Origin: Calliopum simillimum
Lineage: Eukaryota; Arthropoda; Insecta; Diptera; Lauxaniidae
Assembly (NCBI GenBank): GCA_951812925.1
Contig: OX638370.1
Location: 108,514,897 to 108,578,896, forward strand
Direction: 5' to 3'
DNA length: 64,000 nucleotides
Shown here: piece by piece, positions 1-64,000 of the stretch
How positions within the stretch are numbered: the first letter of the stretch is position 1
How the letters are laid out: each line of letters opens with the position of its first letter
Notes under the pieces: generated by a model
What the model was told of the DNA's origin: nothing
What the model saw: only the letters and a program-made list of their open reading frames with translations
The model's database searches: none
Translations under genes and position numbers: made by a program

Positions 1-60
1 GGTTGTGTATCTAACGATTGTCTATGAGCAATTTGTTTGGAGTTCGACTCCCGACGAGGA
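1..60 (+). repeat. tRNA-like 3' half (B box), cut by window edge
   Basis: A perfect RNA polymerase III B-box core (GAGTTCGACTC) lies at 40-50, preceded by a D-loop-like stretch (GGTTGTGTATCTAACG) and an anticodon-stem-like ATTG/CAAT pair. The anticodon loop would be 8 nt, one too long for a working tRNA, and the 5' half is outside the window. A tRNA-derived SINE or tRNA pseudogene fits better than a functional tRNA. Confidence 0.45.
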
Positions 61-109
61 TACCATTTTTTTATAATTTTATTTTGCTAAGAGAACGCTT
101 ATGGCTTAA

Positions 110-994
110 ACACAATTGGAGCGTACGACGAATCTCGCCCGACGAATATTCGCTGTCAAAATTAAAACACACAAGAGTATATGAAGTTGAACACAACTGC
201 ACCGAACGACGAAATTCGCCCGACGAATAGGTAGAATAGGTAGAATTTGTGCAGAAATTGGTGTAATGATGCCTCGACCATTATCGCCAAGACCAGTGCC
301 GTGTATGTAGCCCATTTGCGCCATTAGTTTTGAACCTATACCCTATGAATGTAATCAAAGTAAATGCCAATTAATATGTAATTGAGGTAATAATCAAAGC
401 TAAGCTTACTCCTCGCGTATGTTTCTCCCATTCGCCTAGCGGCTAGTTGAACAAAGTTTATTTACATTTCCAGCTATTAGCTCAACTAGACGAGCAGGTC
501 TTGCAGCTTCCAGTTCATCTATCTCCTCAGAAGACTCAGAATCTGTGTCTTAATTTGAAAAGCTACCGCTGGAAAGATCTTCATCTGTAAGCAAAAGAAG
601 TATGCATTTCAAATGAAGTACTGCTTAAAAAGTATTCTTATTCGCTGACCATGATAAATGGGAAATAAAATCCAATTCCTTCACTTTATGTTGATTGCCA
701 TCCAAACAGTTTTAATTTTGTCGCCGGCGGCAACGATTTTTGGAAATGTCAAACTGAAAAAATACGTTTTAAATCAAAAATTTTCAGATTTCTTAGTAGA
801 AATTCAAAGAATATAAGATTTTGTTCAATACTTATTTATTAAAACTGTCATAAGAAAACATAAACAACAATTTAAAATAAAAAAAACTTTTGCCGTCGTC
901 ACTCTAATTGTGTTTAACAGAGCGAACTACGTCGACGATTTTTTTTGACAGCGAATATTTGTCGGGCGAAATTCGTCGTAAGCTCCAATTGTGT
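110..994. mobile_element. TTAA-flanked inverted-repeat element, 885 bp
   Basis: The two ends are inverted copies of each other over about 55 bp, starting ACACAATTGGAGC and continuing into TTCGCCCGAC and TTCGCTGTCAAAA. TTAA lies immediately outside both ends (106-109 and 995-998). A further related block (ACGACGAAATTCGCCCGACGAA) is repeated just inside the left end at 205-227. No transposase frame is visible, so this is a non-autonomous element. TTAA target sites are typical of piggyBac-like and Kolobok elements; the superfamily is not assigned. Confidence 0.7.
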
Positions 995-1737
995 TTAAGC
1001 TATTACCCGTGCATAACAAGAAAGCTTCGAAGCTCTTCTTTGCAACTCAGAGGTAAGCGCTTACGCCCTAAGTAAATATCTTAGGGCGTAAGCGTAAAAC
1101 TATTCTTCTTATGGAGTGAAAGCGTATGCTGCTGATAAATAAATGCCTGTAGATGCTTTTTGAATCGCTATTTTCCTCCTTGTGGTAATACAGACGGAAA
1201 TTTAAAACACACGAAAATAAGATGTTTGAAACTAATATCAAGAGAATCAAAGAGAATATGGCAAAACTAGTTTGTGCTATTTGAATTGTTCGACTTACTG
1301 AATTAGGCTTACACCAGTAGCGAATCCAGGGAATGGGCTATAGGGACTAAAGCCCTCTCCCCCCATAAGCTCTAAATTGTGACTGAATACTAAAGGAAAA
1401 TTAACAATTACATATCAAAATCGTCCTATCGTCCGAATTTAGCCCCCTCCATGATGAATTAATCATCAACTAAATCTGGAAACAGCCGTAAGTAAATCAG
1501 GCCATAAATCTGCAGTTGAAACGCGTAAATGGTAATGCTTCAAGCATCGCATCGCTCATAGCGCTCACTCTGACATCGGCCGTGTATGCCCGCTATCACG
1601 ATAGAGTACTTATTGATAGTTTGTTTGACATCTAATTTGACATTTCATTAATAATTTTTTTTTGTGTTTTAGAAGGGATGCAAAACTTGTATTTATTGAA
1701 TTATTTTTGAATTAAATAAACAAATACAATCTAAGAA
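995..1737. other. non-coding, upstream of ZAD gene 1
   Basis: I see no gene here. There is a 15-bp perfect hairpin at 1058-1094 (CGCTTACGCCCTAAG, 7-nt loop). Around 1315-1470 is a stretch with the look of a degraded transposon end (CAGTAGCGAATCCAGGG followed by CCCTCTCCCCCC). The last 100 bases would hold the promoter and 5' UTR of the zinc-finger gene, but no core promoter motif is convincing. Confidence 0.4.
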
Positions 1738-4700
1738 ATGATTTGTCGCCTGTGCTTAAAGGATTGCACAGAAGTGATACAAATTTTTGATGTTGTTGGA
1801 ATAGAGTTGAACGTTGCATGTGTGATAGAAAAATACTTTTGGTTTCAGGTAAGTGATTGCAAAAAAAAAAAACGTTTGGAATATGGACAAATAAAAATAT
1901 TTCATTAAATAGCCAAAAAATGATGATCCAATCTCTACCTCGGTATGCAATTCATGTTGGGTTAAAGTTTCCGACTTCCATGAATTCTATATGACTGTGG
2001 AAGAGGCGCATCGTCTGCTCGCTGAACGTTTTTCCATTAAAAGGGAAGTGAAAGTGCAACAACAGGACAGTGAGACATTCGAAGAAGACTCAAAAACCCA
2101 ATGGTTGATGACACGAGAAAATGTTAAAAATAATGATATTGTCGCTGAGCCCGACAGTAATGATGACGAAATGGGCATGCAGTTAAGTGTTCTACTGAGC
2201 GATGATGGAAATGTTGATGGAAGCGAGAATGACACTGAAGAAGAAAAGAAAATCCCATTAAGTACGGAAGTTACTGACGAATTGGATGCCGGTACTGATA
2301 TCGATGAAATATCTTTAGATGAACAATATTTTGTAGAAGAGATACTCAATAAAGCGCATCCTTTGAGCGATGAAAATGGTATGTGACTTATTTCTTTTTC
2401 GCTTGAAATTTGGTGGTTATCGTGAATCAGAAGTTTGAGAAAATTCCCCAGGAATATTTATTCACGATAACCCCCATTTTTAGTTGAAGACTAACATTTT
2501 ATTGATGCATATATTATGTAGACGATTTATTTGTCAAAGAAGAACCATTTGATAAAAGTGATTTACGACGTTCCACGAGACGCATAAAAACCAAAAAGAT
2601 TGCTACAGAAAAATCAACCGACAGTCGCAGCAATGCACGACAAAAAACTTATGTATATAGTTTGAACTCCAGTGAAAATTACGATGCTGATTCGAAAAAA
2701 GTACAACTTCTGGCGGCTCAAACGAAACGTAGAGGACGACCGCGCAAGTCAGATGTCGAGAATAAGCAACACACAACTGCAAGAAAATCAGTGAGTGAAA
2801 CGCGAATAGCTATGGAACGTAAATCACAAGAATTTGATGAAAAAATTGCTGGCTATATGCGGCTACTCTGTCAAATATGCTCTGAGGAATTACCCACATT
2901 CGCCAAATTACGCATTCACTTTGCTCGTGAGCATCAAAAACCAGCGTATGTTATTTGCTGTAATAAGAAATTCTACAAACGTGTTTTGCTTGTTGAACAT
3001 ATTGACAAGCACCTGGATCCCGAGTGCTATAAGTGAGTGATGATGAGATGAATAGTTCTTTATTAAAAACAATGATTTTTTAGATGTACTGCCTGTAACA
3101 AAGTATTTGCTGATAAACAGTGTGTGCGTAATCATATGTTGCTCAAACATCAGCCAGATGAAATGAAGACTTTTGAATGTGAACATTGTCCGAAAAAATT
3201 TGCAAAGCCCTATTTGTTGGAGCAACATTTGATAGTACACGCAGAACGTACACATATTTGTAATATGTGTGAGAAAAGGTAAGATAAATACAGATATCTG
3301 AGTTTCCTTCTACATAAAATTATGTACATATATTACAGATTCCCAAGTGCTCCTCAACTTACATCACACATTAAAGCAATACACTCGAATACATACGGTA
3401 CAATGTGCCATATTTGTGCGAAAGTTATTCGTGGGCGAGCTGCTTTCGAAAGGCATCAATTAGAACATGCCGGCGTAAAATTACCTAAAGTACAATGTCA
3501 AAAATGTGGCTCTTGGCATAAGGACAAGTATTCGCTGCAGAAACATATACAACGCCATAATGAAGCTGGTGCCGTACATCAGTGCGATATCTGTAAAAAG
3601 ATAGCCCCGAATCGTAGTGCGCTTATGGCTCATTGTCGATATGTACATGCCGCAGAGCGAACATATGAATGCAGTGTATGTAAAAAAGCTTTCAAAAAAC
3701 CGATTAATTTACGTGTAAGTATTTGAAAGATAACAGAGTTGAATCAGTTGAAATTGGGGTAAAATATAAAATTGCTTTAAGAAGAATTTATAAATTGAAG
3801 TCGGCGTTAAGAAATAACGTCCAAGGAAATAATGCCCAAATTATTTTCATATCAATATGGGCGTTAATCATTTTGGAAATAAGGCCCAAAATTTATTTAT
3901 ATGAAAATAATTTGGGTGCCCAAAAACAAAGCCCAAATTTTGGGCGTTATTCGCAATATGATTATTGCCGAAATTTGTATAAAAATATTTTTGGCGTAAT
4001 AACGTAATATCTTTTTTGTTTTAACGCATTATTTCGTATTGTTTGAGCATTAGTTTGTTTTTATTTTGGGCGTTATTTTCTTAACGCCATTTAAGTGATC
4101 TTATTAGTAGTTAAAAACCAAGTAATAATATTGAAAAAAAAAAAAAAAAAAACAAAAATAAATTTTAAAAATAAAATTTAGGCTGGGTGCTTGGCTTCTG
4201 CTAATTTGAAAATCTTCTAATCCTGTCGTCTTAAGCCATATCTAAAAAGTGGTTGCTTGTTTTAACTCTAGTGATGATTATTCGTGAGATAAAGCAGTTA
4301 AAAAAAATTCCTAGTTTTTTACCTTTAAGGTAAACCGGTGAATCGAAAATTCCTTGACATTTCCAAAAAGCTGAAAGTCTGTTATACTTGCCACTTAGAC
4401 GCTTTATATCGTTTATGTAACAGTATTCGACATAAAATCTACTGAAATTGGTTAAAAAAAACCATTTTTTGGATTTGGGATCATCCTGTGAGGTCCTGAA
4501 GATATAAAGCTCAATTTTTCTGACACACTTGAATATCTATATCTATTCTCTATCGACGAAGACCTGTCTCGCTCTAATCTCGCAAAGAAAATGTGGGTTT
4601 GACATTGAAAAATTCAATTGGGAAAAAAATAAGAACCACCAACTATTTAAAAATATAGCAAAATGCTCGAGTAAATGACGATTTTTAATATGCTTTTTGT

Positions 4701-4998
4701 TAACTTAATAGAACCAAATTCTTGTTTACAGGAACATATGACAACTCACACCGGTGAGGTGCTCTACTCTTGCCAATACTGCCCAAAAACATTTAATTCC
4801 AATGCAAATATGCATTCGCATCGCAAGAAAATGCATCCAATTGAATTCGAAGAACAGCGAAAATTAAGACGGGGTAAAAATGCTGACGATATAGCGGAAA
4901 AATCAACAATTATGGAAGAAGATGTGCCGCAAACTATTGTGGCTAGCATAAAAGATGAGGATGCCGATAATATTAGCATAATATTAACAACAAGCTAG
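1738..4998 (+). CDS. ZAD-C2H2 zinc-finger protein 1 with AT-hook
   Basis: Six exons by splice reading: 1738-1848, 1913-2378, 2522-3032, 3084-3278, 3339-3714, 4732-4998, giving 641 residues with all phases matching. Residues 1-75 form a ZAD (zinc-finger-associated) domain with its four zinc cysteines at C3, C6, C49 and C52; ZADs mediate dimerisation in insect transcription factors. An acidic linker follows, then an AT-hook (KRRGRPRK, about 261-268), then about nine to ten C2H2 fingers, ending in [10 protein letters not shown] and an acidic tail. It is probably a nuclear DNA-binding regulator; its targets are unknown. Its sequence is the most diverged of the five ZAD genes here, suggesting the oldest copy. 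Intron 5 holds a foldback element. I cannot name a Drosophila orthologue with certainty. Confidence 0.9.
2411..2476. repeat. short MITE, TTATCGTGAATAAATATTC family, copy a
   Basis: The ends form an inverted repeat (GGTTATCGTGAAT / ATTCACGATAACC) around an AAATTCCCC core. It lies in intron 2 of ZAD gene 1. Two better preserved copies are at 36796-36892 and 55432-55540, the latter in a Sik3 intron. Confidence 0.65.
3803..4088. repeat. foldback element, GGGCGTTA family, copy a
   Basis: The termini GGCGTTAAGAAATAACG and its inverse at the right end enclose several internal inverted copies of TTGGGCGTTAWT and CATATWAATTTGGGCG. It lies in intron 5 of ZAD gene 1. The same family occurs at 18129-18598 in a WDR35 intron. 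No protein is encoded. Confidence 0.7.
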
Positions 4999-5194
4999 TA
5001 TTAATGTTATATTTAATGAACTAAATATTACACATAATTTAGTAAAATTTAATTTTTTATTAAATTTATATTTTTAAAATCCATGTTTAAGCTAGCATTA
5101 AAAACAGAATAAAAGTTATATAAATAACAATGTAAATAAGTGGAATGTATGTACATTCACAACAACTTAAAAGTTGTTATTATGTACTCATCTA

Positions 5195-8100
5195 CTAACC
5201 ACGTTCACAAATTATCTCTACAGCATTTGGTTCCATTAGTATCGATTCTAAACAGCGATGCACTGCAGAGCCGAGAATTTCATCCAACAAGTAATTGACA
5301 ATGCTAAAATAAAACAATTGTGCAGTAATTGGAGTATATTTATATTGGTTTTAAAAATTAATACTTCTCATCTGTAACAAAACGCCACAAATTCATTTGC
5401 AAGTAATGTGCATCAACTTGTATTTGTTGTAAACCAAATTTACTAAATGTGCGCAAGCGCACGCATTCCAAAAGTGTCTAAAATAAGTAAACGTTGTTTA
5501 AATATTGTTCCAGTATCTTTAAAATCGCGTCTAAAACGAAACGAAATAATTTTATTATTATTTTTGCTCAACTTTACCTTCAATCCGATTTTAATAATTC
5601 CAGTGACTATGGAAACTTTTGAGAACTCAACTGAAGTAAAAATATCAATGCGTTCAGAAAATAAACGATGTATATTCGAGACATAGCTAGATTCGAGTTG
5701 TGAAGGCGCATAGTTTGACCAATTTGAACGATATTGCTGTTTGGATGCTGTTAAATTGCTGAAGTGTGTTTTTCGGCTAGAGTCACTACTCGCAGCAGTG
5801 TGTACACCAGCTTCATACAAATTAGATACAACTATCTCAATTGATGCTAATTCTTCAACGACACGTTTCATTACAGCGCGCACTGAACGCGGTTCAAGGC
5901 AATTAAGCCAATCGCGTGTTTCGACACTTTTTCGCAGCATCTGTTATAACAGTTTACATATTGTTATATTCTTGTATTAATTCTTAACTTTTATTACCTG
6001 GGATATATTGCTACCTTGCAGACGAACGTACGCATCTAGCAGAGTATGCGCCGTTTCGCGCATATCAGCGCATATTTCAGTTTCGTGCGTTAAAGTTGCA
6101 CTATTCTCTGAATCAATTTCGTATAAATCATCGACAAGTGCAATCTAAATATGTATTATTAAAAAAATAACAATAATGCCAAAAACTTTTAATTCAACTA
6201 ACCAAAATATGCACTCCATTATGTTCCATTTCAAGACATGTTTTAGAAAGTACTAAAAGTAGGTTAGGTGGACTGGATGAGAAAGCATCAGCAAAACCGC
6301 TAATTAACTTTGAAATGTGCCGCAGAAACCCTGCAATATGGCAATTTAAATGTTATTTTGTTAAATAGCTAATACTATTCATACTAACCTATAAGTAAAT
6401 TCTCCCGTATCCCTTCAACACAAAGTGTACCTTTATATTCGGCCTTGATATTAAACGACCAATCCGTTTGTAAAAATACCAACAAATCTTGTAATACGCC
6501 CTTCACTTTTTCAACAGTTGAAACATATAGATTGGTTATTAAATCATTTAAATTTGGACCGCCAGCAGTATCACTTTTCGCTGAAACCAAAGATAAACGC
6601 ACCGAACTTAAACTATCGGCAAAATGATTTTTTAAACTTTTCGTATGAGCATCGCATAGTTGATGAGCTGCAGCAATTATAATATCGACGGTGTTGCGTT
6701 GAATTTCAATGCCACGACAAATGTTGCGCATAGCAAGTAGTCGCCGATGTAGACGATCTAGACCGCGTAACATCACTTGTGTATCACCATATCCAATATC
6801 TGATTCAACTCGATCTTGTATTAAAGACAAATATTTGTCGATGTTATGATTTAGAAAAATGTTGAGTTCACGTAATACTGTTTCCTGGAAGTCATCGCTA
6901 AAAACAAAATTTTAATGGTAATTTGTTTTTTGAAATTAAAAAATGTCAATAATTTCGAAACGCAACAACATATTTAAAATTTCAATCGGTGGAATAAACT
7001 TCACGTAAAAAACGTAGGGAATTTTGCTCAGAAATAGAAAAAAACTTTGGATTTTTTCTTTTTTCTGTTAATTACGTAATTTAGTGCTACTCTTATTCCT
7101 CCAAAATGAGGTATCATACAAAGACCTACGATTTTTCCTTGAAAAGTTATAGGTCTTTTAAGAAGACACCATGAAATACATGAATTGAGGCTGAGGGTTG
7201 TAACGGTGCAGGATTGGATTTCATGTTGTCTTCTGAAAATAGTTATAACTTTTTAAGGAAAAGCCGTAGGACTTCGTATGATACCTCATTTTTAAAGAGT
7301 AAAACTAAATAATGTAATTACAGAAAAAAGACATAATGTCGGCGTCTTACATGTACGTAACCACAAAATTAAAAATAGGTATATAAATATCCTTTAATCC
7401 AACATAATTTTTCTTATCTATATATTAATACGCAAGATAAAAATTTGTCCTACCTTTTTAACTATGCTAGAAATGGAGCACGACTTTGAATTATATACCA
7501 TTAGCAAGGTATTTTTGTGTAAATGTGCACAAAATTTAAATTATTTTAATATTTTGCCATTAAGCCAGGTAAAATTATATGCAAATTTTTCAATATTAAC
7601 AACGACAAAATGCTGAAAAGCACAGCACAAAGCGAAAGACAAGAAGCTGACTTCATGTTTTTTGTTTCCTCTTCGTTTCACATTTGAGGGGTATAGAAGC
7701 AAAGGCAGCAATCTCCATTTTATTTACGAACTTATTTGATAGTGTTTGATCACAAGCTACCATCAAATGCAACTAGATGTCAATATTAGACATGTCCATG
7801 ATTAAAGAAGAAACTGTCGTCTTTGATTCTGTACTTTTTTGATCGTGCCATCTTTTTGCATTTGATGATACCTTGTGGTCAAACACTAACAGACACGCTC
7901 AGATAAAAAAAAGGGGGTTTGCTGCCTTTGCTTCTATACCCCTCATTTGTCATTGTGCCAGGGATGATAAATGAGCTTTTCTAATTTGTACCAAATAGCA
8001 AAAAAAGTACTAAAACTATCCAAAAAGTACCAAAATTATTTAATACATTTGTGGTCCAATTTTGACCATTGGGCGATTCTAGTAAGTATAAATACGCAAA

Positions 8101-10117
8101 CGAAATCGATTCCGTCCCTGTTTCTATACCTAAATCTCAAGGTTGTGTGGGGAGGAGCAGTGCCACTAAATAGAAAAAAAAAACGCTCTCACGGCTAAAC
8201 CACTGTATCGAGTCCTGAGGTAATTTATGAAGGACTTATAACGTATGAAAAATTTATGTTTTTTTTTTCCTTCATTGCTTGAAAGTAAATATATTCTGCA
8301 CATTTCATAATTTAACACACAAGTTGCAGAGAAAAATATAAGGGAAGGTCGAAAACCGAATTTTACATTTACAAACAGTTATTTTACTCTTGAATGGAAT
8401 CCACAAGGCAGTAGAGGACGTGGTAGACCCAAAACCAACTGGAAAAGGTCGCTGGAAAAGGAAATCCAAGAATCGGGAAAGTCGTGGCAAGAGATTAAAG
8501 TCATCGCAAGGGATCGTGACAAATGGAGAGATTTCATATTGGCCCTATGCTCCTCCTAGGAGTTAAAGGAGAATACATACATACATACATTTTACTAAAA
8601 AATGCCAAAAAAGTCAAAAATCCGCCCCAAAAATCACTGTTGAGCGAGCTCTAAATTATATTTTTATGAGCTAATATTTTGAACAGCGTATTATTTTTGC
8701 AAAAAGAAACTTTAAAAGGGGCTACAAGCAATATTGTTTTGGACGACCCTACTTACCGTTCTTCTTCATGATGTTTAGCTACAAACATATCAAAATATGA
8801 TGTAACAACCAGAGTGAGATCATTAAGAAATCCTTCAATACCCATATCAACAAATTCAATCATGTCCCGCTCGGTTTGATCCTACAATTTAATAAGCAAT
8901 TATTTTGGTAGTAATGACGATATGGAAAGTAATAAAATCAACTCTGTTCCGTAATCCACGTGGTTTCAATTACTTTTCACTTAGGATACTTTTTGATGAA
9001 AATGGTGAGTCACACGATAAAAAGTATCAGAGTCTTTTTTGTGGAAAATTACAGGTTCTACAAAATACATTAATTTGTATTAACGAAAAAGTAACTATTT
9101 CGGAAGCATTTCATAAAGTCGAATTTTTCGACTTTTTGCAGTTTTTAAGAATATTTCATTAACAGTTGCTTTTTCGTTAATGCAAATCAATACATTTTGC
9201 AGAACCTGGAATTCCCCACGAAAAAGATCAGAATACTTTTTAATGTGTGACTCACCATTTTCATCAAAAAGCCTCCTAAATGAAAAGTAATTGAAACCAC
9301 GCAGATTACAGAACAAGCCTGAATAATTAATTTATCTAACGTACTTGCAGCATGACAATTTGCTCATGCAGTCGCTTCGATGCACAACTTAACAATTCAT
9401 TCGCCAAATCTGCTGCCTTCTCGTCTAATTGCAGCAGTAATTCACCTATCTCTGTTAATGATTGTGCCGTATTGCCAGCCATTTGAAAATCATGTCGCAA
9501 CTTCTCCTTCAAATCATTCATAATCGTTTCACAATCACGCTGTATACCATCAAACGATGGCTGATTTCCATACTGGGCAAATACTTTTTTTGCGTGCGTA
9601 TAGTCCTGTACTGCTTGTGCGTAGTTTTGTTCTTCAATTAATGCTTTAAGTTTGGCCGGTAGCGACGAAAGAAACTGAAGACGTTTAAGCAAAGAATGCT
9701 TTTCCGATAACTTACAAAGCTGATAACGCGTACCCTGTAATGTGCCTGTAATTTGCTCACTAAATGAGGTAATTGACTGCATTTTAGTTTTGAGCAAATT
9801 CATATCAGTTTCCATTTGTTTGAAATCTGTCTTCATCTTTCGTATCGTGTCCGTGGCAGATATGAATTTATTGTAGTTTTCATAGACGAGCGTTTGCATA
9901 TCGGAGTGCAGTGTTTGTGTATCCTTGATGACATTCGCCTCGGTGTCCATGATTTGCTTCAATGTGCAGTCCTGTAATGTTACATATTTTATATATGTAA
10001 ATACACGTATACTCATGATCAATGGGAAAAATGTACCTTTAAGAGCTTTTCCAAATATTTTTCTGATTCGAACGATGTACTGTCCATATCGTATGGATTG
10101 CTATTTTTCTCCGACAT
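5195..10117 (-). CDS. Vps51: Vps51, GARP/EARP tethering complex subunit
   Basis: Nine exons on the minus strand: 10037-10117, 9345-9971, 8757-8881, 6389-6897, 6203-6330, 5998-6144, 5578-5940, 5365-5477, 5195-5303. They give 733 residues, close to the usual Vps51 size, and all phases agree. The N-terminus ([20 protein letters not shown]) leads into the Vps51 coiled-coil domain in exon 2. The C-terminal blocks [18 protein letters not shown] and [20 protein letters not shown] are characteristic. Vps51 tethers endosome-derived vesicles to the trans-Golgi (GARP, with Vps52, 53 and 54) and serves endosome recycling (EARP). The fly gene is also called fat-free. It is transcribed divergently from WDR35, with 818 bp between the two start codons. 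Intron 2 and the 1.9-kb intron 3 carry several mobile elements. There are no breaks. Confidence 0.95.
7059..7331. repeat. inverted-repeat element in Vps51 intron
   Basis: Two arms of roughly 110 bp (about 7059-7165 and 7225-7331) are inverted copies. They share TTTTTTCTGTTAATTACGTA at the ends and ATGAGGTATCATAC inside. No open frame is present. It lies within the long intron between the exons at 6389-6897 and 8757-8881. Confidence 0.7.
7687..7943. mobile_element. 257-bp MITE with perfect TIR and CATTTG duplication
   Basis: The ends are perfect inverted repeats of about 25 bp, starting AGGGGTATAGAAGCAAAGGC. CATTTG lies directly outside both ends (7681-7686 and 7944-7949), the expected mark of a 6-bp target duplication. 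There is no coding capacity. It lies in the same Vps51 intron as the element at 7059. Confidence 0.75.
8389..8590 (+). mobile_element. 3' end of a truncated non-LTR retrotransposon (RTE/craniofacial-2-like)
   Basis: A 56-codon frame ending at 8559 reads [18 protein letters not shown], then [19 protein letters not shown], then LCSS and stop. The WNPQGxRxRGRPKxxW...W...LAxDRxxW pattern is the conserved extreme C-terminus of insect RTE-type reverse-transcriptase polyproteins. A (CATA)n tail follows directly to about 8590. The 5' part is absent, so this is a dead 5'-truncated insertion inside a Vps51 intron. Confidence 0.75.
8945..9321. repeat. inverted-repeat element, GTTCCGTAATCC family, copy a
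   Basis: The terminal block GTTCCGTAATCCACGTGG with CAATTACTTTTCA recurs inverted at the right end. Inner blocks (AATTACAGGTTCTACAAAA, ACGAAAAAGTAAC) are also mirrored. Two further copies lie at 14694-15061 and 15078-15392. It lies in a Vps51 intron. Confidence 0.7.
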
Positions 10118-10438
10118 TTTCCAATTTATTATTATTTATTTGAAAGTATTTACTTGTTTTAAAAAACTTATAATGGCAAAGACTTCGGTCAAGTGAGTTG
10201 GAATGATTGATAAAGTAATGGTGAAATGAATCTAAGCTCCTTTATAGAGCGTATGACGTGTGGCTTTCGATGCCAAGAGTGCACTTTTTTTATGATTTTT
10301 AGTGAAACTTTATATCTAAGTATTTTATTTAATGTTTTTTTATTAGATGAGTTTTTTTTAATGTTTTTAATTTATTTTTTTGACAGTAAATGACAAACCG
10401 TCAAGAAATAAGCCAGTTTTCGGAACACTTCCATCCAA

Positions 10439-10747
10439 TTTTGTTTTAAAATCTCATTGACAATTGATGTACTTTTTTGACAATTCAAAGTGTCAAAAAA
10501 GTACATCAATTGTCAATGAGGTCATAACAAAACAGGAGAAAGCAAATCCCTGAACCTTTTTTGGCAAAAATTAACGGGTAAAGTACAAACGGCATCACTG
10601 AACTTTACCCGTTAATTTTTGCCAAAAAAGGTTCAGGGATTTGCTTTCTCCTGTTTTGTTATGACCTCATTGACAATTGATGTACTTTTTTGACACTTTG
10701 AATTGTCAAAAAAGTACATCAATTGTCAATGAGATTTTAAAACAAAA
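10439..10747. repeat. perfect 146-bp palindrome between Vps51 and WDR35
   Basis: The left arm 10439-10584 and right arm 10602-10747 are exact reverse complements, with a 17-nt loop (ACAAACGGCATCACTGA). Within each arm, TGACAATTGATGTACTTTTT and its inverse form a smaller hairpin, so each arm can fold on its own. It occupies most of the divergent promoter region between the start codons at 10117 and 10936. I see no coding content. It is probably a foldback/MITE insertion. Confidence 0.9.
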
Positions 10748-10827
10748 ATGAGATTGATGACGAAGTTACTATGTAAGCCAGCCTTGTTTAAGCCAAACAA
10801 ACAGGTGTCCAAAACGCCAATAGAAAC

Positions 10828-10841
10828 TTTACCATGGAAAC
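10828..10841 (+). promoter_or_regulatory. X-box-like RFX site upstream of WDR35
   Basis: TTTACCATGGAAAC matches the ciliary X-box consensus (RYYVYY-N2-RRHRAC): the right half site GGAAAC is perfect and the left half has one mismatch at its first base. It lies 95-108 bp before the WDR35 start codon. Insect intraflagellar-transport genes are typically driven by RFX through such a site close to the start, so position and gene identity agree. Confidence 0.6.
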
Positions 10842-10935
10842 GAGTTTTTCTTTTACAAGCGTAAACAAATGCCGCAATGTAAAGAAATTTTCTTGTTGCA
10901 AGAATCAAAATAAGTGAAATAGTGAAAGCCAAGAT

Positions 10936-13900
10936 ATGTTTGTTTATTTAAGCAAAAAGGTACAAAATATATAAATTTGAACACTTTTCAAAATTTTAAT
11001 TCGTAATTATCTATTTTTTAAGATTGCGATACCCAATAATGTTAAATTAAATTGTATAGCTTGGAATAAGGAACATGGCTATATCGCCGTTGCTGGCACG
11101 GAGGGCCTACTAAAGGTGCTTAAATTGGAACAGGGTAAAATAAATTTCAGCACAATAATATTTACAAAAAAATTTGTGAATTCTTATGTATGTAGCTTCC
11201 AATGGTCAAAATAAAGGCGCTTTAGCCGCTGTCAGTAATTTGTCAATGAATCAAACACTGGACGGTCATAAAGATGCCGTCAAAGTAGTTACTTGGAATG
11301 ACACACAACAAAAGCTAACGTCCTCAGATGTGGACGGCGTTATTATGGTTTGGATGCTGTATAAGGGTTCGTGGTATGAGGAAATGACTAATGATCGTAA
11401 AAAATCAACAGTAAATGGAATGCACTGGACATCAGATGGTAGTAAAATTTGCATTGTATATGAGGATGGTGCTATAATTGTGGGTAAATATAAGAAACAA
11501 AACAACATTTGGCAAACTTCAAAGTGTGCCATAATAAGGCTAACTATTTATACCAGTATTTCATGTCCACTGATTGTTTTTTAAAATCAAATAGTCTATT
11601 GATAGCAATAAGGAACTAAGACATTCAAGGGTTTTTATTACAGAAATCGGTCAATATGCCATTTAAGAAGAAATAAACCGCAGAGTGCTATTAATTTGAA
11701 GAATGAAAATCGGAGGTAGGGTTCACCCCTTTCACCCTTTTCAGTTTTTTCAATATATCTAGCGAACAAAGCAAAATTTCGATGTACTTTACAAGAAAAT
11801 TTTTGTAGAGAATTAAATTTTTGTAGAGAATTAAATTTTCTGTCGAAAAAGATTATAAAAAAAATTTTTAAAAAAAATTTTTTTAGAAAAGCAAAAATTT
11901 CGAATTTTATTTTTTATTTTTTTTTGCATATAGCTTTTTCTGGGTCAAGCTGTCAACTTTTGCCATTCGTTTCTTTCAAACGGATTCTTTTTAAAGATAT
12001 CATAATTTTTTAAAGATTATATCATTTTAGTAGTTAAATACTGCTCAACTTCATCAAACGGTCTAGCTTTAAGTGAAGGTTTAATAACCACATATAGACC
12101 AAAACGGTCCATAGTGGTCTATATTTTATTTATTTTCCCATCATATCATTTTTATTCAACGTGAGATATCTCGGAAAAATGGACATGAAGAGGTCTTGAT
12201 TTTATTTTTTTTTTTTTTTTTATTTTCTTAGTGTATTTTCCATTTTTCTCCTGACCAACACATTCTTCTCCACAATCTTTAGTTCTCGAGATGTTTGAAA
12301 ATTACAAATTATAGACTTAGCATGGAAGACAAAATGAATCGTGTGATTGTTATTCAACTGCTTATATATTGAAAGTTAAGACCAGAAATTGAATTGAAAT
12401 TGTTTACAAACTTTATTTTTTGAGCTAAAATGAACGCTTAAGTCAAAGCAAGTTCTTAATGAAAAGTTTCAATCGGTCGATATTATCGATTGACTTTCAG
12501 TCACTTGATTCGTTTCGTCTTCCATGCTAAGGATGATAATTTGATAATTTAACTATATTTTTCATACTTTCTAGGTTCGGTTGATGGAAATCGAATATGG
12601 GGTAAGGAGTTGAAAAATACACACCTTACTGGCGTACAATGGAATCCTGATAATCGTTTAATTTTATTTGGTTTGGCCAATGGTGAATGTCACTTATACG
12701 ATAATCAAGGAAATTTTGCGGTTAGATTATTTAAAATTATTTTAAAAGAAAACAGATAAGAACCTATCTCATTTTTACAATTACAGATGAAGTTAAACAT
12801 ACAATGCGTTAGTATAACATCCAATCGTTCCTTTCATATATCCGCTCTCTGCTGGTACAGCGGTCGTGCTCCTGCCAATCGTCCCATATTAGCCATTTGC
12901 TATGAGTTGAGCAAAATACAAATAATGCGCAATGAAAATGATCAAAGTAAAAAAATGCATATCATAAACATTTTTTATCACTTTTTTGTATGAAAGCGGT
13001 GCAAGTCAAACGAGGCAAAAGTAATGTCATACACATTATGTGCCATAATGATAGGTTATTTGATCGATGTAATTTTTTCAACTTAATGCCATCAATTCCA
13101 CATCATCATTACTTAAGTAAACTTTTCGGGAAAACAGAGATCAATTTATTAATTTTTAACAAAATATCACGCAATTTATATTATGACATTACTTTTGCTT
13201 TGTTTTGGGCTTGTCCCACTTACATAATAAACGGCTCACATACATTTCAAACACTTCATTTCAACTTTAAGCTCCTATAATTTTCGATACCAATATGCGG
13301 AATATTGATGCTAAATGGAATCATGATGGTACCGTATTGGCTATTTGTGGAATTCTTGTGGATGGCTCGCATTCAAAGGACTGCAATCAAGTTGTTTTCT
13401 ACTCACCATTTGGACAAATATATAGAACGCTGAAAGTGCCTGGTAGTGAGATTACTTCGCTTTCTTGGGAGGGAAAATCTTTACGCATAGCCATGGCAGT
13501 AGATTCGTTCATCTACTTTGCGAATATACGACCTGATTACGTTTGGTGTTATTTTGAGAAAACTGTAGTGTTTCTTAATAATAATCCGCGTGATTCAGCT
13601 ATGAATGTCATTACTTTTTGGAATACTATTTCGAACCAAGTGAGTGTGTTTGGAATAAACAATTGAATTTTATTAAAAATGCATAATTTCTTTAGAGTTT
13701 TCTAAAAGAAGTTGAACCTGGACTTTGTATGGCAGCTTGTAATGAGCATTGCGTTATCGGTGTGGAATGTCTTAATGCAAATATAAAGGATGTTGCACTG
13801 AGTTCACTAGAACGCAAGGGAAACGGTGATGACAAATGTTACCAACTTCTGCTGTGCAATTCAATTGGTACCACTGTCGATTGTAAGTTCGGTTTTCGGG

Positions 13901-16900
13901 AATGCAATAATTATGTGAATGATATAAAATATTTTATTTCATCAACTGTTTAACAAAATGATTTGTTAAATCGTTTGCCACGAAAATTAATCGAAAATGA
14001 ATAAGGTTTTTATATTTATGGAATAAGAACCAATAAAATTGCTCTAGTAATTTTTGAGATATTTATTTAGCAATTTTTTCTGTTTTAAATCTCAGCTAAA
14101 TACACAGAAGTGAAACCTAACTTCATCGGCATCAACTCTTATAACGTAGCATTAGCATCTAGCGATGAGATTGTGATTTGGCATTATCATACTCCGAAGG
14201 TTTTACATATAAACAAAATTTGACTATTGAAAAGTATTGTATTATTTTGATTTATTGCTTTTTTAGAGTGCTTCAACTTTACATGGAGTTAAGGCGCGTA
14301 AGGAAAAACGTTTTCATATAGACGACACACCTACTGGTGTAGAAATGTCTAAAGATCTAACAACAGCTAATAAAGGGAATCAACCAAACCATAAGAATTC
14401 AGATCCTATTTGCTGTTTAGCTATATCCGAGAAGATATTGCTTGTAGCACGTGAATCAGGTGTAGTTAATGAATACAGCGTTCAGAACGTGGCTTTAAGA
14501 AATCGTCATAAAAGTGGCTCCAAGCCGTATAAAATGTCTATAAACTGCAATTCAACGTAAGCAATTTTGCCATTAAAATGAAACGTATTTGATTATAAAA
14601 ACCTAATAAATTCTTATTGGATACGGATCTGGTTATTGAACATATCCACATCAAATCTTATTCGATTAGAAACTAACATTTAGATTATCAGACCTGTTCC
14701 GTAATCTGTGTGTTTTCAATTACTTTTCATTTAAGAGTGTTTTTGATGAAAATGGTGAGTCACACTATAAAAAGTATTAGGGTCTTTTTGTAGAGAATTA
14801 CAGGTTCTACAAATAATATTGATTTGTATTTTCGAAAATAAAGGAAATATTCGATAAAATCGAATTTTTCGACTTTTTGCGGTATTTTAAGAATTTTTCA
14901 TAAACGGTTACTTTTTTGGTAATGAAAATAAATATTTGTTGTAGATCCTGTAATTCTACACAAAAAAGATTCTAATACTTTTCATCATACGACTCACCGT
15001 TTTCATTAAAAAGCCTCCTAAATGAAATGTAATTGATATCATACGGATTTCGGAACAGGCATGATAGATTACGAGACCTGTTCCATAATCCGTGAGTTTT
15101 CAATTACTTTTCATTTCGGAAGCTTTTTGAAGAAAATGGTGAGTCACACGATAAAAAGTATATCTCTTTTGTGGAGAATTACAGGTTCTACATATAATAT
15201 TGATTTGTAATTACGAAAAAGCAGCCGTTTAGAAAATATTCGATAAAATCGAATTTTTCGACTTTTTGGGGTTTTCTAAGGATATTTCCTTAACGGTTAC
15301 TTTTTCGTCAATGCAAATCAATATTATTTGTAGAACGTGTAATTCTCCACAAAAGAGATTCATATAAATACTTCGGATTTCGGATCAGGCCTGTATAGAA
15401 ATGATTGTCTTCTCTTAATATTATGATTATGCCAACCATTTTACATATAGAGTGGAATAATAGATTTTGTTCAAGATTCTCGTATATAAAAATATATGTG
15501 GCACAAGGAAAAAATAGCTTAAGTCGACTTAAACAAAATAGGTTTGAACTCAATTTTCTAATAGTTCTGGGTAAAATTAATCTTTCGTTTTTGGACACCA
15601 TTAATATATAAATAAGTATAAATAAGCACTAAAGAAACGGCCAAAAACGAAAGTATAATTTTACTTAAGCTGGTTTTCCTGTTTGCCACAGATGTAAAAT
15701 AATAGTAAACGATCTAGTGAATTTTGTTCATTAAAGAAACTAATTGTTTTATCCAATACTTTTAACAAAATAGCCGTGCTGCCATTATCGATCAATCTGG
15801 AGTTATGACACTATTGGAACTTGATGAGCATCGTGAAACACAATTGAATTTTAGTCGAGTGGAACGTAAAGATGTTTGGGCTATCTGCTGGGCTAAAGAT
15901 AACCCATTACTTTTAGCACTAATGGAGAAGACACGCATGTATGTTTTTCGTGGAAACGATCCAGAAGAACCCATTTCTACATCAGGCTATATTTGTACCT
16001 TTGAGGACTTGGAAATAACTAGTGTTTTGCTCGACGATATCATAAGTGGCGATGAAACACAAAATTCTCTTAGTCACATAATACAGTTGCGCGTCAAATC
16101 ATTGCGGGACACTGATGATTTATTGCAGCATGTTGGCTTAGAAGATGCTAAGCAATTTATTGAAGATAATCCACATCCTCGCTTGTGGCGCTTGTTAGCT
16201 GAGGCTGCTTTAAAAAAATTGGAATTAGAAATGGCTGAAAATGCTTTTGTGCGTTGCGCCAATTATCAGGGCATACAATTAATAAAACGTTTGAAAAATA
16301 TACCCGCAGAAATGTTGCAAAAGGCAGAAATTTGCGCTTTTTATGGTGAATTTGAAGAGGCAGAAAAGTTGTATATTGACGCAGATCGGAGGTAAATTAA
16401 CCAAGCAATAAAGATGCGAAACACGCTTTGTGTAGTTTTGTTCAAAACTTAGTTAAGTAGAAAATTTTGAGTTATTTTTTTTTAAACAAACAAGGCGATT
16501 TTCTCGTTATTATGCTTTAGTTTTAAATAATATTAGCTACCAAACAAGCATGAATTAGATGGCATTGTTGGATTGAGCTTACTGTTGAATGTGTTTAAGT
16601 AAAAACAACAGAAAATTAAAAAACAAGACAAACCGCATAGAGGAAAACATAAAACTTTTTGGTAGGCTGGTTTTCGTTACGTTTCAATGATCACCACAAT
16701 CATATCATTAGACGAATTTGCCGACATCCGGAAGAACTTGCCAAGCATTCTTTATTTAACCTTTTGCATAGATTTGTTGCGAATCACAGCACATGCAAAA
16801 ATTCTAATTCTTTTGTTTTTCCCTTGTTAGGCATCGCCCTGCTGTTATAACTAGTTGATTTTATACTCTTCTTGTATAATAAATGCTTATTTTAGGGATC

Positions 16901-19172
16901 TTGCTATAAACTTGCGTATAACATTGTGTGACTGGTTTCGCGTTGTGCAACTTTATCGTATGGGTGCGGCGGTTTCAGATCAACAAATGGAAATCGCTTG
17001 GAGAGAAATTGGCCACCATTTTGCTAATTTGCGGTCGTGGTAAATCAAAATTAACTTTTAAGAGTACAATATAGAATTTATGTTAAATCAATTGTAACAG
17101 GGAAAGTGCCAAAGAGTATTATGAAAAAGCACATCATATTGAAGGACTAATGGATGCCTTATATCATCTGGAACAGTTTGATGAATTAGAGCAATGCATT
17201 AATAAGCTTCCTGAAAAAAGTCCTTTACTTGCAAAAATTGGTGAAATGCTAGCATCAGTTGGTAAGCATATGGCTTCACTTAAAATAATATTTAAGACAG
17301 CAAAACTTAAAACTCTTAAAGAAGGCGAATTTACTAACCAATTTGCACCTATTTTCTCACTTGTTTTCAGGTATGTGCACAGAAGCTGTTACAGCATATC
17401 TTAAGCAGGGCGATTACAAATCTGCAGTCAATAATTGCGTGAATTTACGTCAATGGGGTGAAGCAGTTAATTTGGCACAAAAATATCAAATGCCACAAAT
17501 TGGTGTATTACTTAGTAAACATGCTGCACAATTACTTAAAGAAGGGCGTCTACCGGAAGCAGTGGAATTGCAACGAAAAGCCGGAAGACAATTGGATGCG
17601 GCGCGTTTGCTTAGTAAACTTGCAGAGCGTGAAGTTACGAAACGTTCACCATTATTACGTATTAAAAAACTCTATATACTTGCTGGACTTCTGGCTGAAG
17701 AGCATATAAAAACTTTAAGCAACAGTAACAGTAGCATTGGACAACAGAGTACTGGTATTTTTAGTATTGATCGAGTGGCAATATTAGATGCAATGTCAAC
17801 AGAGGATGTCCGTACAATTGAGCATATTTGGCATTGTGCAGAAGCCTATCATTTTATGCTCTTAGCACAGAGACAACTGCGCTTTGGTATTGTTCATAGT
17901 GCAGTGATTACAGCTCTACGTTTGCGTGACTATGAGGATGTGCTAGATATTGAAGATATTTATAGTTTATTGGCGTTAGCGAGTTGTGCAGATCGTTCTT
18001 TTGGTTTGTAAACAAATATCAGTTTATATTTTTCATTTTATTCAAATTTGTAATTACTACGCCTTTTTGCGATTTTTAAAGTTCAAAATTTACCATCAAA
18101 GTTTTGTTGTATTGTCGTATTATGGTGGAGGCGTTAGTAAATAACGCCCAATGAAATAACGTCAAAAAAAAAAAAAAAACTATAAGCGCCCAAAAAAAAA
18201 AAAAAAAAAAATCGAAACGCCCAAAAACAAAACAACCCCCAAATTATTTTCATATAAATTTGGGCGATAATCATTTTGGAATAACGCCAAAAATTTGAGC
18301 TTTGTTTCGTTTTTTTTTTTTTGACGTTATTTCGTAAATGATTAACGTCCAAATTTATATGAAAATAATTTGGGGGTTTTTGTTTGTATTTTTAGGCGAT
18401 TTTTTTATATTTTATGGTAGTTATTTCGTTTTTATTTTGGGCGTTATTAGGTTTTTTTATTTTTTGGGCGTTAATCCGTTTTTTTTTTTTTTGATTATTT
18501 CGTTTGTGCATTATTTTCAAAATTATTATCGCCCAAATTTATATGAAAGTAGCTTGGGCGTTCGTTTTTGTTTTTGGGCGTTGTTTCCTAACGCCTAAGT
18601 TCGATATGTACAAACATTTACTCCTAAGGAAATATTCATATTAGTAGTATATAACACTCAAAGGACAAAAGAAAAAAAATTGGACTTATATGGATTAAAA
18701 CTTAATACAAACTTTTTTCATCATTTGTTTTCTAAGGCACTTGTTCCAAAGCATTTATCAAACTGGAGTCACTCGATTTTCTGCCCGAAAAAAATCAACG
18801 CGATTATGAAGAGTTGGCTGTCAGCATCTTCGCAAAGAATGAACCTATAGATAATAAAGTAGATGTAGTTCATTGTTATTCATGCGAAGCAGAAGCGCCA
18901 GATTGGTTTGTTTTATATTTTTTTTCATTCATATATATTAATGTCAACATTTTTTTTTAAACAGCTTGCCATCATGTTCCAACTGTGGTGCACGCTTTCC
19001 ACCTTGTATTTCATCAGGTAAACCCATAACTCAACCCACCACCAATATCTGGATATGCGGTACGTGTCATCACTGTGCATCACCAATGGAAATAACAAGA
19101 CATCGGACATGTCCACTTTGTCACAGTGTAATTGTGTCAATTGGTTTAGACAGTTCAGAACGAAGTTGGTAG
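10936..19172 (+). CDS. Oseg4: WDR35/IFT121, intraflagellar transport A subunit
   Basis: Fifteen exons: 10936-10959, 11023-11134, 11196-11483, 12575-12720, 12787-12946, 13272-13639, 13696-13882, 14096-14199, 14267-14556, 15774-16391, 16896-17039, 17101-17261, 17371-18003, 18737-18905, 18965-19172. They give 1203 residues with all phases consistent (human WDR35 is about 1180). The start [20 protein letters not shown] is diagnostic. The N-terminal half is a WD40 propeller region ([38 protein letters not shown]). The second half is TPR-like solenoid ([32 protein letters not shown]). The C-terminus has paired cysteines (CSNC, CGTCHHC, CPLC) for zinc. It acts in IFT-A retrograde ciliary transport and cargo entry in ciliated sensory neurons. 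There are no breaks. Introns 3, 9 and 13 have absorbed mobile elements. Confidence 0.95.
12316..12531. repeat. MITE-like element, CTTAGCATGGAAGAC termini
   Basis: The ends CTTAGCATGGAAGACAAAAT and, inverted, CTTAGCATGGAAGACGAAAC extend about 30 bp with few mismatches. No coding. It lies in WDR35 intron 3. The rest of this intron (11484-12574) is AT-rich with nothing else recognisable. Confidence 0.6.
14694..15392. repeat. two tandem inverted-repeat elements, GTTCCGTAATCC family, copies b and c
   Basis: Copy b spans about 14694-15061 and copy c about 15078-15392. Each begins AGACCTGTTCCRTAATC and ends with the inverse. Both carry the inner mirrored blocks seen in the copy at 8945-9321. They lie side by side in WDR35 intron 9, separated by about 16 bp. 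Confidence 0.7.
18129..18598. repeat. foldback element, GGGCGTTA family, copy b
   Basis: It starts AGGCGTTAGTAAATAACGCC and ends with the inverse. Multiple internal TTGGGCGTTATTTCG blocks occur in both orientations, with homopolymer A/T runs. It lies in WDR35 intron 13. Apparent frames across it are phenylalanine-rich artefacts of the T runs. Confidence 0.7.
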
Positions 19173-19289
19173 TACTACAGCAAATATGTTTACACATAAC
19201 ATATTTACAAAAATATAACTTTTATTCTTACAATCCATTAACATTACTAAATCGAATTAGGTTACACCATTGGGTCATTAAATGCACTT

Positions 19290-21489
19290 CTAACTCGAAC
19301 CCAATTGTTTATATACTATAGTGTTAACACCTTCAGTAATTGGTCGTTGGGAGCTACCCTTCTTCGTTTTTCGCCAAATATCCCATTCAACAGGGTGCAT
19401 TTTTTTCTTGTGCGAATGCATGTTTGCGTTCGAGTTAAATGTTCTCGTACAGAAAGGACATTTGTACAATCTCTCGCCAGTATGCTGAGCCATGTGTTCC
19501 TTTTATTAAAAATAAAGTTAACATCAATAAGAGAAATTATAGATACAAAATGGTAACATACCCGCAATGTTATAGCTTTTTTAAACGTTTTATTGCACTC
19601 TTCGCAAGAAAATGTTTCATTGCCATGCACATAGTTAATGTGACTTGTTAAAGATCTACTATTTTTACACGATCTATTACAATGCTTACATATAAAGCTT
19701 TTTCCTGCGTCATTGTGCCTCCTCAAATGCTGTTTCAAGTTATCCTTATCCTTAAGCCAGGAATCACAATCTGGATGTGGGCATTTAATACGCGGACCAC
19801 TATCCTCGAAATGCAATCGTACATGTTTTTCGAAAGCCTGTTTATCTCTTATTTCTTTAGCACAAACGTGACAAACGTTGGTTGCTCTTGTGTGACGCAT
19901 GCTCGTATGTATTTGAAGCAAATGATCGCTGGCAAAACTAGTAAGTACAAATAATAGATTACAATTATGTAAACGTTAATGTAAGCTTTGATGAAATAAA
20001 TTACAATTTAGGCTGCGGGCATTTATTACACTGAAATTTGAATTCTTCAGGTGGTATATGTGATGGTTTGTGTAGCTTTAGAAAATAAAGACGTGAAAAT
20101 CTCTTGGGACACAGATCACAAGCATATTGAAGTTCTTCATCGGGAGCATGATTTGCAAGCATATGGGATCGTAATACGTATCCATCCGAGAAAACTTTGT
20201 TACATTCTTTGCATCTATAAAAAATGGATTTAAAACAAAATTTAAGTTAACTTACTGCACGGTAGAAATGCAAGATTCCTAACAGCAACATATAGCAATA
20301 CCAAAGTTAAGTACATTTTAATTTTCGAAAGTATGTAGTTTGTGTAACCAAAGGTCGCAGTTAGCAAACTTACATTTTTCTAAAGAAATTTAGCTTACTT
20401 ATAATATTCGGGATCTTCATGCTTATATGCGTGGTGTACAACTAGAAAACGTTTATTCAATTTACGACCACAGCACATTACATATGGTTTTAAAATATTA
20501 TGTTCAATCCTAAAATGGTCTGTTAATTCAGTAAAGTCTTCGCCTACATAGGGACATAATTCGCAGCCCATGGTGATATACTTTTTAACAAGTTCTTCAT
20601 CACGTGCCGTTATTCGTTGTCGCTGTTGTTTTGATTTCTTAGAAATTGGTTTTTCATCTTTTGAGGCTGATAAATCTTCATCTTCATCAGCAACCGCTTT
20701 CTTTTTACAACGTTTAGAAAACTTGGTAGGCTTTTGGGTTGAAGTAGTTGAGCGTTTTTTGTATTTTCTTCGTGGTCTTTGTTTATCTTAAATTGTAAAA
20801 GAAACTTTTATCAAATGCAAAAACATCAACAAAATAGGTAACATATTGAAGAAAAAGGACCACCACAAGTTGCTTTCATAATAGTAGGTGAAAATTTCGT
20901 TACCTTCATTATCTGTTTGCTCTGACTCCGATGTTTCTACTTTAAATTCAGCGTCCCTTTCTTCAACTTCTTCTTCACTATCATTTAATTTTTTGTCTTG
21001 TTTCGCTTCGTCAACTTCCACTTCCAAAGGATTTAGTTCGGCCTTTGTAGAGCTTGTCGCATCATCGTCCAGATAGTTTATAGTTTCCTGCCAAACGTTG
21101 TCTATAAGCTCTTCCTTTATATCAGGTTCCGATTGTGCAGTGTCTGATGTCGATTTAAATCTTTCCAAAAAGTTGTCCTTCATGTTGTCTTCCGAAATGT
21201 TTGTAAATTTTGTAGCTGTTTGTTGAGCGTGTGCATTTTCCACTTCTGTGTAGAACTGATGGAAGTCATACACTTTCTGCCAGCAATTGTAGCAAATAAC
21301 GTTTGATATGGAATCCTCAATGCAAGGCTAATGGAAATAATTTTAAATCACTTTCTTTATTATATATTTTTTGTTTACCTCAAACCAAAAATGTTTGGCC
21401 AAAACTTTTGCAAGATTAAGGCTTTCACCATTTTCATCGAAAATATTTAGAACACTTGAATTTTCCTGTAGACAAACGCGACAGATCAT
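19290..21489 (-). CDS. ZAD-C2H2 zinc-finger protein 2
   Basis: Six minus-strand exons: 21379-21489, 20904-21327, 20399-20786, 20005-20214, 19562-19937, 19290-19499, giving 572 residues with all phases correct. The ZAD domain starts MICRVC, with zinc ligands C3, C6, C49 and C52. An acidic linker with a probable sumoylation-type IKEE follows, then a basic region and about ten C2H2 fingers (including [63 protein letters not shown]). Its 3' end lies 117 bp from the WDR35 stop, tail to tail. It is intact and most like the decayed copy at 22.8 kb and genes 3 to 5. It is probably a DNA-binding nuclear factor with unknown targets. Confidence 0.92.
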
Positions 21490-22827
21490 TGTTCAAATTA
21501 ATTAATTAAATCGTATTTAAAGAACTATTAAGGAAGGCAGGAATCTATTAAAAGAATGAAATGAATGAATGACAGCTGCTTTGTTTTTGATGTGTTGTTT
21601 ACAGTGGTAGTGTCACGGTAAAATTTCATTTAAGCCGAGATCACACTAAAGTGCATTGAATGGGACATTCAGAGATTTCTTGTAGTTTCCATAGAAAAAT
21701 AAGAACTAGAGGTGCCACGCCCACTCGTCCAAATTCACTTAGTTTTTGCTCAGATCTTGTGTTCGATTATCTGAAAGAGCGCTTTCTGTAAAGCATGTTG
21801 AAACTTTTGCTTATATGGGAGATGCCACGTCCTAATGTCCAAATTCACATTGTTTTTGCTCTGAGCTTTCACCTACCGTCCCTAGTATTTATGTGTTTAA
21901 TGTTTTTTTTTTTTTGGTATAGGCGGCAGGCGTTTCCGTTTTACACCAATTTTCATCAAATTATCGTGCTACCCAAAAATATTAATATTATCTCGGAGCG
22001 TCACGAGGCTTATGGATAGCCTTCACGTTCTAATTTAATCAGTATGATTTATAATTAGGGTGTTCCTTAAAACGTGTTAAAGCCTCAAAAACCTCGTAAA
22101 TTCGTAAAACTGAAAGTTCGTATTGATTTTGACAACTATTACGAGTTTACCAGGATTTCGAGGCGTTTACACGTTTTAAGAAATACTCTCAATACTAATT
22201 AATAGCTCATGGATTAGGATGATTATTAAGCGTTTCAAGAAGCCTTGCACTTAAAATTTTTATTTCTGTTTGTAATTTAGTAAATGATGAGGGTTCCATG
22301 CAATTCCAAGTTAATTATTAGCAAAAATGATATGACTTAATGCTTTTGATTAAAACGTGGAAATCTGTACATGAGTTTTTTGTTGTACCATAAAGTTACT
22401 GTATAACAAAGAAACAAAAAGTATCTTCCTTTTAATTAAGATTGAAGAGTGAGGATGGATATCGCTTATGTGAGGCGTGTATTCAAAAAACAAAAGCATA
22501 ATAAAACAGCTTATTTCGAATATGTGAAACTGTCCACTTTTTATTGTCCTTTGGAAAGAAAAGTTTTGAGATTTTTCATTTTGACAACACATAAAATAAT
22601 TAAATAAAGTTTTTTATGTTAACAATATAAAGTAATTAAATTGCTCTGTAATATACTTCGAATAACACTGGAGCTCATGTTTGTTGGTTGTTTTTTGAGA
22701 TTTCATCTATAAAACAGCTTTATAAAAGCAAAACGCATTGAAAGGCCTTAGCGTAGTTTTGTCGAATTTTATAAATGTTCAGTTATGTTAGGAACAATGC
22801 ATACTAATACATTTTATGCCCAATTTT
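21490..22827. other. intergenic, repeat remnants
   Basis: No gene is seen. About 21700-22020 resembles, in degraded form, the dispersed repeat at 56638-57310 (shared phrases such as GCTTATATGGGAGATGCCACG and the TTTTTGCTCWGAGC block). 22057-22188 is a separate small hairpin element. The remainder to 22827 is AT-rich and featureless. Confidence 0.45.
22057..22188. repeat. small hairpin MITE
   Basis: The ends AGGGTGTTCCTTAAAACGTG and inverse AGAGTATTTCTTAAAACGTG continue as TWAAVGCCTC, and inner CTCGTAAA/TTTACGAG pairs are also mirrored. Total about 132 bp, non-coding. Confidence 0.6.
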
Positions 22828-23800
22828 GATTAAGCAATTGGGATCTTCAATTGAATATGCCGGGTTAATTTGCGACCACAGCACATAATAAATGGTTTTA
22901 AAACATTGTGCTTTATCTTAAAATGATCTGATAATTCACCAAAGTCATCGCAAACAAAGGGACAATATTCGCACCACATTGTAATATGCTTTTTAACAAA
23001 CTCTTCATCACGTTCCGATACCTAGTACTTTTGTTGTTCTGATTTTTTAGAATTTGCATCATTTGATTTATCATCTTTTGAAGCTGATAATTCTTCATCT
23101 TCATCCGCAAAGAGTTCCATTTTACAACGTTTACATTTTAAGGGCTTTTGGGTTGAAGACGGTGAGCGTTTTGTTGCTTTTCTTTGTGGCATTTGTTTAT
23201 CTTAAATGGAAAAAAGGAGCAAGTTTATGTTAGCTATACCGAACGGATTATTTTAAGGGATAGCAGGGTTTAAGGGCAAAAAATTTACTATAAGCTTGAA
23301 TAAATTCATAAGGGCCAATTTGCAGGAAAGCTACAGAAAGAAGGGTGATTCAAATAAAGGAATTTTGAACTTTTTTAAATTTTAAAAAGTCAAAGTTGTT
23401 TTTGCGTTCAAACTAGAAAATGAAAATTCTTTACTTTAAAATTTTAGCACCGATATGACATACCTTCATTATCTGTATGCTCCGACTCCGATGTTTCTCC
23501 TTCTGCTGGTGTTGATTTAAACTTTTAAGAAGTCTTTGTTTTAATGTTGCCTTCCGGAATTGTTGCAAATCTTGTGCGTTTAAGTTTAGCATGTGCCTGC
23601 TCTACTTCTGTGTAGAATTGATGAAAAGCATTCACTTTCTGCCAGCAATTATAGCAAACAGAGGTTGATATGGAATCCTCAACGCAAGGCTAATGAAAAT
23701 AATGCATTTTAATCACTTGTATTGGTTATTATATATTTTTGTTTACCTTAAACCAAAAATGTTTTTCCATAATTCCTGAAATATTCAGGCTTGTGTAGAG
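22828..23800 (-). pseudogene. decayed ZAD zinc-finger copy (paralogue of gene 2)
   Basis: Minus-strand remnants follow the gene 2 order. The tail of a ZAD first exon (KHFWFK then GTAAAC) lies near 23750. An exon 2 start ([20 protein letters not shown]) lies near 23690. A linker exon from about 23195 contains DEDEELSASKDD and then a finger reading CEYCPFVCDDFGELSDHFKIKH. Breaks are visible: a stop soon after the exon 2 start (TKTS then stop), an in-frame TAG after EQQKY, and loss of everything after the second finger (CCGRKL). Exons 4-6 are absent. It lies directly upstream of gene 2 in the same orientation, so it is a tandem duplicate that died. Confidence 0.85.
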
Positions 23801-23974
23801 GCTTTATGAATCAAACTATTTCAAAATTCGGTGTATTTATTTTTGTGATGAACAATATCGAAAAAAAGTGTTAAAAAATTAGTAATTGAGTTTTTACTTT
23901 AAATTGATGCAAGTTTTGATTTTTGTATTTTTACTCAGGGTTCAGCTGTGCAGAATATGAAAAAAAGGAACAGA

Positions 23975-25526
23975 TACAGTTTAGCCTCCAATCGAAATTG
24001 ATTATAAACCAAATATTTTCTTATGTGCTTTTAAAATCTAAGGATAAACATGGAATCTAAAAGTGTCGCTCGGATCTGGTTTCGGAGATATAGACATCGG
24101 AAGTTCGGGATATAGCTTTTCTAAAAATCTATATAAGTTGAAAACGGCTGCATTGATTTCCAAAATATGGGTGTCATATGAAAGGTAATTTAATAAACTA
24201 CAATATTGATTCAGAAATTTTTGAAATCTGGATCGTAGTTTTCGAGATATTACGCATTTTCTGAATTTTAGTCCGATTTAAAAAAAAAAAACGGTTTTTT
24301 TCCAAAAAATCCGTTATTAACCTACAGTTTTATTAACATATTTATAAAGCGTAATTCATCCCCTTCAAAATGATATAAAATTTAAACAAAAATTTTTGAT
24401 ATTAATCCATTATAACCGAAAAAGTTAAAAATCATTTTAATGAATTTTGGGAAGTTTTTGAAATTTTTTTGATATGATGTGTTCTCTTTGACAATATGAA
24501 CATTAAAATGAATTTTAATCGATTATATCTCATAGTATATCGAACACGGGCTTCGCTAGCCACAGTAATTTTACATAAGAGTAGGGGTAAGTGGGCGGCC
24601 TGCGGCCGCAACTCAGGATTTAAAACTCCCAAAAATCTAACACCGGCTTCGCGGCGGCCTTCGGCCGCGGATCAGTCTATAATATATCCAACACCTAGCT
24701 TGCTAGCCACAGTAATTTTACATAAGAGTAGGGGTAGGTGGGCGGCCTGCGGCCGCAACTCAGGATTTAAAACTCCCAAAAATCCAACACCGGCTTCGCG
24801 GCGGCCTTCGGCCGCGGATCAGTCTATAATATATTTAACACCTAGTTTGCTAGCCACAGTAATTTTAAATAAGAGTAGAGGTTTATCAATAAAACGCTTT
24901 TGCTTTATTTTAATTTTTTTATTTATATGTCCAATGGTCCAAATTTGTAAACCAATGCTTGATATAGTATAAATATAAACATTTAAAATATGTTTTAATG
25001 CTCATATTGTCAAAGAGAACATATCATATCAAAAAAATGTAAAATACTTCTCAAAATTCATCAAAATGATTTTTAATTTTTTCGGTTATAAGGGGTTAAT
25101 ATCAAAAATTTTTATTAAAATGTTATATCATTTTAAAGGAGATGAATTGAGCTTTATATATATGTTAATAAAATTGTACAGTAATAACGGATTTTTTGGA
25201 GAAATAACGATTTTTTTTTAAAAAATCAGTCCAAATTTCAGAAAAGTCGTAATATCTCGAAAACTACGAGCCAGATTCCGAAAATTTCTGAACCAATATT
25301 GTAGCTTATTAAATTACCTTTCATATGACACCCATATTTTGGAAATCAATGCAGCCGTTTTCAACTTATATAGATTTTTAGAAAGCTATATCCCGAACTT
25401 CCGATGTCTATATCTCCAAAACCAGATCCGAGCGACACTTTTAGATTCCATATTTATCCTTAGATTTTAAAAGCACATAAGAAAATATTTGGTTTATAAT
25501 TAATTTCGATTGGAGGCTAAACTGTA
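23975..25526. repeat. 1.55-kb foldback element with GC-rich centre
   Basis: Arms of about 535 bp (23975-24510 and 24991-25526) are imperfect inverted copies; for example, AGTTTAGCCTCCAATCG is at the outer left and its inverse at the outer right. The central 480 bp holds the GC-rich 147-bp modules described separately. A solo relative of one arm segment (GTGTMGCTCGGATCTRGTTTC...GATATAGCTTTT) lies at about 46700-46880. No transposase is present. Confidence 0.8.
24545..24875. repeat. 147-bp tandem GC-rich modules (2.2 copies)
   Basis: CACAGTAATTTTACATAAGA recurs at 24561, 24708 and, partly, 24855, an exact 147-bp spacing. Each full unit carries two short perfect hairpins (GCGGCCTGCGGCCGC and GCGGCCTTCGGCCGC). 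Because 147 is divisible by three, a 158-codon frame runs through the repeats with the peptide phrase [16 protein letters not shown] repeated; I read this as a by-product. Base composition is very unlike the AT-rich surroundings. A further unit is at 26000-26120. Confidence 0.8.
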
Positions 25527-25797
25527 TTTAAGCCGAAAAAAAAGTGTAAAATTTGAGCCTTTGTGCTTGTTGTTGGAAAATTTTCATATTATGGCATTTC
25601 GGATTTTTTCATGGTCGCCGTTGTTGTAGGCCAAATGTCAAACAAATCTGAATGAATGGAGAAATGAAAATCACTTAACTGTTTACTCGCAAGTGTAAAC
25701 AGGATCCAACATACAACAAGTAAATGTCAAAAAAGATTTTTTGAAAACACTAATTTGTTTTATTTTAGCCAGTTTTAGTAACAATTTAAATTAAAAG

Positions 25798-27231
25798 ATG
25801 GTTTGCTGCCTTTGCCTGGAAGATGTAAAGGGTGTCATAAACATATTTGCCGAAAAAGGAAAACGTTTCGATATTGCACGGATATTAGGAAAATACTTTT
25901 GGTTTGAAGTAGGGTAAAAAAAATAACTCCTCTCTCTGTCTCAATTTACTCAATTAGCGTACGCGAAATCCAGTGAAGTTTTTTCCCCCTGGACGCATCT
26001 TCGTTACAACAGTAATTTTACATAAAAGTAGGGGTAAGTGGGCGGCCTGTGGCCGCAGCTCAGGATTTAAACCCGTCAGACATCCAACACCGGCTTCGCG
26101 GCGGCCTTCGGCCGCGGATAATTACATAAATTTATGTAATTATCCGCGGGGAAAAAACTTCACTGGATTTCGGGCACGCTAATTGAGTTTCGCGTACGCT
26201 AATTGAGTAAATTGAGAGAGGAGTTTTCGCGTACGCGGGTCGCCCCGTATAGACATTTCCAAAAAAATATCACCTACGATCTTTGTCTATAATATGTATT
26301 TGTATATTTTATAGCCAACTATGGAAGATCCCATATCCACTTTCATCTGCTATGATTGTTTGCATAAGCTGATGGAGTTTCATCAATTCTATCTTAAAGT
26401 TCAGCAAGCTCATTGCCAATATTCACAACAACACGTCCCCGACACGACTATGGAAAAAGAACTCAGTAGTGAAGAAAAACCAGAGAAACCAAAAAAGACA
26501 TTGGATTATTTTTGGCACGAAAATGTGTTAAGTTATGTTGACGATGAAGGGAAATCCAAAACGGGAGGCAACTCAATCCCTTTCGAAAATATAGAAATAG
26601 AAGTTTGCGAATCTCAGCAACATGAAAATGAAACTACTGACACATTATCAAGAAGTCAAGAAGCCGAAGATAATCCAGAATCAGATGAGGCTGTCAACGA
26701 CAGCGAGAACTGTACGCGCTTGTTATGTCCACATCCAAATTGTGATCGTTGGCTGAAGGACGAAAATAATTTGAAAACACACATAAGACAGCAACATTCT
26801 AATGAAAACAAATATAAGTCATATATTTGCTATATTTGTGATCGGTTTTGCAAAAATCGAAATTCCTACACAAATCACGTAAGATATGCACATAGCAATA
26901 AAACCTTTACATGTGAAGAATGCAATAAAACTTTTAAAAAGGCCATCACTTTACGGGTTAGTTATTGATATTTAAGTTGAACTAATTTGTTATTTCTTAC
27001 TTTAAATGCATACATATTTCTTTTTAGGAACATATGGCTCGACATACTGGTATTAAACTTTACAAATGCCCGTTTTGTACTCGAACTTTTAATTCAAATG
27101 CGAACATGCATTCACATAAGAAAAAAAAGCATCCCGAGGAATGGGATATTTGGCGTAAAACAAAACAAGAAAGTTCTCAGAAATTAATTAAGTCAGAGCT
27201 TGACGGAACAAATCAAGATTCACATGATTAG
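25798..27231 (+). CDS. ZAD-C2H2 zinc-finger protein 3, internally shortened
   Basis: Three exons: 25798-25908, 26315-26956, 27028-27231, giving 318 residues with frames in register. The ZAD starts MVCCLC with ligands C3, C6, C49 and C52, followed by an acidic linker to about residue 170. The linker runs straight into the second half of the usual finger array ([66 protein letters not shown]). The basic linker exon, the exon with fingers 3-5 and half of the 376-nt exon are missing compared with paralogues, so only about four fingers remain. The frame is preserved, so a short functional protein is plausible. Intron 1 contains a GC-rich inverted-repeat insertion. Confidence 0.85.
25927..26222. 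mobile_element. inverted-repeat insertion with GC-rich module in ZAD gene 3 intron 1
   Basis: The left end (CTCAATTAGCGTACGCG, then AATCCAGTGAAGTTTTTTCC) is mirrored at the right end, where the CTCAATTAGCGTRCSCG block is present twice. Between them lies one copy of the GC-rich module also found at 24545-24875, with GCGGCCTTCGGCCGC and an adjoining perfect hairpin GATAATTACATAAATTTATG... at 26117. Non-coding. Confidence 0.75.
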
Positions 27232-27498
27232 AACCTGACATGAAAATAAAGGTTTGAGCTGCACATTACAAATAGAGTTACCAGCGTTAGCCGATCAAGT
27301 AGCCATGATGAACAGTATGCGGCTGCCTACTCCAATGGCAAATAATTTCCTTCATTTTCTGTTTAAGCTAAGAGCTAAATATTCAATTACAGTATTAACC
27401 CTTTCAGACCCAGATACACGATTGTGTTATCTGAATTTTCCAGAGTTAAACCATTTTTATTTATTACAATAAAATCGGTCAAGTACATACATTTTTCG
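27232..27498. other. 267 bp between ZAD gene 3 and the Fanzor 3' end
   Basis: No frame and no inverted terminal repeat is evident. In TnpB and Fanzor loci the guide RNA derives from the region overlapping and following the nuclease 3' end. On the minus strand that would be this interval, so it is the place to look for an omega-like RNA. No such structure can be confirmed by eye. Confidence 0.3.
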
Positions 27499-29160
27499 CT
27501 ATACCAAAAATAGTAGTACTTTTACAAAAATTTTAATTTTTTTGATACAGGCAATAATACATTGGCCCAAGTACAATATATTAGCACCAGCATTAACATC
27601 ACGATTCCAACAAGTATTGCAATTTGGACAAAATTGATACCTGTGTGGTGATCGTGATGTTTTATTTTCAAAATAACAATTTGCACATAGCTTAGTGGTT
27701 CTATATTCATTAACTAACATAACGTCGACATTTTTATGTTCTCGCAATGCCCGTACAAATTTCCGATGTGGTGTCCGTATATAGCCGCGCACTGGTGACC
27801 CTGATGAGATTTCACTTGAGCCGATACAAATTAGAGTCGATCCATTATTACCAGGTTCAACAAGTTCTTTAGCCAGCTTATGACAAGTCTTCTCTACACA
27901 AATGTATTTTTGTAATTTTAATCTGGTTACTTTACGTTGACTGAAAATCATTTGTTTTTCAAGAAATATCTCCAATTCGTATTGCGTATAGTTCTCCAGA
28001 TCCCCAATTGAATTGGCCGAATATTTTGTATTTTCTGGGCACATTGAAGTGAATCTTTTTAATTTACATTTGCGCGAATAGAATCCGCTCATATGATGAT
28101 ATGTAGAATTTTTCAATTTAATTGGCTTTCCATTACGAACTCCACCATATATCAAACGTAATCCCGGATCAAGACCAATTTTGTTGGCATATTCTGTTGA
28201 GCATATTTTCTCCAAATTAATATTTGTATAGTATTCAATTTCTTTGCTTTCGCCTCGAATTGCTGAAGTTCTTTTTCGTTTTACAGAATTCTTTGCAGTA
28301 TTTAACTTTACAATTGAATCGGTCATTTTAAAAGGGGATATGTGACGCTCGGTAGAGAATTATTCTTTTGCTTTTTTGCCACTGTGGCGATGGCACTGGT
28401 TGGTTTATCTATTTTCCAAGTACGCAGATTACTGCTTACTATTATTGTTAGTTAAATCCCATCACTAAAAACGCACTAAAATAAGGTTTACCAAACTTAT
28501 GAGGGTTTTTCTTAAATTTGCCATAAGATTTAATTTCGTCACATATCCCCTTTTAAAAATGACAGATTTAATTGGTTTTCGCATTAGAAACGATACAGCT
28601 ACACCGTCAGTCTGTAAGGAATAATCAAATTGAAATATTTTTGCCAATATTCTGCACGATCGAAAGTTTTCCATGGACCCCTGTACAACTTTAACGAACA
28701 CAACAGCGAATGGAAGGCAAACGAATCATAGCGAATATGATGTGCTCCGTGTTTGAATCATTGAGAAATTGCGATAATTGTTTCTTTCGTTGAATCTTTG
28801 TAGATTGAAAAATAGTTTAATGCCTGTTGACCAATATAGTTTTTTATTTTTCAAGTTGGATAACTTTTCACCATTCCATTGTAATTCGTCGATCAAATGA
28901 ATCAATAGATCAAAATCTGGCTCTTTGTTTTTATTGTCATCTTGGTCGCAGAATAAATAGTTTAATGTATTGTAGATTTTTGTATTTATTATCTTCAGTG
29001 AATTTCTTGAAAAACCTTCGTAGTCTACTATACGCATGCATCCATATGTGGAACAGTCCTTGAAAATTCCCAATCCATCCAAGGTACAATATACGTGCAC
29101 AAATTCGATGTGGTTCACAATCTGAACTTGTTTTTTTTTATTTGTTATCGCTGCAACCAG
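27499..29160 (-). CDS. Fanzor: eukaryotic TnpB-like RuvC nuclease, probably decayed
   Basis: One minus-strand frame covers the protein. It is open from 29166 and runs to a TGA at 28726-28728. The same frame continues through QTDGVAVSFLMRKPIKSV, is interrupted by a 217-bp insertion, and resumes as an intact 275-codon C-terminal frame (28326-27499). That part holds the RuvC-I aspartate in GLDPGLR (D53 of the frame), ICIGSSEISSGSPVRG, then NEYRTTKLCANC, CPNC and NRDVNAGANI. This fits the Fanzor signature of Asp, then T/S-T/S-x-x-C4 zinc ribbon, then RD; E207 of NEYRTTK would be the alternative RuvC glutamate. The first in-frame ATG is at 29037, but coding similarity extends upstream of it. Fanzors are RNA-guided DNA nucleases of eukaryotic transposons. 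It lies head-to-head with ZAD gene 4. Whether it is still expressed is unknown. Confidence 0.85.
28334..28550. mobile_element. 217-bp TIR element inside the Fanzor frame
   Basis: The ends are perfect 14-bp inverted repeats (GGGGATATGTGACG), flanked on both sides by TTTTAAAA (28326-28333 and 28551-28558). Element plus one 8-bp flank is 225 bp, exactly 75 codons. The reading frame before and after is the same, so removing it rejoins the Fanzor frame. Weaker inverted similarity continues about 15 bp beyond the flanks. On the minus strand the segment also begins near a GT and ends near an AG, so removal by splicing is possible. It could be a MITE or a recently acquired intron. Confidence 0.65.
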
Positions 29161-29281
29161 GGTAATTCAACCATGGCAGCAACCTATTTTTGTTGCCAAA
29201 ACTGACAGTTGGATTGTTTTTGACAGATGTAATATCTTTGACACTTACATTGCATTTTGTTATTTTCTGTGTTCAAGGAAA

Positions 29282-31274
29282 ATGAATTGCCGAGTTTGTC
29301 TTGAAGATTCCTATAGTGTTTTAAATATATTTGACGAAAATGGAAAACTTCACAACATAGCAAGCATACTAAGGAAACATCTATGGTTTGAGGTAAAGAT
29401 AAATGGTCATTCTTAACTTAGCTCATTATCAATAAATATTTAGCCTTTCCCTGAAGATTCCATATCGACAGCTGTGTGTTGCAGTTGTTGGCAAAGTGTT
29501 AATGATTTTCATCAGTTCTATGTTAAAGTGGAGCAAGCTCATATTGCATTATCAAGAGCTAATATAACCACAATTCCTGAAATTGAAATTGATAGTGATT
29601 TCTTGGTCGGCCCAGAAGCAACCGATACGATTGATGTTAAGGAAGAGTTGATGGAAACAGTTCCAGAAAATTTGAATCATGAAGGTGATAGAGTAGAAGC
29701 GTTAGAAACAAAAGTTGAAATTAATCCATTAGATTTTATTGACACAAACTGTGCAAAAGAAGATGATACACATTTGATGAAATTAAGTACTACTTCAGGT
29801 ATGTACTGACATTAAAGGTATATATGCTATATATGTATACATTTTAATACTTTATGCATTTTGATGTTCCTGAAGGAAAGCGAATACTGCGAAAAAAGCC
29901 ATCAACACGTTTCACATCATTAGCCATTTTAGATGAAAAGCCACTTAAACGTCGCAAACTGGCGAGAAATAAAACTACATTTAACGACGACATTGAGGAA
30001 CCAAAAAGATTAAAGCAAAATGAACAAGCAGTAACAAAACGTCAGCAGAGTATCACGGAGCGCGAATTAAATCTGATTGCCAAGCATATTCCTATGCAAT
30101 GTGAACTGTGCTACTTTATAACTAAAAAGTACAATGATTTTGTGGATCATTTCAGACAGGAACATGAAGGAGTGAAACCGAACGTCAAGTGCTGCGGTCG
30201 CAGATTAAATAGGCGTTTTTTATTTATACAACATGCGCTTAAACATGAAGATCCTGAACATTTTAAGTAAGTTTTCTATTTTGGGCCAGGATACAATTCA
30301 ACAAAATATATGTTTGTATTGTTCTTATTAAATACACTGTGTTATCTGGTGTGTTGAATTCATCTCCTAGTAATTAAATTAAAAAACCAATTACTATTTT
30401 TTTGTCGTAAGGTGTAACGAGTGCAAAAAAGTTTTCAATGTATCTGATAGTTTGCATTCTCACATGCTTGAAAATCATGCGCCCAAAGAGAAGCTCAAAT
30501 ATGCTTGTGATGCTTGTCCAAAACGATTTTCAAAACAGCATTATCTCAACCTTCATAAAACAACTCATATACCGCCAGATGAATGGAAATATTTCTGTGA
30601 AATTTGTCCACAGCCTAAATAGTAAGAACTTTTTAATATTTGATTGTAACAAACTTTTCTGTAACTTTATTTTTTTTTTAATATTTCCAGTTTTGCCAGC
30701 AATAATTTGCTGCAAGTGCATCGAAATTATTGTCATTTGAAAGCAGCAAACGTATGCCACGTTTGTGCGAAAGAAATACGCGATAATGCGTGTTTTGAAA
30801 AACATGTTCGAACTCATTTTGAAGATAATAGTCCGCGTGTAAAGTGTCCCCATCCAGGTTGTGATAGATATCTTAAAGATAAAGATAATTTAAGAATACA
30901 TATGAGACGTCACAAAGAAGAAGGTCAACAATTTGCCTGTAAAAGTTGTAATAAACTGTGCAAAAGTCGTAATGCCTTAACGAGTCACTTTCACTATGTG
31001 CATAATAATAAATCTTACAGTTGTGATCTTTGCAAGAAATCGTTCAAAAAAGCCATAACACTAAAGGTTCGACATTTTGGTTTTAAATTTAAGAAGTTTA
31101 ATTCAATGCTGATATATTATTTTGCAGGAGCATATGGTTCAACATACTGGAGGTGTGCTATACCAATGTCCATTTTGTACGCGAACTTTTAATTCGAATG
31201 CAAATATGCACTCACACAAGAAAAAGATGCATCCTGTTGAGTGGGAAAGTACGCATAGATTAAAAAATAAGTAG
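29282..31274 (+). CDS. ZAD-C2H2 zinc-finger protein 4
   Basis: Six exons: 29282-29392, 29444-29798, 29876-30266, 30412-30621, 30691-31066, 31128-31274, giving 529 residues with phases verified. The ZAD starts MNCRVC with ligands C3, C6, C49 and C52. An acidic linker follows ([19 protein letters not shown]), then a basic stretch (KRRKLARNK) and about ten C2H2 fingers with the family landmarks [58 protein letters not shown] and [16 protein letters not shown]. The start codon is 164 bp from the Fanzor frame on the other strand, suggesting a shared promoter. It is closest to gene 5, with which it shares its upstream sequence. It is probably a nuclear DNA-binding protein. Confidence 0.92.
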
Positions 31275-31843
31275 CTGACGTGAATGAAATACACTAAATG
31301 ATGTCGATTGACGATAAACCTACGGGATAAGATCAACAAAGCCGCTTTATTTTACTTTGATACTTGTTACAAATTAAAATCGAGAATTAATGCAGGCAGG
31401 CGTTTAGTCCGTCCTCTATATAACCTCAAAAATCTTGTTTTTTGAACTTTTAGATTGGGATATCTCAAAAGCCATGCTTGATAGACAAATTCTGAGGCCG
31501 GGTTCGTATTGAGCATCGACAAATACATCAAAAATCACTATTTTTGTTTTGAATTATTTCTACTTTTTTCAAGAAACCTTTTTCGACCTTTTTCAAAAAC
31601 TGCATAAATGACTGATCGAATTTGGTGCTTGTTCAACAAAATTTGATAATTTTACCTAATTTGCCTGCACTATATAAGGCTTTCTCATGAATAATGTTCT
31701 CGATGACTTTTCTAAGGCAGTCTGTTTTTTCATGATAGAACCCATGCAATTTTATCAATCGTTAATTTTGTTCCCCCTGTAAATAAAATTCCTAATTTTA
31801 CGATGCAAAATATATGTATATTCTTGTATCACGAATGTAATAA
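31275..31843. other. intergenic, no gene seen
   Basis: This is AT-rich sequence between the ZAD gene 4 stop and the nested element. No exon-like frame or inverted repeat is convincing. Confidence 0.4.
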
Positions 31844-32062
31844 CCCAGTGTGCCAAACGGACTCGTTTCGGATCAGTAACGGGTTCATATTTTCGTTCTT
31901 TTTATCCGTTACGGAATCCGTTACGTATCCGTTACTGATCCGTTTGCTTTTAATAATGTTAATGCTGCTTATAAAAAAAAGAAAACAGGGTGAAGCGCTT
32001 ATTTTTAATTAAAAAAAAAACAAAATAACAAAAAAAAAAAATAAAAAAAAAAAAATTACTAG

Positions 32063-32141
32063 TCCGGCCGGGAGTCGAACTCAGGCTTCCGGGGTATTAC
32101 TCTTTCATACACGAGACGTTAGACAACTAGGCTATTGGCCG
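32063..32141 (-). repeat. tRNA-like module with A and B boxes (outer copy)
   Basis: Read on the minus strand, it has a perfect A box (TAGCCTAGTTG) and a perfect B box (GAGTTCGACTC) at tRNA-like spacing. The acceptor ends do not pair well and the anticodon arm is one base short, so it is a tRNA-derived module rather than a tRNA gene. It is embedded in the TIR element, and a second copy is at 32682-32760. Confidence 0.6.
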
Positions 32142-32373
32142 ATATGATGTTTAATTAACTGATGTAGACTTATTTGAAGTTGAGATTTAAAGTTTGTATA
32201 TTAAACAAATTTCTGTTGTTTTTTTATAAGTATTCTGTGTTGTTTTTCTTCCCTTCTTTTGATAAAAAATTTTATATACTCAAATTTGGAATCAAAAACA
32301 TTTTTTCAAACAGAGTTTGAAAAGTTTACAAAAAATCAAACGCAATAAAATAAATAGAAAAAAAAAAAAACAA

Positions 32374-33163
32374 CCCAGTGTGCCAAACGGACTCGTTTCG
32401 GATCCGTAACGGGTTCATATTTTCGTTCTTTTTATCCGTTACGGAATCCGTTACGTATCCGTTACTGATCCGTTTGCGGGAAGGATTCCTAAAAAAAAAA
32501 CTAATTGTTTTTTCTTCTTTTATGGATCCGTTTCGAACCTGTAACGTACATCAAAAACGAATTCAAAACGGATTCGCTTTTAATAATGTTAATGCTGCTT
32601 ATAAAGAAAAAAGAAAACAGGGTGAAGCGCTTATTTTTAATTAAAAAAAAAACAAAATAAAAAAAAAAAAAAATTACTAGCCCGGCCGGGAGTCGAACTC
32701 AAGCTCCCGGGGTATTCCTCTTTCATACACGAGACGTTAGACAACTAGGCTACTAAACGATATGATGTTTACTTAACTGATGTAGACTTATTTGATGTTG
32801 AGATTTAAAGTTTGTATATTAAACAAATTTCTGTTGTTTTTTTATAAGTATTCTGTGTTGTTTTTCTTCCCTTCTTTTGATAAAAAATGTTATATACTCA
32901 AATTTGGAATCAAAAACATTTTTTCAAACAGAGTTTGAAAAGTTTACAAAAAATCATACGCAATAAAATAAAAAGAAAAAAAAAACAAATCAAAAATATT
33001 TTTTTTATCATAAAAATTAAATAAAGCAAATCCGTTTTGAATTCGTTTTTGATTTATGTTAAGGGTTCGAAATGGATCCGTTACCGCGGATTACGTTTTT
33101 TATACCTTTATGAACTCGTAATGGATTCGAAACGGATCCTCATCCGTTTTTGTGCACATTGGG
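32374..33163. mobile_element. TIR element with tRNA-like module (inner copy, 790 bp)
   Basis: It has the same termini as the surrounding element (CCCAGTGTGCCAAACGGA; the inverse of CCCAATGTGCACAAAAACGG), inserted into an A-rich stretch with a two-base AA duplication at most. It is longer than the outer copy at its left (an extra block at 32477-32575) and shorter at its right. No protein is encoded. The tRNA-like module (minus strand) has the same A and B boxes as the outer copy, with GCCCGGCC at the 3' side. Confidence 0.75.
32682..32760 (-). repeat. tRNA-like module with A and B boxes (inner copy)
   Basis: The minus strand carries TAGCCTAGTTG (A box) and GAGTTCGACTC (B box), nearly identical to the copy at 32063-32141. 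It differs at a few stem positions, which shows the module travels with the element. Confidence 0.6.
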
Positions 33164-33671
33164 AAATCAAAAATATTTTTTTTATCATAAAAATTAAATA
33201 AAGCAAATCCGTTTTGAGTTCGTATTTGAAGTATTTACGGAATCGAAACGGATTTGCCCAGGTTCGAATCCTACCAGAGGTGGATTTTTACCCTTTATTT
33301 TTCTTCCTTTTTTTCTTTTTATTATTTTTTAATTGCTAATAGGCTCATCAAAACGGTTTTTTTCTGTAAATATACAGCATTAACATATTTAAAAGCAAAT
33401 CCGTTTTGAATTCGTTTTAACATAAGTTTCGGATTCGAAACGGGCCCGCACTGCGGAATTTAATTTTTTTTTATTCGCTAATAAGCGCTTTAAAATGTTT
33501 TTTTTTTCTATCTAAACAAAGCGTTTTGAATTCGTTTTTGATGTACGTTACGGGTTCGAAATGGATGCGTTACCGCGGATTACGTTTTTTATACCTTTAT
33601 GAACTCGAAATGGATTCGAAACGGATCCTCATCCGTTTTTGTGCACATTGGGTAATCTTTATATACATACA

Positions 33672-34074
33672 TTAGGCCGGGTCAAATTTTTTTGCGGCAA
33701 AGAGTATAGCAACAAATCAATCTACGAAAAATTCTAATAAACTTTGCCCAAGAAACCATGGGACAAAAAACAATATCGAGCCGCCGAAAATTGCATTTAA
33801 GTTCTGATGTAGTACTTTAAAATTCAATAAAAAATAACAAAAAATTCAAATACTTTGAATAATTTTATATGAAACAAATAAAAAAATTTTATGTTTTTTT
33901 TTCTTATTGTATTTTAAAGTAGTACATCAAAACTACAACGCAATTTAAGGCAGCTCGATATTGATTTTAGACCCATGGTTTCTTGGGCAAAGTTTTTTAG
34001 ATTATTCCATAGATTTTTTTGTTGCTTTACTCTTTGCAAAGTTTTTGCCTCCCGAACAAATTGACCCGGGCTAA
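33672..34074. repeat. inverted-repeat element, TTAGSCCGGGTCAA termini
   Basis: Left TTAGGCCGGGTCAA and inverted right TTAGCCCGGGTCAA continue into mirrored blocks GCAAAGAGTAWAGCAAC and CCATGG...CTTGGGCAAAG, leaving an AT-rich loop near 33860. Non-coding. Confidence 0.7.
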
Positions 34075-34118
34075 CATACATATATATATTTACTTATTGT
34101 CAGAATCCTGCAAGGTCA

Positions 34119-34204
34119 ATGTGCAACAGTCCTTAAAAATTCCCAATTCATCCAAGGTACAATATACGTCCACAGATTCGATGTGGTTCACACTCTGAAA
34201 CTTG
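34119..34204 (-). pseudogene. duplicated 5' fragment of the Fanzor
   Basis: About 86 bp match the beginning of the Fanzor frame at 29041-29130 (both contain CATCCAAGGTACAATATACG and TTCGATGTGGTTCACA). The minus-strand reading keeps VNHIESVDVYCTLDELGIFK, after which similarity stops. It lies 163 bp before ZAD gene 5, as the Fanzor start does before ZAD gene 4. It is a truncated relic from the segmental duplication. Confidence 0.85.
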
Positions 34205-34366
34205 TTGTATTTTTGGCTTGTTCACAATTTGACATTTAGAACAGTAATGAGCTGTATTTTTTTTTTTTGAGTTGCCAAAACTGACTGTTGGATTGTTTTT
34301 GACAGATGTAATATCTTTTGTCTTGACACTTACATTGCATTTTGTTTTTTTCTGTGTTCAAGGAAA

Positions 34367-37300
34367 ATGATTTGCCGAGTTTGTCTTGAAGATTCCTATA
34401 GTGTTTTAAATATATTTGAAGAAAGTGGAAAACTTTATGATATAGCAAACGTTTTAGAAAAATACCTTTGGTTCAAAGTAAGAAGTTGAAAAGCTCGAAT
34501 TTTTAAGCCATATCCATGAAGTTTGTCTTTAAAATTTAGCCTTGCAAAGACGACCCAATTTCTACTGTCATTTGCTGTGATTGTTGGCAAAGTGTCCAGG
34601 AGTTCCACCAGTTTTATATTAAAGTTAAGCAGGCTCATACTGTTTTGACCAAAAGTACCCATAATGTCTCCATCTCTGAAGTTAACGTTGAAAGCAAAAT
34701 TTTCACTGAATATGAACCAGATGCAGAGCAACTTGAGCCCACCATTACCATTAAAGAAGAGTTAGTGGAAAATATTTTTCCAGAGAATGATGTCGATACC
34801 ACGGAAGATGAAGTAAAAGATGAATTAAATCCCTTGGAAGATTTTGAAACACAAAATTGCAGCACAGAAATAGAGTCTTACGTGCATGAGGACTCAGATG
34901 ATGATTCCGAAGAAGGTAAAGCAAATTGTTTATTTAAATATATTAACAAAAGGAATGTGTACATGTGTTTTCCACACCAATTTAAACCATTTCCACATCA
35001 TATTGTTATTTTTTCAAATCAAGATAAACCTTTTTCAAATAAAATTAAACTTTTTGCAAATCAAATTAAGCTTTTTCCAAATCAAATTGACAAAAAAAAA
35101 AAAAAAAAACCGTTAAAATTATGTATATATAACTGCACCTAAAGCAACTATCGTTATATTATTGGAAAAAGTTTTTTTTTTGACTTGGAAAGAGTTTAAT
35201 TTGATTTGGAGTTCAATATGATTTGAAAAGGTTTATTTTGTTTTGAAAAAGTTTAATTTGATATGAGAAAAGATCAATATGATATGTAAAAGATTAAACT
35301 TGGAGTTAAACACCTGTATAAAGCCCATTGAAAGTGCTTAAAAGATTTTTGTTTTATGCAAAAAACAATTGAAAGCAATGTAAATTGCACAGGTAGACCC
35401 AATAAAATATGGAACATTCTTATACAAACCGTACACCTCTACGGATTTCACATTTTGTTTGGATATGTTCGATAATTTTTTCAAAGCTCCAATGAGTGAT
35501 CTTTGTACATTGCGCGTCTGGATTTGTTTAAAGTGCAGTTTCGATGGTTTTTTCTATTTCTACTTTTGAGGTTCTTTTTTGGTTCTTAGTTTTATTAAAA
35601 AAAAAAAAATTAAATAAAAGAGTTTTCGTGTGCCACCTCTTGCTCCTACATAGTCAGTCCATGTTATCTGATCACATAGTTTACATGCCGCTTTAAAAAG
35701 TAATCGCTTTTTCTTTTTGCAGCAGTTAAATTTACAAATAGAACCCAAAAATGGCGACAAAGACTAAGAGAAGATGAAATCAGACATAAAAAGTACCTCC
35801 AAAATGAAAGGGAAAGAGATAAAAAAAGAAGAGAAACTTTAAAACTAACAATGAATGAAGAGTCTTTGGCAATAAAAAGGCAAAAAGATAGAGAAAGAAA
35901 AAAAAGGTGTCGACAAAGAAAAAAAATGTTAAAAGAAAGCCTTGATCAAATATTTATTTCAAAGTCATTTCATGAAATATAATATCCAGAAATAATTTAT
36001 CCAAAAAGTATTACACGAAACATACATATTTTTATAGTATGTTGTATTATTATTTTTTTTTTTAAATGAATATATATAATTGTGTGGAGTAAATGTTGGA
36101 AAAATTTCCGAATCATTTCTAATGCTATGCTAGAATATAATGTATCCACAAAGTTAGCTTTATGTAAAAATTCTTAATTTAAAAAATAAACAAATTAAAA
36201 CAAAAAAGTTTATGTGATTTGATTTTGGAGGACAGGATTTGAGATTGCAAAGCCTCTTGTTTATAGCAAAAAGTTTAAGACATAATCGATCATTGGACGC
36301 TTTATTTTTTTCTCTTAATTAAATTAAGCATTTGCAGCAAAATGTGCTACATTCACATAAGTTTTTTATTTCTAATCTTTTTTAAGGAAAATCAAATTTA
36401 CGGAAAAAGTCACCAAAACGTCTAACATCACCGACGACAGTAAATGATGGTTCTACTAAACGTTCTAAACGTTACAATAAAAAAAGAAAAATCCATGAAG
36501 ATGATAAGGAAAAGAAGCGGTCAAAAGCACCAAAACGCAGAATGTGTCTTGAAAATGTAACGCCGGATGAGTTGGAACTTATTAGAAAACACATTCCGAT
36601 GCAATGTGAATTGTGTTTCTTTATAGCCGATAGTTATATTGTATTTGCCGATCATTTTAAAGCCGAGCATGCAGGTGTGAAAGCGTATGTTAAATGCTGT
36701 AATCGAAGATTGAATAGACCATTTTCGTTTGTTCAGCATGCACTTAAACATGAGAATCCAGAAAATAACAAGTAAATGTAACATATTTAAGATATTGGGG
36801 GTTATCGTGAATAAATATTCTCAGACTGCCATGCATTCTCCATTGCAGCCTGAGAAAAATTCCCCGGGAACATTTATTCACGATAACCCCCATTTATTAA
36901 GTGTGGGAGATGTTGAAACGGTTCTCCGAAATGGGGTTTACTTAATAGTTAACGGAAACACCGATTTTCTTTTTTTATACACTACCTTCGACCTATTTTG
37001 AGGACAGGGCACCTACTTGCGATATTAAAAATTACACTAGTTTACAAATGATTAAAAATTTTTGTCCCATTGAATGCCATTACTCATTTTATATGGAAAA
37101 TGGGCTGCTGATTCCGAAAATCGCATTATTTTTTTTTCTTTCGTGTCGTTTTCGAGATATCAGTCATTATCATTATCTTAAATACAAATATCTCAAGAAC
37201 CAATGTTTGTGTTTAAACGTATTGTATGTCATATTAAAAATAATTAAATTATCTTCACATCACTTTTTGGCTGGTTTGTTAGTTTCGGAGAAATAAATTG

Positions 37301-40300
37301 ATTTCTGAAAAAAAAATTATATTTTTCCTAAAAAATAAAAAAAAAGTCAAAATCAATTGCAGATTTATAGTCCAAGAACCATCGCCTAAAAACAACTTTG
37401 CGTTTCTAAAAGCTGAATTTTTTACAGTTGGTTATAGTAATTGTGTACATCAATAATCTGTCGGTCAGTCAAGCGAACTGTAGAACAGGCGGCTGCTATA
37501 TGGCCTCAAACATGTAAAATTTCGATTTTTCTGCAATCAATTTCTAAAAGCTGAAACTTCTTATACACGTTATATAATGCATACAAATAATATTTTTGTC
37601 GGTCAGTCAGTTGAACGTTAGAACGGGGCTAGTCAGCACGCCCCAATATATGTGCAATAAATGAATCAAGTCAAAATTATTTCTGAAAGCTGAAAATTTT
37701 TTTAGGGGTACTTGATTGTATATTAACCACAAATAATTCAGTCAGTCAACTATAATGTAGAACAATCTCCGTCAGCAAGCTCAACGAAACAAAAAACAAT
37801 GGTTTTTAAAAGCTGAAATTGTTTTTTGTTTTGTTGAGCTTGCTGACAAATATTGTTCTACATTATAGTTGACTGACTGATTTATTTGTGGTTAATATAC
37901 AATCAAGTACCCCTAAAAAAATGTTCAGCTTTTAAAAACCATTTTCGTTTGTTTTGTTGAGCTTGCTGACGGAGATTGTTCTACATTATAGTTGACTGAC
38001 TGATTTATTTGTGGTTAATATACAATCAAGTACCCCTAAAATAAATTTCAGCTTTTAAAAACCATTGTTTTTTGTTTTGTTGAGCTTGCTGACGGAGATT
38101 GTTCTACATTATAGTTGACTGACTGATTTATTTGTGGTTAATATACAATAAAGTACCCCTAAAAAAAATTTCAGCTTTTAGAAATAATTTTGACTTGATT
38201 CATTTATTGCACATATATTGGGGCGTGCTGACTAGCCCCGTTCTAACGTTCAACTGACTGACCGACAAAAATGTTATTTGTATGCAAATTTTACATGTTT
38301 GAGGCCATATAGCAGCCGCCTGTTCTACAGTTCGCTTGACTGACCGACAGATTATCGATGTACACAATTACTATAACCAACTGTAAAAAATTCAGCTTTT
38401 AGAAACGCAAAGTTGTTTTTAGGCGCTGGCTCTCCGGCTATTATGCAAGAAAACAAAATTTAAAAAATCATTTTGTTTTCTTATATCATAGTCTATATAT
38501 TTGTTAAGCAAATAAGAAATTATTTAAGAAAATTGATGGAAAAATATAAAAGTTTTATACAATTCATTGATAAATTTCTAAAATGCGTTTTTGCCTATTT
38601 TTTTCGTTTTTTGTAATAAACTGTTCGATAATTTGAAACTTTTTGTACAACACATGAAAAAATCCAAAAAATTCTTAAAGTAGCCGTTAAAACAAAATAA
38701 CCGTGACTCGTCATATTTTTCGTCAAATTTTTTTTTAATCGATTTTTTAAGTTTTTTAATCCACGGTACATGAAAAAAACAAAAATAACGCATTCTAGTG
38801 TTAAATCGATTAATCTAACTATATGATCCTTACATCTGAGGTGTATCATGTGTTCAGTAAACTTATGCAGGATATTACGAGGAATATTTTTGTAGACAAT
38901 TTTAACCCTCTAAAACCCCCACATGTAGGTCATTTTGACCTAAATGTGAGGGGGTCAAAATGACCCACATGTAAGGGTCTTAGAGGGTTAAAATTTTCTA
39001 CAAAAATATTCCTCGTAATATTTTGCATAAGTTCACAAAACACATGATACACCTCAGATGTAAGGATCATATAGTTAGATTCATCGATTTAACACAAGAA
39101 TGCGCTATTTTTGTTTTTTTCATGTACAGTGGATTAAAGAAATTCAAAAATCGATTAAAAAAAATTTGACGTGGTGGAGAAAAACGACGAGACACGAGTA
39201 TTTTTTTTTAACGCCTACTATAAGAATTTTTTGAATTTTCTCATGTGTTTTACAAAAAATTTCAAATTATTGAACAGTTAATTACAAAAAACGAAAAAAA
39301 TAGGCAAAAACGCATTTTAGTAATTTATCAATGAATTGTATACAACTTTTGCATTTCGCCATCGATTTTCTTAAGTAGTATTTTATTTCCTTCATAAATA
39401 TATAGTCTATGATACAAAAAAACAAAATATTATAAAGAAGTTATTTTTTCTTGTATAAATTTGAAGTTGATTTTGATTTTTTCTTAATTTTTTCGGAAAA
39501 AAAAAAATGTTTTTTTTAGAAATCAATGTATTTCGCCAAAACTCACAAACCAAGCAAAAAGTGATGTGAGTTTTATTTGTAGGTAATTTAATTAACATTA
39601 ATATGACATACAATACGTTTAAAGACAAACATTGGTTCTTGAGATATTTGTATTCAAATGGAACTATCTTTTTTTTTTGGTCCAAAAACCGAAAATGACC
39701 GATAACTCGAAAACGACACGAAAGAAAAAAAAAAAAAAAAAAAAATAATAAAATTTTCGGAATCAGCAGCCCATTTGCCATTTAAAATGAATAATGGCAT
39801 TCACTGGGAATTTTGGCTGTAAACTCGTGTTATTGAATCGAAAATCGAAGTTTCCGCTAACCAACCACTTATTGAATTTAGAATTTCACATTCGTATTTG
39901 TTGTAAAATCTTAAATAATTTACCATCAAATTTTCCTTTTAGGTGTCATGTATGTAACAAAAGTTTCTCCGAACCTAATGTTTTACATACTCATACACTT
40001 AAGTTTCACGCGCCTAAGGAGCAACTTAAATACGCATGCGATCAATGTCCAAAAAGATTTTTAAATAGATATAATTTAAATCTTCATCTGCCACTACATA
40101 TCCCTCAAGATGAATGGAAATTTATGTGTGAACTATGCCCGCAACCTAAAATGTAAATCATAAATATTTGCCAAATTGAATATATTTTAAACGTATGCTC
40201 TAAATTACAGTTTCCCAAGTGATCATTTACTGCAAACTCACAAAAATGCCTGCCATGACAAACCAGTCAGTGTGTGCCACGTATGTGGCAAAGAGTTTCG

Positions 40301-40821
40301 CTATGGTCCATCATTTGATAAACATGTGCGCTCACATTTTGCAACTGCAGGTCCACGTTTAAAATGCACAATTCCCGGTTGTGATACTTGGCTAAAAGAT
40401 GAGGATAACTTAAAAATACATTTGAGACGTCACGGAGAAAATGATCAAATACATACTTGCATACATTGCAAGAAGGAATTTAAAAATCGGAATGCCTTAT
40501 GGGGTCATATGCGTTATAATCATAGCAATATATCGTTTAATTGCACATTTTGTAATAAAATTTTTAGAAAATCGAGAAATTTAAAGGTATATATTAGGAT
40601 ATATTAAAAATTTGCTTTATATTAATTTTTATTACTTTCAATAGGAACACATGGCAGCGCAGCATACGGGGAAATTTCTCTATCAATGTAACTTTTGTGA
40701 TCGCAGCTTTAGGGCAAATTCGAATTTGTGTACTCATAGAAAAAAAGTGCATCCCATTGAATATGATTTATGGAAACAAACAAAAATTTCTGGTTCGACG
40801 CCAAACATTGAACCAATATAA
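34367..40821 (+). CDS. ZAD-C2H2 zinc-finger protein 5
   Basis: Six exons: 34367-34477, 34540-34915, 36387-36771, 39943-40152, 40211-40586, 40645-40821, giving 544 residues with phases verified. The ZAD starts MICRVC with ligands C3, C6, C49 and C52. An acidic linker follows (IKEELVENIFPEND, EDSDDDSEEG), then a basic region (KKRKIHEDDKEKKRSK) and about ten C2H2 fingers (CELCFFIADSYIVF, CHVCNKSFSEPNV, CHVCGKEFRYGPSFDKH, CTIPGCDTWLKDED, CNFCDRSFRANSNLCTHRKK). Its upstream region and first exon are near-duplicates of gene 4. Two introns are greatly enlarged: intron 2 by a minisatellite and an orphan exon-like frame, and intron 3 by a MITE and a 2.7-kb foldback. The coding sequence is intact. Confidence 0.92.
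34970..35300. repeat. about 21-bp minisatellite, TTTCAAATCAAATTAAAC type
   Basis: Tandem imperfect repeats of TTTTTCCAAATCAAATTAAAC run to about 35090, then in the inverse orientation (GAAAAAGTTTAATTTGATTT) to about 35300, so the array is itself mirrored. The same unit forms the long array at 51480-52085. It lies in ZAD gene 5 intron 2. Confidence 0.7.
35722..35982 (+). CDS. orphan basic 86-codon exon-like frame in ZAD gene 5 intron 2
   Basis: A frame without an early ATG runs from a good 3' splice site (TTTTTCTTTTTGCAG just before 35723) to TAA at 35980. It is rich in Arg, Lys and Glu: TQKWRQRLREDEIRHKKYLQ, NERERDKKRR, then RQKDRERKKRCRQRKKML. The WRQRLRED/RERKKRRE pattern resembles short basic helical segments found in transposon-associated insect proteins and in basic DNA-binding regions; I do not know its function. 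It could be an alternative terminal exon of ZAD gene 5 or the relic of a separate inserted gene. The sequence is purine-rich on this strand, unlike its surroundings. Confidence 0.5.
   Translation, partial: AVKFTNRTQKWRQRLREDEIRHKKYLQNERERDKKRRETLKLTMNEESLAIKRQKDRERKKRCRQRKKMLKESLDQIFISKSFHEI
36796..36892. repeat. MITE, TTATCGTGAATAAATATTC family, copy b
   Basis: 97 bp with TGGGGGTTATCGTGAATAAA at the left and its inverse at the right. It is AAATTCCCCGGGAA near the right end and CAGACTGCCATGCATTCTCC in the centre. It lies in ZAD gene 5 intron 3. Confidence 0.8.
37055..39815. repeat. 2.7-kb composite foldback in ZAD gene 5 intron 3
   Basis: The outer arms (about 37055-37340 and 39470-39815) are inverted copies, sharing CCCATTGAATGCCATTA-like ends and TCTCAAGAACCAATGTTTG. 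Inside lie two further palindromes. 37370-38430 has CAGCCGCC/GGCGGCTG and ACTGACCGACA arms, with a 115-150 bp unit (GAGCTTGCTGACGGAGATTG) repeated three to four times in the middle. 38500-39440 is centred near 38945 on mirrored GGGTCAAAATGACC and CCCTCTAA blocks. Frames seen in it are A/T-rich by-products. It is probably several related foldback elements inserted into each other. Confidence 0.8.
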
Positions 40822-42489
40822 AAGCTGTATGTAATTGTATGCGTTTTAACGACATAAATCAAATATTATTATAAACTGTTAATAAAAGTAATTAAACTAT
40901 AAAAATTGTGGAAACATTTTACAAAATTTAACTTTGCATAATTCATAAACTGTACTTATTTTTTTTAGTATAAAAACGATTTTCATATATCTTACAAACA
41001 TCAAAAATGTAGATATTGGGCCTTATTCCATTCTAGAGAATTTTTTCTCGGACACCCTAAAACCCCAGCCATTTAAATGGGGCACCAATAAGAATGTGAT
41101 TACCGCATCCTAAAAAAAAAAATTAACTACATATCTTATTTTTTAAAAACTAGCTAATCTTTTCCATACAAATCGAAAAGCTTTTAATGGCAAACTATTC
41201 CGGTTGGTGCTTAATACGCTGAAATCGCTTAATTGAGAATGGGGTACATTGCAACTATTTAGTAATTTTTCGGGTGGTGCGAATGTATATGGGACGTTTC
41301 ACGTCAACTATGCCACCTCGCTGCCCAAAATCTGGTACATCTAAATAGGTCATATGATAGCTAATTTTTTTCTATTGAAGTGTCTGCTTTCGAATGCCGA
41401 GTGCTGTTTTTGAAAAAAAAAAAAAAAAAAAAACAGTATGGTGGAACAATATAGCGACAAGAAAGATGAGTAGTTGGAAAAAATCATCAAGTTGATTCAG
41501 ATTATTTGATAATTTGTTGAAATTTTGCAACTCGAGATCTAGTAAAACTACTTCGCTACGAGCCAAAATGGGCGAAATTAAGTAAGTGACACGCACACTT
41601 TTTAACATTTTGTGAATTGAGTTCAATATATGAAGTAAAACACGCCAAGTGTACCAGCTGAAAATTTTTCGTCTCCGATTTCGCTCAAATTTGGCAATAT
41701 GGTAGTTCAGGTGTGCAAGAACTATAATACGGGAGAATTTGGTCCTTGTACCATTAATTGTTGAAGCTGGCGTGTTTAGTCAATTTCACGAAAAGGGTGT
41801 TTTTTCAAAAATTTGTAGCTTACACCAAAGTTTGTAAATTGATATATCTAAGTAACTGGTCCCATTGATTTTTAAGTGAGGAGTGATTTTTCAAAAGGGC
41901 GTAAAACCACTTCCAACCTCGAACAAACCTAAGAATGCCATCGTCATTACCATGCTAAAATGCATCCTCTAGTTCAAAATTCATCACAAAAAATGCATTT
42001 TGCCAAGGTAAAATCGTGATCAAAAGTCGCATTTCCGAACAAAAGGGCTTATTTCCATATAATTTCATAGAAAGACGTATTTCGAATAGTGGCCAAAAAA
42101 ACTTTTAATTTTTTTATATGCCCCAGGCTATATAGGTGCTTACATACCATGCCTATAGACATCAAAATAAACTTCCAAATGGTGAAATAAGAGTGATTTC
42201 GAAACAAAAGGGCTTATTTCCAAACGTTTCAGAACAAAAGGTCTTATTTCCAAATATTTTTTTACTTTTAGAATTAGAATCTTTGGTCAACTCACTATAA
42301 CACTGGAGACATTAAAAAAAAAAGTTATTGTAAACAGCCCATTAAAGTTTTTTCTCATTACTGAAAATTTGTTTAACATGGTTTTACGCCATTTTGAAAA
42401 ATTACTCCTCAAGTGTTCTTTCTATAAAAAAATATTACTTTTGAAATACTTTTGATTTTTTTTTAAAAAACCCCCCTTAGATTTTTTTT
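40822..42489. other. intergenic, no gene seen
   Basis: This is AT-rich sequence after the ZAD gene 5 stop. A likely polyadenylation signal (AATAAA) occurs at about 40881. Repeated phrases such as AAAAGGGCTTATTTCCA near 42040, 42210 and 42240 look repetitive, but no element ends could be defined. Confidence 0.4.
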
Positions 42490-42978
42490 AAAGTACTTAA
42501 AGTTAAAGCATAATTTATAAGCTTTAAAATGATGTATGACTCAAGATGGGATTCGGTTGCTAGATGAGAGTTTTTGGCTTTAGAAAGCCCGCGACAGGCA
42601 AAACTCTTTGTTTACCCAAGAGGAAGGCATCTTACGAAAAAAGTGTACTAGGCATGAAATGCTTAGAATCGTCCAAGAAATACATGCGAAGTTTTTGAGA
42701 ATTACTTGGAAAGTTAAAATAATTTTTTTTTTTCACAAACATTTTTTTCAAAAATTATTCAAAAAAAAAAAGTTTAAAAAAATTTTAAAAAAATTCACAC
42801 GAATTTCTTGAACGATTCTAAGCATTTTTTCGTAAGATGCCTTCCTTTTGAGAAAACAAAGATTTCTCCCTGCAGCAGGCGTTCAAAAGCCACAAACTCT
42901 CATCTAGCAACCGAATCCCATCTTGAGTCATACATCATTTTAAAGCTTATAAATTATGCTTTGGTTTAAAATACTTTC
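42490..42978. repeat. inverted-repeat element
   Basis: Arms of about 190 bp mirror each other: AGCATAATTTATAAGCTTTA, ATGATGTATGACTCAAGATG and TTCGGTTGCTAGATGAGAG at the left recur inverted at 42880-42965. The centre near 42750 is T/A-rich. The short lysine/phenylalanine-rich frame across it is not a gene. Confidence 0.75.
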
Positions 42979-44195
42979 AAATTTTTCGGTCCATTTTTGA
43001 TACAAATGATCGACTTTACATTACATTTGGACCATTTTTGTCATAATTCATCATTTAAGTGATTTTATTCTAGTGTAGTCCGTTTCGGTCTACTTACAAA
43101 ATAACTAGACCAAAGAGGGACTATTGAGACAATTTTCTCCGCCGGTTCTACAGGGGTCATTCAAAACATAAATGCAGTCATACTTACATATTTCTACTGT
43201 AACACGTTATTTTTTAAAGTGTTTATGTACTCTTACCGTTGTAGCGCAGTTTAATTGAATTTCATTTTACGATGCTTTTAAGGTTTAAAACATAACTACA
43301 GATAATTATTAGAGATTTTGAATTATAATTTTATTAAAGACATTTATTTAAAGTTTTATAATTTTTTTTTTTGTGTATTTTTATATATTTTAAATCACAG
43401 CAGTCTTTATAATTTTACATTTTCTTCTGGTTTACTATGTACTATATATCATTAATATTACATGTCTATTGAACTGTAGTTGTTTTTCTTGTTGTTGTTA
43501 ATGTTTTTATTTATAAATTTCATTTGGGAGTTTCTTGTAATGTATGTAAATATTTATAAATTGTTTGTTTTGTTATGTCAAGAAATTAAACAAATTGAAA
43601 ATGGAAAAACATTGCAATCATTAAAATTAAAATCTTGTAACTATAGGAATAATAAAATTGAAAACATAAAATAATATTTGAATTAGAAATTTTTACACAA
43701 GCCTAAAGAACATATAAACTAAGGACAACATTTACACAAGTTTAACATAATATAAAGGAATTTTCATTAATTAAGCAATACTGTACTTCAAAAAGAAATC
43801 TATGCTTTGCTTCTTTTTTTTAAGCCAAACTTATTAACATTTGATTATACACTAATTGACAATATTATGTGTACATTTACTTAAGATTATATTAAACTAA
43901 ATTTCATCGTAATAGATATTTAATAAAGAATTATATTGCAAGTTAAAATAATGAAAAATTAAAAATTTCTGCTATTGGAATGTTTTGTAATGCATACTGT
44001 ATTTTCAGTTTTAGTCAATTTATTATAACAAATGGATTGGTTTTTTATTTGCTTTTTCCTTTTATTATTTTTACTACATTTACTACCTTGGTTTTTCATA
44101 ATTGAAGCTGTCCATTCTAATGCAAATTTGATTTACTTGACGTATGTTATTACACTTACATATGCCACAAAGTACCTATGCAACTCGATTCTAAA
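42979..44195. other. AT-rich intergenic, no gene seen
   Basis: Very AT-rich sequence. Two short frames (43480-43674 and 44032-44253) are hydrophobic or low complexity, with no splice or family support. Confidence 0.4.
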
Positions 44196-45527
44196 GGGTG
44201 TAAATGATAAAGTACCGAAGCGTCTTGAGGGTGGTAGAGGAGGCCAAGACTAAAAACAAAATTGCACCTGGGTGGATCTAAAATGTACTCCTAAGGGGTT
44301 GTTATAGGAAAAACAGATTTTCTACCTTGTTTTACAAAAAATATTTTCTGGGTCATCCTAACGTTTTAGAGAAAACTAACGTTTTTATGGAAAACTTTTA
44401 GCTATTTGTATGAGCTTTCTAAAGGTGGATTTGTTTTACAGGGCTTAAAAGAATTTCGCAAAGTTGTGGACTTTTAAAGTTGATATTTATATTTTTTTTA
44501 CTACTTTTTGACTTTGGCGGCGATATTAGTAAATATAACAAAGGTCCTATTAACATACCTTTTCTTTATGCGAACACGCATAGTCGCCATTTTTTATTCG
44601 TTTAAAAACTACTTTTGAAACAGCATGGGCTGCATAAAATTATAAGTTTAATTCTCATACTGAATAAAGTTTAATTGTAAAATCAAAAAATTAAAATTAA
44701 AGTCTAATACTCAATAAAGAGTACACCAAAACAGTTTTCTTTTGTATGTGCGCTACTCAGTGTGGGTTTTTTTCCTTTTTTATATCACGTGGCTTAGCAG
44801 TATCGAAGTCTTCGGAACACCAACGATTCTTAGTGGAGGAATTAGTACGACGTGCAGGCGATTTATCTCGAACAACATACCGGCAAGGTATTAATCTGGA
44901 AAGAGGCATACACAGCAACTCCTAATAAGTAGATTTTTGGTCAAGGACAAGTTTAAGGTAACCTTTCACGTTTCTGCCACATTTCTACTACATTTCCAAA
45001 AAAAAAAAAAAGAATTCTCTTGCTCCTGGTTTAATAATAATTTTTTTTTTGAGTTAAACGGACTGTTCTTGAAAATAATTTTTTTCTGACCTCATACAAA
45101 AAAACTGGTATGACAAATGCACTACCGAATTAAAGAAAACTTAACGAGAGTTCCAAAAAATTATAAAAGGGTATAAAAAGACCTTTTACATGCTAAAAAT
45201 GCCGCCAAAGTCAAAAAAATAGGAAAAAAATTTAAAATATCAACTTTAAAGGTTCACAACTTTGCGAAATCCTTTCAAACCTTATAAATCAAATACAATA
45301 TCAGAAAGCTCATACAACTAGCTAAAAGTTTCTCATAAAAAAATTTTCACTAAAACGTCAGAGTGACCCAAAAAAATTTGTCCTTTTGCAAAACAAGTTA
45401 GAAAATCAGTTTTTTCCCTACAACTCTCCAGGAGTACATTGTAGACCCACCCAGGTGCAATTTTTCTTAGTCTAGGTCTACTCTATCTCCTCCCAGAAGT
45501 CTTGTAATCTTATCGTTTACAACCTGT
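44196..45527. repeat. 1.3-kb TIR element with nested dispersed repeat
   Basis: The outer arms (about 44196-44520 and 45180-45527) are inverted copies, e.g. AATTGCACCTGGGTGG and ATGTACTCC. The middle (about 44565-45010) is a separate dispersed repeat with a second copy at 59935-60425 (shared ATGCGAACACGCATA, AAAGTTTAATTGTAAAATCA, TAGATTTTTGGTCA and similar). Confidence 0.75.
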
Positions 45528-47119
45528 ATAGTATTTTTATATATTTAAGTAGCATGTGTCATGACATTAAATAACACATATTTTATATGACTTTAATCGG
45601 TTCATTCAGGAGCGTAAAGGCGACTACTTTATTCTTATTTCAACCATTATTTTTTTACATATTCCTTTATTTAGCATAAATATGCTGTGTATTGTTTATA
45701 ACAATTAAATTGCACATATGTATGTATGTATGTATATTATTTTAAAGACCTTTATTTGTTGCGTATGAAGTTTATGAAAGAATTTGAGATTAAAACTTAC
45801 AAACTATTGAATTCCTTCGTATGCCTATTATATTAAATATTAATTTATATTAAATACATAATTTTAGTAGTAAAATTAATTTTTACTAAAATATTACTTC
45901 AAGTAAGTGTGTATGTTTATTATATCAATTATTTAGTCAAGTTTAAAAAATTGTGCATTTATCGGTATTTAAAGTGTAATTCTTAAATGTATTCGGTGTT
46001 TTAAACGCTAATGCAGGACACGTGTATGTACTTTGGTTTATCAAAGATATTGAATGTTTTTCAATTGTAATAATTTTGATTTAATTTTAAAGGCTTTTGC
46101 AATAGTATATGCTGTATGAAGTAAAAAAAACTCAAGTATGTTTTTTTTAATTCACATACAAAAATCAGCAATGGGCAATATTCTTAATTCTTCAGCCAAA
46201 TCAACTCGCCATTATTTTTCAATATCAATAAATAAGTATCTAAATATTTGCATGCGTGAAGTCGTATTTTAAGTCATAACTACTTATGTTACTTCTTGAA
46301 AAGTAAAAAAAAATCACACGTAGTTTTATTATGAATTTGTCTGGAAATTCCCTCTGAAGAATATATTTCTCTAATTAAGAGGGAGTATTTGCAATCAAAA
46401 ATATTTTGAGAATGGAAATTCCATTTTCAGCAGGCACGCATTTGCCTATCAGCCCTGGTATTTACTAAAAATATTTTGACAGCTAAGGTTAAAAACAGAT
46501 AAACAAAATATAAACGTCTAAATTTCATCAACAATAATCAAAACAAAGTAAAATTACAAAGTCTGTGATGATCTACGAGTTCGGCTAAATAGATCTCCAA
46601 ACATTTACACTTTGTGAGAAGCTCACGGATTAGCGTTTATTAAAAAAAAAGTGTCGAACGTAGTTTATTTTATGAAGCTTTTAGTTCTGAGAAAGAATAT
46701 GTAATCAAAAAGTGTAGCTCGGATCTAGTTTCGAGAATAAAACCATCGGAAGATCCGGATATAGCTTTTAGAAAACCGATACAAGTTGGAATCCCTTTTA
46801 TGGATATCAAAAAGATTCGTGTCATATGAAAGGTATCTTAATAAGCTTTAGAATTATTATACAAAAGTTTTTATTTTGTAAAACATTTTTTTTTTTTGCG
46901 CTTTGAACTTCCTGCTAATAAATTGTAGAAAGAATTCTAATCAATGTCAAAATATTTTCTCTCAAATTATTGCCGATAACCTTATTTTCCAGTGAATTTC
47001 GCCCATACAGAAAAATTATTTTTGCTATTGCATGCTAGAAGAAAGTCTGAGAAAAAATTATCGAGAAAGTTTATTCATGATAAGTTCCATTGAAGTCTTC
47101 AAGGTTTTATTGGGTGCTT
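45528..47119. other. intergenic repeats, no gene seen
   Basis: The first kilobase is AT-rich with a short (ATGT)n run at 45718. About 46460-47100 is a repeat also present at 49643-50225 (TTTTGACAGCTAAGGTTA, TCTACGAGTTCGGC). It includes a segment (46700-46880) like an arm of the foldback at 23975-25526. Confidence 0.5.
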
Positions 47120-48020
47120 TTATAGATTCCGTTCAATAAGGAAATTTTCGCGGCAAGAAATATCGTTTCATATGAAAATTACTATGTTTGATTCCGGCGG
47201 TATGAGAATTTCGCAAAACTATATTGAAAGCCCTGGTAAAAGCACATCCTTACGATTTTGACAGATCACAAAGAATTAAAAAAAAAATAAAGTGACAACA
47301 GTGCAAATTTCTGAAAATTTTATAATTTTGTGCAAACATAAATCAGTATAAATGGATACATTAGCATTTAGTGTAACGACGATTGCGTCGACCTCAGGAT
47401 AGAAAGAAAAATATTGCGGCTTAGTTCCGGAGACATGTCTCAGCTGAGGGACACAAAGTGCGTTGGAACATGTAAATTTGATACATGCGCTTCCTTAATT
47501 GAAAGAATTTTCTTAATTCAACGAAATTTTCACCTAAATAAAATGGCATTTAAATATATTTTAATGGATATGGAGTGAACATCAACATTAACGTTGCCCA
47601 GAATAAAGATGAATTGTTTCCTTTATTGAATTCAATAAAATTAGGTGGTTTGTTCTATGAATTTTGAGTTTTATGTTAAAAGGTAATTTTGTAATTTTTA
47701 CTAAACCGACTATTGAGTAGTCGTTAAAAGTGTTTAAAATTGTTATCAAATATTTCGTTTACTTTCCCTATCAATAGCAACAGCAAAATTCACAAAAAAG
47801 CATACATTTCAACTTTTTATTGTCTTCCCGGCACAAAAATTTTGCGGAAGCAAACTACTGAAAAATATCTATACGGCGGAATCCTGAATCCATAAAAACG
47901 AACGTCACTTCGATGTCAGAGATGTTGAATCTGTCAAATTATACGGGGAAACAATAATAACAAATTTATCTGATTTGCGTAAAAGAGATGACAGATATAT
48001 CGAATTTTCTTAATTGAAAA
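47120..48020 (+). repeat. 0.9-kb dispersed repeat, copy a
   Basis: Matches, in inverse orientation, 55890-57530 (minus the element inserted there). Shared blocks include GATTCCGGCGGTATGAGAAT, GGTAAAAGCACATCC, TCAGCTGAGGGACACA, TTTATTGAATTCAATAAA and AATCTGTCAAATTATACGGG. Short frames are not conserved between copies. Its class is unknown. Confidence 0.7.
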
Positions 48021-50466
48021 AATTGCTTTCGCGAGTAAAATGCTTTCCGACAGCGCGTAATGGAATCAAGAATGGCACCCATTAATTCTAAGCCAAATTG
48101 CTGAAATATTGTGAATTTAACCAGTAAGCAAATTTTTTCGTATGATCCCCTAAGTTTTAAGCAAAACTTGCAAATGATGGAGTAGGGATTTTTCAAAATG
48201 AAACATTGCTTAAGAATCAAACTATATGTGGACAACATGTGAAGGTCTTTATTGCACTTTTTTAACTTTCCTATTGAAGCTAAGAAATTTACTTGTTTTT
48301 TGCGTTTTGTTTAAGCAAATATAATCGGACAATATATGTATATGTAATTTCAATGAGATTGCGTTTCGTTTTGACAAGTACATCTGTGTAATTTTAAAAT
48401 ACTACTACATATTTGAATACATAATTTTTAAAACAGACGCAAATAAGTTAAAGAAGAAAGAACTATTAGGACTTATTTAAACACTTTTATCTTAATTATT
48501 TTAATATGATATATTTTTTTTAAGATAAGCTTATAATTATAATTTAACAACTGCAATTATTTGATACATGCATTACATGCAATTATCAAGTTGTATGTTT
48601 TTTTTGTTTGTTGTTTTTTTAATGGAAACTTGCAGTTGCATCAGTTCAAGTAACATATGAATACTACGTTAGTTTTAAAAATTTAGCTTGAATGAAATAA
48701 AATATTGATATCGGTATATTGGTAATTGGTATATTAACGGTTAGATACGATATTTAAAATATTTACAAAAGCCAATATGGATTAAAGAGACTTCTTAAGC
48801 ACATACATACATGAATGTTGTATTAAGTTTCCTTTCTGTTTAAATTTTGCACAATTTGCAACTTTCTATTGATTTAAATTTTTTTAAATTTAATAAGCTA
48901 TGCATAATGACTAAATTTATAGCTAAAAAGTAACTCTATCTACAAAAAAGTCCGTTAAATTTCGATTGTTAAAATGTTTTTTTTTTTGTTTCTTGTTTTT
49001 GTTTCTCTACTTACATATTATATCTAATACTTATTGCTACTACACACTACTATTTTGGGTTCGTATTATGTGTTTATTTTAAGAATAAATTTATTTATGT
49101 CATTAACAATAATAATGCGAATTTGGAGTTATCGTTTGATTTTTTTAGGTTTAAAATTAGAGTAAATTAACTTTTAATTTCCTTATCTATAAGTATTTGT
49201 TCATTACAAATCATGTCTTTTATATTTATGTATATTTTGTGTACAGCTTGATGTTCATTTTATAAAAAAAAGTGTTTCTCTACACAAAAAATAAAAGAAA
49301 TGATTTTTTTTTTTCATCTAAGATTTTAATGCCGAAAAAATATACCACAAGAAATACATTTGATAGAGCTTTAAATATGCGAGCGATGAACCATAAGCCA
49401 TTATATGAATAACATTCAATTTAGGAGTCTGCACAAGACGTCTTTTTGGTGTTTTGAGACATTTCACTTCAAGGTACGTTATGTCTTGTACCCGTTTTTT
49501 ATTAATAAAATACTTCGGTTCAGTGTCGCGTGCAAACGTCTTAACAGTAATTGGATACGAAAGAAGAAAAAATAAATACCGCACATACCGATATCTTGGA
49601 AATTAAAATTATCTTCCAATTTTCGCCAAAAAACTACTATGTAGCCCTGATATTTTCCATTTGATTTTGACAGCTAAGGTTACAAAAAAGAAAAAGGAAG
49701 TACAAACATCTAAATTTGATTAGTAACAATCAAAATTTCAAAATTGGTTATGGTCTACGAGTTCGGCCTTTCCGCATTATGAGAAGCTGACGGAGAAACG
49801 TTCTTGTTTCTTTTAAAGTGCTAATGCTTCTTTTTGAGATTGCTATCTTCAACATATGTAAATCTTGGATGAGTCCTCTTCTACAAATGCATCGACCTCT
49901 ACTCTACATCTAGGGTTTGAGCAACCGTAACACAATGCTATTCTCACCCATAAATTTGAGTCAGATGCACCTTAGATAAACCGGCATAAGTTAGAAACCC
50001 TTGGATGGATTTTAAAAAATATTGGTGCCATATGAAAGGTATATTAATTAGATTTATAACCGTTGTACAAATGTTTTCATTCTGTCAACAAATGTCAAAA
50101 TATTCTCTTCCAAATTATAGCCAATAATCTTATTTTCCCTTCACGGGAATTTTTTTTGCGATTAAATAGCAAGTTGTCTGAGGAAAAATTCTCGAGAACA
50201 TTTATTCATGATAAGGCCCATTTAGTATATGTGGCATATTCTTTGTTCCATTACACTTTTATGTACATATAAGACTTATAAGTAAGCAACCGAGATTTTG
50301 TCTTTTAGACACTTCAAAGATCATGTATTTATGCATATTTTCTTGTGGCAATTTAATTTATATTTAGGTTTATGAATACTGTACTAAAACATACCAATTT
50401 TAATTTGACCATCCCAAAACATATCGCTATTACTCTCGACCATCAACAGCTGCTACTTTGACCCAT
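48021..50466. other. probable Sik3 3' UTR and flank, no gene seen
   Basis: No coding exon is recognisable. The region directly below 50467 would be the Sik3 3' UTR on the minus strand; its end cannot be placed because AATAAA-like hexamers are frequent. 49643-50225 is a copy of the repeat at 46460-47100. Confidence 0.4.
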
Positions 50467-53400
50467 CTAGCCAGCAACTTGCTGCATTGTCAATGTACTT
50501 ATCAGTTGTTGGCATAGCTTACCATATTCAAACTGATCACCTGATATACGACGCAATTTGATACCTTTGCCCGCACCATTATCTCGACTACGTCCTTCAC
50601 AAACTTGCAGTTCAATTTGCAAGCCACCTGAATACTCAAGACTTAGATTTGTTGCCACTGTGCCTGTTGTATGATAAGCGCTATCCATTAGCATTGATGA
50701 AGATGAAGTAGAGTATACGGAATCACTTGTAGTCGTAGATGAATTACTCCAACGTCCAGCTGTTGCCGAATCTGCACTTCTGGAATTTCCGCTATAGCCA
50801 CCACTTTCATCCGATGATGATGATATACTGCCTTTGTGCAGCACAAATCCTTTTGGTGGCATTGTGGAATCAATCGTTTGTTTCACTATTTCGAGTATGC
50901 GTGTTGAATCTAAATTTGAGCACTCATGCGGTAGCAGCACCTCATAGCACATTTCATCAGACATGCGTCTGGAGTCACACAATGAATCTGGTGTTAGATG
51001 TCCACCTTCAGTGTGATCGCCAATTTCGGAATGTGAATCGGATTTAAAACCTGAGCTAGCAGATGGTTCTTGACAGGGCGATAGATTGTTGGAATCATTG
51101 CTGAGTGAGTCATCTGAGAAGCCAAGCGATTTGTCGCTGCCACGACGATTGGAATCAGAATTCGCTGCGGCGACAACGTTTGCGTTGACAATGGAAATGC
51201 CACTGTTGCCGCCGCCAATTGTTGTTGTAGCGGAAGTACCATGTTCTGTTGTATCGTGACGTGAACCGTTTTCACTCTCAAGGCTTGTTTTGCGTCCAAT
51301 GCCTAGTGTTATAGAGGGCATATCGCTTGAGGGTTCAGTAATGATGAGACCCTGTGTAGAGTAATTTTAAAAAGGAAACTTTTTCATAAAAAAATAAGCA
51401 TAGTTTTTGATTTTAGTGGTTGGAAAATAAAATTGACTCTCATACAGGTTCTTCTCTCCAAATTAAACCTTTTCCACATCATTCAGATCCTTTATCAAAT
51501 CAAATAAAATTTTGCAAGAACATACACTAAAAAAAGTTTAATTGGAAAAAGTTTAGTTGGATTTGGAAAAAGGTTTTACTTTGATTTGGATAAAAGTTTA
51601 ATTTGATTTCGAAAAAGTTTTAGTTGATTTGGAAAAGGTTTAGTTTGATTCGGAAAAAGTTTAATTTGATTTAGAAAAGGTTTATTTTGATTTCGAAAAA
51701 GTTTAATTTGATTCGGATAGTTTAATTTAATTTGGAAAACGCTTAATTTGATTTCGGAAAAGTTTTATTTGATTTGGAAAAGGTTTAATTTGATTTCGAA
51801 AAAGTTTGATTTGATCTGGAAAAGTTTAATTTGATTTAAAAGAGGTTTGAATTGGAACAAATTTTATTTGATTTGGGAACAGTTAAATTTTATTTGGAAA
51901 AAGTTTGATTTGAAAAAAGGTTTATTTTGATATGGAAAAAGTTTAATTCGGTTTGGAAAAAGTTTAATTTTACTTGGAAAAAATTTAATTTGATTTGGTA
52001 AAAGTTTATTTTGATTTAGACAAAGTTTAATTTGTTTTGGAAAAGGTTAATTTGATTTGAAAAACGTTAAAAACGTAATTCAAAATTAAACGATTTCACT
52101 TTTGAATGAAAAACCGTTGAGGCTCCTGAATAAATGAACTTCTAATTACCTGCAATGACATTATCGGCGTATGTGGTTCCAGTGAATCACAATCACTGTC
52201 CCGACTGTTATCTGACGACAGTGCTACTAGCGTAATTTCACTACCCTGCACATCTGTCAGACAAATTTGTGGATGCGAAGGCTGACACGGAGAAGGCAAT
52301 TCATCACCGACACCCGAGTTAACACCGCCAGTACAGCCTGCATAGGGTGTACCGGTGGTGATTGTATGATACATTTGTCCATTTGCATTCTCTTCCTGTA
52401 TGATACATAAATTTGGCGAAGCAGGTGGTGTTGGTACAATGCGAACAGGTTGCGCTGGCGATAAATTTAATGGTTTTAAATCATAATATGAAGCGGATGG
52501 CATAAACCAATTTGCGGCACCTCCAACACCATAGCAAGATGCTGCTACTGAATCTGAATCGTTAGCGCAAACATCCATAGAAAGGTCTAAAGGTTGAACA
52601 GCTGATGTAGAAGCAATTTCACAGGCTGCTGAAGTTCCTCTGGTTATTGAACCACCGCCGCCAGTCGTAAGAACTGAAATACCTTTGGTAATTTGATGTA
52701 AAGGTGAGGAGCAACCACCTGCAGCAACAGCAGAGCTGCCAACACCGCCGGCACTAGCACATGGATTAAAAGCACCAATGCCAGGCATATATGGATTGGG
52801 CGATGATGAGCCACTAAAACTGCTACTATAAACAGGTGACTGACATCCACTGCTGTTATTTGAACCGCCAGTACTGAAAATACCACTACCACCAACACCA
52901 GCACTGCTGCCATTACCGCCAGCGGTCAAGTTGATGTTGCTGAACGGTCCAACAAGTATTCCTGCCGCCGGTTGATGCAGTTGCAGCAATTGTTGCGCTG
53001 CTGCTGGTGTTACAAAATTGACGCCTCCTAGCATATGTTTAGAATGTAGACCCATTCCAATGGCAGTTTGCTGCTGCTGCTGTGCATTTATTAGTGGGCC
53101 ACTAGTGGCACCAATAACAGAACTTCCAGCGCCACTGCTTCCTCCGCTATGTGGTAGTGATAGTGGTGAAACACTGTGACTATATATTTGTTGTTGCTGC
53201 ATTTGACCTGTATAGTCTAAATGTCCACCACTAACAGAGCCACCACCACCTGCGCCGCCGCCACCACCAGAATGTGCAGCTAAACCGAGATGTGGCGCTA
53301 AATCTAATGGTACCAATCCAGTTGAGATAATTTTATTGGCAACATCAACACCCAAAAGCTGATCTTTACAAAGACGATCTAATGCGGGCATTAAATGTCG

Positions 53401-56400
53401 AATGGCCTCATGTGGTATCTCAATATCTTGGCCACGACGGAATAAATGATGAGGTGCAACCTTGCCGTGAATAGGTGAGCCTATTTGTGTAGGAGGAGAG
53501 AAATAAAATCACTCAGTATTTAGTAAGTAAAACAAAGATATTGGAAAATAAAAGAGAAAAATAAAAAGAGTTTTGTGAATATTGATCTTTGGTGTTTGGA
53601 GGTGCATTTGCGCTGCATTTTTTGAACCAACAGTGCAATCAAACACAAACAAGGTGAGGTTGGACATGTACATTTTAGTATAAGCTGCTCAGCAACATTA
53701 AATTAATTTTTGAAGTGAAACTTTTTGGCGGCGCTGTAAAATTTCAAGGTTTCGGCACATTTCGTTACATATAGGTTTGTATGCGAGAGAGAGAGAGAGA
53801 GATATAGAAATGCAACGATAAGCGAACCATTAACGCTAATTTTTTTGATATTGCTGCACTGTATCTATGTATACTATTTATATATGTATTTAAAATGTAA
53901 CGCTTTCGCGCAAAATATACCAAACCGATTTTAATAATTTTTTTTTTAAACCGTTCTATTTGTGCTAAGGAACAAACAAGCATACTTATTGCTTTTAATT
54001 ATAAAAATCTTAACATTTTTTTTTTAATTTTAAATTATTGCAAAAAAAATTCAATGCTAGCATAAAAATTTTCGTTTGCATTTGAGTCGCTAATGATATG
54101 TTGCTTCTTGAATTAGCATTTATTGTTTTTTTTTTTATTCTTGCGGAGAGAATATAGCATTTGATTCTATTACCCTTTTCACACTGGCATCGAAAACGGC
54201 TTGTTTTTCATATCAATCGTTTTTGAGGCAAAAACCAGTCAAAAACGGCTAGTTTTCCATACAAATTAAATGTCAAACGAAAACATCTCAGAAGCTGTTT
54301 TCTACAAAAACGAGCCAAACTGTCATTGAAAACAGCTGCAATTGTGAATAAATGTAGTAAATTGTGAATAAATGTAGTAAACTGTGAATTTTCACATGTC
54401 ACATTTGACATTATTTATTTCAATTTAAAAAAAAAATCAAAGCGAAATTGAAATAAATAAATAATAATATAATAAATAAAGCAACTAAAACTTTAGCTAA
54501 AATATCCATTTTTTGTGATTTTTTTACTAGCTGTTTTCGCAATTTTCAGATTGTTTTTGTAATGTAAAGCCGACATCAGCTTTTCAGCTGTCATCAAAAA
54601 CGAGAAGTACAAGTGTGAATGTAATTTTTAAGTATCTCGTTTTCAAAACCAATGACGCGAAAACGAGCCGTTTTCGATGCCAGTGTGAAAAGGGTATATG
54701 AGAGTGATTTTATCAGTGATGCCAAATTAGTGCTTTTCACACAAGTTTGCTTTTGTACGTTTACCGATTTCTTCGATGTGTTTCAATTTTGTTTGATACT
54801 TTTGGAATTTTACCGACATTTTGAACGTTTTTCGATACTTTTGAACTCTTGTTTTAGATGTTTCTCGATATTTTTGGACTTTTACCGATTTCTTCAGTGT
54901 ATTTCAATATTATTCGATACTTTCAGAGTTTTTCGAAACTTTTGGACTTTTTTTTGTTAGCTTTTTTAGTGCATTCTTGCCTAAAAACTAAATTTTTTTT
55001 ATTCATTTTAGTGTAATAAGTGAAATAAAGCTCTTGCATAGGGGAAGAAATACATTTGAGTGTTTTTTATTGCCAAAAAAGTTTCACTTCTTTTAAATTT
55101 TATAAAATAGGCGAAATCAAACCCATAATTTTCCTAAAAAATTTGCAATTTTGGACAAAACAATTATCTTACCAGGTAAACTGATTGAATTTTCTAAAAG
55201 CGGTGGACTTGGTGCAACCAAAAAATTACGTTGAGCAATACCTTTTTGTAAATATTGACATTCCTGTAAAGGACCTTGAAATTGGGCTTTAGAACCTTCT
55301 GATGCGCGTCGCACTGGACTATAGCGACCTGTTTTTTTTTTATTTTTTTAAAGACAGAAAAGACAAAAGAAAAGAACGATAAATTATTAGATTTTGGGCA
55401 AAGTTTAAATGAAATAAAAAATTTTATACATTGGGGGTTATCGTGAATAAATATTCTTGGGGAATTTTCTCAGACTGCCGTGCATTCTCTATTGCAGCTT
55501 TAGAAAATTCCCCGGGAATCTTGATTCACGATAACGCCCATTATATTTCACAGAACTTTTAAGGTGCAGCTTAGTGACACATAAATATACAAACAAGAAA
55601 GACAAGAAAGCTATAGAGAAACGATATTTTTATGACAATTCCAGCCACAGATTTAGTATTACAACTACCTACTTATACTCTAAATAAAACTGTATGAAAA
55701 TTAACACAAGCTGTGTGAACATTTCAATCAGAGTCTGAGTAAAATTAACCTGCACTGAATAGAGTCATCGATATGTAAGAGTAAAATTTCATACATTCTG
55801 AGAGAATTTTACCTGCTGAGTGACATTTTTTTTGTGGCACAGTTTTATTTAGAGTAAGTAACATTGTAATTAATGACACGAAAAAAATACAAATTTTTCT
55901 ATAACTGATTCAGAGAAACCGATATATCTGTCATCTCTTTTACGCAAAACAGATAAATTTGTTATTATTGTTTCCCCGTATAATTTGACAGATTCAACAT
56001 CCCTGACATCGAAATGACGTTCTTTGTTATGGATTCTGGATTCCGCCGTATAGATATTTTTCAGTAGTTTGCTTGCGCGGGAAGACAATAAAAAGTTGAA
56101 AACGTATGCTTTTTTGTGAATTTTGCTATTGTTATTGTTCGAGAAAGTAAGCTAACAATTCAATAACAATTTTAAACACTTTTTACGTCTGCACAATAGT
56201 CGATTTTGTTAAAAATTACAAAATTTCTTTTTAAAATAAAACTCAAAATTCATAGAACAAACCACTTAATTTTATTGAATTCAATAAAGGAAACAATTCA
56301 TCTTTATTCTGGGCAACGTTAACAAGCATAGGACTCCATTTCCATTAAAATATATTTAAACGCCATTTTATTTAGGCGAAAATTTTGTTGAAAGCTGTAA

Positions 56401-59400
56401 ATTAAGAAAATTCTTTCCATTAAGGAAGCACATGCATTAAATTTACATGTTCCAACGCACTCTGTGTCCCTCAGCTGAGATATGTCCCCGAAACTAAGCC
56501 GTAATATTTTTCTTTCTATCCTGAGGTCCACGCAATCGTCGTTATCAAAAATGCTTATGTATCCTTTTATACTGATTTATGTTTGCACAAAATTATAAAA
56601 ATTTTTACAATCTTGCACTGTTGTCACTTTATTTTTATACCCTACACCCAGGGTATATTCACTTTGTCCTTCCGTTTGTAACGCAGAGAAGGAGGCGTGG
56701 CAGATATGGAAAAGTATATATATTCTTGATCAGCGTCACCTCCTGAGTCGATATAGCCATATCCGTCTGTCTGGCTGGCTGGCTGGGTGGCTGGCTGTGT
56801 GTGGAAATACATTTTTTGGGAAAACTAAGCAAGATAATTCAATGAAATTTGGTACACAGCCTCCGTCGTCAAAGTTAGCTCGGGGGGTTGAAAATGAGTG
56901 AAATAGGTCAACGGACACACCTACCATCCATACAAAAAATATCTTCAAAATGCAAATTTTGGAGTATTTTTCACAACAATGCAACCAAAATACACATAAA
57001 TACTACGAATTATCAGCCTAAGCTCTGAGCAAAAACTGGTCGAATTCGGACAAGAGGGCGTGGCACCTCTCATATAAGCAAAAGGTTCAAAACGCTGTAC
57101 TGAAAGCGTTTTTTGAGATAATCAAACTAGTTTTGACTCAGACACTAAAAACTATAAATGTAAGCTTTAAACAAAAACTGGATAAAAGACAAGAGGGCGT
57201 GGCTCCTCCCATATAAGCAAAACCTTCAAAACGCTATTCTGAAAACATTGAATTCGGAGGGCGTGGCACCTCCCATATTAGCAAAATTTTCAAAATACTG
57301 CTGTGTAGGGTATTTAATGTTTGGCCAGGCCAAAGGTAACACTCTTACTAGTTTTTTTTTATTCTTTTTCATCTGTCAAAATCGTAGGGATGTGCTTTTA
57401 CCAAGGCTTTCAATATTGTTTCGCCATATTCTCATACCGCCGGAATCAAGAATAGTAATTTTCATATCGAACGACATTTTTTTTCGCGAAACTTTCCTTA
57501 TCGAACGGAATCAATAATAGCACCCAATATTCCCAATTTCCCCCATGTTTTTTCTCATAAATTTTGTTTCCTCAAAAATTTTTTTTTCTCCAATAATGCG
57601 AAAGAAACCCCCAATCTGAGAAAACTGTCTCAAAAATCTACAGAAATTTAAACAGTTAAAAGGGATCCACAAGTTAAGGGTACAAAATTACATACAGAAT
57701 GAAATGAATCCAATAAGAAACTATTTCAGTATTTAAAAATATGTCAGTACATTTTTTACACAGTACTGTGTGAAATTTCACACAGTTTTACTTAGAGTAT
57801 GAGTTTGTAAGACATAAATAGATGAAATTATTCTAAAGGCACTTAAAAAAGCAACAAAGTAGCTACAAAATAAATTATAACACAGAACAAAAAAAAAAAT
57901 AATCTTCACAAATACGTAATAAAAATGTTAAAACCAAAAATTACAATAAATCAAGCTCAAAAAACGATGAAAGAATACATACTGTAAAAAATAAAACAAA
58001 AAAATCATTTAACTAAAAAAGAAAAAAAATAACTTACCAACTTCCTGCACAGTGGGCAATTTACATGCTCTGCCATAGACACGACGGCTATTAGCAGCAG
58101 CATTTTGATTAATTAATGGGACTGATGATGTTCCCAGCGGCTGTTGTGTTGCCAATATATTTGCACAATTGGGATTTGAGAGATGCGCTGCAAATGTAGA
58201 AGTAGGCGGACTTTGGCTTAAGCCACTGGCGCCGCCACTGCAGCCAACAGAATTTTGTTGCATTTTTAATGCAGGTGGCAGATAATTGCGATTCATACGT
58301 GATTCAACTTCACGTATTAATTCAGGACTAATAACTGCGATTTGTTAGAGAGTGGATAAACACAAACATACAAAGTAGGGGCAGGCGGGCGGGCGTAGGC
58401 GTGGTCATCGTTTTTATATTTGCAGAATTAGCAGTTATTAGACAATTGGCGCATTATTACATCCAAGCAAAATCATAACAAAGTTATATATAAAACGAAA
58501 AACGAAAAAAGTAAAATGAAAACAAAAATCAAAAAATAAGAAAACGAGGTGTAAAATTATGTAGAATATGTAATCTAAAACAAATTAAAGCAAATTATAA
58601 AGAAATATATTTATACGTAATATATATCTTTAAATACACACTATAGAGCTCTATAAAAGTTATGTTGTACTATAAATGTATGTAAACGTACGTGCGGCTT
58701 ATCGTGCAGGCATTTAATTTTTTTTTTTAAATTTAAAAGCTTAAAAATTATTTTCTATTACCTGGTGGTCTTTCGGTCACAGTTAAAAGACCAGTGCGTC
58801 TAGTGCGCATACCACCAACAGCACCAGGGCCGACACTCGGTTGTTGTCCGTGTCCACTTGTCACTGGGGAATGTGCTAATTGTTGTTGTTGCTGTTGATC
58901 GACTGTATGATGTGTTACAGAGAGATCATCAGTACAGCCTACAGTGTGACGTTTGACACAGCCACGCATTTGCATGTACCTGTATGGGAAAAATAGAGTA
59001 TTATATTTTTTGAAAAAAAAAAAATCAAAAAATCAAAAAAAAAAAAAAGAAACAAAAAAAGCGTATTAAGTTGTACTAAATTCAGTAAACTAAGTAGAAT
59101 TAACATCAAGCGCTTCTTACACCATCTTCTATAAGCAGTAACCTACCATAGCAGAACATCATATTTCACCACAGTAATACTACGTTCCCACCGGAGATTT
59201 ATGAGGTGATTTAAGGCTGTATCGAGATTTACCACTAAATATATACGTAAATCAAATGATATACCACACGAAAATAATAGCCTGTGTCCACCGGAGATTT
59301 GTCTTCCATTTGCTTTGTGTTTAATGACATTTGATGTCAATTGTCTAAGTAAAGTGGTGCTAAAATCGGTAGCCCTGTTATGCTATTTGGCATTTAATAC

Positions 59401-61848
59401 ATGATGAATGAGACGTAAAGAGGTGCGACATGGCCGAAAAGAGCAAAAATCGATAGCCCTGCTGTGCTATTTGACATATAATACATTATGAATGAGGTGG
59501 TATACGTTTACTGTTTTAAACTATTTTCGACCCAGTGGCATCTCTTTACTTTGACAATTGGCATTAAATGCCATTAAACACAAAGCAAATGAAAGATAAA
59601 TATTAAGAAGAAAAGGAAAAACAACATTAACTTTACTGCTTATGCATTAACTGTCAAATATAAATTTCTTTCGGCCGGTGGAAACAAATCTCAGTACAGC
59701 TATATGTCCGGTGGAAACATTGCATAATATTGAGAAAAGTTAAGAATATTGCGCTGTTATCTACTCGGTTGTCTTGAAGATTTAATAGGAGTGATGAAAA
59801 TGTGAAAAAAATCGGCTTTCCTGGTTTGATTTGTACTCAAAAAATAAAAAAGCAATCGCGGAAATCGTTGCTGATCGTCTACGCGATATTATCCATATTA
59901 AAAAATTCAAAAATAAAATTACGAAGCTACTGATCAGCAACTGTTTATGCGAACACGCATAAGTAGGGATAAATTCCCCGTACTAGGCAACGCAATTCTA
60001 TTGCTTAATCAAACAATGCCCCACTGCTCTAAGCTGTCAAATTCTTTTCATTTCTTCTTTAATTTTTTCTTTCATTTATTAACCACCTTGAAACAGCATT
60101 GGCTGCAGCATTAAAAGTTATAAGTTTAATTCTCATAATGAATAAAGTTTAATTGTAAAATCAATAAATTAAAATTAAAGTCTAATACTCAATAAAGACT
60201 TCATCATCACCTTTGTACACTAAAACAGTTTTGTTTTCTTTCGTGTGTGCACTACACACTTTGGGTTTTTTCCTGTTTTACATCCAGTGGCTAAGCAGTG
60301 CAGAAGCCTTTCGGACAGCAGCGATTCTCCTTATAAGCAGATTTTTGGTCAGGGACAAGTGCAATGTAATCTTTAATGTTTCTGGCAGGTGTCCCTTAAA
60401 AAAGAATACTCTGGCTCCTGGTTTATAGCTCAAGCCAGCGGTCTGAACAACTACGATTTTGGTGTTTGCACTTTCCTGAACTTAAAACGAGTACAAATTA
60501 AACCCTGAAAGCCGATTTTCTCCACACTTACATCACACATACTCTTTAAGACAACCGTGGATAATAGAGAAATAAACAAAACAAGAAGATAGCTCAAGTA
60601 CGAACACATTTCCAGCACATAAAGCTGTCGCATCGTATAAAGAATTACGAGACTTATCGAAAAGATACGAACAATGCAGATGGCGCTTTCTGTGCGAATA
60701 AATTTTTTACTTGGAGCATTTTCTCCTATGGCGGGAGATTGGCCTATTGAACTACATACTTTAATTTAATACAAAGATTCTCCAGACGATGTTCTTGAAC
60801 AATGCATCTTTTTTAAATTTTTTGACCATTTGCATATCTTATGGGATGTACTTCTGTAGTCAGTATTATATATTTCCACAAATTATTTTAATACCTTTGT
60901 ATTTCATCGCTGCTCTCTTCACCAGTACAACCAACATCCGGAGACATTAAGATGCCGCCACCACCAGCACCACCGCCACTTAATTGTTGCATTTGTTGTT
61001 GATGCTGATGCTGCTGATGTTCATTTAGATGCGCCGCTACAACTTGTGTTCCTGCACTATACATATTTACATTGGGATTTGCATTCATATAGTAGGCAGC
61101 AGCTTCATATTGCTGATGTTGTTGCTGCTGCTGCTGATGTGGATGAAGTGTTGGCGCCTGCGCTTGTTGTATGTTATTCGTAGAAGAAGGATAATAAATA
61201 TGAAGATTGGCACCACCATCTGAGGCACGCCGACCAAATGAACCTGCTAAAAAAGAATAATGACATGAATAATCATAAAAACTTAAGTGCAAAAAGAAAA
61301 AACTTACTAGCTCCCATAACAGTTGGCGGCTTCAGTAAATGCTGATCTTTAATTGTTAAATGATGCAATGGTTGATTTTGTAACATTGGCAAATTTATAG
61401 GTAAATATGGACCATTAATATCTTGGCCATCTGGTGTGCATTTGAAATTTATGGGCGGCACATTAGGATTGGCCAATGCTTGTTCATGTGCAACATCACC
61501 AGGTCCAACTGTATGACGACGTGTGTTAGCACCACCGTTGCCTGACGATGAGTTGGCGCTTAAGTGATTTTGATTATGATGTTGAAGCTGTAGTGATTTA
61601 ATAATAATAGTGATTTGGACTTTGAATAAACATATGCATGAAAACATACCTCATTTGGACGAGCTAAACATTCCAATTCTAAATCACCAAATTTCTCCAA
61701 GTCTACGGCAACGTCCGCCCAAGTAAAACCTAAGCCTGTATTGGAGGAGGAATTGGTGTTGGTAAGTGGGCTTAAACGATCGACAGATTCCTGTTTAATA
61801 GGTTCGGAACGATCGACAACACCAGTTGTGATGCTAGTTTTGCGTAAT
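50467..61848 (-). CDS. Sik3: Sik3, salt-inducible kinase 3, C-terminal region (partial)
   Basis: Eight minus-strand exons: 61650-61848, 61308-61587, 60895-61246, 58762-58979, 58038-58334, 55173-55328, 52150-53480, 50467-51351. They give about 1238 residues, all in phase to the stop. The N-terminal kinase and UBA domains are absent and must lie beyond 64000. Identity rests on the ordered regulatory motifs RRHTVGPG, PPTVMGA, GRRASDGGANL, EESSDEIQRY, KRHTVG and LPTVQEVGRYSPVRRASEG, the phosphosite blocks of SIK3, where PKA phosphorylation creates 14-3-3 sites. The rest is low complexity (poly-Gln, Gly/Ser) except a conserved end (GIKLRRISGDQFEYGKLCQQ). SIK3 is a cytoplasmic AMPK-related kinase downstream of LKB1 that restrains HDAC4 and CRTC in fly metabolism. 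The introns are loaded with mobile elements. The SIK2 paralogue fits less well. Confidence 0.85.
51480..52085. repeat. 21-bp minisatellite, about 28 units
   Basis: Imperfect tandem units of GTTTAATTTGATTTGGAAAA fill about 600 bp of the last Sik3 intron. The unit is the same as in ZAD gene 5 intron 2 (34970-35300). Periodicity is about 20-23 bp with drift. No spacers of constant length separate the units, so it is not a CRISPR-like array. Confidence 0.85.
53481..55172. other. Sik3 intron with a TIR element
   Basis: Contents are a (GA)n run at 53788-53804, T-rich tracts, the element at 54171-54696, and a phenylalanine-rich stretch after it that is not coding. No other gene is seen. Confidence 0.5.
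54171..54696. mobile_element. 526-bp element with perfect 30-bp TIRs
   Basis: The left end (54171-54200) and right end (54667-54696) are exact inverse copies, beginning TACCCTTTTCACACTGGCAT and ending in GAAAACGGC. Inner mirrored pieces (GTTTTCGTTTGACAT-like) are weaker. There is no transposase. It lies in a Sik3 intron, between the exons at 53480 and 55173. Confidence 0.8.
55432..55540. repeat. MITE, TTATCGTGAATAAATATTC family, copy c
   Basis: Starts TTGGGGGTTATCGTGAATAA and ends with the inverse (one change, AACGCCCA). The centre CAGACTGCCGTGCATTCTC matches copy b at 36796-36892. It lies in a Sik3 intron. Confidence 0.8.
55890..57530 (-). repeat. dispersed repeat, copy b, split by an insertion
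   Basis: The inverse copy of 47120-48020. The two parts (55890-56636 and about 57340-57530) are separated by the element at 56638-57310. It lies in a Sik3 intron. Confidence 0.7.
56638..57310. mobile_element. dispersed repeat with TACCCTACAC ends
   Basis: Terminal TACCCTACAC is mirrored as GTGTAGGGTA at 57301-57310. Internal landmarks are AGGGTATATTCACTTTGTCC, TATATTCTTGATCAGCGTCA, TGAGTCGATATAGCCATATC and repeated GGCTGGCT. Dispersed non-coding repeats with this layout are familiar from drosophilid genomes. It is inserted into the 0.9-kb repeat. Related copies lie at about 62690-63460 and, degraded, 21700-22020. Confidence 0.7.
59160..59735. repeat. inverted-repeat element, TCCACCGGAGATTT termini
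   Basis: CCCACCGGAGATTT and TCCACCGGAGATTTG at the left are mirrored by CGGTGGAAAC blocks at 59680-59710. An inner pair (TTTGCTTTGTGTTTAATGRCA and its inverse) lies at 59310 and 59560. It lies in the Sik3 intron between 58979 and 60895, which also holds the dispersed repeat at 59935-60425. Confidence 0.6.
59935..60425 (+). repeat. dispersed repeat, second copy of the 44565-45010 sequence
   Basis: Same order of blocks as at 44565-45010 in the same orientation (ATGCGAACACGCATA, TTATAAGTTTAATTCTCATA, CTAATACTCAATAAAG, GCAGATTTTTGGTCAGGGAC). No frame is conserved; the class is unknown. Confidence 0.65.
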
Positions 61849-62037
61849 CTGCAAGTAAAGATTGTACTAAATAAACTTTTACAATTTAATGATAAATCTA
61901 AATTTAACTATATCCTCTGGAAACATTGAAAATAATCAAAATGAGGTAAAAAATAAAATGCAAATATTCCGAAATAATGCCTTGTTCTCACTATATTGGG
62001 TAGCCAAACCAAAATCAAAAACAGTACTGTGCAACAC

Positions 62038-63558
62038 AAAAATCTGACTTTGTTCTCGATAACTTGACCAATTTGCGTTCGATGATTCCAAATTTGGCAA
62101 TCTTTTTTTCTTATCGGGCCTGATATCGCCGCAAATGGGGTGTCTTACCCATTTTTTTTGAGTGAATTTGATATGCCCAAAAGTCTGTTAAAATCAATTC
62201 CTACATTCTTGATGACTTAGAAAAGGTTGGGCACATTAAATCAACAAATTGTTTTTCCTCAAGTACGAACTACCCCTAACCCCCCGTTATTGGTTTTATA
62301 TGGTATTTAATAAGCCCCTCTTTGAGAATTTATTTATAGCATGTTCAGAAAAATGTGCCACTTAAAAAAATATTAAAAATAACTGAAGACTTCAATCATA
62401 TAGGCTGTAACAATTTTCAGATATATGGTTTAAAACTCTATTTTTGACTAGTCATAGTTTTATATTTGGGGCCCTTTATCATAAAATCAGTACATCTTAT
62501 ATGCTTGACATCATTCAGTGACCCAAACTATTTATTTTCTTATGGGGCACATTTTTTTCGAAAAGAATATAGTAGTTTTCTGAACCGTTCACATGATTTA
62601 AACAAATTCTCAAAGAGGGGCTTATTAAATATTCCAAAAATGTAACAACAGCGAATTGCGGGAAATTATTACTTGTGGGAAAAAAATTTATGTGTATTTT
62701 GGTTGCATTGTCGTGAAAAATACTCCTAAAGTTACATTTTGAATACATTTTTTGTATGGGAGGTAGGCGTGTCCGTTGACCGGATTCGCTCATTTCCAAT
62801 AAGTCCAGCTAACTTTGACGACGGAGGCAGTGTACCAAATTTCATTGAATTATCTTGTCCAGTTTTCCCAAAGAATTTGTTTCCACGAACAGCCATATAG
62901 ACAGACAGACATGGCTATATCGACTCAGGAGGTGACGCTGACGCTATATCTGCCGCTCCTCCTTTTCTGCGATACAAACGGAAGGACAAATAGTGATGAG
63001 CAAACCAAGACCAAGACCAAGACCATAACAGTCTTGGTCTTGGTCTTGTTCTTGTACATTGAGTCTTGGTCTTGATCTTGCTCATTAAGTCTTGGTCTCG
63101 GTCTTGGTCTTGAAAAAATTTTCAGAGATATTGAGTATTCAAAACCATATTTTTCCATAGCAGTTGGTTGGGTTTTTAAGATGCCGAAATTCAAATCGAT
63201 AGATGATTTTATCTTCAAAACGGGCGTGAAACAACTTTTTACTATAAATTAGCAAGACTAAAATGCAGTCTTGGTCTTGACAATTATCGTGAGCAAGACC
63301 AAGACCAAGACCATAGCAGTCTTGGTCTTGCAAAAATATCTGCATCTTGGTCTTGTTCTTGGTCTCGCAAAATTAGCAAGACCAAGAACAATACGCAAGA
63401 CCAAGACTAATTTTGCTCATCACTAAGGACAAAGTGAATATACCCTGCGTGTAGTGTACTTAAAAGGGGTGAGACACCCCATTTGCTGCGATGTCAGACC
63501 TGATTTAAAAAAAAGGGTGGCCAGACAAAACAAATTATCGAGAACAAATTCAGATTAT
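62038..63558. mobile_element. outer TIR element of a triple nest
   Basis: The left arm (about 62038-62160: AATCTGACTTTGTTCTCGAT, then GCAAATGGGGTGTCT) is mirrored at 63450-63558. A second mirrored pair (AAGCCCCTCTTTGAGAATTT) lies at about 62320 and 62620. The inner part contains a copy of the TACCCTACAC repeat, which itself contains the hAT-type MITE. 61849-62037 upstream, the Sik3 intron, shows nothing else. Confidence 0.7.
62991..63425. mobile_element. hAT-type MITE with (CAAGAC)n arrays
   Basis: Perfect 14-bp terminal inverted repeats (TAGTGATGAGCAAA), with the 8-bp target duplication AGGACAAA at 62983-62990 and 63426-63433. The TAGNGNTG-type end and 8-bp duplication are hAT hallmarks. 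The inside is built of inverted tandem arrays of CAAGAC/GTCTTG flanking a unique core at about 63115-63240. No transposase is present. Excision would leave GGACAAAGTGAATATACC, the intact sequence of the host repeat at 56650. Confidence 0.9.
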
Positions 63559-64000
63559 ATTCCCCTCAATTCTCGTTCACATTATGAATATTAGGCCCGT
63601 ATTGCGAATGGAAACGAATAAGTAATAGTAATATAGTTGTCTCTTTTTAACTAATATTAATTGCGCACATTAAAATAGAGAAAAGTTTTTCCTTTTCATT
63701 CGCGTTTCTATTCGCAATAGTGGCTTTGGCTCAAATAATTTGTTGTGTATGATAAACTAACCTAGTTTATGCATAACAAGACATAAACTAACTTAAACGC
63801 CTTAACCAGGCAAGTGAGAATAGGTATTAACTACTATTTTCTGCTTTAACCAAGTCAACCCTTCAGTATTCAGAAATTTCATAAAGAACACGGCTTCTTG
63901 GATAGTTCAGCAATAAGAATTTTCGATTTGGATTTGGATGATTGACAATGAAATTCATGGTTGATTTAAACATTGTTAATCAATGATTGGATGTGGTTAT
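63559..64000. other. Sik3 upstream intron, nothing recognised
   Basis: There is no exon with kinase-domain features and no clear repeat boundary. GTATTGCGAATGGAAACG near 63600 is mirrored at 63700-63720 (CGTTTCTATTCGCAATAGTG), suggesting one more small inverted-repeat element of about 120 bp. Confidence 0.45.

Follow-up and report, generated by a model that had tools for sequence, protein, structure and literature searches.

The Fanzor gene described here lies on the minus strand (27399-29049) of a 64,000-nucleotide stretch of DNA from the fly Calliopum simillimum, referred to as the window, and is almost certainly a decayed, 5′-truncated copy of a Fanzor1-type transposon of the kind that has 13-bp inverted repeats and a TTAN target site. 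This feature as such is an ordinary dead copy. The interesting part is the surrounding family, because its two classes of insertions allow one to test whether Fanzor takes part in allelic copying: intact copies have a duplication of TTAN only, and truncated ones, where the duplication is still readable, of TTAN plus 7-12 nt. Taken as a whole, a dead Fanzor transposon copy together with Fanzor cutting and one-sided repair is probably the right explanation of the family. Its cleavage-and-repair part, which draws on genomic scars, is plausible, with about as much to be said for it as against it. Somewhat more tentative still is the specific suggestion that the duplications of 11-16 nt are scars of cuts made in vivo by an animal Fanzor that homes, guided by RNA, onto its own empty allele and leaves the break to one-sided repair.

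A blastn comparison with a full-length copy of the same family (L032, family A) aligned window positions 27399-28316 with element positions 3498-2579 (98% identity), and 28570-28631 and 28630-29049 with element positions 2583-2522 and 2489-2066, respectively (95-96%); the 3′ end is thus intact and the 5′ end is lost. Similarity to the family begins at 29049, and the first ~37 codons of the gene that the preliminary description had started at 29160 are not element sequence. The RuvC and zinc-ribbon half of the nuclease is still an open frame of 286 residues (27502-28359, minus strand) with GLDPG (D64), NEYRTT (E218, T221), CxxC-x15-CxxC and NRD (D254); its ~14 initial residues derive from an insert and its C-terminal tail is frame-shifted and unlike that of the family. 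These signatures, together with TDGVAVSF, had been claimed for the minus strand and all were found. The spacing of 157 residues between Asp and TT proved to be that between D64 and T221. The frame matches the Fanzor fingerprint DPGx(120-160)Ex6CxxCx(12-18)CxxCx(4-8)D (PMC10711439) over residues 64-254. The profile search suggested at the outset gave a match to Pfam PF07282 (Cas12f1-like_TNB) with an E value of 3.9e-9, better than the cut-off of that profile, and PDB chain 9b0l_P, a mimivirus Fanzor2, matched with an E value of 4.8e-4. In a whole-fold comparison, the best match of the protein model was SpuFz (model residues 41-281), with Cas12f and TnpB nearly as good. Fingerprint, profile and fold support the identification as Fanzor; the type of element and SpuFz as top fold match suggest its placement in Fanzor1.

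The signatures do not, as had been assumed, lie in one open frame. TDGVAVSF is found in a separate open piece (28465-28725), in the same frame as the RuvC half but separated from it by a MITE-like insert of ~250 bp (28317-28569, no strand assigned), which has an apparent 4-5 bp duplication, (C)AATT, and arms that are 22-bp perfect inverted repeats (28326-28347 and 28537-28558); a scan of the 64-kb window for a second copy of the insert arm returned only the copy at 28317-28569. The N-terminal remains, that is the TDGVAVSF piece and what lies upstream of it (28570-29049, minus strand), have a deletion of ~32 bp and smaller indels relative to L032, and indels shift the reading frame of the gene. 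Altogether, 27499-29160 contains six internal in-frame stops, five of them inside the insert. The gene stands between host genes: a ZAD/C2H2 zinc-finger gene, of which a part lies at 26315-26968 (plus strand; matches to Pfam zf-C2H2_jaz with an E value of 8.6e-12 and to zf-AD with 1.5e-5, the latter short of the cut-off), and the start of the next ZAD zinc-finger gene in two open pieces at 29126-29809 (plus strand; matches to zf-AD with E values of 4.7e-4 and 1.4e-5, neither of which reaches the curated cut-off). The zinc-finger neighbours reported earlier are therefore real, as the C2H2 matches are above their cut-off and those to zf-AD (E 4.7e-4 to 1.4e-5) slightly below it. Also on the plus strand, 24478-24972 is a 164-residue open frame that contains near-identical repeats.

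An open frame of 286 residues that has the fingerprint residues and sits near host genes could be taken for a co-opted host gene, as had been considered, but the six stops over the claimed span, the insert and the deletions speak against this, and so does the substitution pattern. Relative to L032, the window copy has 3 synonymous and 11 non-synonymous changes over 258 codons (dS 0.018, dN 0.018); with dN equal to dS the copy is drifting, and constraint is not evident, though the comparison has only 14 changes. Seven other family-A copies gave dN values of 0.002-0.013 and dS values of 0-0.035. Families A and B, on the other hand, differ by a dN of 0.20 and a dS of 2.27 over 507 codons, the latter near saturation, which indicates that the nuclease itself was maintained by selection. 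Co-option of the window gene, rejected on account of the stops, the insert and the absent sign of constraint, is accordingly the least probable of all readings. The other early suggestion, that the gene may be stranded, describes it well: it is a dead copy that has lost one end.

The same genome (690 Mb in 334 contigs, five of them larger than 100 Mb) holds many Fanzor copies with an open nuclease frame. The window frame has at least 139 matches (best 136 of 209 candidates scored) that fall into several families, among them copies with both ends, which overturns the impression that carriage by a transposon was not obvious here. Identity to the window copy is ~90-95% in family A, 68-69% in family B, which has at least 33 copies, and 54-57% in a more distant set, family C. 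A tree of 23 proteins places the window copy with family A (support 100/99). Open frames of 526-529 residues are present in 30 of the 33 family-B copies, one of which has a stop within the match. The fingerprint is found in a single open frame at 32 of 41 loci; the nine that fail are five family-A and four family-C copies. DPG and EFRTT are present in the family-C proteins, yet these do not match the fingerprint. The model of a family-B protein has a mean pLDDT of 63.5 with a poor N-terminal half. Outside this genome, two relatives from the midge Diamesa hyperborea (P0018 and P0021) are 35-36% identical to a family-C protein, and a search among viral contigs gave one weak locus only (37% over query residues 429-499). 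For animals, Bao and Jurka 2013 (PMC3627910) reported Fanzors from Hessian fly and Hydra only, and arthropods are among the Fanzor hosts in PMC10432273.

Some features of the distribution were noted in passing. Family-A copies crowd C4:112-118 Mb, the last megabases of the 119.5-Mb contig C4, where they are sometimes arranged head to head (L004/L015), and L031 bears an additional 3′ end in inverted orientation. Within the family-A leader, 120 bp (probe positions 642-763 of L032:3094-4093) correspond to a dispersed repeat that occurs with 92-93% identity in at least 27 places. Some family-B copies, namely L041, L055 (C1:2029018) and L063 (C1:160433112), have a common extra leader block of ~300 bp, which in L041 has a GTCAC at either side and looks like an insert that was amplified together with the element. 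Upstream of the family-C Fanzor of L046 is a 757-residue frame (168-2438 in gene orientation) with C2H2-like fingers, as judged by eye; again a Fanzor near a zinc-finger gene.

The elements of families A and B end in GGGTCTGAAAGGG, and their 13-bp 5′ repeat is CCCTTTCAGACCC. In the window, the terminal inverted repeat of the 3′ end, GGGTCTGAAAGGG, of which CCCTTTCAGACCC is the reverse complement, is at 27399-27411 on the minus strand and is the common family-A end; it is followed by TTAA (27395-27398, minus strand), which corresponds to the TTAN target site. The absence of obvious transposon ends noted before therefore holds for the 5′ end, which is missing, and not for the 3′ end, the only repeat that the window copy retains. 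At 27 of 30 family-A loci the 3′ end agrees with GGGTCTGAAAGGG within three mismatches and is then followed by TTA. The search for intact copies and their terminal repeats that had been proposed was successful: in six intact copies each end has its inverted repeat and the target duplication is the 4-bp TTAN, namely TTAT in L032 and L033 (family A) and in L042, L057/58 and L059/60 (family B) and TTAA in L061/62 (family B); the 5′ repeat is slightly variant in L042 and L057. Full-length elements are 3498 bp in family A (L032) and ~2154 bp in family B (L042), and the Fanzor exon is the sole frame of more than 150 residues in L032. In family C, a motif resembling the terminal repeat occurs in L046 and L047, upstream and not downstream of the frame, and none was seen in L044 and L045.

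The two ends behave very differently. The copies have their 3′ end at exactly the same base and differ in the 5′ end: among the 30 copies with a readable 5′ junction, 24 keep the exact 3′ end but have lost 5′ sequence and six are intact. A 180-bp probe from the family-A 3′ end had at least 40 matches (best 40 of 106 candidates), all of which reach the terminal base. With a 1-kb probe from the family-A 5′ end, five matches begin in the first 15 nt (best 40 of 853 candidates scored), and 27 of the 42 matches listed are to the dispersed leader repeat of ~120 bp. The junction count covers loci with an exact 3′ end and a 5′ junction within the extracted stretch; left out were L009, L014, L015, L022 and L027 (5′ end outside the stretch), L011 (interrupted, with its 5′ part further up), L013, L018 and L024 (diverged upstream sequence that makes the junction ambiguous), L025, L029 and L030 (no exact 3′ end), L051/52, L053/54 and L055/56 (5′ junction beyond the stretch), and four family-C loci. 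L040, which lost only the outermost bases of its 5′ repeat, was scored as truncated.

At 11 of 36 loci the right flank, read from the first base after GGG, is repeated upstream of the element over at least 11 nt without mismatch, but this length was reached in none of 1260 trials with swapped flanks, six of which reached 10 nt. Because of these six, L036, with a repeat of 10 nt, was scored as being without a duplication. Duplications of 11-16 nt (TTAN plus 7-12 nt) were present in 12 of the 24 truncated and in none of the six intact copies (two-sided p 0.057). The difference is clearest in family B, of which 12 junctions were read among 33 copies: 7/8 truncated copies have a long duplication (maximal lengths 11, 12, 12, 13, 13, 14 and 16 nt) as compared to 0/4 intact ones (Fisher p 0.010). 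The exception, L063/64, is a truncated copy without a repeat, seen over only ~50 nt upstream. In family A the numbers are 5/16 truncated (11, 12, 12, 12 and 12 nt) and 0/2 intact copies. Five family-B junctions were read with the idea already in place: three are intact and have no long duplication, and of two truncated ones one has it and one does not. For the window copy, a duplication of at least 11 nt was not found within 12 kb upstream; the two nearest matches to its flank have two mismatches in 12 nt and are located at 28304, inside the element, and at 33383. That near-identical family-B copies have different duplications depending on whether they are intact or truncated is what opens a role in allelic copying to testing.

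Ordinary decay, in which deletions took the 5′ ends and repeats at the edges arose by chance, would fit the 11 of 16 truncated family-A copies, the window copy included, and the one of eight in family B in which a repeat of at least 11 nt is lacking. Against it are the swapped-flank control, for the copies that have the repeat, and a set of seven family-B copies that are 97.9-100% identical to L042 and of which six are truncated nevertheless. As an explanation of the family it is therefore highly improbable, although it could hold for the window copy itself. The junctions have further features in common. Seven of seven measured direct joins show a microhomology of 2-4 nt (the chance of 2 nt or more is 0.18 per join) and an eighth, in L065, overlaps by 5 nt; four other junctions (L034, L041, L040 and L021) contain filler of 14, 86, 175 and 388 nt, which lies between the target duplication and the truncated element. 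All truncated family-B copies that were read keep the reading frame.

LINE insertions classically show 5′ truncation, long duplications and microhomology at the junction, a pattern shared by the truncated copies. Target-primed reverse transcription, in which a LINE-type machinery would copy the RNA of the element from its 3′ end, thus had to be considered. However, the copies stop exactly at the transposon end on the 3′ side, with no poly(A) or repeat tail, and L043 and L049 begin upstream of a TATA-like box (read by eye). In addition, the sequence between VEVSR and YIHF, which we take for an intron because it has GT-AG ends and the family-C frame is continuous there, is retained in 30 of the 30 distinct family-A and family-B copies in which both splice sites were seen (spliced copies, 0; seven family-A loci are unreadable at this position and were left out), which argues for a DNA template. 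Intron retention and exact 3′ junctions disfavour reverse transcription, and we regard it as improbable.

An RNA that could serve as guide is predicted at the 3′ end of the element. On the minus strand of the window, 27396-27520 is predicted to fold into an omega RNA scaffold of three stems; in the last stem, element bases are paired with GGG and the TTA of the target site. The predicted fold has -36.5 kcal/mol and a z score of -5.1, not equalled by any of 200 shuffled sequences; z scores were -4.6 for L002 and -2.7 for L039 of family B, the latter equalled by 5 of 200 shuffles. Among the 41 pairs in a consensus fold of 14 distinct copies, two are changed on both sides and five are broken in both family-B rows, and support by covariation is therefore thin. 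The Rfam models gave no match in the window at their gathering scores. The predicted guide of the window copy would be the flank below 27395.

Based on these observations, the following course of events is proposed. A transposase would insert intact elements at TTAN. Fanzor, loaded with an RNA that consists of the 3′ end of the element and its flank, would then recognize the empty allele (TTAN, followed by the flank as protospacer) and cut within the protospacer. The right side of the break would match the donor chromosome perfectly and would copy the element inward from its 3′ end, whereas the left side would be handicapped by a non-matching tail, TTAN and several bases. Copying would often stop early, and the new end would then be linked to the left side through a short stretch of matching bases. 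The resulting order would be left flank, TTAN and part of the protospacer, truncated element, TTAN, protospacer and right flank. Cutting and one-sided repair would account for the polarity and for a duplication that starts at TTAN, is bounded in length and in its long form is absent from intact copies, as well as for microhomology, filler and the retained intron. Against this stands that the length of 7-12 nt is not predicted by the model itself. GtFz1, with the TAM TTAAN, cuts after 14-17 nt on the non-target and 14-16 nt on the target strand, and MmeFz2 after 9-14 nt on one strand (PMC10432273). Since the duplications would imply cuts at 7-12 nt, trimming or a cut position different from that of GtFz1 has to be assumed. 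Random stops of copying would also require selection or ascertainment to explain why truncated family-B copies keep their frame, and the copies were indeed found by their C-terminal half. Finally, only five of the 16 truncated family-A copies with a readable junction have a long duplication, and the window copy has none.

One-ended transposition would make Fanzor dispensable: the element's own or a borrowed transposase would use the 3′ end alone and copy the element to a new TTAN site, and the missed 5′ end would result in a longer and variable duplication. This covers the fixed 3′ ends and the many dispersed truncated copies without allelic conversion. However, both ends of the fly element are inverted repeats, not Helitron ends, its duplication is of 4 bp, and we know of no established case of one-ended copying by a cut-and-paste transposase. 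The same process has been put forward in print for a similar pattern in the CRe families of Chlamydomonas, but Helitron-1N1_CRe, which is without Fanzor, has a duplication in only 1 of 200 copies (PMC3627910). One-ended transposition is the most probable of the alternatives but still unlikely. A true Helitron transposing in this way was also considered and was rejected on the six intact copies, which have inverted repeats and the TTAN duplication. A description of such duplications as Fanzor cuts was not found among the papers listed in our searches of an open-licence library, in which most subscription papers are not included.

By analogy to TnpB, Saito et al. proposed that Fanzor could help its transposon to propagate by cutting the sister chromosome (PMC10432273), and in bacteria TnpB is described as a homing-like factor of retention and drive (PMC11870625). 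Bacterial homing by TnpB is alike in that an RNA-guided cut of the empty site is followed by repair from the filled copy; it is prokaryotic and experimental, whereas the fly case is read from genomic scars alone. If cutting and one-sided repair by Fanzor are confirmed, Fanzors would gain a general role in conversion and retention that is independent of the transposase that carried them.

The closest known elements are those with Fanzor1 in insect viruses (SFav-1 of SfAV, HVav-1, PUgv-1, HAgv-1 and HAmn-1; PMC3627910, PMC10711439), which, by their descriptions, likewise encode Fanzor only and have 13-bp inverted repeats and a 4-bp TTAN duplication. Their 3′ RNA, too, is described with a scaffold of three stems in which the duplication is included, as predicted for the fly RNA (PMC10711439); the sequenced RNA of the SfAV Fanzor1 runs ~15 nt beyond the duplication, which is part of its predicted three-stem scaffold (PMC10711439). 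In contrast to the viral elements, those of the fly are present in high copy number in a cellular genome, have in families A and B what seems to be an intron, and include a large 5′-truncated class that bears duplications of 11-16 nt. SpuFz1 of Spizellomyces punctatus differs in sequence (~17% identity) and belongs to an element with 33-bp inverted repeats and TA.

The truncated class has its counterpart in the Fanzor1 Helitrons CRe-1, CRe-2 and CRe-3 of Chlamydomonas (PMC3627910). There, too, many copies are truncated at the 5′ end and retain the 3′ end, so that 3′ ends are over-represented; copies with a full 5′ end are reported without the longer duplication, and most of the others, chiefly the truncated ones, have duplications of 7-19 bp right after the target motif, some with extra sequence. 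These elements differ in their Helitron ends, in the target TTTT and in intact copies described as having no duplication at all, as opposed to the inverted repeats and the TTAN duplication of the fly. Duplications of 11-12 bp and fuzzy 5′ ends are also known from Mucor MCi-2A and MCi-2D (PMC3627910). Bao and Jurka 2013 termed the CRe pattern one-ended transposition and considered it not clear whether Fanzor or the length of the element causes the difference between families (PMC3627910). At that time, Fanzor had not yet been recognized as a guided nuclease. Homing by Fanzor would offer one cause for the observation in Chlamydomonas and, if true, would extend from the fly to the algal CRe and possibly to the fungal MCi-2 Fanzor elements.
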